33,970 nt of DNA from a virus, in the IMG/VR virus record IMGVR_UViG_3300037337_000084, positions 1 to 33,970 of that record. One strand, written 5' to 3'. Shown piece by piece: positions 1 to 33,970 of the stretch. The first letter of the stretch is position 1. Every line of letters starts with the position of its first letter. The position numbers and the translations under genes are program-made. The notes beneath the pieces were generated by a model. It saw only the letters and a program-made list of their open reading frames with translations. It searched no databases and had not been told where the DNA came from.

Positions 1-397
1 CAGGAATGTCCGTTTCTTTAACTGTCAAAACCATGCTTTCTGACAAAATTCTTGATGCTAGTATTGACGTTTCGATGCTATCAAGATCAACGCCAATTTC
101 AGCAGCAGCAGCTAAAAAGTCTCTGTCGGCAATACGAAAATTGGCTTCGTATATTTTCCGGAACAACCTTGCGTTTGCCGCAGCATACGTGCGCCGGATG
201 TCCCGCAAGGTTTGAATGTAATCCGTCGTGTCGCCAATGAATCTGACGGTACGTAAGGTATCGGGCCTTTCAGTTCCGTTGTCGGCTGTCGTAATTTCCT
301 CAAGAAAATACGAACCATCGACTTGCAAAATGGTAGTTTGGGCGCGAACGCCGGTGCAAAGGAAGAGGAGGAAGAGAATGGTTTTGAGTAGTTTCAT
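1..397 (-). CDS. Exported appendage-region protein, C-terminus cut off by window edge
   Basis: Open from an ATG at 397 to the left edge, 132 codons without a stop. The first 20 residues (MKLLKTILFLLFLCTGVRAQ) form a classical Sec signal peptide: two lysines, a hydrophobic core, and a VRA-Q cleavage site of the kind common in Bacteroidota. The mature part is mixed alpha/beta with a helical stretch around residues 60-110 (many Ala, Arg, Asp); no family was recognised. Its ATG overlaps the stop of the upstream 702-residue gene (TAATG), so it is translationally coupled to the tail-appendage genes. Inferred role: part of, or associated with, the tail appendages, or an envelope-located phage protein. 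Confidence is high that it is a gene, low on function. Confidence 0.75.
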   Translation of the reverse strand, partial: MKLLKTILFLLFLCTGVRAQTTILQVDGSYFLEEITTADNGTERPDTLRTVRFIGDTTDYIQTLRDIRRTYAAANARLFRKIYEANFRIADRDFLAAAAEIGVDLDSIETSILASRILSESMVLTVKETDIP

Positions 398-2505
398 TAG
401 TTTATTTTTGTAAATGTTAAATGACATCCTTTTGCGTAGGTTGTATGACCTACGCCGTTCGTGCCTGTCGTTATGTTGACCGTTGTAGGAGCTGAAAACT
501 CCATCACACCGGTGTAGTCAAGTGCAACGTTTGTGTCTATCACGTTTCCTGCCGCGTTCAAATAGTTTATGGTTGTCCAATCGGACGTGACCGAAAATTG
601 ATCCTGCCTTGTAAAGTAGCTATTTGCATTTACAAGGTTTGAAGCTACAATTGCCCAACCTACGCCGCCCCCCGCAATAGTAGCACGAAACACCAAATGC
701 AGGTAAACCTTATACGTTCCTGCAAAAGGTATATCTGTTCGCAGTTGGCTATCAAAGCTGCCAGACGTTCGCAAAATGTCGGCGGTTCTCATGCTCGATC
801 GCTGTACAAAGTCTTGCTCCGTGACGATCTTGTAAGTTCTTGCATCGCCAGACGTGTTAACAGGTCGATCTTCCTCAGTATGTAAGTAAAGCCGGTTTCG
901 GTCTTCCCCGTCTACGACTTCGTTTTGTTTCCAAAACACTTTCATTCCTCTGTCCGTATTGGCAAAATTCGTAGCGTTCGGCAACTTCGGCATATCAAGG
1001 TGGTTGCTGAATAGCCAGACTGCGTAGTTGCCCCCAAAGTCGCCCGTAAAAGTCACAGACTCGGAAGTCAACCTAATTGACTCATCGCTAGCGGCCGTGC
1101 GCTGGATAAAGTTACCGCCCATGATTAAATTTTGGGTGGCGATGTGGTTGCCTAGATTGTCGCTAGGTATAGTCACACTTCCACCGCTTTGACTTAGTGT
1201 TAGCTGATCGCCTGAGATACTTAGCTCTTGATCACCTGTATTGATTGTCTCGATGACATCGTAAACCGTCCCAATTCCTTGCAAGTCAGTCGTCTCATAT
1301 ATGTCAGCCTCTACTCCACTCATGCTGCCCGCTTGATTTCCTCTTACAACCATCCAAAGCATACACATTTGCGAACCTGATGCCCAGAAGTCGGTGCCGT
1401 CGCCGAATATAAAATACATAAACGTCCCATCGTAAGACAATTTAACTTGGTTAGAACCAAACGAGCCTGTTATATTGACTTTTCTTCCCTCGCCATTAAC
1501 ACTTGCAAGAAGGTTCACATGTATTTTTGCAACCTTATTGTTAGTTATAAAATAGTTATTGATTTCAAACTCTGCGTTTACAGTATTGTTCGCAGGAACA
1601 GCTATTTTGAAAATCTGGTAACCAGTTATTCTAACCAATTGCTCACACCTAACTGGTGTGTAGAACTTTGTCAAAGGATCGGAGCCACTTGTCCCTATAC
1701 TGCTAAATGGGCTGTGGTCTTCTAGCCCTCCAATGATTTGCGCTACAACTCCTGCTAAGGTAGGCCGAATCTCCCACGTAAATCCCCTCATAAGATCAAC
1801 GATGGGGCCAGCCTCAAACTCTGCATATAGACGTTTTACATTTATGTACCGATAGGTACTCCAATTCCTGCTGGTGCCAACTAAAAGGGCAGGTGTCACC
1901 CCATCCACAAGAACTGGAGTTATACTTCCTTCCAGAACTCCTCCTACCTCTTTGCTGACTTGGAAGAATATCTTATTGCTACCGAGCCAAAGAAATGAGG
2001 TTGAAGCGTCGAAGTTTCTCAATCCGTTGTCATATCCATAGCCTTCAACGTCCATTTTCAGACGTACATTACTGCTAGGAATATTACTTGGTAGTTTTAT
2101 CAATAGGTAACCGGTCCCGGATGGGGCAAAATTGAAGAGGTTTTCTCCTACAAATTTGTTTCCTGGATATTTTTTCACTATTACGGTGTTGTCTTGCACC
2201 TCAAACCGCTCTCCATCAAAATCTGCATCGTTTCCGTTTTTTGTTATCGGACCTGCGCTTGAAAGGTCAACTGTGTTACCGCCACTAATCGTCATAATGT
2301 CTGAGGTGGAGTTAAAGTTTAGCGTTTGGTCATCACCCGCATCGTCAGCAAATACCAGCCCCGCCCCACCTTGCGACTTAACAACCTGCCCGAACTGGCC
2401 AGTATCTTCAATCTGATGCAGCCGAAACCCGCCGACTGCCGCCATCGAAAGTAAAAGAACCACAGCCAGTATTACCCAGCCGGCTTTATTGCTTATCTTA
2501 ATCAT
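397..2505 (-). CDS. Large tail-appendage-like protein with N-terminal membrane anchor
   Basis: A 702-residue protein. Residues about 7-27 form one hydrophobic segment after a short basic start (MIKISNKAGW), read as a signal anchor or uncleaved signal. The rest is rich in Gly, Ser, Thr, Asn and beta-forming residues, as in phage fibre or adhesin proteins; a segment near residue 460 resembles the repetitive, low-complexity shafts of receptor-binding proteins. The last third, around residues 570-700, could be a trimeric receptor-binding tip. No catalytic motif was seen. Start is ATG at 2505, overlapping the upstream stop as ATGA; its TAA overlaps the next gene as TAATG. It lies after the capsid and tail genes, where host-recognition proteins usually are. 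Function as a fibre is inferred from position and composition only. The membrane segment is odd for a virion protein. Confidence 0.7.
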   Translation of the reverse strand: MIKISNKAGWVILAVVLLLSMAAVGGFRLHQIEDTGQFGQVVKSQGGAGLVFADDAGDDQTLNFNSTSDIMTISGGNTVDLSSAGPITKNGNDADFDGERFEVQDNTVIVKKYPGNKFVGENLFNFAPSGTGYLLIKLPSNIPSSNVRLKMDVEGYGYDNGLRNFDASTSFLWLGSNKIFFQVSKEVGGVLEGSITPVLVDGVTPALLVGTSRNWSTYRYINVKRLYAEFEAGPIVDLMRGFTWEIRPTLAGVVAQIIGGLEDHSPFSSIGTSGSDPLTKFYTPVRCEQLVRITGYQIFKIAVPANNTVNAEFEINNYFITNNKVAKIHVNLLASVNGEGRKVNITGSFGSNQVKLSYDGTFMYFIFGDGTDFWASGSQMCMLWMVVRGNQAGSMSGVEADIYETTDLQGIGTVYDVIETINTGDQELSISGDQLTLSQSGGSVTIPSDNLGNHIATQNLIMGGNFIQRTAASDESIRLTSESVTFTGDFGGNYAVWLFSNHLDMPKLPNATNFANTDRGMKVFWKQNEVVDGEDRNRLYLHTEEDRPVNTSGDARTYKIVTEQDFVQRSSMRTADILRTSGSFDSQLRTDIPFAGTYKVYLHLVFRATIAGGGVGWAIVASNLVNANSYFTRQDQFSVTSDWTTINYLNAAGNVIDTNVALDYTGVMEFSAPTTVNITTGTNGVGHTTYAKGCHLTFTKIN

Positions 2506-3260
2506 TTTATAGGATATTTGTAATAAATAACTTCACCAGCCTGAAAAGCGGGTTCACCAGTCGATGGTGATATGCGGTTTATTCCGTCGATGTAAAAATA
2601 AGCGGATCCTTGTGTTTTACTAGCTTGTTCAAGTTTTCCGTTTCTCATAAATTGTGACATTAGTGTCAAATCTGGGTTTGCAGGAAGCTGTACGAAAGTC
2701 TGGCCAGCCACCGTCAAAAATCCCGTGTGATAAGCGTCCAAAACGCTAAACATCCCTCCTCCGTTTGTGCCCGTTACAGTATTTATATTGGCTGGCCTAG
2801 TAAAGACGTTTATCTCGTTGGTTGGCGATGCGTCTGCATCGTTCACATTATCTTGAAATGAAATGACAATATCGGGCAAGCCTTCTGTACGTGTTAAGGT
2901 TATTGTCTTAGTAGTCGTTCCGCTGATGGATGCACCGCTAACCACGCCATCCGCGCCCGATCCAGCAAGATCGGTGAAGGTCGCTGTAAGGGTAGAAAGA
3001 CCATTGTTGCGGGTGATCGCCACAGTCTTTGTAGTCGTGCCAGTTATCGTTAGACCAGTTGCAAAACTGTTTTGTAGCCCATCTATCTGAGCTTTAAGGT
3101 CAATAACGTTGGCCCTTACGTTCGTGCCGGCCACCCCCGTGACAACTGGCGTAACACCAATATCCGTAGAAAAATACGGGGTAATCTGGTGGTGCTGAAA
3201 TTGCTGCGCAGTCGCAACAAATGAGATAAGTAGACTTAGTACTATAAGTAAATGCTTCAT
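2502..3260 (-). CDS. Secreted tail-fibre-like protein with tandem beta repeats
   Basis: A 252-residue protein with a clear signal peptide (MKHLLIVLSLLISFVATAQ, cleavage before the next Gln). Two imperfect copies of a repeat of about 40 residues lie between residues about 65 and 140; each contains GTTTKT followed by a TR-G-L motif and a beta-strand run ending in F-D. Such GTTTKT-type repeats are common in Bacteroidota phage and adhesin-like proteins. The C-terminus, after about residue 165, reads like a small beta domain ending in VIYYKYPIK. It overlaps the next gene by ATGA and follows the previous one after 4 bases, so it belongs to one appendage operon. Fibre or fibre-accessory function is inferred; no homolog can be named. 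Confidence 0.72.
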   Translation of the reverse strand: MKHLLIVLSLLISFVATAQQFQHHQITPYFSTDIGVTPVVTGVAGTNVRANVIDLKAQIDGLQNSFATGLTITGTTTKTVAITRNNGLSTLTATFTDLAGSGADGVVSGASISGTTTKTITLTRTEGLPDIVISFQDNVNDADASPTNEINVFTRPANINTVTGTNGGGMFSVLDAYHTGFLTVAGQTFVQLPANPDLTLMSQFMRNGKLEQASKTQGSAYFYIDGINRISPSTGEPAFQAGEVIYYKYPIK

Positions 3261-3264
3261 GTTG

Positions 3265-4365
3265 TTATTGTTTATAGATTAAAAGTTGGATTTCCTCACC
3301 TATCACAAAAACTGGTATGAAATTGTACGTTGTCCCTGATCGGGTGTAGCCCCCACCCAGCGTAAGTATTTGCCCGTTCCGGGTGATCTGCTCTGGTCTG
3401 TCTGTATTGATTTGGAAAGGTGCTACTATCGAGCTTTGCCCCGCTGTGGCGGTGACCTGTACGAGCGTCGCCCCCATCTCCAAAATAGTAACTAACACAC
3501 GTGCGCGGGTAGCGATTTCAAGAGTGTCAACTTTAGCTGGTGCCGCCTCCGTTCCTTCCCCTGTCAATCCATAACCTAAGATAAAACTTCCGCTCGGACC
3601 GGCCGGACCGGTCAATCCTATTAGTGAAATACTGCCTGTCCAACCAGAAAGGTTTTTAGGGCCGTAAAGTCTTCGCGCATCAAGGTCAAAATAGAAGTCG
3701 CCGACTACACCTAAATTGGTGTTTGGAACGCCAAAGCCGCTTAGAATAAGCGTTCCGTTTTCTCCATCTTCACCGGGTGGTCCTGCATTTCGTTCCACCC
3801 AAAAAGAGGAAGCGCGAAAGAGTATTCCTGTTTCGCCAAATAATGCCAGATCCCCTTCTTTGGGTTCTGTGATTGTTGTAGTGTCTTGTTTTGCAGCAAT
3901 GAGGCTTACCGTCCCGCCTCCACGATTTGTAGCGACTACCGTGTTGTGGATTATTATTTTTGCTTGTAAAAATTGGCTGATCCTTCCGGGATTTGCCGGC
4001 ATAACTGGAATGTAACCCGGTTCTTTGTACTGCCATACTACACCGCCACCAATAGGTGATCTATGTGGAGCCAAACCATCCTGTTGTAGCACTATCACGC
4101 AAAAGTCACGTCCGCTGTTTGCTACCGACGTAACCGTGTAAATGTCCGCTTTTGCGTCAATAAATTTATCCCCAGACTTTATGCTGTCTCCGATAAGACC
4201 ACTCCGGTAAACATCGTAAACGTCTAGCAGTACGCCGGAGTAAGCACCTAATCCAGACGCTGTAAACGTACCGCTTGAAGCGGTTGCCCCTTTCATTGTT
4301 AGCGATTGCGCTAACATCATTTCGCCAAAAAAGCTTAAACAGCAAAGAATTACGTATTTTATCAT
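3265..4365 (-). CDS. Secreted tail-fibre-like protein with short collagen-like segments
   Basis: A 366-residue protein. It begins with a signal-like hydrophobic segment (MIKYVILCCLSFFGEMMLAQ). Around residue 195 there is a collagen-like GPPGEDGENG stretch, and around residue 250 GLTGPAGPSG; between them is a G-DFYFD-RRLYGPK pattern often seen in phage fibre proteins beside collagen-like triplets. Short Gly-X-Y runs usually mark trimeric fibre shafts. The C-terminal about 90 residues are beta-rich. Its ATG overlaps the stop of the upstream fibre gene (ATGA). Family knowledge and position support a fibre or appendage role. The export signal is unusual for a virion protein and is shared with its downstream neighbours. 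Confidence 0.75.
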   Translation of the reverse strand: MIKYVILCCLSFFGEMMLAQSLTMKGATASSGTFTASGLGAYSGVLLDVYDVYRSGLIGDSIKSGDKFIDAKADIYTVTSVANSGRDFCVIVLQQDGLAPHRSPIGGGVVWQYKEPGYIPVMPANPGRISQFLQAKIIIHNTVVATNRGGGTVSLIAAKQDTTTITEPKEGDLALFGETGILFRASSFWVERNAGPPGEDGENGTLILSGFGVPNTNLGVVGDFYFDLDARRLYGPKNLSGWTGSISLIGLTGPAGPSGSFILGYGLTGEGTEAAPAKVDTLEIATRARVLVTILEMGATLVQVTATAGQSSIVAPFQINTDRPEQITRNGQILTLGGGYTRSGTTYNFIPVFVIGEEIQLLIYKQ

Positions 4366-5381
4366 CGTGAGAAAGTAATTTCATAACCTCCGGTAATTGT
4401 TGAAATGCCCGTGAACGTGTCGGTTACCTCGTTTGAAGCTCCGTAGGAACGTGCGTGTATGATCCCATAATCTGCTTCGGGCAGCTCAATTCTTCTACCG
4501 TTTTGCAAATTGAAAATTGTGACGTTTGTACGATCTCTAAAAACTTGCTGCCCAGCCGCGTCAACTTTAGCGTTAATTCGGGTCAAAGCGAAGTTTGCAA
4601 AACTAGCAGCAGTAGCTATTACTGCGCTGATTGTTCCAACAGTAACCGTTGCAGTATTTGCAACAGTTATTATGCCACCGCTCCCGCTAACAACTGGCTC
4701 AATATCACCCTGCCAAGAAACATCTAGTAAGACGCCGCCTACTGTAAATATCTTTCTACCAATCGCTCCTACAACTCCTCCGTTACCGCCCTCTGACGGT
4801 AGATCTTTAATAGCCGTAGCGGATAACCGCGCCGCTCCTTCCAACGTTAGCAGCGCGTCTCTTACGGCCTGTGGCGTTGAATAACCTGATGTAGGCAAGC
4901 CTTTAATGGCCGTCGCTGGCAACCGGTTTTCTAACAATAAGGAAACAAGCGAATCACGGATCTCACCGGGTGACATAGCAGCGTCTCCACCTTCATTGCT
5001 TCCCGCTGCAATCATGTCTTGTACGTCCTTTGGAGAAAAGGTGCGTAGCTCCGATTCAGTTCCTGCTGCCTTTTCTGGCTCAGTAACTTGGGCTACGATT
5101 GATGCATAGAAAGAAGCGATTGAAGCAGCGTTAGGGTTTACTTGCGCTCCTACTTCAAGGTTGGCCAGTTTTGTTTGCTCTGCATCGTCAAAATTGTTTG
5201 TGTCAGGGTTGGCCTCGTACAACGTCCTAACAATTTGCGCTGTTAATTCTACTACCGTAGTCACAAAAAGGGTTCCAACTTCACCTGTTGGTTGTACTAC
5301 CTCATAAATTTCAACAGTTTTTGCATTCCCGTCCTTTGCGGTGGTCTTCGTCTTTGCAGTTGTTTGTTTAAGTTTTGCCAT
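4362..5381 (-). CDS. Tail fibre protein
   Basis: About 339 residues from the ATG at 5381 (MAKLKQ); a GTG one codon earlier is possible but less likely. The N-terminus is Lys/Thr-rich and has no signal peptide, unlike the next four genes. Recognisable fibre motifs follow: F-DAEQTKLANLEVGAQVNP near residues 65-83, a TESELRTFSPKDV motif near 110-122, and two copies of a RL-ATAIK-LP motif near 155 and 190. Similar motifs recur in tail fibres of many phages and in Bacteroidota prophages. The C-terminal about 100 residues are beta-rich. The gene follows directly after the frameshift extension of the preceding gene (TAG at 5386-5384, ATG at 5381), which fits one late operon. Confidence 0.8.
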   Translation of the reverse strand: MAKLKQTTAKTKTTAKDGNAKTVEIYEVVQPTGEVGTLFVTTVVELTAQIVRTLYEANPDTNNFDDAEQTKLANLEVGAQVNPNAASIASFYASIVAQVTEPEKAAGTESELRTFSPKDVQDMIAAGSNEGGDAAMSPGEIRDSLVSLLLENRLPATAIKGLPTSGYSTPQAVRDALLTLEGAARLSATAIKDLPSEGGNGGVVGAIGRKIFTVGGVLLDVSWQGDIEPVVSGSGGIITVANTATVTVGTISAVIATAASFANFALTRINAKVDAAGQQVFRDRTNVTIFNLQNGRRIELPEADYGIIHARSYGASNEVTDTFTGISTITGGYEITFSR

Positions 5382-5383
5382 CA

Positions 5384-5539
5384 CTAAGGATCAAAAGGTT
5401 TTGCTTTAGGCTTTTTCGTTGTCGCCCCAACAGACCCGGAATTAAACCCAAAAGCTTCGGGTTCACCGGCTTCGGCTCCAAAAGCGATGTCTCCATCTAC
5501 CTCTGGGCCAAATGCGGATAGTTCGTTGGAGCTTACACT
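5384..5539 (-). CDS. 51-residue C-terminal extension made by -1 frameshift
   Basis: This reading frame lies -1 to the gene at 5533-6102 and has no ATG, GTG or TTG start of its own; the nearest upstream stop in this frame is a TGA inside the 189-residue gene. It continues as SVSSNELSAFG and so on for 51 codons to TAG at 5386-5384, one base from the next gene. Three AFG-containing units (SAFG, IAFG, EAFG) and a Lys/Pro-rich end suggest real coding rather than chance. If ribosomes slip at the CCCTTTA heptamer, the fusion is 188 + 51 = 239 residues. Without it, about 150 bases would be non-coding in an otherwise fully packed operon. The function of the extension is unknown; tail and capsid proteins of some phages carry such minor extended forms. 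Confidence 0.62.
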   Translation of the reverse strand, partial: SVSSNELSAFGPEVDGDIAFGAEAGEPEAFGFNSGSVGATTKKPKAKPFDP

Positions 5540-5545
5540 AAAGGG
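5475..5545 (-). promoter_or_regulatory. Programmed -1 ribosomal frameshift site (tail-tube-like gene)
   Basis: The heptamer CCCTTTA (5545-5539) lies in phase as C CCT TTA, the X XXY YYZ form, two codons before the zero-frame TAA. After a 6-base spacer comes GCTCCAA (5532-5526), which can pair perfectly with TTGGAGC (5481-5475) across a 44-base loop. Slippery heptamer, short spacer and stem are the usual parts of a bacterial or phage -1 site. The stem energy and any pseudoknot were not computed. Confidence 0.6.
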
Positions 5546-6102
5546 AGGCTGGCAATTGGGACTGTGGCAAATAAGGGCGCGTAAAGCTGTTGTCCAATAA
5601 GGTCCAACTCGTCACGAGCATCTGCTCCTCCGATTTGTCCGCTCCCGTCAAGGTGGCGACCTACGCGCACCAGTTCAACGGGTTCAGAAAACTTGACACC
5701 GTTCCACTCTACCCCTATGACACGTTGTGTATTGTCGTTAAGGTAAATATGGATCAAAATGTCACAGCATTGAATAGCTGCCTGTAAAGAGTTGCGACGT
5801 GCAAAACTTTTGCCTTTCAGGATTGCTTGGAAAATAATTTCGTAAAAACCATTTGCATCGGTATAGGTAAAGTCTGCAAAAGCTGACTTTTTGTCGAACT
5901 GGATTTGTGCGAAAGTTGCACTATTCAGCATAGTGTAGCCTAAAACTTGTTGATTGCTCGCATCAAATTTTAGCGCGTCTGCGGCCATTGCCGTAAAATC
6001 CACGTTTGTGCGACGTGTCCAATACGCTTCAAATACGCCTTTATGTTTTGAACAGCCCAGTTGGTTCACCAACGATTCAAGGGCGCATACAATTTGTGGC
6101 AT
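5533..6102 (-). CDS. Probable major tail (tube-like) protein, zero-frame form
   Basis: A 189-residue protein from ATG at 6102, next after the major capsid gene. It is a compact mixed protein with phrases such as VDFTAMAADALKFD, FADFTYTDANGFYEIIF and GVEWNGVKF; there is no signal peptide or membrane segment. These suggest a self-assembling virion protein, but no named domain was recognised. Position after the capsid protein, size and a -1 frameshift near its stop favour a tail tube, decoration or neck protein; frameshifted minor forms are known for such proteins in, for example, Listeria phage PSA. The zero-frame ends ...LPLV at 5533. Two Cys pairs (near residues 6/18 and 117-118) are noted without assigned meaning. 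Gene certain; function moderate to low. Confidence 0.7.
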   Translation of the reverse strand: MPQIVCALESLVNQLGCSKHKGVFEAYWTRRTNVDFTAMAADALKFDASNQQVLGYTMLNSATFAQIQFDKKSAFADFTYTDANGFYEIIFQAILKGKSFARRNSLQAAIQCCDILIHIYLNDNTQRVIGVEWNGVKFSEPVELVRVGRHLDGSGQIGGADARDELDLIGQQLYAPLFATVPIASLPLV

Positions 6103-6119
6103 GGTAGAATAGATTTAAG

Positions 6120-6149
6120 TTTTAAAGGGCTTGACTAAAAGCCAAGCCC
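6120..6149 (-). terminator. Hairpin with weak T tract between capsid gene and next gene
   Basis: On the minus strand GGGCTTGGC (6149-6141) pairs with GTCAAGCCC (6135-6127), nine pairs including one G-U, with a five-base loop, followed by TTTAAAA. It starts 14 bases after the capsid stop and ends about 24 bases before the next ATG. It could be a partial terminator or a 3' mRNA-stabilising hairpin that lets capsid protein exceed downstream products. The T tract is weak. Confidence 0.5.
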
Positions 6150-6163
6150 CATTAAAGTTTCGG

Positions 6164-7369
6164 TTAGGATGGTGTAGCGTACAAATAGCCGCCGGTGATG
6201 TAGTCCACATCGTTAATCGCTGAGGACATTAAAGAATGTGCCAGCATCTTGTACATTCCGTAGTCTTCGGCATCTTGTGACTGCTGGATCATGATTGCCA
6301 CGTTACCATCCCGGCTTCGTGGAATGTTGGCAAAGTTGCCACCCAATTGGACGTTACCTGAGACGGTAAGGTAAGCAAAATGGGAAGTGCCGGGAAGGTA
6401 CTGGTCATAGACGCCGGTTTGATTAACCGGGATAATTGCCGTTTTGTCAATGTAGTACACCTGAATCGGTGTTTGTCCGGGTGCACTAGGAAACTCACGA
6501 ACCGTGATCCGTGGGTCGTTTTGCACCGCTTGGTTCTTTTGCGCCAGCATCTGGTTGTAAATAGCGCGGTATTCAGGAAGGGCAACCAGCATCAAAGTTT
6601 GAGCTGCTCCATCAAAACCGGGTATTCCTCCCTCGATAATTGCGTCTTGTAGACGTTGCGGAGCTTGCTCTACTAAGGCATCGTAAACCGTCAAAATGTT
6701 GCCCGTGTACTTCTTTCCATCGTTGCTAATATCCGAACTGGAAATTGGCAAAGTGTCAAGATGTGCAAGACCAGCTTCTTGTGACATAGCACGAAGTAGC
6801 GGGATCCAGCCACGACAAGTTGAGGCCGTTTTTACAAAAGCAGATCGGATGTCGGTAGGGGTTGCTGGATTGAAGACAACGGTGTCAACGTTATGCAGCT
6901 TTCCGGCTACAAGTGTCGCAAGATAGCCACGCGTTGCGTTCTCAACTAGGGACCGGGTCAGCATATTGGTAGCTGCAATTCCTGCTGGCTTGAAGCCAAT
7001 GGCAGGACCGCCTGTACTCCAGTTTAGCCACGTCTTAAAGCTGCTATCCATGTACTCATCGTAGCAAAATTGCTGGTTAACCTTTGCAGGGCAGGGCGTA
7101 ATTGTCCTTTGACCCATGGTTACTTTTCCAACCGGATCCCAAGCACACGATTTGTGAGGTTGCCACACAAGCGAATTGCCATGCATGTAGTGCATCACAA
7201 ACTCGTGCTCATCATTCATGGTCATCCACGAATACATTTGAAACAGACGTTGGTAAACGTCAAAGTTGTCGTAGTATTCCGCTGACACCAAAGCGTTGAG
7301 CTTGGTAGTTTCAAAAAACAACGCTCCACGAAGCGCGTTAAATCGGGGTTCAATAAGAAACTGATCCAT
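6164..7369 (-). CDS. Major capsid protein
   Basis: A 401-residue protein that follows a head-maturation protease gene and precedes a probable tail-tube-like gene. Length and position fit an HK97-fold major capsid protein. The sequence is soluble, mixed alpha/beta, without signal or membrane segments. Residues about 110-150 have many aromatic residues and Cys (SCAWDP, TPCPAK, QQFCYDEY); residues about 245-290 hold an AQTLMLVALPEYRAIYNQML segment like the spine/P-domain helices of capsid proteins; the C-terminus ends in a beta-rich ITGGYLYATP. The start is ATG at 7369 after an A-rich run (AAAAAAAA), typical of Bacteroidota initiation regions and likely a strong start. There is a hairpin just after its stop. 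Assignment is by context and general features rather than a recognised signature. Confidence 0.78.
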   Translation of the reverse strand: MDQFLIEPRFNALRGALFFETTKLNALVSAEYYDNFDVYQRLFQMYSWMTMNDEHEFVMHYMHGNSLVWQPHKSCAWDPVGKVTMGQRTITPCPAKVNQQFCYDEYMDSSFKTWLNWSTGGPAIGFKPAGIAATNMLTRSLVENATRGYLATLVAGKLHNVDTVVFNPATPTDIRSAFVKTASTCRGWIPLLRAMSQEAGLAHLDTLPISSSDISNDGKKYTGNILTVYDALVEQAPQRLQDAIIEGGIPGFDGAAQTLMLVALPEYRAIYNQMLAQKNQAVQNDPRITVREFPSAPGQTPIQVYYIDKTAIIPVNQTGVYDQYLPGTSHFAYLTVSGNVQLGGNFANIPRSRDGNVAIMIQQSQDAEDYGMYKMLAHSLMSSAINDVDYITGGYLYATPS

Positions 7370-7421
7370 TTTTTTTGGTTTTTAAGCTTTGCTTTATTGC
7401 TTTAAGCAAGGTTTTGGTTGG

Positions 7422-8705
7422 TTAGTATTTTGATGTTACTCCGGTCACTTTTTCAAAACTTGCAACCGTTGCAAATCTTTTCACGTCAGGCTGATTTGCG
7501 TTTACCGCGTTTTCTTTATCGCCGGGAAGGTGGCCAGAGGTCATGGATCCTTTGACCTGCACGATTTGCGCCTCTAACTTACGGTTCTCATCGTTCAAGG
7601 CTTCAATAGTTGTTGCCTGTTCGCCTACATAAGTGCGAAGTTCAACGACTGAATCTGTTAGTTCGTTGATCCTGTCTTCCATTGCCGTAAAACGATCGTC
7701 AACGATCTCAGGAGTAGCGTCGGTAGGCTCGACTTGGGCAACTTCTTTTGTAATGCCGCCCGTCAAAAAATCTTTAAGTCCCATTGGTTGATAATTTTTT
7801 TGGTTTACGTCCGAAGTACTTCGGCCGTTATTTTTGCTGACTAACTCTCTTAGCAGGTCAAACGCTTCCATAAGCGTTCCTACTCCGTCGATAAGTCCTA
7901 TCTCATAAGCCTCTGTGGCAGAAAATAGGTCACCGCTGTAAAGCCGTTCTGTTTGCTCTTTCGTGCCTTTAATTGGCCGGTATGCCTTCATTTCGTCGAT
8001 GAAAGCCTGTGCTTTAACATCAACATATTTTTGAACACGCTCAAAATCGCCGGCTGCAACCTCACGAAAGTCAGCGTTCTTTAGTGTCGATTGTGTAGCG
8101 TAAACGTCTTTGAAGTTTTCTTTTAGTTCTTTGAGCATTTTCATGTCAATCGTTAGGTACGTTCCTAGTGAACCGATTGTTGTCGCTGCGTTAGAACCAA
8201 TGATTGCAACCGCTGGAGCCGCTCCACGAAGTGCCGCTGATGCAAGCATTTGTGTGTAAATAACAACTGGCTTACCCAGACGGTCTTGCACGTCGTTTAC
8301 GGCGTTTTGAAACTCTGTACCTGCGTAGGTTTCACCGCCGCCGCTGTTTACCTCAACCAACAGACCGGCTACGTCTTCGCGGCTGGCCATAGCTCGCATC
8401 TTTTGATTAAGTTGGCGAACTCCGTCAGAACACGCGCCGCCTTCAAGCATCATTGGACCTGTCAGCAAAAGGTGTCCTAACATTAGCTCCTTTGTTTGCC
8501 CATTAGCAAGTGCGGATCCGTTGCTGGCGTCGTAAAACTGTGGGCTGTAAGTAAGGTCACGATTTGCTACAATGTCACGCAAGGGCGTTCCCGTAGCTTT
8601 AGACGCTTTAAGATTTAGGCTGTATTGCATCCAAGCGCGTAGCCCCCAAGCTGCATCTATTTCCCATTCGGATCCCAACAATGTTGTCGTAAGCTTATCG
8701 GCCAT
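7422..8705 (-). CDS. S49 (SppA/ClpP-like) head maturation protease with coiled-coil C-terminus
   Basis: About 427 residues from ATG at 8705 (MADKLTTTLLG); an in-frame GTG at 8753 would add 16 residues. The S49 core is clear: VEVNSGGGETYAG near residues 117-129, then VIYTQMLASAALRGAA, with the Ser of LASAA (about 156) as likely nucleophile, then ATTIGSLGTYL near 175-184. A Lys further on would complete the Ser-Lys dyad. After about residue 310 comes a Glu/Arg-rich coiled coil (DDRFTAMEDRINEL and following), suggesting a fused scaffolding domain that would be cleaved from the prohead, as for lambda C/Nu3-like arrangements. It lies just before the capsid gene, 52 bases apart. Role: cleaves scaffold and capsid during head maturation. 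Confidence 0.87.
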   Translation of the reverse strand: MADKLTTTLLGSEWEIDAAWGLRAWMQYSLNLKASKATGTPLRDIVANRDLTYSPQFYDASNGSALANGQTKELMLGHLLLTGPMMLEGGACSDGVRQLNQKMRAMASREDVAGLLVEVNSGGGETYAGTEFQNAVNDVQDRLGKPVVIYTQMLASAALRGAAPAVAIIGSNAATTIGSLGTYLTIDMKMLKELKENFKDVYATQSTLKNADFREVAAGDFERVQKYVDVKAQAFIDEMKAYRPIKGTKEQTERLYSGDLFSATEAYEIGLIDGVGTLMEAFDLLRELVSKNNGRSTSDVNQKNYQPMGLKDFLTGGITKEVAQVEPTDATPEIVDDRFTAMEDRINELTDSVVELRTYVGEQATTIEALNDENRKLEAQIVQVKGSMTSGHLPGDKENAVNANQPDVKRFATVASFEKVTGVTSKY

Positions 8706-8767
8706 ACCACAAAGAACGTTCAAGGTATTGGTACATGAAAGAGGGAAGATCACTTTAGCGGCCGTTT

Positions 8768-9025
8768 TTAGCCCACCTTCAATTTGTAGTTTTGGGCTAT
8801 CCTTCTTATTGATGACCTCGCTATACCATATTTGCTTTCTATCTGGCGGCTGTTCATTCCTCCTTTTATGTCAGCCAAAATGAATGGTTCAACCATGTGG
8901 CGGTAGCTTATTCCTGCCAGAACTTGCATTACCTCAAAAGGTATTTCCCCGATTGTATCTACCTCGTTTTGTGAAACAGCGTTGTAGAATCGCACCAGCA
9001 TTGTGTTGTACCTCCGTTTGCTCAT
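8768..9025 (-). CDS. Small helix-turn-helix protein
   Basis: 85 residues from ATG at 9025, overlapping the upstream stop (ATGA). The C-terminal third reads GGMNSRQIESKYGIARSS followed by IRRIAQNYKL, the spacing of a helix-turn-helix of the resolvase/terminase-small type. The N-terminal half is helical. It sits between the tail-tip genes and the protease gene, where a DNA-binding protein is not expected. It could regulate head-gene expression, bind DNA during packaging, or be a structural protein with an accidental likeness. Expression with the late operon is likely from the overlap. Confidence 0.65.
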   Translation of the reverse strand: MSKRRYNTMLVRFYNAVSQNEVDTIGEIPFEVMQVLAGISYRHMVEPFILADIKGGMNSRQIESKYGIARSSIRRIAQNYKLKVG

Positions 9026-9225
9026 GTGTCAAGTTTTCCCGTTTTTAAAGCTTCCATTGTCATTGTAACGGTGTCGTTGTAGTCACAACACGGCGTTAAA
9101 TATTTTGGTGAGACACGATGCTCGTTTAAGTGCTCCATTAACCCAATTATGTTTTTTGATTCAAACATAATTCGGGCCTCCTCCTTTTGTTTCTTGTTCA
9201 ATAGGTAGAACCGCCAAACTAGCAT
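9022..9225 (-). CDS. Small unknown protein
   Basis: 67 residues from ATG at 9225, which overlaps the stop of the large tail protein by 7 bases; its own TGA overlaps the next ATG. A start at a second Met (MFESKNIIG, residue 20) is possible. The sequence is charged and helical, with one CC pair (LTPCCDYND). No family was recognised. The overlaps on both sides support real translation in the late operon. Function unknown; a small neck, tail-completion or chaperone role would fit the place. Confidence 0.5.
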   Translation of the reverse strand: MLVWRFYLLNKKQKEEARIMFESKNIIGLMEHLNEHRVSPKYLTPCCDYNDTVTMTMEALKTGKLDT

Positions 9226-11282
9226 ACTATCTGTTTTCCGGTTACTAGCAAAGGAACTTGACTGCCCAAACGGTGATCTTTAACGGCTAAAGGTTGTAGT
9301 TCCCAATCGCCAAATTCTCCACGAATTATGAGTGATTTGCGAAAGTCTATCTTTTGATATGCTTCATCGCCGCCAGTAAGAAACAGCTCGTAGATTGTTT
9401 CAAGGTCTTCCAGAACCGTCTCCCTCCGGTAAAACAAGTTCCAAATGTTAGAAGTAGATCCGGTAAAGCTTATTGGTGTTGAAGGGACGGTAGCTAAAGC
9501 AGAAACGCCTTGGTTTAGGTATGGAATTTGGTTGTAAACGGCTCCCTCAAAACGAAAGACACTATTAAGGACTGCAACAAAACCGTAGTAATTGCATATA
9601 CGAAAACCTAATTCATCTCTTGAATCGTCTCCATCCTCGCTGGCCACAGTCGATCTGGTGAGTGAGACCAAGCGTATTTGACCCGCATCTTCTCCTCCGG
9701 TGTAAGTTCTTTGACCTATGTATGTGGCTTGGAAAATTGTGTTTTCTTCATCATCTTCTTTGTTCAATCCTTTTCCGAGGTCAACTCTACGGTCAAACCT
9801 TCCGAGACCAAGTTCTTCAATTCTTGCGTCTTCTCCCTCCGCAAATTTGTAAACAATGTAACGGTTTCTGTTTTTTGATTTGTTTACCCACCTTATGCTT
9901 TTTGATACGGTTTGCGCTCTAAAGTCTATTGCACCTTCGCCCCTCCGATAAAAGCCTTCAATCCTTTCGCCTGTCCCTTGTGCGGTGTAGTCGTAAGGTG
10001 GTAACATCCTTACTCTTTTGTTGGCGTAGTCGGTGATAAACTTTGCGTTGAAAAGTTGCGCGACACCTAACAAAAACTCCATAGCTGTTAGCTCTGTGTC
10101 TATCACCTTTGCATAAGGGATAAGGTCACCTGTTTGAAGATAGGGCGGATCTGGAGCAAAACGCCAATCCATTTTGTTAACCGTAAAAGGAACGGCATAA
10201 AAGAAGATCCATTGGTAAGAGTCACCTTGCAAAGCGTTCTCATCCAAATGTTTGACAACAAATTGTCGGTTTATTGTGTCAACTGGATGTCCACTAAGTA
10301 GCTCGTCAACTAGAAATTCCTCTACTCCATTTCGCATTTTTAGAAGGAGAACGTTTAATCGTTCAGGGGTATCAAAAGTGGTGTAGGGTGGCAAAGTCAC
10401 GTCGATCGTTACACTTATCTCTAGTGTTATTGGAGTGTTTGCTTGTTCTGTAAGCAGCACAATAGTGTCACGAAGGAAATTAAAATTACGGTTCCATACT
10501 TGCTGGTCGTCTTCTACAACTACCCAAGGAATATCAAACTCAGAGTATTCTTGGAAGAGAATCGGGCCAACTATTTCCAAGTTTGCGTACCCAAATGCTT
10601 TCTTACCTGGGTAACTATACCATTTGTCGGTAGACAAGTATGCCGTATGGTTTGCACCGTCTCCTCGTTCTAAGTGCGGGCAATCTAACTCCCAACCAAT
10701 GTCGCAAAACGCTTTCTCTAAAAGCAGAAAAGAGTTGAACCAAAATCGCAAATCTCTCATAGTAAACTGGCCTATCGGGTTGGGCATTGGTCGGTAAAAC
10801 GCTGGCAAAGGTCTTGCTAACACGTTTTGCTGATCCCAACTATCAATGACTTTGCTGAGTGTATAGTCGAACGTTCCTAGATCTTGATCGTGGAACAAAT
10901 AGTCTTCCAAGTCTTCCACCCAGTCAGCACCAAAAAAGTCAACGTCGTAGGTGTTTGATGCAGGATCGTACTTGAGAACACGTAACCCGGTTATCGGTAC
11001 ATTCAAGCCATTCATTTGCACCTCTATTGCTAGCCGCTTTGTTTTAGATTGTCCGTTGGGCGCACCGAAGCTTGATAGCAAAAAGTCGTTTTTTGTTGTT
11101 TTGGGAAGTGCTGCAGAAAGTGCTGCTTCTTGAGCAACAGAAAGAAAATCACCAAGCCGATCAACTGCTTTAGTCAAGCTTAAAGAAAAGTCCTCTGGCA
11201 GGTCAAGATATACCCGACTGTTAATATCTCCGTAAAGATCGACCGAAACTTTGCGCGGCAATGTCAACCTGACTGTTATCAT
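9219..11282 (-). CDS. Large tail protein, probably tail tip / baseplate hub
   Basis: 687 residues from ATG at 11282, overlapping the upstream stop (ATGA). The protein is beta-rich and acidic with many aromatic residues, no signal peptide and no catalytic motif noticed. Segments such as TGLRVLKYDPASNTYDVDFFG near residue 105 and a TAMEFLLGVAQLFNAKF helix near residue 405 followed by RVRMLPPYDY resemble hub-type domains of tail tip proteins in Bacteroidota phages. It is the second gene after the tape measure, where distal-tail and tip proteins are normally encoded. Role inferred: tail tip structure at the distal end. It is not portal-like (portals are mainly helical). Confidence 0.6.
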   Translation of the reverse strand: MITVRLTLPRKVSVDLYGDINSRVYLDLPEDFSLSLTKAVDRLGDFLSVAQEAALSAALPKTTKNDFLLSSFGAPNGQSKTKRLAIEVQMNGLNVPITGLRVLKYDPASNTYDVDFFGADWVEDLEDYLFHDQDLGTFDYTLSKVIDSWDQQNVLARPLPAFYRPMPNPIGQFTMRDLRFWFNSFLLLEKAFCDIGWELDCPHLERGDGANHTAYLSTDKWYSYPGKKAFGYANLEIVGPILFQEYSEFDIPWVVVEDDQQVWNRNFNFLRDTIVLLTEQANTPITLEISVTIDVTLPPYTTFDTPERLNVLLLKMRNGVEEFLVDELLSGHPVDTINRQFVVKHLDENALQGDSYQWIFFYAVPFTVNKMDWRFAPDPPYLQTGDLIPYAKVIDTELTAMEFLLGVAQLFNAKFITDYANKRVRMLPPYDYTAQGTGERIEGFYRRGEGAIDFRAQTVSKSIRWVNKSKNRNRYIVYKFAEGEDARIEELGLGRFDRRVDLGKGLNKEDDEENTIFQATYIGQRTYTGGEDAGQIRLVSLTRSTVASEDGDDSRDELGFRICNYYGFVAVLNSVFRFEGAVYNQIPYLNQGVSALATVPSTPISFTGSTSNIWNLFYRRETVLEDLETIYELFLTGGDEAYQKIDFRKSLIIRGEFGDWELQPLAVKDHRLGSQVPLLVTGKQIVC

Positions 11283-12802
11283 CTTACTCTTCTTGAGGTC
11301 GTGTATTTGAAAGGTATCGTTACTCTGAGTCCTGCGTCACGGTTTTTAACGGTGTAGTCCGATCGGTCAAAGGTAATACGTTTTGTTACGGGCAATCCGT
11401 CCTGTTGAGTTAAAATGTAGGCATAATCGGTTTCCAGTAGCTCTTCAATTGTCTTCCGTCCCTCTGTGTCTATGATGTCAGTTGTTAGCCGGAACACTTG
11501 CTCTGACCCTACCACTTTTTGTACTGTTTCTGAGTTTACACTTTCAGGATTGTAAGATTGCCACTCTTCTGCTACTACTCCCAAATTCCGGCTTTCTATG
11601 CGGTCAAAATGAAAAGTACGTAAACTTCCAAGGTTCTCCATAAAGTAGATTTCCCCAACTTTACAATCTAAGTCAACATACCTAACATCTAAAGTCTCCG
11701 AGCCAGAAACAAAGCCAAAGCCGACTGGATTTAATAAAGTAACAGTTTGCCTTTGCACTCTCCCTTGTATGTCAACCGGTACACCGTTTAAGCCGCCTAG
11801 TGGAACACGCCAAACACCTGTACTATGAGGTGCAGGACTTTCCCAAATTACCTCACGAATAATCATCTGTGCAACATCGTAGTAGATCCGCTTCAACCTA
11901 AAAGGTGCAGCTTGAGTGTCAACGTAAATTGCCGCCCAAGCGTAGCCGTTTAAGTTCTCACTCATTACTTTACCCCGCGAAGTAAGCCATTTTCTTTTAC
12001 CTGTGGTATAGGGCTGCATAGACCCAGAGGTATTTTGCAGCAGACTGTTAATTACTCTGTAATTAGTAGTCTGAAACGCTTCACCGTAGGCCGCTGTACA
12101 TCCCTCTCCAAAAGTGTAAGTACCGTACCGGAGGAAGATATTTTGGGAAAACATGGGATCAAAGCGCGGTTCACTATCGTCAATATTTAGTGCATCAATG
12201 TACCGAACAGCACGTTTTGCAGCCTCACGAGCGTCAAGCTTTACAAGTCCATACGTGTCAACGGGTGCGTCAAATTGCTCAGTTAAAGGTGTAGGAATGT
12301 TTGATACGTCAGCCTCCCGCCACCATTGGTACCATAATCTAATAGGAATCTGTTGTCCGGGTGAACCGGTTACTGTGTAGCCAGAGGTCTTTGATAGCCC
12401 AAAAATGTTAAATATAAGCTCTTCATCTGCGTAAGATTTGTTGTCAGTATCCTTTATGACCAGACGTGTTTCCTCTGTGCTGCGGATAAGATAAACAGCC
12501 CAAGACCTGAATCTTGCGTTCGCCGAAAACATCAACTTTGCATTTCGGGCACGAAAGAAGTTGCTTCCAGTATTGTCAAAGCTGGTTGTTGTATAATCGG
12601 TTGTGTCGTCGGTTGTAAACTGAACACCACCTACCACAAAGCTTTCGTTTGTACCGGAAGGGTTTACTCCACTTCCTGTAAAGCGAATAAGAAACTGTGT
12701 TGGTGATGGGTAGGCAGATATCGCACCGTCAACCCGTAGGTCGATAGGTAAGTCATGGCCTAAGCTACTTATTCCAGACGGCTCACGGGTAAGTCTAATC
12801 AT
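11279..12802 (-). CDS. Tail structural protein, probably distal tail
   Basis: 507 residues from ATG at 12802, overlapping the tape-measure stop by 8 bases. The protein is beta-rich throughout with many Thr, Ser, Tyr and Trp, no membrane segment and no enzymatic motif seen. An RLWYQWWRE patch lies near residue 155. The C-terminal part (residues about 380-500) has alternating strand patterns ending in a basic TTSRRVR. Its place directly after the tape measure is where siphovirus distal tail proteins lie, so a distal tail or tip-associated role is inferred. No family was recognised. Confidence 0.6.
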   Translation of the reverse strand: MIRLTREPSGISSLGHDLPIDLRVDGAISAYPSPTQFLIRFTGSGVNPSGTNESFVVGGVQFTTDDTTDYTTTSFDNTGSNFFRARNAKLMFSANARFRSWAVYLIRSTEETRLVIKDTDNKSYADEELIFNIFGLSKTSGYTVTGSPGQQIPIRLWYQWWREADVSNIPTPLTEQFDAPVDTYGLVKLDAREAAKRAVRYIDALNIDDSEPRFDPMFSQNIFLRYGTYTFGEGCTAAYGEAFQTTNYRVINSLLQNTSGSMQPYTTGKRKWLTSRGKVMSENLNGYAWAAIYVDTQAAPFRLKRIYYDVAQMIIREVIWESPAPHSTGVWRVPLGGLNGVPVDIQGRVQRQTVTLLNPVGFGFVSGSETLDVRYVDLDCKVGEIYFMENLGSLRTFHFDRIESRNLGVVAEEWQSYNPESVNSETVQKVVGSEQVFRLTTDIIDTEGRKTIEELLETDYAYILTQQDGLPVTKRITFDRSDYTVKNRDAGLRVTIPFKYTTSRRVR

Positions 12803-15800
12803 TAGCGTTTGTCCTTTCGTTCAAAATGTTTTCTCTTTCAAGCCTCCGGTTTACGTCGCTTAATCCGTTTTGGACACCGCTGTAAGCCCCAACACGTACA
12901 GCGGCAGCGGTTGCTGATGCGATAAGTGCGACGCTTTCATCGTCTATGCCAACCGATATTACACCTCCTCCACTTCTCGTTCCCATGCGTTGTACCGCTT
13001 CAACGTCAGGCTTTATTAACGTTCCTTCGGCTGCAAAAGATACTCCGTAGTTTCTTTGGCTATTTATAGTACTAAGCCATTTTCGTTTTCCCGGAAAGGT
13101 TAAACCAGCCGCTGCCATTAAATCTCTATGGTTAATAGCAGCAGATCGTTTATTGATAACAGCACGTCCACCGTACTCATCCACATCCATAAATTCGCCG
13201 TGTTCAACTTTAACCGGTAGGCCGTTCAACATCACGTCAATACCACGATTAAGGCCAAGGTGTGTTTGTCCTACCGCCCAATGTCCCACAACGCCGCCAC
13301 CTGACATGGTTCGTTCATACATATTACCATCAACCGGTACATCATATTGCTTTACTAATACGCCTCGTTCTGCTATTTGCTGGCTTTGAATGTTTGCTAT
13401 TTGTACGGCCGCTGTTGTGGCCAAAACACCTATCCGCACCGCTTTAAATCCAGCCGTGAACGGTTCTGGAATAGTTGATGGGGTTGCCAAAATGTTTACT
13501 ATACCCTCAGCCAAGGAAGCTAAAGCTGCTGCCGTTCGATACCTTTTTTGTGTCTCAAATTCGGCTAACTCTATCTCTCCACGTCTTGAGGCCAACTCCA
13601 TGCGAAGTTCCTCTTGACGGTTAGAATTACCTTCTGCCAGCTCTATCTCACGCTCATACCTTTGCTCCAATTCAATAATTTCGTTAGACGCTCTTATTGA
13701 AGCTCCTTCAGATAAAGCGTTCAATCCATCGTTTGCAGACCTGAAAATAAGTGCTGAAATTTCAGCAAGTTGCTCAGACCGGTTTCTTTCAAGTTGGAGT
13801 AGCCGGTCATTTTTCTCTTCGTTGATGCTTACTGTCCTGTCAGCTACTTCCTGCTCCAGCTCAAGCCGCTCTATTGCGTTAAGATCGTCTAAGTCCAACC
13901 TGCTCTGTGCGGTGTCTCGTGCGGCCCTGTCCTCTAAAATTTTACGGGCCGCAATAAACCTTTCATCTTGCCCAAAAGCTTCCCTTGCTGCTTCAATTCG
14001 CCCGAACTTTAGCTTCTCAATACGTTCCAACTCTAGCTTTAGCGACCTTTCTGATTGTACGCTTGTGGTTGTTGCGGATAAGGAAGAGTTAGGAGCGTTG
14101 GAAAGTAATGGCGAAATTGCTTCCTCTGGTTTTGTGAGTGTTTTTCTTAGTTGTTTGCGGTAATCCTCAAGCTCTTTCAACGCTTCTTCCGCTTTTAAAA
14201 GCTTTTGGAGTATTCCGGGTTGTGACCCAACGCTGGCATTATCAAATTCAGAACGTAGATCCGCTACACCTTTTTGCAGTCCTTTAATGCTGTCTTCGGC
14301 AAAAGCATCAACGGCAACGGCTGAATCTTTTGCAGCTCCTTCAAAGCTCTTTATTTTTTGCTCTGTATCGGATATTTGTTTTGACAATGTTTTAAAAGCC
14401 TCTGAATTAACGTCTACGTTTTCACGTTGAAATTTCAACTTTTCTAATTCTTTGCGTAAAAGAAAGAGTGAATCTATTGCTTTTTTAGTCTCTAGTTCAA
14501 CTTTAGCCGTAGGCTCAGGCAATAAAACTTCTAATCCACTATCGACTACTTTACGCTTGCCAATCTCCGTAGCATATCCTTTGTTAAATGCGTCTCCGAG
14601 ACGTTTTCCTTGAGTAACTGCTATCCCAATGGGGTTACTTTTCACCAAACCAACACCGATTTGCTTTAGTCCTTCAAGAATGTTACCGTCCTTTATTGAG
14701 TTGAAGCCAGCGACAAAACTTGTAACAGCCTCACCTATTACTGTAAATACTTCCTTCGCCACCGCTTTTAGTCCGCTTAAAAACGCTCTAAATGTTTCAC
14801 TTTCGGCGTAAGCTTTTTTAAATCCAAGTGCAAGCAGGGCAATAGCGGTAATGACCAAGCCAATAGGATTTGCACGTAAAACCAAATTTAGCCCCCTTTG
14901 TACAAAAGTGTAGGCCGCTGTTGCAACCGTTAAAGCGGCTGTTCTTACAGCAAGTACCGTTTGCTGAATGTTTACTGCCAGTATTGATGCAGCAGACACA
15001 ACTAATCCTGAGTTTAAGGTGAGCAATCCACCCGCCAAAAGTCCTAGCTCAACCCTGTTTTCTTTAGCAAAAGCAGGTATCGCTCTAATAAGACCAACAA
15101 ACGTTGCTACCGTTTTTGTGACTTCTAAAAAAGCTTTTAACAATACTGTTTGTATCTCCGTAGTTAAGTTTCCCACCGCTACTTGAGTCCCAGTAAATTC
15201 CTGTGCTAACTCTTCTTGAACGCGGGCAAACTCTTTGTTTAACTCTAAAGCTCTAAGTTGTGCTCTTTGATAGTCAGTAAGGTCTTCCTCTAAAACCACT
15301 ACTTTTTTCGATATTCCAGCTAATGAGGATGCAAAAGCAAAGCCAGCGTCCTCACCAGCACCGCCAAAAATATCTGCCAATGCTTCGCCGGCTTCTTTGC
15401 TGTCAGCACTAAACGTACCTAGACGCTCGCTAACTGTACTTATTGCTGCTCCAATTCCTTCTTCCTCAATTTGCTTTTGCAGCTCTTTGCTATCCAATCC
15501 AATACCTGCCAGTCCTTCTTGTGTTGCCTTGGTCATCTCTCTTAATCTAAGAGTAACCTCCTTAACCGTATCAACACCTTTGTCGCTATAAAGTCCTTCG
15601 GTTGCCCCCCTGTTTAGTGTGTTGAACAACGCATCCGCTGCCTCTTCTGGCGTCCTAAACGCTTCTTTAAAGAAAGCCGGGTACTCTCTAAGGCCATCTA
15701 AAAACTCAAACGAAGTATCACTACCACGTATAAACCCGCTCTCTATCCGGTCAAGTGCGTCACCAAAGTCTATTCCTAATTGCTTGCTTACCGCGTTGGC

Positions 15801-16487
15801 CGCTTGGTTAATCTCTTTTGTTTCAACGCTGAATGTCTTCGCTATCGCTGCGACTTTGACGGTAAAATCGGACAATTGTTCTCCGGTCGCACCAGAAAGT
15901 AGCTCCACCTCTCCACGTAAAATTCTGAATCGGTCAGTCAGCGTATTAACGTACCCGGCTGTTTCAAACAACAAAGCTCCACCTGCGATTAACGCTCCGG
16001 GTAGTGTAGCAAATTGATCTAAATCCAAACCTCCCAGCGACGCAAAAGCTTCCTTTATACCCCCTGCGTAGTTTCCTACGTTCCGAAAGTACAAACCAAG
16101 GTCAGCGTCTATTTGCTTGAGTTCTTTGTCTATTACCCCTATACGCTTTGCAAGATCTGGCCCAAACGTGTCCCTTTGAGCTTTGTCCAAATTGCGGTAC
16201 TGTGCTCGTAAATTGACAAGCTCAGCGTTTAACCCACGATATGACTGTTTACCTTTATCGGCGGCTATCTCGTACTCACGCCCTGCATTTCGCACTTCTG
16301 CACGTCCGTCACTTTGCAGCTTTTTAAGTGTACCCAAACTTTTTTCCAACTCCTTCCGGTTGGCAGTACCGTAGTCAGCATTTTTATACGCGGTGTTCAC
16401 AAGCTTAACAGCGTCAGCTAGTTCCTGCTCATTTTTGATGGCTGTTTCTACCCCGTTTATTTCGACTTTAAAAGCTATGACTTTCAT
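12795..16487 (-). CDS. Tape measure protein
   Basis: At 1230 residues it is the longest gene of the window. It is mostly helical: N-terminal coiled coils (residues about 20-140), a central region with hydrophobic, Ala/Gly/Leu-rich segments at about 460-570 (for example ELGLLAGGLLTLNSGLVVSAA and LVITAIALLALGF, given in parts) that may insert in the host membrane, then long charged coiled coils at about 670-1000 (Glu/Arg/Leu-rich). The C-terminal 200 residues are globular, with GVVGHWAVGQTHLG. This layout is typical of tape measures, which set tail length and are ejected on infection. From length it would set a tail of long-tailed (siphovirus-like) proportions. It starts at ATG 16487 after a T-rich spacer. 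Confidence 0.93.
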   Translation of the reverse strand: MKVIAFKVEINGVETAIKNEQELADAVKLVNTAYKNADYGTANRKELEKSLGTLKKLQSDGRAEVRNAGREYEIAADKGKQSYRGLNAELVNLRAQYRNLDKAQRDTFGPDLAKRIGVIDKELKQIDADLGLYFRNVGNYAGGIKEAFASLGGLDLDQFATLPGALIAGGALLFETAGYVNTLTDRFRILRGEVELLSGATGEQLSDFTVKVAAIAKTFSVETKEINQAANAVSKQLGIDFGDALDRIESGFIRGSDTSFEFLDGLREYPAFFKEAFRTPEEAADALFNTLNRGATEGLYSDKGVDTVKEVTLRLREMTKATQEGLAGIGLDSKELQKQIEEEGIGAAISTVSERLGTFSADSKEAGEALADIFGGAGEDAGFAFASSLAGISKKVVVLEEDLTDYQRAQLRALELNKEFARVQEELAQEFTGTQVAVGNLTTEIQTVLLKAFLEVTKTVATFVGLIRAIPAFAKENRVELGLLAGGLLTLNSGLVVSAASILAVNIQQTVLAVRTAALTVATAAYTFVQRGLNLVLRANPIGLVITAIALLALGFKKAYAESETFRAFLSGLKAVAKEVFTVIGEAVTSFVAGFNSIKDGNILEGLKQIGVGLVKSNPIGIAVTQGKRLGDAFNKGYATEIGKRKVVDSGLEVLLPEPTAKVELETKKAIDSLFLLRKELEKLKFQRENVDVNSEAFKTLSKQISDTEQKIKSFEGAAKDSAVAVDAFAEDSIKGLQKGVADLRSEFDNASVGSQPGILQKLLKAEEALKELEDYRKQLRKTLTKPEEAISPLLSNAPNSSLSATTTSVQSERSLKLELERIEKLKFGRIEAAREAFGQDERFIAARKILEDRAARDTAQSRLDLDDLNAIERLELEQEVADRTVSINEEKNDRLLQLERNRSEQLAEISALIFRSANDGLNALSEGASIRASNEIIELEQRYEREIELAEGNSNRQEELRMELASRRGEIELAEFETQKRYRTAAALASLAEGIVNILATPSTIPEPFTAGFKAVRIGVLATTAAVQIANIQSQQIAERGVLVKQYDVPVDGNMYERTMSGGGVVGHWAVGQTHLGLNRGIDVMLNGLPVKVEHGEFMDVDEYGGRAVINKRSAAINHRDLMAAAGLTFPGKRKWLSTINSQRNYGVSFAAEGTLIKPDVEAVQRMGTRSGGGVISVGIDDESVALIASATAAAVRVGAYSGVQNGLSDVNRRLERENILNERTNAND

Positions 16488-16496
16488 TGTTTTTTT

Positions 16497-17039
16497 TTAG
16501 GCTGTCGCTGCTGCTGTAATGGCCGTAGTAAAGGACTGATCAAGTATTACAACCAGTCTAAGTTGGGCCGGGATGTCTCCTACATTCTTTTGTATTCCGT
16601 ACTCAATCCAACCTGTTCGTCTACCGTTGGAAGAGAAACTATAACTTCCGCGCGTTGGGTTTCCTTCTTTCTTGTGTTTGTGGGCTATCGCAAAAGCGAA
16701 GCCTAAGCTTTCTTTCGCTGTCAATCCGGGACGTATTACACTAATCCAGTTTAGAAGACCTTGAATGTACTTTGACGTGCCACCTTTACCTTTACCTGAG
16801 AAAGGTATTTTGTCAGCCTTTACCCCTGTGTCTACCGGTATAAGGTAGTCATTTGCCATAATTACGCCGACTAAACGTGCCGCGTCGTCACTCTGTATTA
16901 ACGGCTCAATCGACGCTATGCCTCTACCAGTCGCCTTGTGACCTTGCGCTAATAGCTCGGCCTTAGCAGAACTTGAAAGTTCGCTTAAAACGTTTCTAAA
17001 AGCGTCCAATATCTTGCTATGTAGTGCCGTGTTTAACAT
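16497..17039 (-). CDS. Neck / tail completion-type protein
   Basis: About 180 residues from ATG at 17039, which overlaps the upstream stop; a TTG at 17045 is an alternative. It shows the pattern of the HK97 gp10-like tail completion group: N-terminal helix, an AKAELLAQGHKATGRG segment near residue 25, DTGVKADKIPF near residue 75, and a basic GNPTRGSYSF then GRRTGWIEYG near residues 130-150. Such proteins cap the tail or join it to the head. It lies directly before the tape measure gene. It ends in an Ala-rich tail. Assignment comes from pattern and position, not from a formal match. Confidence 0.6.
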   Translation of the reverse strand: MLNTALHSKILDAFRNVLSELSSSAKAELLAQGHKATGRGIASIEPLIQSDDAARLVGVIMANDYLIPVDTGVKADKIPFSGKGKGGTSKYIQGLLNWISVIRPGLTAKESLGFAFAIAHKHKKEGNPTRGSYSFSSNGRRTGWIEYGIQKNVGDIPAQLRLVVILDQSFTTAITAAATA

Positions 17040-17740
17040 GGGCAATTTACGTTTGCCAACGCTGTCACGGTTGGAGTGTCATATCTGAAAGATAAATTCG
17101 CTGGCGCACAAAAGTCAAAGACCACGCTTGTAACAAGACCTCGGAGGTCTGGGTAGTTCCCCCATCTTGAAAACCTATCTGGCTCGTCAACAAGGTAAGG
17201 CTCCAAACGATCAATAAGATTAAGCAAATGACCTGCACCTTTTAAGTGCTCCATCCTTCCTTCGCTTAACCACTCATAGGTAGTAATCTCTCCCTCTCTA
17301 CGGACTTCATAAAGGGCGTAAGTAATTAGCTCTCTCATAAAAGCACGTCCGAGCCGGTACAGGTTAGTAGTCACCATCGTTCCTGATCGGGTAGATCCTG
17401 TCTCCGGATCTTCACAACTCAGTTTGTCGATAAACAAAAAACCAACTGTAAGCCGGTCGCTGTTTTCCCCATACCCGGAAGGTGTAGGTGCTAACAGCTC
17501 AGCAAAAATAACTGGAAACGCTGCTTTAATTTCGTCGGGGTTCGCTCCACCGTTAACCCAAGGTCTGCTGTGGAACTCGCCACGAACAAAGTCGGCGTAA
17601 GTATAGCCAAAGGACGCGCTACTCAAATTTGGGTCAACGTCCACTCTTCCGTAGGTTTGCGGCTGTAACCCAACCTCGTAATCAAAGTCAATGTATATTT
17701 GACGGCTGATTGAAAATATGTCTTCCAGCTTTAAGCTCAT
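17033..17740 (-). CDS. Tail/neck-region structural protein, unknown family
   Basis: 235 residues from ATG at 17740, overlapping the stop of the frameshift extension (ATGA). It is a soluble mixed protein; an Arg-rich helical part lies near residues 125-165 and the last residues are NVNCPC, with three Cys in the last 60 residues. No catalytic motif or membrane segment was seen. It sits between the probable assembly chaperone and the neck protein, so a tail terminator, minor tail or connector role is plausible. It was not recognised as a portal: it is too short and too beta-rich. Confidence 0.55.
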   Translation of the reverse strand: MSLKLEDIFSISRQIYIDFDYEVGLQPQTYGRVDVDPNLSSASFGYTYADFVRGEFHSRPWVNGGANPDEIKAAFPVIFAELLAPTPSGYGENSDRLTVGFLFIDKLSCEDPETGSTRSGTMVTTNLYRLGRAFMRELITYALYEVRREGEITTYEWLSEGRMEHLKGAGHLLNLIDRLEPYLVDEPDRFSRWGNYPDLRGLVTSVVFDFCAPANLSFRYDTPTVTALANVNCPC

Positions 17741-18033
17741 ACTCGTGCCATTTTTAAAGTTACGAACGATACAAAAGTCTCAAATTCAGCGTAGAAAGCG
17801 TTCTCATGTTCGGATAGTTGGGCTAAAGTAAACCAGCTTTTTTTCCCAGAAAACCAACCTTCCTCTATCGCTATTTGGTAGAAGATCCTCCAACCTGTGA
17901 CGGCCCAAGCCTCCTCTGCTACTTCTTTACGCGCTTTATCAACTTGCGTACCACGCCTGAACGTTGGTTTAGGCGGACCCATAAAGAAAAACCTGTACGC
18001 GGATTTGCCCTGCAATGCTGCAAGGCGTTGAGA
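17737..18033 (-). CDS. T-like extension of tail assembly chaperone, read by -1 frameshift
   Basis: This frame, -1 to the upstream gene, continues from the T9 run as SQRLAALQGKSAYRFFFMG for 98 codons to TGA at 17737. It has no ATG near the overlap: the earliest candidates are a TTG at 18015, inside the loop of the frameshift hairpin, and an ATG at 17982. The sequence WRIFYQIAIEEGWFSGKKSW (near its middle), followed by LAQLSEHENAFYAEF, resembles the T-domain of tail assembly chaperones, where a Trp-helix-Gly-Trp pattern is common. The fused product would be 235 + 98 = 333 residues. Role inferred: the G-T fusion that gathers tail tube subunits around the tape measure, as in lambda gpGT. Confidence 0.7.
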   Translation of the reverse strand, partial: SQRLAALQGKSAYRFFFMGPPKPTFRRGTQVDKARKEVAEEAWAVTGWRIFYQIAIEEGWFSGKKSWFTLAQLSEHENAFYAEFETFVSFVTLKMARV

Positions 18034-18737
18034 AAAAAAAAGCGTAAGGATAAAACACTATCCATTTTCAAAGACGAAAATAGCTCTCTTCGCGTAGCTA
18101 TAAACTTATCCCGCTCACCCGGATTTGCGGGTAGTTGCTCACCTTGTTTTCTTACCAGTATAGCGAACTCCGTCAGCCCAAGGGTGAACTCTATATTTCC
18201 AATGTCTTTTGGCATGGCACTTTTAAACGCTTCTCCGGCACGTCTTTGATATTCCATAACCTCTATACCCTCACCCATAGATAAAGGTCGGTCGGCCAAG
18301 ATCCTGCCTGTTTTTTCAAGTTTGAGAAAGAACTTTTGACCGCCATGCTTTAGCTTGAATGTCTTCGGGATCATAGCCGGCACGTAAGATTGTACGGTTG
18401 TGACAAGGTGAGCGTAAAGCCTGATAGCGGATAACTCGGATCCAATAGCGAAAACAAAGCCATTCTCTAGCAATAAAGCACCATCGTCACCTGGGACTGT
18501 CTCCGGCACGTCTGAGACGTTAGGCCCGTATATAGTCGCCAGCATATCCAAAAGCTCTTTTGCTTTACGCAAGCCATATTGGTCGTTAGAAGTGTCCTCT
18601 TCCTTGGTCGGTGGAGTTAGGAATATCGCTTCGCTGCTTTTGAAGTCGCACCAACTGCTAAAAAGAATATCGGAAGCGTCTGTTGGTATTGGAAGGTCAC
18701 GGCTTTGGCCGTCGATCTCATAGGTTACTTTTATCAT
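17919..18737 (-). CDS. Probable tail assembly chaperone, G-like zero-frame form
   Basis: 272 residues from ATG at 18737 (ATGA overlap upstream). N-terminal residues about 1-60 are a small beta/alpha unit (VTYEIDGQSRDLPI); residues about 60-190 are mixed, with a CDFKSSEAIFL motif near 31-41 of the kind found in Bacteroidota and T4-like chaperone families. Codons 233-235 are TTT TTT TTT; zero-frame readers then add a basic 37-residue tail (NALQHCRANPRTGF and beyond) to the stop at 17919. Ribosomes slipping -1 continue into the next frame. It lies two genes before the tape measure, close to the normal site of G/GT genes. The alternative is an unrelated unknown gene. Confidence 0.6.
   Translation of the reverse strand: MIKVTYEIDGQSRDLPIPTDASDILFSSWCDFKSSEAIFLTPPTKEEDTSNDQYGLRKAKELLDMLATIYGPNVSDVPETVPGDDGALLLENGFVFAIGSELSAIRLYAHLVTTVQSYVPAMIPKTFKLKHGGQKFFLKLEKTGRILADRPLSMGEGIEVMEYQRRAGEAFKSAMPKDIGNIEFTLGLTEFAILVRKQGEQLPANPGERDKFIATRRELFSSLKMDSVLSLRFFFLNALQHCRANPRTGFSLWVRLNQRSGVVRKLIKRVKK
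18007..18041 (-). promoter_or_regulatory. Programmed -1 ribosomal frameshift site (tail assembly chaperone)
   Basis: Nine Ts (18041-18033) give the heptamer T TTT TTT in phase at 18039-18033. After a six-base spacer CTCAAC, GCCTTGCA (18026-18019) pairs with TGCAGGGC (18014-18007), eight pairs including one wobble, with a GCAT loop. This is the textbook slippery-spacer-hairpin layout. The caveat is that a miscounted homopolymer (10 Ts instead of 9) would also join the frames. Confidence 0.72.
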
Positions 18738-19228
18738 TCCTCCTCGTTTTGGTTTGTCTCTCCTTGATAGTGTGCTACAATTCGCTCAGCTACCGTTGCA
18801 ATAAGTTTAGCCCTGCCCAAGTTGATCTTGTTTTGTTGGCAGAAAATAATCATAATCCCGACGTTGTTATTGAAACGTTTCAAGACTAAAGAAACTGTTG
18901 CAAAGTGTGACGGGTTAGCGGTAGACCAAAGCGGTTTGTCTTTGATTGATTCAGATGGCATAACGCCGGGACAACTTGGGCAGTCAGCCGTAGCTCTGTT
19001 GGCTGTTGGATTTAAACGTCGTTGAATCGTAGCAAGGCCAGACGGTACTTTTTCTGGAGCTATGCCACCGATATGCGCAAATATTGCGTGACGGTCCTCC
19101 ACAAAACGGTTGGCGATGGTTGTTATTAACCAGTTGTATTCTTGTTGGGCTTTCTTTTGTTGGTAGTCAGGCCAAAGTTCATGCATTGCCTCACATACGC
19201 GCTGTACTCTTTCATCTTTGAACTCCAT
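18734..19228 (-). CDS. Unknown protein between terminase and tail chaperone genes
   Basis: 164 residues from ATG at 19228, 13 bases after the large terminase stop. A helical N-terminus (residues 1-60, many Glu, Arg, Trp) leads to a DCPSCPG motif near residue 90, a possible metal-binding or redox pair. Then comes a LVLKRFNNNVGIMIIFC strand-like segment and a helical acidic tail ending in NQNEEE. No family was recognised. In most phages this place holds the portal gene; this protein is far too small to be one. Overlap with the next ATG (ATGA) shows operon membership. It may be a head-completion or connector protein. Confidence 0.55.
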   Translation of the reverse strand: MEFKDERVQRVCEAMHELWPDYQQKKAQQEYNWLITTIANRFVEDRHAIFAHIGGIAPEKVPSGLATIQRRLNPTANRATADCPSCPGVMPSESIKDKPLWSTANPSHFATVSLVLKRFNNNVGIMIIFCQQNKINLGRAKLIATVAERIVAHYQGETNQNEEE

Positions 19229-19241
19229 AAGGTAACTTTTT

Positions 19242-20714
19242 TTAAACTGTTATTGCCTCAATCCGGGTACTCCGGCCAGGTGCTAAAATTGTTTTATTCA
19301 TAAGTCCTACCAAACAATCTACTTGATCATCGTGCGCTCCGTTGGGAAAGTTTTCAATTTCCGCTATGAAGTTGGCAACCCAATCTGCATGATCCGGGAC
19401 AAAGACACGTCTGCCTTCTAGCGTAGGAGCAACTGCCGTCGCTCTTACAACCTTGCTATCTTTTGGCGGTTCATCTTGCACTATCGTTAGATTTGTTTCG
19501 TAACGTAAGGTTTGGATAATAGACAAACCGGAGGCTTTTGGCTCAACAATTAACGCTGAATATCGGCCAGCACCGCGTGTGAGCATGAAGTCGGGGATGA
19601 AACGTATAAGGTCTGGGAACTCCATACGAACGATTGCAACGTCCACAAGATACAAGTTATATCCTATTTGAGCACCAGCCAACACACAAGTCGGGTCATT
19701 ATGCTGCTTTTCGGTGTAGGCTGAATCTAAGTAAAAGTGTATAATTGCCTGTGACCAATCAATCTCAGCCGGGTTGTACCGTCCCAGCCATGCCCCCTTT
19801 AAAATACCGCCACCTTTGGTAGTTGGTTGCTGTTGATAAAGTGCCGAAAATATAGACGCGCTCGCTCGCTTCTTAGATAACAATCTTTCCAAACTGTGAC
19901 GCTGTGGCCACAACGCTTCTCCAGCGCGTCTAGGGTCTTCAACGCTACGGGTATCTTCGGCAATAGCAGGAATGTTAATGACCTCCCATTCTCCTGGGTA
20001 CTGCTTCATAAGTCTTCCTGCTAGATCATCTTGATGCCATCGTGTCATTATGAGAACTTGAACACTATCGTTATGTAGTCGTGTTTCAGCTACCGACAAA
20101 TACCAGTTCCAGACTGTTTCACGTACAACCGGTGACGACGCTTCTTTGTAGTCCTTAATTGGATCGTCAATGATTAACATATCCACAGCTCGACCACTTA
20201 AACCACCTCCTACACCAACAGATTTATAGCTTCCTGTATGCCCGACAACTGAGAACTCAGAGGTGTTTCGTAAGGAATTACCACGACTATCATTAGCCAC
20301 TCTAGCAGACCCAAGACGTGTTTTTGGGAAAACGTCAATGTAGTTATCGTTGTAATCCATTATCCTTTGCACGTCACGGTTGAAGGATTTGGCAAGATCT
20401 CCTGAGTAGGAACACGCAGCTATCTTTAAATTCGGGTTTACCCCCAAAGCGTAGGCCGGTAACATTCTTGAAGCCAGCTCTGATTTGCCGTGTTGTGGAG
20501 GCATAAAAAGCATGAGCTTTTTTATCTTCCCTTCTATAACAGATTGCAGTTTATCTGCTATCAACTTTTGGTGCCAGTTCGTTGCATAAGACGTATTAAC
20601 ATACTCAACAAAAGCCATAAACGAGCCTTTCCTCGCAGCGTCAAGCAATAGGTCTCTTAGTAGTTTGCCTTCACGCCGGAGGGCTATCATCTGTTCCGTT
20701 GTGTACCTCATCAT
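19242..20714 (-). CDS. terL: Terminase large subunit
   Basis: 490 residues from ATG at 20714, overlapping the small-subunit gene by 44 bases. The ATPase domain has Walker A MPPQHGKSE (71-79), Walker B DMLIIDDP (178-185) and a TRWHQDDLAGRL coupling-type motif (224-235). The nuclease domain shows FYLDSAYTEK (acidic residue D330), VEPKASG (E391) and GAHDDQVD (D462/D463), a complete RNase H-like set. Full length for the family. It packages phage DNA into proheads through the portal and cuts the concatemer. Both domains appear intact. The start could be one Met later (20711). Confidence 0.95.
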   Translation of the reverse strand: MMRYTTEQMIALRREGKLLRDLLLDAARKGSFMAFVEYVNTSYATNWHQKLIADKLQSVIEGKIKKLMLFMPPQHGKSELASRMLPAYALGVNPNLKIAACSYSGDLAKSFNRDVQRIMDYNDNYIDVFPKTRLGSARVANDSRGNSLRNTSEFSVVGHTGSYKSVGVGGGLSGRAVDMLIIDDPIKDYKEASSPVVRETVWNWYLSVAETRLHNDSVQVLIMTRWHQDDLAGRLMKQYPGEWEVINIPAIAEDTRSVEDPRRAGEALWPQRHSLERLLSKKRASASIFSALYQQQPTTKGGGILKGAWLGRYNPAEIDWSQAIIHFYLDSAYTEKQHNDPTCVLAGAQIGYNLYLVDVAIVRMEFPDLIRFIPDFMLTRGAGRYSALIVEPKASGLSIIQTLRYETNLTIVQDEPPKDSKVVRATAVAPTLEGRRVFVPDHADWVANFIAEIENFPNGAHDDQVDCLVGLMNKTILAPGRSTRIEAITV

Positions 20715-21162
20715 AAAGATCGTTTATAGCTGCTGACTTCCTTAAACGTTTTACTTCCTCAAGTACTTCAATATCCGTAAAGCTGGGTAAATCTTCATCT
20801 TCTGAGTTGTCGGTTAAACGATCTTCTTGGTGTGGTGTCGGCGTCCCATCCAAATTTCGCATAATTAGCTCAATAGCTCTTGTGGCTTCGGAAGCGTTCC
20901 CGCTCATAGCTATCCGTACAAGGTTCATAACTATGAGCTCCTTAGTAGGAACTTTGATAGCTACAAAACCGGGTACTCCGTCCTTAGCGTAAAAGATCTC
21001 ATCCACTTGCGACATAGGTATGATAAATCTACCTTCTGCCTCCATCATTTTCTGCAAAGACTTTTTTAACCCAACTTTCCTTCCACGTCCCTCCGGTTGG
21101 TTCTCACTTGTAAATCGTGTAGCTATTCCGTCACCCGGTCCTATTTGTTTGTAGCCAGCCAT
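20671..21162 (-). CDS. terS: Terminase small subunit-like protein
   Basis: 163 residues from ATG at 21162, immediately before and overlapping terL. The N-terminus has the QPEGRGRKVGLKK motif typical of small-terminase-like phage proteins in Bacteroidota (DUF5681-type). The middle is helical (KELIVMNLVRIAMSGNASEATRAI, given as one helix in parts), and the C-terminus is acidic (NSEDEDLPSF) followed by charged helices. No obvious helix-turn-helix was seen. Role: recognises phage DNA and starts packaging with the large subunit. The assignment rests on position, the motif and size. Confidence 0.8.
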   Translation of the reverse strand: MAGYKQIGPGDGIATRFTSENQPEGRGRKVGLKKSLQKMMEAEGRFIIPMSQVDEIFYAKDGVPGFVAIKVPTKELIVMNLVRIAMSGNASEATRAIELIMRNLDGTPTPHQEDRLTDNSEDEDLPSFTDIEVLEEVKRLRKSAAINDLYDEVHNGTDDSPPA

Positions 21163-21186
21163 ATTGCCGTTTTTACGCCGTTTGAG

Positions 21187-21891
21187 TTACTTTGCAAATC
21201 CTAAAGCCCCATGCTCTTTCTCCAGCAAGATTTGGTTTCTGCTCTTCCAGGCTAAGCTCCACTCTTTTCCCTCGAACAAAGTTGAAAACCCTGTGATGTG
21301 TTTCAAGCGCATAAGCTCATCAACCTCCATCCCAAGATTGTTGCAAATATCCGCGTCGGTCTTACCTTCATCCAGCATGGTGTAAACCATGTTCGCCATG
21401 CCTTTAACACTATGCTCGCCACGAGCACGATTGTGCCTTACGGTTGACGCCATCCTGTCGGCGAGCGACTTTTCAATAACGACAACCGGTAGGTGGCCTA
21501 AATTACGCTTTAAGATGTCTGGGTTGCTTTGTGCGGTAAAAAAGCGGTGGAAGCCGTCTACTATTATGTATTCGCCTTTTTCTTTGTCGTAGAAGGTTAC
21601 TATCGGTTGAGTATAGCCATCGTTTTTTATGCTAAGGTAAAGCAGTCCCATTTCCTTACCAGCCACATTGTTTGGGTTGTAATCGTTAGCCTTCACCTTT
21701 TCGATCGGCACCCAACGAACGAAGTCAATGGGTTGTGATCTTATTGGGCTGAGCCTGTGGATTACTTCTCGGATTTCGGTTAACCCGGCCAAGTCTCCAC
21801 CTTTCGACAAATAGTCGTAAACGATCTGTTTGACTGCTCCTACCGACGTGGCAAGATCTCCTGACTTATATTTTGCTGTTGCGTTTGTCAT
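21187..21891 (-). CDS. ParB-like protein, IbrB type
   Basis: About 234 residues from ATG at 21891, directly after the stop of the PAPS-reductase-like gene (TAAC then ATG); an ATG at 21903 overlapping it is possible. The ParB/sulfiredoxin fold is shown by VPIEKVKANDYNPNNV (about 61-76), a KEMGLLYLSIKNDGYTQPIV segment, and the box DGFHRF (about 112-117), followed by TVRHNRARGEHS with conserved Arg/His. A helix-turn-helix-like part lies near 160-200 (DADICNNLGMEVDELMRL). IbrB partners of IbrA have this fold and this order. Possible roles: DNA-binding regulator, or specificity/nucleotide-hydrolysing partner of the reductase. Biochemical function is not established for these phage forms. Confidence 0.85.
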   Translation of the reverse strand: MTNATAKYKSGDLATSVGAVKQIVYDYLSKGGDLAGLTEIREVIHRLSPIRSQPIDFVRWVPIEKVKANDYNPNNVAGKEMGLLYLSIKNDGYTQPIVTFYDKEKGEYIIVDGFHRFFTAQSNPDILKRNLGHLPVVVIEKSLADRMASTVRHNRARGEHSVKGMANMVYTMLDEGKTDADICNNLGMEVDELMRLKHITGFSTLFEGKEWSLAWKSRNQILLEKEHGALGFAK

Positions 21892-21892
21892 G

Positions 21893-23044
21893 TTACAATC
21901 CATCTATGTGTTTATTTTTGAAGCCGACACGCTTTCCCCGTAGCATAAACCGTGAGTAATCGTTGATCATAGGGCTATTTTCCCAATTTCCTATTTTGGT
22001 CATGTGGTAGTCGTTTACTAAAATTGAGGCTATTTGTGCGCGGTGCATGACTTCAATGTAGTGCATATCGGCGTACTTAACATCCATCTGGTTCCACTTT
22101 TTGAAGTACTTTTTTCGCTGGTCTTCATTTGTGACCAAAAAGGTAGTCAAATAGTCACGGTACTCTAGCCAGCAACTAAATGCCGTTGGTAGTGTCTTTG
22201 GCACTTTGTTGCTGTCTTTATTCAGATGCTTGAAGGTGTTAATGCCTTGCAAGCGTTTTGTCAACCGTTCCCAAGTTACCGGCTCTACTTCTTGAAGAAA
22301 GTGTAGCGCATTAACGGCTGTCTCATGACAAAGACTGGATATTCTCATACTGGGTACAGTTACCCCATGTTGATACATTAGATCGTAAATACGGCAATAA
22401 GGAAGTTTGTTATCATGTATGTACTTCCAAACGTCGCGGTAGCTCCAGTCGTAAATTGGGTAAATGGCGTACTTTTTTGACTTCTTATCGTGTTTTTTCC
22501 CATAAGTGATGTGTCTGTACTTACTTCCTTGGGTAAGGCTGTGACGCCTTCCGGGTGACTCCTCTGCTCTTACTCCACCGCACATGGCCACCGATTGACC
22601 GGGAAAGTGTTGTGTCACAACAGCGTCAAATAGCAAAGTAAATCGGTCAGTACCGTAAATGTTCTCTTTTAGGCTGTCAGGTTCTTTTTTTCGCATCCAC
22701 TCTTCCTCCTTTCCAACTTCCCAACATTGAAGCCAGTTTTTTTCAAAAGACGTGCTGTTAGCAAGTTTAAAGGGTATTTGCAGCCAAATGGGTACTACCT
22801 CTGGCCTGTTCATTATGTCTCGCACATAGTCAATTGTACCTTGCCATTCGCTTTCTTGATCAATAAATAGAATGGGAATTGGTAGTCGTCCTCTTTTACG
22901 AGCGACCTCAATAACCAAGTTGAGTGTGACGGTGCTATCCTTTCCCCCGCTGCAAGTAGCACCGACAACGTCAAACTCGTCAAACAAATAGTTTATCCTT
23001 TCCTTCGCTGCTTCGTAAACGTCGTAAGATTGGTAAATCTTCAT
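21893..23044 (-). CDS. PAPS reductase-like protein, IbrA type (DUF3440-like)
   Basis: 383 residues from ATG at 23044, overlapping the methyltransferase stop (ATGA). The PP-loop CSGGKDST (31-38) marks the adenine nucleotide alpha-hydrolase/PAPS reductase fold; FIDQESEWQGT follows near 75-85. RAEESPGR near 159-166 and YPIYDWSYRDVWKYI near 195-209 are typical of the family. An RISSLCHETAVNALHFLQE segment near 235 is like IbrA. A canonical assimilatory reductase would carry a C-terminal ECG-H-x-G-C motif; it was not seen, so sulfate assimilation is unlikely. The fold also occurs in DndC, which makes phosphorothioate DNA. Inferred role: ATP-dependent activation for nucleic-acid or regulator modification, with its ParB-like neighbour. 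Confidence 0.88.
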   Translation of the reverse strand: MKIYQSYDVYEAAKERINYLFDEFDVVGATCSGGKDSTVTLNLVIEVARKRGRLPIPILFIDQESEWQGTIDYVRDIMNRPEVVPIWLQIPFKLANSTSFEKNWLQCWEVGKEEEWMRKKEPDSLKENIYGTDRFTLLFDAVVTQHFPGQSVAMCGGVRAEESPGRRHSLTQGSKYRHITYGKKHDKKSKKYAIYPIYDWSYRDVWKYIHDNKLPYCRIYDLMYQHGVTVPSMRISSLCHETAVNALHFLQEVEPVTWERLTKRLQGINTFKHLNKDSNKVPKTLPTAFSCWLEYRDYLTTFLVTNEDQRKKYFKKWNQMDVKYADMHYIEVMHRAQIASILVNDYHMTKIGNWENSPMINDYSRFMLRGKRVGFKNKHIDGL

Positions 23045-23859
23045 TTTCTATTTGTTGCAGCTATGTAATAGCCTTTCCACTCAAAGATCTGGCAGTTTGG
23101 GAAAAAAAACTCCAACTCAAACAAGCTCAAATAGGTAGGAGCCAAATAATTTGGATTTCCCAGTTGAACTTTTGAGAAACGTTCTTTTCCGTAAAACATG
23201 AGGAATAAATCACCGTCATTTTTTAAGTGACGTTTTAAGTCTGTCGTATTAAAATAGCTGCCTGAGAATAATGCGACAACTGCATCATACCGACGTTTGC
23301 GGGTGTAGTCGGCAAACATGGACCAGATGCGTGTGTAGGTAGGGTGTTTATCGGTATGTTTTCTGAGCATATCTCTCGAACAATCAATACCGACGTAATC
23401 GCTTTGATGTGGTGCTAGTAGGTCAATGTACAGTCCTGTGCCGCACCCTACGTCTAAAACCGATCCACCCCTGATGCTTCGCTTTAGCATTTCGGTTAAC
23501 TCTTTATTTTCACTTAGGCTTGTGGGATCTGCGTAAGTTGAATCATAAGCGTTTGCGACCTCTCCATCGTAGGTTCGCTCCGGGTATATTTTGCAACGGT
23601 TGACTAAGATTGTTTTGTCTAAAGATGCTCCCATTGACCAGTATTTGTACCCATTTTCGTAGTAGACTTGGTACCATGTGTGGCCAAAAAGTTCGTGGGT
23701 GCAGTTGGCGCGGATAAACAAAACCGCCGCTTTAAAGCGGTCTTTATCGTTAGCAACTCTTAGTAGTGTGTACTCATGAGGGTTAAACACCGCCGTCGTT
23801 GCAATCTGCCAAGCTGATGCTCTTATGAAATCAAAAAACCCCAGTTTGGTCAACATCAT
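23041..23859 (-). CDS. Class I SAM-dependent methyltransferase
   Basis: About 272 residues from ATG at 23859, which overlaps the ParB-like stop (ATGATG, stop TGA inside); a GTG at 23889 would add 10. An N-terminal region of about 110 residues of unknown type precedes the Rossmann domain. Motif I is SVLDVGCGTGLY (about 133-144), followed by YVGIDCSRDML (motif II) and a motif IV-like VVALFSGSYFN. The last is not DPPY or NPPF, so an amino-methylating DNA enzyme is not supported; the closest general type is the ubiE/class I small-molecule or RNA methyltransferase. Its place between a ParB-like and a PAPS-reductase-like gene suggests it acts in the same pathway. Substrate unknown. Confidence 0.85.
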   Translation of the reverse strand: MMLTKLGFFDFIRASAWQIATTAVFNPHEYTLLRVANDKDRFKAAVLFIRANCTHELFGHTWYQVYYENGYKYWSMGASLDKTILVNRCKIYPERTYDGEVANAYDSTYADPTSLSENKELTEMLKRSIRGGSVLDVGCGTGLYIDLLAPHQSDYVGIDCSRDMLRKHTDKHPTYTRIWSMFADYTRKRRYDAVVALFSGSYFNTTDLKRHLKNDGDLFLMFYGKERFSKVQLGNPNYLAPTYLSLFELEFFFPNCQIFEWKGYYIAATNRK

Positions 23860-24461
23860 ATTTTGGATATTTTGAACTCGTGCGCACACTTAGGACAACA
23901 AACCTCCCGGTACTTTGCTGGGTTATCGTAGGTCGGTGCTTGAGCTTCGTCTATGTCTTGGTCGGTAACCGTTTGGTTGTCTTTTTTTGGGTTGTAGTTT
24001 GGTTCCCATTCAGTTTGAACCTTTGCTGGTGTCCCCCAACCAAATTCAAAGTTTGTGGCGGCTGTCTCTTTAAACCACTCTGCCTCTATTTTGTAAGTAT
24101 CGCTAAAGCCATGCCAACCTTCTGGAGTAATTTTTCCGTACTCGGAGGTGATCAGAACTAACTTTTTTGCTGCTTCCTGCTTTGTCTTCGCTTCGATCAA
24201 GACGTATGGGAGGTGCAGTTCTGGGTCGTCTATTGCCTCGCTAATAACGTCTAACCGTTGATGTCCGTCAAGGACGTACATTTTTCCGTTTTTGTCCTTC
24301 CAAAGAAACAGCGGTGCAAAAAAACCGTTTTCCTCGATCGACTTTTGCAAGGCTATCCGTTTCCCCTCCGTCAAAACCTTTAGTGATCCTTGGAATTTTA
24401 GGATTTTTCCTATTTTTATAAGAGGAAGGCCGGAAAGCTCTTTCGGGATGACTATCTTCAT
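23856..24461 (-). CDS. ParB-like nuclease-domain protein with C-terminal metal-binding motif
   Basis: 201 residues from ATG at 24461, the first gene after an intrinsic terminator. It has a ParB/Srx-type N-terminal domain: a KIGKILKFQGSLKVL segment (17-31), SIEENGFFAPLFLW (41-54) and the box YVLDGHQRL (62-70). The C-terminus CCPKCAHEF (188-196) is a zinc-ribbon-like knuckle. Phage proteins of this type commonly neighbour DNA methyltransferases. It overlaps the methyltransferase gene by 4 bases and is the first of a four-gene cassette. It could provide DNA binding or nuclease function, or nucleotide hydrolysis as shown for ParB (CTP). Exact role not known. Confidence 0.82.
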   Translation of the reverse strand: MKIVIPKELSGLPLIKIGKILKFQGSLKVLTEGKRIALQKSIEENGFFAPLFLWKDKNGKMYVLDGHQRLDVISEAIDDPELHLPYVLIEAKTKQEAAKKLVLITSEYGKITPEGWHGFSDTYKIEAEWFKETAATNFEFGWGTPAKVQTEWEPNYNPKKDNQTVTDQDIDEAQAPTYDNPAKYREVCCPKCAHEFKISKI

Positions 24462-24482
24462 TGTTTATGGTTGTAATTTAGT

Positions 24483-24513
24483 AAAAAAGCCCCATAGCGG
24501 TAGCTATTGGGGC
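24483..24513 (-). terminator. Intrinsic terminator between early genes and the ParB cassette
   Basis: On the minus strand GCCCCAATAGC (24513-24503) pairs with GCTATGGGGC (24498-24489) with one bulged A and a TACC loop, followed by TTTTTT (24488-24483). Its 3' end is only 21 bases before the ATG of the ParB-like gene. It should end early transcripts. The plus orientation also ends in an A/T run, so it may act both ways. Confidence 0.8.
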
Positions 24514-24547
24514 AAAAACTATCATAATCTCATGCAAAAAAAACATT

Positions 24548-24622
24548 CTATTTTCTTTGTCGCTCCGTGTGGAGCGTTTGATAGGCTACGAACAAAACGG
24601 CTGCAAGTAAAACTAACATCAT
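24548..24622 (-). CDS. 24-residue single-span membrane peptide
   Basis: ATG ATG at 24622, overlapping the stop of the VRR-NUC gene (ATGATG, TGA inside), gives a 24-residue peptide: MMLVLLAAVLFVAYQTL, a strongly hydrophobic segment, then a charged HTERQRK end and TAG. It is the last open frame before the terminator. It has the form of a small phage membrane protein (for example a lysis, exclusion or membrane-tethering peptide), but its function is not shown. Coupled translation and the abrupt hydrophobic/charged layout support it; chance cannot be excluded because it is so short. Confidence 0.5.
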   Translation of the reverse strand: MMLVLLAAVLFVAYQTLHTERQRK

Positions 24623-25131
24623 ACATCAAATTTACTCAATAACTCTGAAAGGGCCAAATGTTGGCTGTAAAAATATAGATCAATGGCTTTGATTGTATCT
24701 TCCAAGCCTACCGTGAACCCTGCTGCTTTGGTGCAACGTCTCATTTGTAAAATGTTGTGGTATTGGTCAGCCAAATGCTGGCTGGCAAAATTTCCTTTTT
24801 GGTTTTTCACTCTTACGCCTTTTTTTTTCAACTCAAGACAAAGCCCTGAGTAAAGTCCAGATGGCTCATACACCTCCATGTCGTGCCATCCGGCTCTTAG
24901 GTTGTGCGACTTCAAAGTTGAGGCTTGCGCATTGCTAAGGTTAAGCCCAAAGGGCGAAATACGGAACTGACGGCCATGATAAAAGGTCTTCATGTAGCGC
25001 GTCGTCAACGCTTGTACAGTAGCTTCTGATGCTGGCTCTCTACCGCCGGTCCACATTTTTTGTCTCACATAAATTTGTTCTTGTGTCAATTCCTTTAGTG
25101 GCTTAACGTAGATAGGTAAATGTATGAGCAT
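24619..25131 (-). CDS. VRR-NUC domain nuclease
   Basis: 170 residues. The start may be ATG 25131, which overlaps the upstream gene by 37 bases. The VRR-NUC core is well shown: AGWHDMEVYEPSGLYSGLCL with the family's acidic residue, ELKKKGVRVKNQKGNFASQH with Lys and Gln, then LADQYHNILQMRR and a final helix-strand AAGFTVGLEDTIKAI. Such PD-(D/E)XK nucleases act as structure-specific endonucleases and, in phages, probably as Holliday-junction resolvases that process replication or recombination intermediates before packaging. It lies in the replication/recombination module after dnaB. The N-terminal 60 residues have unknown role. Confidence 0.85.
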   Translation of the reverse strand: MLIHLPIYVKPLKELTQEQIYVRQKMWTGGREPASEATVQALTTRYMKTFYHGRQFRISPFGLNLSNAQASTLKSHNLRAGWHDMEVYEPSGLYSGLCLELKKKGVRVKNQKGNFASQHLADQYHNILQMRRCTKAAGFTVGLEDTIKAIDLYFYSQHLALSELLSKFDV

Positions 25132-25541
25132 ATGGCTAAAGTTAAGAAGACGATTAAAGCTACAAAGTTTTGAACCGGAGTAGATTGAAGTGAAGACGCC
25201 AAAAGATAACGCTTTGCTTCCCTCATTTGGATTGAGTTCAAAAGGAACACTTCCGTACCTCCGTCCGCTTCAAGGTGAAATTTGAAAGCATTGTACTTTT
25301 TATGCAGATGGCTTTCGTGCTTTGTTGCTTGTTGACAGTAGTACTTTTTGTACAAAGTCAAAACAGCCGGAGTGCTGCTATCAACTTGCTTTTGACGGCT
25401 TGATGGATCTTTTGCAACCCCAATTTTGTACAAGGCTTTTGCTTGCAGCAAATGGCCAAACCAGCGAAAGTCGTAAAATGGAAGTCGTACCTTCATTATG
25501 TAAACAAACCTAGTCATAGGTTGTAGCGGCTTAACTTTCAT
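25095..25541 (-). CDS. T5orf172 (GIY-YIG-like) domain protein with C-terminal membrane segment
   Basis: 148 residues from ATG at 25541, which overlaps the upstream stop (TGATG). The domain has FVYIMK near residue 11, ALYKIGVAKDPSSRQKQVDS near 36-55, then LYKKYYCQQA-KHESHLHKKY near 63-82 and a GGTEVF motif near 93-98. These match the T5orf172/Mug113 branch of the GIY-YIG superfamily; catalytic Arg/Glu positions seem present (R in SSRQ, E in HESHL). The last 30 residues contain a hydrophobic span (NFVALIVFLTLAICSYIYL), predicted as a membrane anchor, unusual for this family. Function is a possible nuclease or DNA-binding role in host takeover or exclusion of other phages. The C-terminus overlaps the VRR-NUC gene. 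Confidence 0.72.
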   Translation of the reverse strand: MKVKPLQPMTRFVYIMKVRLPFYDFRWFGHLLQAKALYKIGVAKDPSSRQKQVDSSTPAVLTLYKKYYCQQATKHESHLHKKYNAFKFHLEADGGTEVFLLNSIQMREAKRYLLASSLQSTPVQNFVALIVFLTLAICSYIYLSTLSH

Positions 25542-25789
25542 CAAAACAGCTTTTGTTGGGCGTTTAACCTTTGAGCTTTTAGACGTTCTTTATCCTCAAA
25601 CGCTTTATGCGCTTTCGTTATTTCCTCTTCCTCCATCCCCATAAGGACTTGTAAAGCGTAGCGCATATAACGGTAGCGTCTCTCAGCAATTTCCCTGTTT
25701 AAGCGATCGCTTGCTATCCACTCCGGGTATTTTTTGGCTCTCATATTAAGCTCTCTGGTTAGCTCGTTCACCAAATCTGCTTTTTTCAT
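25541..25789 (-). CDS. Small helical unknown protein
   Basis: 82 residues from ATG at 25789, the first gene after the terminator following dnaB. It is almost entirely helical and charged: MKKADLVNELTRELN, then basic Arg/Tyr-rich YRYMRYALQVLMGM and acidic/basic tail KAFEDKERLKAQRL. No enzymatic motif was seen. It is coupled to the next gene through TGATG. Similar short helical proteins are frequent in phage replication modules as accessory or DNA-binding factors; here no family is named. Gene likely real from coupling and position. Confidence 0.6.
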   Translation of the reverse strand: MKKADLVNELTRELNMRAKKYPEWIASDRLNREIAERRYRYMRYALQVLMGMEEEEITKAHKAFEDKERLKAQRLNAQQKLF

Positions 25790-25816
25790 CGTTCGGTTTT
25801 TTTATAAATTCTTTCT

Positions 25817-25843
25817 AAAAACATCAACCTTTTTTGGTTGATG
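25817..25843 (-). terminator. Intrinsic terminator after dnaB
   Basis: On the minus strand CATCAACC (25843-25836) pairs perfectly with GGTTGATG (25829-25822) around an A6 loop, followed by TTTTT (25821-25817). It starts 30 bases after the dnaB stop and ends 27 bases before the next ATG (25789). The loop is A-rich and the T tract short, so termination may be partial. Confidence 0.62.
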
Positions 25844-25873
25844 CAATATACGCAAAGTGTTCCATTTAGTGGG

Positions 25874-27367
25874 CTAAAACGGTACTTCGTCCTCACCTTT
25901 GTAAACAGAGGTAGCGGGCATTGGGCCGTATGGTTTTTTAACTTCAATTTGATCTTCCGCAAGAAAGTCTGGATCAACCGCGTTTCTAAAGTCTGTATAT
26001 TCTTCAAAGAAGCTCATAGGCATAATTCCAATTTTGCCATGCCGGTTCTTTCTCCAAATTAGTTCAGCGTCACGAAAAGTGCTGTTTCCATTTTCGTCTT
26101 CCTTTATGTCATAGTAGTAAGGGCGGTAAAGGAAGCCAAATGCGTCAGCGTCTTGCTCAAACTCACCGCTGTCACGCGCGTCAGATAGCATAGGGCGTTT
26201 ATCTCCTCCTCGTGTCTCTACACCCCGACTAAGTTGCAAAAGTGCAACCACGGGTACTTCCAGCTCCTTAGCTACCTGCTTGAGCGTTCTTGACACTAGG
26301 CCCATTTCAGTAGTTCGGTTGCCCAAGTGTCCTGAAACGGTCATTAGCTGAACGTAATCTATCCCGATCCACTTCGCCCCAAGACGGACCATCTCACGGG
26401 CTTTTGTGCGGAACGACATAATATCAAGTCCTGCCGTATCGTCGATAAATATCGGTAGATCTCCGATACCTTCCATTTTTTCTTTGACTTTTTCGTACTC
26501 AAATTGTGTTTCCATCATCCTTGGATCACGGAAGCGCAAGCCGTTTACTTGCGCTTCTTGCGCTCCCATTCGGTCCGCACTTTGGTCCGCTGACATTTCC
26601 AGCATGAACAGACCAGCTCCATATCCTAACTTGCTAGAATTTCGGGCCATAGAAAGCAATAACGCTGACTTCCCCATACCCGGACGCGCTCCGATGTAAA
26701 CCAAATCGGTCTTTCTCAGTCCCAAAAGGACGCTGTCAAAAGCATCAAGTCCAACCGGTACACCGATCATCTTCCCCGCTTCCAACGCTCTGATCTCTTC
26801 ATACCACTTTAGCCGCCTATCTGAAACGTCCTTCATCGTCTCAACTGTACCCGATCCGGTAGCTCCTATTTGACTAAGCTCAAATGCAAATTGAGAAACC
26901 CGATCCAGAAGGACAAACGCATCCTCACCTTCCTCAAAAGCACTTGAGGCTATCTTACCCAGCTCTTTTATAATTTCCCGCTTTACGTACATTTCATGCA
27001 GGACGGCAGAGTGATACTCTACATTTGCTGAACTAACTACTTTGTAGCTTAGCTCAGCTAAATAAGCGGCACCTCCAACTTGCTCCAACGTGCCTAAAGA
27101 TTTCAACTCCTTCATCACCATCAACACGTCGATAGGGAGAAACTTTGTTCTCAATGACAAAATGGCTTTGTATATTATCTGATGCTTGGGTACGTAAAAT
27201 GTCTCCGGCCGGATAAAGCGATTGACAACCTCAAGGGCAGTTGACGTTATCAGGATCGCTCCCAATACTGCTTCTTCAAGGTCAACGGCTTGAGGTGGAA
27301 GCTTACTGTAAGCCGTCAGGCTTGGTGTCTTAGCTCCTGCGTCTCTTCGTGTGTGTGTCTTTGTCAT
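25874..27367 (-). CDS. dnaB: Replicative DNA helicase, DnaB family
   Basis: 497 residues from ATG at 27367. The N-terminal helical domain (EEAVLGAILI near 31-40 through about 160) is the DnaB_N type; the RecA-like ATPase domain has Walker A GARPGMGKSA (226-235), Walker B-like KWIGIDYVQLM (332-342), and the arginine-finger region LGNRTTEMGLVSRTLKQVAKEL (given in parts) further on, with SRGVE and DSGEFEQDAD. Full family length. It unwinds DNA at the phage replication fork, loaded by the upstream initiator/loader protein. It ends with a charged tail and is followed by a terminator. Very likely functional. Confidence 0.96.
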   Translation of the reverse strand: MTKTHTRRDAGAKTPSLTAYSKLPPQAVDLEEAVLGAILITSTALEVVNRFIRPETFYVPKHQIIYKAILSLRTKFLPIDVLMVMKELKSLGTLEQVGGAAYLAELSYKVVSSANVEYHSAVLHEMYVKREIIKELGKIASSAFEEGEDAFVLLDRVSQFAFELSQIGATGSGTVETMKDVSDRRLKWYEEIRALEAGKMIGVPVGLDAFDSVLLGLRKTDLVYIGARPGMGKSALLLSMARNSSKLGYGAGLFMLEMSADQSADRMGAQEAQVNGLRFRDPRMMETQFEYEKVKEKMEGIGDLPIFIDDTAGLDIMSFRTKAREMVRLGAKWIGIDYVQLMTVSGHLGNRTTEMGLVSRTLKQVAKELEVPVVALLQLSRGVETRGGDKRPMLSDARDSGEFEQDADAFGFLYRPYYYDIKEDENGNSTFRDAELIWRKNRHGKIGIMPMSFFEEYTDFRNAVDPDFLAEDQIEVKKPYGPMPATSVYKGEDEVPF

Positions 27368-27385
27368 TAGTCTGTTTTTACAATT

Positions 27386-28300
27386 TTAAAAAGCAGCTGC
27401 GTCCGATTGAACGCGCTTGTATTTTGCGCTTACCTCAACTTTAGTTTTTTGTGGTTGGGCTACAAAGGCAGCTAAGGAAGCCGCCGAAGTTATTTGATCT
27501 TTTTCTGATTGAGACCGGTCTGCCCAGTTGTCTAAATACTTTTCAAATTTACTCTTTCTAAAAAGAGTAGCAGGGTTGAAGTTGCTTTTCATCTCAGGAT
27601 CTGCTAGCCACTCAATGGCCCGGTCCCAAATAACGTTGACGCAGTCCTGTCCGCTGGCTCCTTCCTTTATCCGCGCTCTTATCGGATCCAAGTAAGTTAC
27701 TTTTGAGGTCAACGGCTTCCTGCCTTCTCGACAAAATTTGTTCCAATAAGCTAAAGTAGCCTCAGCCTTGAGAAGGACGGAGTTGGCAACGCCAACTTCT
27801 TTTTCTTTTTCCTCTTTCTTATTGTTTAGGTTCTTATTGTTACTTATATTCTTATTAGCGTTGGATTTTCCAACGCCGGTTTTTCCAACGCCGGTTTTTC
27901 CAACGCCGGTTAAACCGGTATCGGTAAATCCAACGCCGGTTTCAGTCATCCGCTCTACCGCTTCAAACCCACTTGATAGGAAGACCTCTTTAACGTTTTG
28001 AGGGACCGGCCTGTCGTCAACCAAGTAGTCGTAATCTACTAGCTGGCCGCCTCCGTTTCTAATTTGCCTACGTACTACGTACCCAAATGTTATTAAGTCC
28101 GTTAGGGCCGTCCTGTGTGCGTCTATCCCATCTTTTGAGCGCGTAGATAGCTCCTTCAAATGAAAGACCCAGTCTTTATGATTAGATAGCATCACGGCCA
28201 ACAAGCCTTTTGCGGCCAGTTTTAGCCGCTTTTCGTTTATTACGTCGTTGTCTACGATGGTGTAGCCGGTTACCCGGTTTAACCTTTTAACAATAGCCAT
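27386..28300 (-). CDS. Replication initiator / helicase loader-like protein, with origin-like repeats
   Basis: 304 residues from ATG at 28300, just before dnaB. The N-terminal about 100 residues are a winged helix-turn-helix (GLLAVMLSNHKDWVFHLKEL, RRQIRNGGG), of the phage replication-initiator (replisome organizer) kind. Residues about 120-165 are a low-complexity linker with TGVGK repeated three times and Asn/Lys-rich NISNNKNLNNKKEEKEKE; the DNA beneath carries the 15-base repeats. The C-terminal part, residues about 180-270 (YWNKFCREGRKPLTSKVTYL, then SNFNPATLFRKSKFEKYL), resembles the DnaD/initiator C-domain that contacts helicase. Probable role: opens the phage origin and recruits DnaB. 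Gene order initiator-helicase is common. Confidence 0.83.
   Translation of the reverse strand: MAIVKRLNRVTGYTIVDNDVINEKRLKLAAKGLLAVMLSNHKDWVFHLKELSTRSKDGIDAHRTALTDLITFGYVVRRQIRNGGGQLVDYDYLVDDRPVPQNVKEVFLSSGFEAVERMTETGVGFTDTGLTGVGKTGVGKTGVGKSNANKNISNNKNLNNKKEEKEKEVGVANSVLLKAEATLAYWNKFCREGRKPLTSKVTYLDPIRARIKEGASGQDCVNVIWDRAIEWLADPEMKSNFNPATLFRKSKFEKYLDNWADRSQSEKDQITSAASLAAFVAQPQKTKVEVSAKYKRVQSDAAAF
27790..27857. other. AT-rich pyrimidine tract beside iteron-like repeats
   Basis: On the plus strand this about 68-base stretch is almost only T, A and C (CTTCTTTTTCTTTTTCCTC-like text, then TTATT steps), the most AT-rich run in the replication gene. It encodes the Asn/Lys linker. Next to the repeats at 27858-27940 it would suit an unwinding element of a replication origin. 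This is inferred from composition only. Confidence 0.45.
27858..27940. repeat. 15-base iteron-like tandem repeats with hairpin (candidate origin)
   Basis: The unit CCAACGCCGGT starts at 27870, 27885, 27900 and 27930, a strict 15-base period, with a degenerate unit at 27915. The first unit is preceded by GCGTTGGA (27858-27865), which forms an 8-base perfect inverted repeat with TCCAACGC (27869-27876). The repeats encode TGVGK units, so coding drift alone could explain them, but their identity at all codon positions and their place in an initiator gene resemble lambda's iterons in gene O. Confidence 0.6.
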
Positions 28301-28330
28301 TTTGTTTGTTTTTGCATTTTAAACACCTTC

Positions 28331-28975
28331 TCAATCTAAAGGTAATCCTAATTCGTTAGATGGAATTACCAAGTCAACGTACTTTCTTGTTACTTCTATC
28401 ACGAATTGTCTTTGCCCCGTTTCGCCTCCTCTGAGCGTCGCAAAGCAAAATGCGTCGGCAAAAGTTGTGAACGTCTTTACCCCTTGATATTTTAAGCGGT
28501 CTTCAACCTCGTAGCTCTTTATTATTTTCTGGTCTTTGTCTTCGTTACTCATTACTTTCTCTTTAGTGGAGTTTTTAATTGGAGTTTTTTTCGCCCAAGG
28601 ATCTTGCGACACTTTTTGTGCGGCCTTCCATATCGCTTTCGCCAATTTCGCCACATTTGCTTCGGCAGTAGTAGCGTAACTGGACATGTAGCCAGTCATA
28701 TCTGCAACCGCTTTGGCTGCAACGTAGGCGTCTTTTGTAGCGTCAACAAGAAGTTCAACCGCGTCGGCTGCTGCGTCCGCGTCTTTCGCGGACTCAAGGG
28801 TTTCGCGGGCCTTGTCGGCAATTACTTTTCTTGCGGCTGATACGCCACTCAAATAGGCGTGTGCATTTGAATGGTACGTCTTTTCGGACGTTTGCATAGT
28901 GTCGGCGTCAGCTTCATCTGCTGAGACGTAACCCGCAATAAAAGCATCTTTTTTTGTTTCGTAGTATTCTTTCAT
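28331..28975 (-). CDS. Ala-rich helical unknown protein
   Basis: 214 residues from ATG at 28975, overlapping the upstream stop (ATGA). The N-terminal about 130 residues are Ala/Asp/Lys-rich helices (SADEADADTM, KDADAAADAVELL), like a coiled coil. A junction of low complexity lies near 130-145 (AKKTPIKNSTKEKVM), followed by a compact C-terminal unit of about 70 residues (MSNEDKDQKIIKSYEVED on). An ATG at 28552 starts this unit with the same MSN opening as two other phage genes, so an internal start, or a former gene fusion, is possible. No family recognised. Position before the initiator gene suggests an early accessory protein. Confidence 0.65.
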   Translation of the reverse strand: MKEYYETKKDAFIAGYVSADEADADTMQTSEKTYHSNAHAYLSGVSAARKVIADKARETLESAKDADAAADAVELLVDATKDAYVAAKAVADMTGYMSSYATTAEANVAKLAKAIWKAAQKVSQDPWAKKTPIKNSTKEKVMSNEDKDQKIIKSYEVEDRLKYQGVKTFTTFADAFCFATLRGGETGQRQFVIEVTRKYVDLVIPSNELGLPLD

Positions 28976-29334
28976 AGCTTTTTGTTTTTTGCGGCTTTTT
29001 TTGCGGCTTTGTAGTTTGTATCATTTGCCGCTTTTGCCGCTTTTGCCGCTTTTTTGGCAATACGGTACTCCGTATTTGCCTCAGCTTTTTCGCCGTCAGC
29101 ATTGAAATATTCTTCAAACGCTTTTTTACACGCAAAAGCGTAGGTATCATCCTCTTTAGCCAATTTCCATAGTTCGTGGTAAGCTATTTGAGCCTCTAAC
29201 GCCCTGTGTTGGGCATAGAAGTAATTTTGACTAGCTGTTACCAGCTCTTTACTCGCTGAGAAAGCAGCGTCAGCAGCGTCAGCAAATTTGTTTTCGTTGT
29301 TTTCCATAACATTCGGGTAGTTGTTGTTACTCAT
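28972..29334 (-). CDS. Ala/Lys-rich unknown protein directly behind a promoter
   Basis: About 120 residues if it starts at ATG 29334 (MSNNNYPNVMEN); a longer in-frame start at 29352 lies within the promoter and is unlikely; a further Met at 29307 (MENNENK) is possible. Helical, with Ala-rich N-half (ADAADAAFSASK) and a strongly basic C-terminus of KAAKAAK type encoded by three tandem 9-base units. It could bind nucleic acid through the basic tail. No family recognised. It overlaps the next gene by ATGA. It is the first gene behind the third promoter-like repeat. Confidence 0.65.
   Translation of the reverse strand: MSNNNYPNVMENNENKFADAADAAFSASKELVTASQNYFYAQHRALEAQIAYHELWKLAKEDDTYAFACKKAFEEYFNADGEKAEANTEYRIAKKAAKAAKAANDTNYKAAKKAAKNKKL
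29027..29053. repeat. Three tandem 9-base units in a Lys/Ala tail
   Basis: GCCGCTTTT occurs three times in a row on the plus strand at 29027, 29036 and 29045; on the coding strand it gives KAA units. Such repeats readily change copy number by slippage, so the length of this basic tail may vary between relatives. Confidence 0.7.
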
Positions 29335-29401
29335 ATCGTAAAGGTACAACACGTAACCGACATACGCAATAGGTAACGTTCTTTTCGTAAAGTTTATTTT
29401 T
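29335..29401 (-). promoter_or_regulatory. Promoter-like repeat R3
   Basis: On the minus strand a run AAAAATAAAC lies just behind the upstream stop, followed by a variable part with GGTTACG and then GTACCTTTACGAT (−7-like box TACCTTTAC at 29346-29338). It is a diverged copy of the repeats at 32809 and 33880, sharing both ends but not the middle CTAACTAGGTATAGG block. The box ends 4 bases before ATG 29334, so the transcript would be leaderless or translation starts further in. Confidence 0.5.
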
Positions 29402-29828
29402 AAGTCGGCTGTGTCTCACGTATGTTTCTTTCCTCTTCCCGTAATTCCGCAATTTCCTGATGCATCCCGTTCAGCACTAATTTTATTGCGTCGCAAATTC
29501 TTGCCCCTGCTCGCTCACGTCCGTCAAGCTTATGTTCATTTTCGTAAAGGGTTCGATATTCGTCGTCTACTTCTGCCAAAGCTTGTGCGGCCGCGTTACT
29601 GTTGACAGTTGGCCTTAAACGGTTTACCAATTCGGCAAATTTAGCTTTACGTTGCGCTCGTGTTATCCTGTAAGCACTTGCAAGCGTTCCTAGTAGTTGG
29701 CTATACCAATAATGCTGGCACGATAATTCTCTTCGCAAATTCATAACCTGAATTAACGTTAAATCGGGAGTACTTTCGTACTCCCGAATAATTTCGTCTA
29801 CTTTTTCAGCGTCAAGTTGTCCGCTCAT
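29400..29828 (-). CDS. Helical unknown protein
   Basis: 142 residues from ATG at 29828, overlapping the upstream stop (ATGA). Nearly all helical: acidic N-terminus (DAEKVDEIIREYEST), then a basic Arg-rich middle (AYRITRAQRKAKF), then a long charged C-terminal helix (EIAELREEERNIRE), likely a coiled coil or dimer. No motif or membrane segment was recognised. It is in the early operon between a membrane protein and the promoter R3. Its stop TAA is part of the R3 repeat. Confidence 0.62.
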   Translation of the reverse strand: MSGQLDAEKVDEIIREYESTPDLTLIQVMNLRRELSCQHYWYSQLLGTLASAYRITRAQRKAKFAELVNRLRPTVNSNAAAQALAEVDDEYRTLYENEHKLDGRERAGARICDAIKLVLNGMHQEIAELREEERNIRETQPT

Positions 29829-30154
29829 TTTTCACCGTATTGTGTACGTGTTAAAATGGCGTTGTGCATTAGTGCTGCCACATTTACAGCTTCCTTCGTT
29901 CGTAGTAGGGTTACTACCTGTGTGCTATATCCTGTTCGCAAATAAACACAACTTACGCTATCGGCTGTTAAAAACAGCTTCAATTCGCCAGATACACCCT
30001 CCTGGAGGGTATAAGTGTGTTGTGTGTGACACACGCCTTTAGTTTGCAAAACCGTCAAAAACCCAGATCCCTCGGTGCAAGGTGCTGACATGGAAAGGAA
30101 AATAGCAATCATTGCAATTACTGCCATAAAAGATATGTTCGATTGATTATTCAT
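29825..30154 (-). CDS. Small exported or membrane-anchored protein
   Basis: 109 residues from ATG at 30154. A hydrophobic segment (residues about 8-23, FMAVIAMIAIFLSMSA) follows a short polar start, with a Cys at 26 (APC): a signal peptide or anchor, though the residue before Cys is Pro, so a lipoprotein box is doubtful. The rest is beta-rich with three further Cys, which may form disulfides outside the cytoplasm (CHTQHTY, SCVYLRTGY). It lies in the early operon, next to recombination genes. Early membrane proteins of this type can act in superinfection exclusion, but this is a guess. Confidence 0.6.
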   Translation of the reverse strand: MNNQSNISFMAVIAMIAIFLSMSAPCTEGSGFLTVLQTKGVCHTQHTYTLQEGVSGELKLFLTADSVSCVYLRTGYSTQVVTLLRTKEAVNVAALMHNAILTRTQYGEK

Positions 30155-30176
30155 TTTGATTTGTCTTTTCCGTTTG

Positions 30177-30440
30177 TTAAAAGAAAATTGTTAAAAACGC
30201 AATTTGAAAGAATGTCTTCCCATCGGTCTGCCCGATCCCCAACAGGCTTCGCCCGTGAAGATCGGTGTGCGCAATTCCGGTCGCTGTTTCGATCAGCACC
30301 AGCCGAACACTCGTGTCGCTATTATACCTGCTGCAATGCAGGAGGCTTGCGACTGTTTCTGTTTGGTGGTCTCGAATTGCTTTGCATCCGACTATTTGCC
30401 ATTGCTTTGCGCAAATTTTATTAAAGAGGAAAGGTTTCAT
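30177..30440 (-). CDS. Small unknown protein in a sparse stretch
   Basis: 87 residues from ATG at 30440, 30 bases after the exonuclease stop and 22 bases before the next ATG. No family was recognised; composition is ordinary (KQWQIVGCKAIRDHQTETVA, short hydrophobic end FQIAFLTIFF). It fills the only 300-base gap (30155-30470) of the early operon, and no competing long frame on the same strand exists. Longer frames on the opposite strand were rejected because all other genes are minus. Confidence is moderate because no feature proves coding. Confidence 0.45.
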   Translation of the reverse strand: MKPFLFNKICAKQWQIVGCKAIRDHQTETVASLLHCSRYNSDTSVRLVLIETATGIAHTDLHGRSLLGIGQTDGKTFFQIAFLTIFF

Positions 30441-30470
30441 TTTTTCGTGATTTGTGCGGTTTCCCGCTGG

Positions 30471-31523
30471 TTAGTAAATGCCATGTTCGGTCGGTGCGTA
30501 GTACTCCCTACTTTCGTCCCATCTTCCACTCATACAGCATTTTATCCACTCGTCGATAAAGTAGTTGATTGACCACAGCGCATTACTTTTTTGCGCTCTA
30601 GTGATCTCTACCACAGAAACATCCATTTCCATGTCGATCGCTATAATATAGGATTGTGCATCAAATGCTTCCTCTATGCTAATTCCAGTTTCAGCGGCCA
30701 AACCCAGCGCATAGTGTGATTGTTGGGAGGCCATGCCTCCGTAATCAATTGAAGACTTAACTTTTCTAGGACTGCTATCCCTCCCCATTTGTTTGAGGTC
30801 GAGCGTCATTTGAGCGTTTTGAATTGCCTCCCCATCCACTACGCCCCTAAATCTAACACCACGATGCTCCCATTTCAAAAAACGCTCAAACGTTCCTCCG
30901 GTGTTCTGTACCGTCTCTATTAGTTCCCTTGCGGGACGGGTAAGCAAAACGGCTTTGGATAGCTCACGCGCCTTGTCTGCTGTGGAGGCAGCGACTACGC
31001 GCACGTTGTCAGGCATATTTTTAAGAAACTCTGACAATCGGTGTCCATCCTTGAACACCGATTCAATCTTGTCTTGTGGAGCTTTCGCTAAATCACCGTT
31101 TTTCACATAGTAGTTTCCGGTGTAGCCCGAAAGGCCCCAAGCTTCATCTGGGTCATAACCCGCTGCCAAAGCGCATATTAGTGACCTTTCTTGTACGCTT
31201 TTGGGGAGCGGGAACGATAAGTCATAATACCTTCCCTCGTAAGATTCAGGCTCTAATGTCAAGCAATGAAATAAGGTGCCTGTCAACATTGCGGCCGTCT
31301 CAGTTCTTTGCTTTAGCTTGTAACGCTCATACCTTCGCGGACTAACAGAAAACTGCTCTAGCGAGCTATGTGACAACATCCCTTTCATGGTGCCGTTTTC
31401 CCATCGCAGAAGTTCGCGCCGGGTTTCAATATCATCTTGGTTGTCAAGATCCTCCTCCTCTGGAAGTTCTATGTTGAGACACTTGAGATATTTATCAAGT
31501 AGTAGCTTTTTTGTCACTTCCAT
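30471..31523 (-). CDS. RecE-like 5'-3' exonuclease, PD-(D/E)XK
   Basis: 350 residues from ATG at 31523. The family markers are GTLFHCLTLEP (82-92, conserved His 86), GVVDGE (227-232, D230) and LDLKQMG (241-247, D242 and K244), then a Gln/Tyr-rich SQQSHYALGLA (helix with conserved Gln and Tyr). This is the RecE/RecB-like exonuclease set. It overlaps the upstream RecT gene by 10 bases. Function: degrades one strand of DNA ends to give 3' overhangs that the RecT-like protein anneals, for phage recombination and genome concatemer formation. The N-terminal 45 residues are acidic. Confidence 0.88.
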   Translation of the reverse strand: MEVTKKLLLDKYLKCLNIELPEEEDLDNQDDIETRRELLRWENGTMKGMLSHSSLEQFSVSPRRYERYKLKQRTETAAMLTGTLFHCLTLEPESYEGRYYDLSFPLPKSVQERSLICALAAGYDPDEAWGLSGYTGNYYVKNGDLAKAPQDKIESVFKDGHRLSEFLKNMPDNVRVVAASTADKARELSKAVLLTRPARELIETVQNTGGTFERFLKWEHRGVRFRGVVDGEAIQNAQMTLDLKQMGRDSSPRKVKSSIDYGGMASQQSHYALGLAAETGISIEEAFDAQSYIIAIDMEMDVSVVEITRAQKSNALWSINYFIDEWIKCCMSGRWDESREYYAPTEHGIY

Positions 31524-32440
31524 AACTCCACCGTTTTAACGTCAGATGGATCAAGCTGGCCTAATTCGTTTTTCGCTTGTTTAAAAAGCTCAATTATGTC
31601 TTCATCATAATCAATCTCTTTCTCATTCTTACGATACAAGTAGTTGAGGCTTTGTAACCTTGTTACCGCTGCCACATCTTCTTTTTCCATTATGGCAATG
31701 ATTGCTATCTTCCAATCACCTAAAAATAAGTCATCATCGTCTTCTTGCTTCGTTACCTCTTCGTAAACTTTAGAAGGGTTGGAGGAAGCTTTTGCTGGGT
31801 TACCCATTGGAGTTCTTAACCCTTTAGGTGCTTTGGACTCTGTCAGCGGCAAAGCAGTTTCGTCCAAATAGCTTGTTACCTCCTCTTCAATCATAAGCCC
31901 TTCCGTCTGTTCGGGGAAAGCCATACGAAGCGCATGGCTTTCAGCCACTTTGTCTATCATCGTAAATGGTGCGCTTGCCCATTTCGATTTGCCGCTGTCA
32001 TACTCAGAAAAGACTACCGTTTTTGTAAAAGAGACCAGAAGTCCTTTTACTATTTTTTTAACGGTCTTGGTAGCGGTCAGGGGTAAGCGGCTCGCTTTTT
32101 TTAATTGAGCCGCTGACAGATAGCGTCCGTCACTTTGCAGGTCGTAAAGACAATCATCCGTACCAGCATGTGTACCGGATGAACAGGCTCTTTTCCTGTA
32201 CCCATCTATCCCTATTATAGTTACGTAAGTACTGCCCCACGTTTTTGTATCACGGTCAAATTTGGGGTAGGCAACCAAATGTAGTTGCTTCGTGAACGGA
32301 TCCAAATCGTGGCGACGTGCCACCTCAAGGTACACCGCTATTTGCGCCGATGGTGTTCCTTGAGGAATTATGCCCGCGTCTACCAGTATTTGGATTGTCT
32401 CCTCGGAGTAGCTGGTTTGTTGTTGTTGTAGCTCGTTCAT
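31514..32440 (-). CDS. recT: RecT/Bet-family single-strand annealing recombinase
   Basis: 308 residues from ATG at 32440, the base after which lies the preceding stop. The N-terminal about 190 residues match the Bet/RecT annealing fold: SAQIAVYLEVARRHDLDPF (28-46), KQLHLVAYPK (50-59), TIIGIDGYRKRA (74-85), and DKVAESHALRMAFPEQTEGLM (given as one helix in parts). The C-terminal about 110 residues are acidic and low-complexity, then helical, and likely contact the exonuclease or SSB. Paired with the RecE-like exonuclease as a Red/RecET-type module. First longer gene of the early transcript behind promoter repeat R2. Confidence 0.93.
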   Translation of the reverse strand: MNELQQQQTSYSEETIQILVDAGIIPQGTPSAQIAVYLEVARRHDLDPFTKQLHLVAYPKFDRDTKTWGSTYVTIIGIDGYRKRACSSGTHAGTDDCLYDLQSDGRYLSAAQLKKASRLPLTATKTVKKIVKGLLVSFTKTVVFSEYDSGKSKWASAPFTMIDKVAESHALRMAFPEQTEGLMIEEEVTSYLDETALPLTESKAPKGLRTPMGNPAKASSNPSKVYEEVTKQEDDDDLFLGDWKIAIIAIMEKEDVAAVTRLQSLNYLYRKNEKEIDYDEDIIELFKQAKNELGQLDPSDVKTVELWK

Positions 32441-32757
32441 TATTTATCAAATTTGCTTTCAAATTGACTTTGATCAATAGCCCTATCAAATTCGTCGTGT
32501 GCAGCCCTCAAGGTCAGCATACGCTCGAAAAATGTTTCCATCCCTAAAGCCAAAGCTAAGTTCAGGGCGTCGTTGCGGTCCACGTTATCCCGGTCCGGGT
32601 TACCGTGACGGGTAACGTTTTCCAGTTTAACCCATTCGTGGAGCGCGTCTGCGTAGCTTGGGATGAGTAGGCGTACCCCTACCTGCACCCGTGTTTCTTT
32701 TTTGGTCTCTTCAAGAGACATTATCCAAAGTCTTTTGGCCTCGTATTTAATATTCAT
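32440..32757 (-). CDS. Unknown early protein
   Basis: 105 residues from ATG at 32757, with a second Met at 32721 (MSLEETKK) as an alternative. Mixed, with an Asp/Asn/Arg-rich RHGNPDRDNVDRNDALNLAL segment near the middle and an acidic helical end. No motif recognised. It is the first gene after promoter repeat R2, behind a leader hairpin, and touches recT by one base. Could be an accessory to recombination. Confidence 0.6.
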   Translation of the reverse strand: MNIKYEAKRLWIMSLEETKKETRVQVGVRLLIPSYADALHEWVKLENVTRHGNPDRDNVDRNDALNLALALGMETFFERMLTLRAAHDEFDRAIDQSQFESKFDK

Positions 32758-32772
32758 AATTCAGTTCGTTTT

Positions 32773-32800
32773 GGCTGCAAAGCGGATTTGCTTTGCAGCC
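32773..32800 (-). promoter_or_regulatory. Leader hairpin in the recT operon 5' UTR
   Basis: GGCTGCAAAGC (32800-32790 on the minus strand) pairs perfectly with GCTTTGCAGCC (32783-32773), 11 pairs with a loop AAATCC. It lies between the −7-like box of R2 and the ATG at 32757, without a T tract, so it is not a normal terminator. It could control start access, bind a protein or stabilise the mRNA 5' end. Confidence 0.6.
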
Positions 32801-32808
32801 AGTTAGAA

Positions 32809-32866
32809 GATACGTAAAGGTACGGAAGGTTACCTATACCTAGTTAGTGTTCTGTACTTTATTTTT
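32809..32866 (-). promoter_or_regulatory. Promoter-like repeat R2
   Basis: On the minus strand AAAATAAAGT, then AACACTAACTAGGTATAGGT, then ACC, then GTACCTTTACGTATC. It is very close to R1 at 33880: only the two spacers of about 4 bases and single positions differ. TACCTTTAC (32822-32814) resembles the Bacteroidota −7 box TAnnTTTG; a −33 TTTG is not evident, so another factor may recognise the central CTAACTAGGTATAGG. It lies behind the 231-residue gene and before a leader hairpin. Confidence 0.6.
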
Positions 32867-33554
32867 CGCTTCTAAGATCATCACCATATTCCGTCGCTAT
32901 GTATTTAAGTTCCATAATTGACGTTTTAGGATCTGCCCAAACCAGCTTAATTGCTTTGCTTTCGCTGCATCCACGATCGAAAACTAAGTTGCTTACACGC
33001 TCATCAACGTTGTACACCCATGGCAGGGCAAACTCATCACACTTTTCTGTCAACTTTCTTAATACATCGTACTCAGTCACTTTGAGTTGACTTTTGATGT
33101 GTCTGTCTACTATTGGGTCGAATATCGGGGTAACGTCAACTCTATCCACTTGTAGAGTTTTGCCTTCCTCTAGCATGACCCAGACGTTTCCGTCTGCGTC
33201 TGCTTGTGTCAGCATTATGGCAGCTAACGTTGCGTTCTTTACCAGACAATTATTGCTAGTCACATATTTTACCCAGATTGCATTACCGGGTACGGCAGGT
33301 AAATCTTTTGCCCACCAGCTTTCCCAAGACAATACGGTACCTGCATTGGACCCAGGCTCTTCGCCGTAGACGTTAAACCGTAACTTGAAGCTTTCGCCTT
33401 TTTCGCCTTTTGGGTTGAAAGAAACGTTGTAGTAGGTGAGGTTGTAGTCTTCGGTTATTGTCCCTTCACCGTGTAAAATGTGGTAGACCTTTCGGCCGAT
33501 GTCTCGCTTGATTGGTAAGTAAAACATTATCGTCTTTTGGTTCATATTACTCAT
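32859..33554 (-). CDS. Unknown early protein
   Basis: 231 residues from ATG at 33554 (MSNMNQ). The N-terminus (GRKVYHILHGEGTITEDYNL) looks like a small beta-barrel domain common in phage unknown proteins. The middle is beta-rich (KLRFNVYGEEPG, WVKYVTSNNC), and the C-terminal 60 residues are helical, ending in DDLRSEK. No catalytic motif was seen. It lies 38 bases after the 84-residue gene in the same early transcript. Its stop lies within promoter repeat R2. Confidence 0.62.
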   Translation of the reverse strand: MSNMNQKTIMFYLPIKRDIGRKVYHILHGEGTITEDYNLTYYNVSFNPKGEKGESFKLRFNVYGEEPGSNAGTVLSWESWWAKDLPAVPGNAIWVKYVTSNNCLVKNATLAAIMLTQADADGNVWVMLEEGKTLQVDRVDVTPIFDPIVDRHIKSQLKVTEYDVLRKLTEKCDEFALPWVYNVDERVSNLVFDRGCSESKAIKLVWADPKTSIMELKYIATEYGDDLRSEK

Positions 33555-33592
33555 AATTCAATTTTTTTTGCTTTTGTAAATTCAGATTCAGT

Positions 33593-33847
33593 TTAATCTA
33601 GTTGGTATTTTTCATAGTCCATTTCGGGCTTTTCAGCCATGAAACCTAGAAAGAGTTCGGTACTCAGCCCGTAAGGGCCAAGCATTTCGTTTATAACTCC
33701 TGCTTTGAGCAACATTTGTTGCGTCAAAAAAACGGTGTTTGTCATAACTCCATCAAAAGTGACCCGCCGGACTTGGAAGTCCATTTTGTCTCCCTCCGGG
33801 AGAAGCAGGGAAAACTTTTGTCCAACGTACATTTTATCTATGTTCAT
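33593..33847 (-). CDS. Small unknown early protein
   Basis: 84 residues from ATG at 33847, the first gene behind promoter repeat R1. Starts MNIDKMYVGQKFSLLLPEG, beta-like, then a hydrophobic helical end (INEMLGPYGLSTELFLGF) and acidic tail. It shares its early position with proteins that often act first in takeover, but no family was recognised. Leader of about 30 bases, A-rich, with no clear Shine-Dalgarno site. Confidence 0.6.
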   Translation of the reverse strand: MNIDKMYVGQKFSLLLPEGDKMDFQVRRVTFDGVMTNTVFLTQQMLLKAGVINEMLGPYGLSTELFLGFMAEKPEMDYEKYQLD

Positions 33848-33879
33848 TTGTCTTGTATTTTTTTACCGTACTTATTAAC

Positions 33880-33937
33880 GATACGTAAAGATACTACCGG
33901 TAACCTATACCTAGTTAGTGTTACACACTTTATTTTA
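33880..33937 (-). promoter_or_regulatory. Promoter-like repeat R1
   Basis: On the minus strand AAAATAAAGT, then AACACTAACTAGGTATAGGT, then ACC, then GTATCTTTACGTATC. TATCTTTAC (33893-33885) is the −7-like box. The shared central block CTAACTAGGTATAGG with R2 marks either an activator or sigma-factor site. It would start the early transcript about 30 bases before ATG 33847. Confidence 0.6.
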
Positions 33938-33947
33938 CTTTTTAGAC

Positions 33948-33961
33948 AAAAAAAACTCCGG
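33948..33961 (-). terminator. 3' end of a possible terminator at the right edge
   Basis: On the minus strand CCGGAG (33961-33956) is followed by eight Ts (33955-33948). This looks like the descending arm and T tract of an intrinsic terminator whose other arm would lie outside the window or in 33962-33970, where no complement is visible. It would separate an unseen upstream gene from promoter R1. Confidence 0.3.
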
Positions 33962-33970
33962 CTACTTACG

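Follow-up and report, generated by a model that had tools for sequence, protein, structure and literature searches.

The gene directly after the major capsid protein gene of this phage is identified, by homology and by the predicted fold of its family, as the gene of the tail tube protein, and -1 slippage at an in-phase C CCT TTA heptamer close to its stop codon probably yields a minor, C-terminally extended form of that protein. A programmed shift would explain together the presence of the heptamer, the intact repeat of the extension and its lack of decay. The window is the whole stretch of DNA that was analysed, namely the 33,970 nucleotides of IMG/VR record IMGVR_UViG_3300037337_000084. Its closest relatives are L255 (IMGVR_UViG_3300037320_000125) and G047 (IMGVR_UViG_3300028217_000215).

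Identification of the tail tube gene

The tail tube (major tail protein) gene occupies 5533..6102 of the minus strand (start ATG at 6102, stop TAA at 5535-5533), and its zero-frame product has 189 amino acids; the assignment combines the open reading frame, homology and the fold of a homologue. Upstream lies the major capsid protein gene (6164..7369, minus strand), whose ortholog in L255 (2617-3846) was matched over its full length with an E value of 1.8e-94. The next gene after the tube gene (4362..5381, minus strand) is an open reading frame considered tail-fibre-like on weak PHROG tail-fibre matches; it starts at ATG 5381 (more likely) or GTG 5384 and abuts the stop of the -1 extension described below. 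The capsid and tube genes are separated by a stretch (window 6103-6163) with a terminator-like hairpin, GGGGCTTGGCTTTTAGTCAAGCCCTTT as written on the minus strand.

When the tube, capsid and protease proteins were used directly as queries against viral contigs, phages and genomes, no match was returned; the terminase and the HK97-gp10-like neck protein g16497 led to the relatives. MT835630 was set aside as a relative because only the terminase is common to it and the window. In all relatives reached by either route a homologous gene follows the capsid gene, and the tube gene stands directly after the protease and capsid genes in the window, L255, G047, G009, G025, G027 and G011. The window tube protein aligns through residues 2-186 with its counterparts in L255 (E 7.5e-54) and G047 (E 2.5e-52), and phmmer matched it to the product of L093 5354-6019 (E 1.2e-4), a gene also located directly after the capsid gene.

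A profile built from nine tube proteins found no sequence relative in the PDB. The tail-tube fold was shown on the homologue L116, modelled with AlphaFold from 25 sequences in an alignment that included the window protein (pLDDT 79.4); the window protein modelled alone gave a pLDDT of 39, which is of low confidence. The L116 model is a tail-tube/Hcp beta-sandwich with a flanking helix, and its structure matches include lambda gpV (8k36, Z 9.8), the 80alpha protein (Z 9.8), the Mu tube (Z 9.7) and SPP1 gp17.1 (6yeg, Z 9.4). Since the model of the L116 family has the tail-tube fold and its genes stand beside the capsid gene in the relatives, the gene, which the sequence-only reading had left unnamed, can be assigned to the tail tube. 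A role in head decoration or as a head-tail adaptor, the latter being the annotation of a homologue in BO1, was rejected on the fold result. The phage is a siphophage (long-tailed), probably with a Bacteroidota host.

Two further observations concern gene content. In phages of Bacteroides ovatus the capsid gene is followed by a tandem pair of paralogous tube-like genes (L114 9941-10474 and 10479-11009; L115 5983-6516 and 6521-7051), which are annotated “Head-tail adaptor” and “signal peptide protein” in BO1 (L114) and hypothetical in BK735P3 (L115); homologues match PHROGs 19091 and 21217 (unknown function) and 19979 (virion structural protein), three PHROGs that may represent families of tail tube proteins. 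A portal gene is missing from the window (noted at 1-397), so the contig has probably lost its left end; in L255 the fibre genes are followed by a subtilisin-like S8 protease gene (8230-9708, Pfam E 3.6e-53) and then by the portal gene (9718-11088).

Slippery site and coding signal of the -1 frame

The tube gene ends in ...GTC CCA ATT GCC AGC CTC CCT TTA GTG TAA, in which the slippery heptamer C CCT TTA (5539..5545, minus strand) stands two codons before the zero-frame stop. When the last A of the heptamer is read again, the following codons become AGT GTA AGC TCC ..., and the frame stays open for 51 codons (5387..5539, minus strand; SVSSNELSAFGPEVDGDIAFGAEAGEPEAFGFNSGSVGATTKKPKAKPFDP) up to a TAG at 5386-5384. 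Both elements had been described from the letters alone, as an in-phase CCCTTTA and as a startless 51-codon frame ending one base from the next gene, and both were confirmed by a check of sequence and phase. The complete open -1 stretch comprises 75 codons, of which 24 overlap the tube gene and 51 lie past the slip.

In-phase XXXYYYZ sites number 36 in the 10,785 codons of the genome, so that 6.8% of 24-codon windows hold one, and for a given Pro-Leu pair the chance of C CCT TTA itself is 1.3%; the in-phase heptamer alone is weak to moderate evidence. A heptamer near the stop, followed by a gap longer than 100 nt that a long -1 frame fills, was found in only two genes, those of the tube and of the tail chaperone. 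The latter is a tail assembly chaperone pair (17737..18737, minus strand) with its own -1 frameshift at a run of nine T near 18039; the gap is 178 nt, and conservation of the T-run and of both frames in L184 and L186 supports this second frameshift. At the tube site no long homopolymer occurs, from which we infer that transcriptional slippage can be rejected there.

Could the -1 frame be open by chance and carry no coding meaning? An open frame by itself is weak evidence, and the 153 bases of the extension stay open in 11% of their dinucleotide shuffles; but the codon score of the extension (0.207 bits/codon, the 76th percentile among true coding windows in the genome) was reached by only 0.2% of the open shuffles and by 0/527 windows in either shifted frame, and the frame fills an otherwise unexplained gap of 151 nt between the tube gene stop and the next start codon. 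Chance is barely credible as an explanation.

The translated extension consists of three AFG-containing decapeptides followed by a Lys-rich end, ...KKPKAKPFDP; it is acidic first and Lys-rich after, and it is probably flexible. The AFG repeats that the sequence-only reading had pointed out are thus three in number, at a spacing of exactly 10 residues, and their codons (GCA/GCT/GCT TTT GGC/GGA/GGG) show none but synonymous differences in the -1 frame. The extension had no match in Pfam, no meaningful match among PDB sequences and no significant similarity to anything searched, and no AFG-repeat protein was found among 7,002 ORFs of the relatives. The view that the -1 frame is genuine coding sequence, belonging at the C-terminus of the tube protein, is supported.

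RNA structure and candidate stimulators

The stimulatory structure of a programmed -1 frameshift commonly lies about 5-9 nt downstream of the slippery site, or is replaced by an upstream Shine-Dalgarno-like element. A perfect 7-bp stem, GCTCCAA/TTGGAGC (5475..5532, minus strand; spacer of 6 nt, GTGTAA; loop of 44 nt), is a candidate stimulator and is present as first described; it is not, however, the dominant predicted fold, since it is the minimum-energy structure (-17.2 kcal/mol) only in a 64-nt segment. Once more downstream sequence is included it is displaced by a stronger hairpin of about -28 kcal/mol (approximate limits 5469..5514, minus strand), which starts about 22-26 nt after the heptamer and is too distant for a canonical stimulator. 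The 89-nt downstream fold reaches -31.2 kcal/mol (z -3.36), and about 1.4% of the coding windows of the genome fold as well.

No Shine-Dalgarno-like element was seen by eye upstream of the heptamer. Such a stimulator is not to be expected here, because Shine-Dalgarno sequences are rare in this genome (3/23 genes). Their scarcity is typical of Bacteroidota.

Comparison with relatives and alternative explanations

L255 and G047 are near-identical mutually, and their tube proteins stand at 43-44% to the window protein; the protease, capsid and tube genes are common to all three, and G047 shares the tail module too. The tube proteins of L255 and G047 (217 and 214 aa) are extended past the conserved domain in frame as ...VPIADMIAAATPALIGNPLSTSAATFDAKPKVKTAKS, this C-terminal extension being about 30 residues long and ending in ...FDAKPKVKTAKS, and a terminator-like hairpin follows the gene. 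In the window, the zero frame has the conserved domain, three codons and the stop, and the tail is in the -1 frame, where the slipped product would read PLSVS at the place at which L255 and G047 read PLSTS. Taken over its whole length, the extension is not significantly similar to either in-frame tail (p 0.13 and 0.30). As the L255 and G047 proteins continue in frame past the domain, a C-terminal tail at this point appears to belong to this tube protein lineage, and every tube subunit of L255 and G047 should carry it.

The tube genes of L255 and G047 contain neither the heptamer nor AFG repeats. In 17 distant relatives (L116 group) and in L090, the tube protein stops at the end of the domain, a terminator-like hairpin follows, and no heptamer and no -1 ORF was found; a search for the same frame arrangement in IMG/VR, GTDB genomes and INPHARED returned no sequence, although close records may have been hidden from it. 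Alignment of relatives had been put forward at the outset as a test of the shift, and it gave no support from conservation, the heptamer being conserved in none of them. This does not refute frameshifting in the window phage, since the closest relatives encode an extension at this point by ordinary reading.

Separately, frame breaks that are absent in L183 or L255 interrupt every one of the capsid, tape measure, neck and distal tail genes of the G047 record (L186/L251-L253), which suggests that they are indel errors in that record.

The in-frame tails of the closest relatives are the starting point of two explanations that need no new biology but require the heptamer to be there by chance (1.3-6.8%). 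By the first, which we consider unlikely, an ancestral in-frame extension as in L255 and G047 underwent a real frameshift mutation, the loss of one base just after CCT TTA; the tail would be dispensable, only the short tube protein would be made, and the extension would be a recent relic. The correspondence of P-L-S-[T]-S in the relatives with P-L-S-V-S in the slipped product is what such a loss would leave, no stimulator is found at the ideal position, and SPP1 is viable without its own tube extension (PMC8718954). A relic is, on the other side, difficult to reconcile with a break falling exactly on a canonical heptamer, and with an extension that retains its full coding signature and a 10-residue repeat in which AFG changes are synonymous only. 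Nor is any other gene with an orthologue broken: prot, MCP, g9219, g11279 and g16497 all have window orthologues of full length.

The same integrity bears on the second explanation, an error in the contig, which is quite improbable. With one base missing or two inserted near 5537-5545, the true gene would be single-frame, as in L255 and G047, and all tube subunits would be tailed. Several genes are split in G047, a contig of the same group, so indels do occur in such records; the window itself shows no other split gene, the site has no long homopolymer (CCC and TTT only), and coincidence of an error with an in-phase heptamer is unlikely.

It was also considered that the extension might be a separate small gene, expressed by reinitiation or from a non-standard start and not as a fusion. 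Distant relatives have a gene of 84-201 aa directly after the tube gene, and a small gene frequently separates the tube and portal genes in relatives; in the nearest relatives, though, the tail is fused in frame and no small gene is found there, and the extension shows no significant similarity in the searches reported above. The small gene of the distant relatives was tried as its ancestor and dropped for want of a significant match. Neither ATG, GTG nor TTG occurs in the 75-codon -1 frame, which offers only one ATT and one ATC, and with Shine-Dalgarno sequences as scarce as they are in this genome, independent initiation of the extension is unlikely. A separate gene is thus a very remote prospect.

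Proposed mechanism

Under the programmed -1 shift, most ribosomes would end at the TAA at 5535 and release the 189-aa tube subunit, and a minority would slip back by one base on C CCT TTA, with tRNA-Pro moving from CCT to CCC and tRNA-Leu from TTA to TTT. The slipped ribosomes would add 51 residues, to give a subunit of 239 aa at an efficiency that is itself part of the prediction. The two forms would co-assemble in the tube, so that the longer one would be incorporated in the virion, where its extension would decorate the exterior of the tail and might act in surface interaction or in tube stability. The exterior position is proposed because the tube fold has its C-terminus outside in known tails, namely those of lambda, T5 and SPP1 (PMC8718954). 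The sequence-only reading had suggested a decoration of the tail or the neck; with a tail tube gene the tail exterior becomes the natural reading, and the neck is unlikely for a tube protein.

A more tentative scenario, which we regard as possible but doubtful, is that a single lineage of siphophages of Bacteroidota type switched its tube appendage from an in-frame form carried by every subunit, as in L255, to a -1 frameshifted form carried by a minority, and that the frameshifted version then grew into an acidic AFG-decapeptide repeat, which would serve as a dosed surface decoration, for example for weak binding to the host surface.

Comparison with known recoded structural proteins

A close parallel is SPP1, whose tube gene ends in a +1 shift site, CCCUAA; the shift joins an FN3 domain of 87 residues to gp17.1, giving gp17.1* at a 3:1 ratio, and the extension is dispensable (PMC6316719, PMC8718954). 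The tube fold is the same (Z 9.4 to the family model), and the form predicted for the window would likewise be a minor, C-terminally extended one that arises by recoding late in the tube gene; the two cases differ in that the window has a predicted -1 shift at C CCT TTA and a repeat-rich extension of 51 residues. The latter is too short for an Ig/FN3 fold, and no Ig/FN3 domain was found in it by Pfam and PDB sequence searches.

The Listeria tsh gene is recoded by a +1 shift at CCC_UGA (PMC5009743). The analogy with PSA Tsh that had been drawn from the sequence is apt in so far as the window gene is a tail tube gene; it does not extend to the direction, the PSA Tsh shift being +1 and not -1 (PMC5009743), and Tsh of PSA, A118 and A500 belongs to phages of Firmicutes. 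The -1 direction is found in Lactobacillus phage A2, where it occurs in a major head component and in a tail protein (PMC5009743), although the A2 head extension is Ig-like. In T7 gene 10A/10B a major structural protein is lengthened at its C-terminus by a non-Ig extension through a -1 frameshift (PMC5009743); the protein there is the capsid protein of a podovirus, here a tail tube protein. Recoding of this kind has precedents in a few other phages, from which the window case, as predicted, would differ in direction, lineage and type of extension.

The tails of L255 and G047 offer another comparison: they belong to the orthologous tube protein in the same gene order, and are placed at the same point with a Lys-rich end, but are about 30 residues long, in frame, and free of heptamer and AFG repeats. 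In the review of Atkins, the in-frame or out-of-frame placement of Ig domains is attributed to chance (PMC5009743). If the shift is confirmed, minor-form tube recoding, described in the cited papers for phages of Firmicutes, would gain an example from a lineage of Bacteroidota type, in which the shift is -1 and the added segment is short and non-Ig, and the window phage and L255, in which a tail is read in frame, would form a natural pair for asking whether such tails do better at full or at low dosage.
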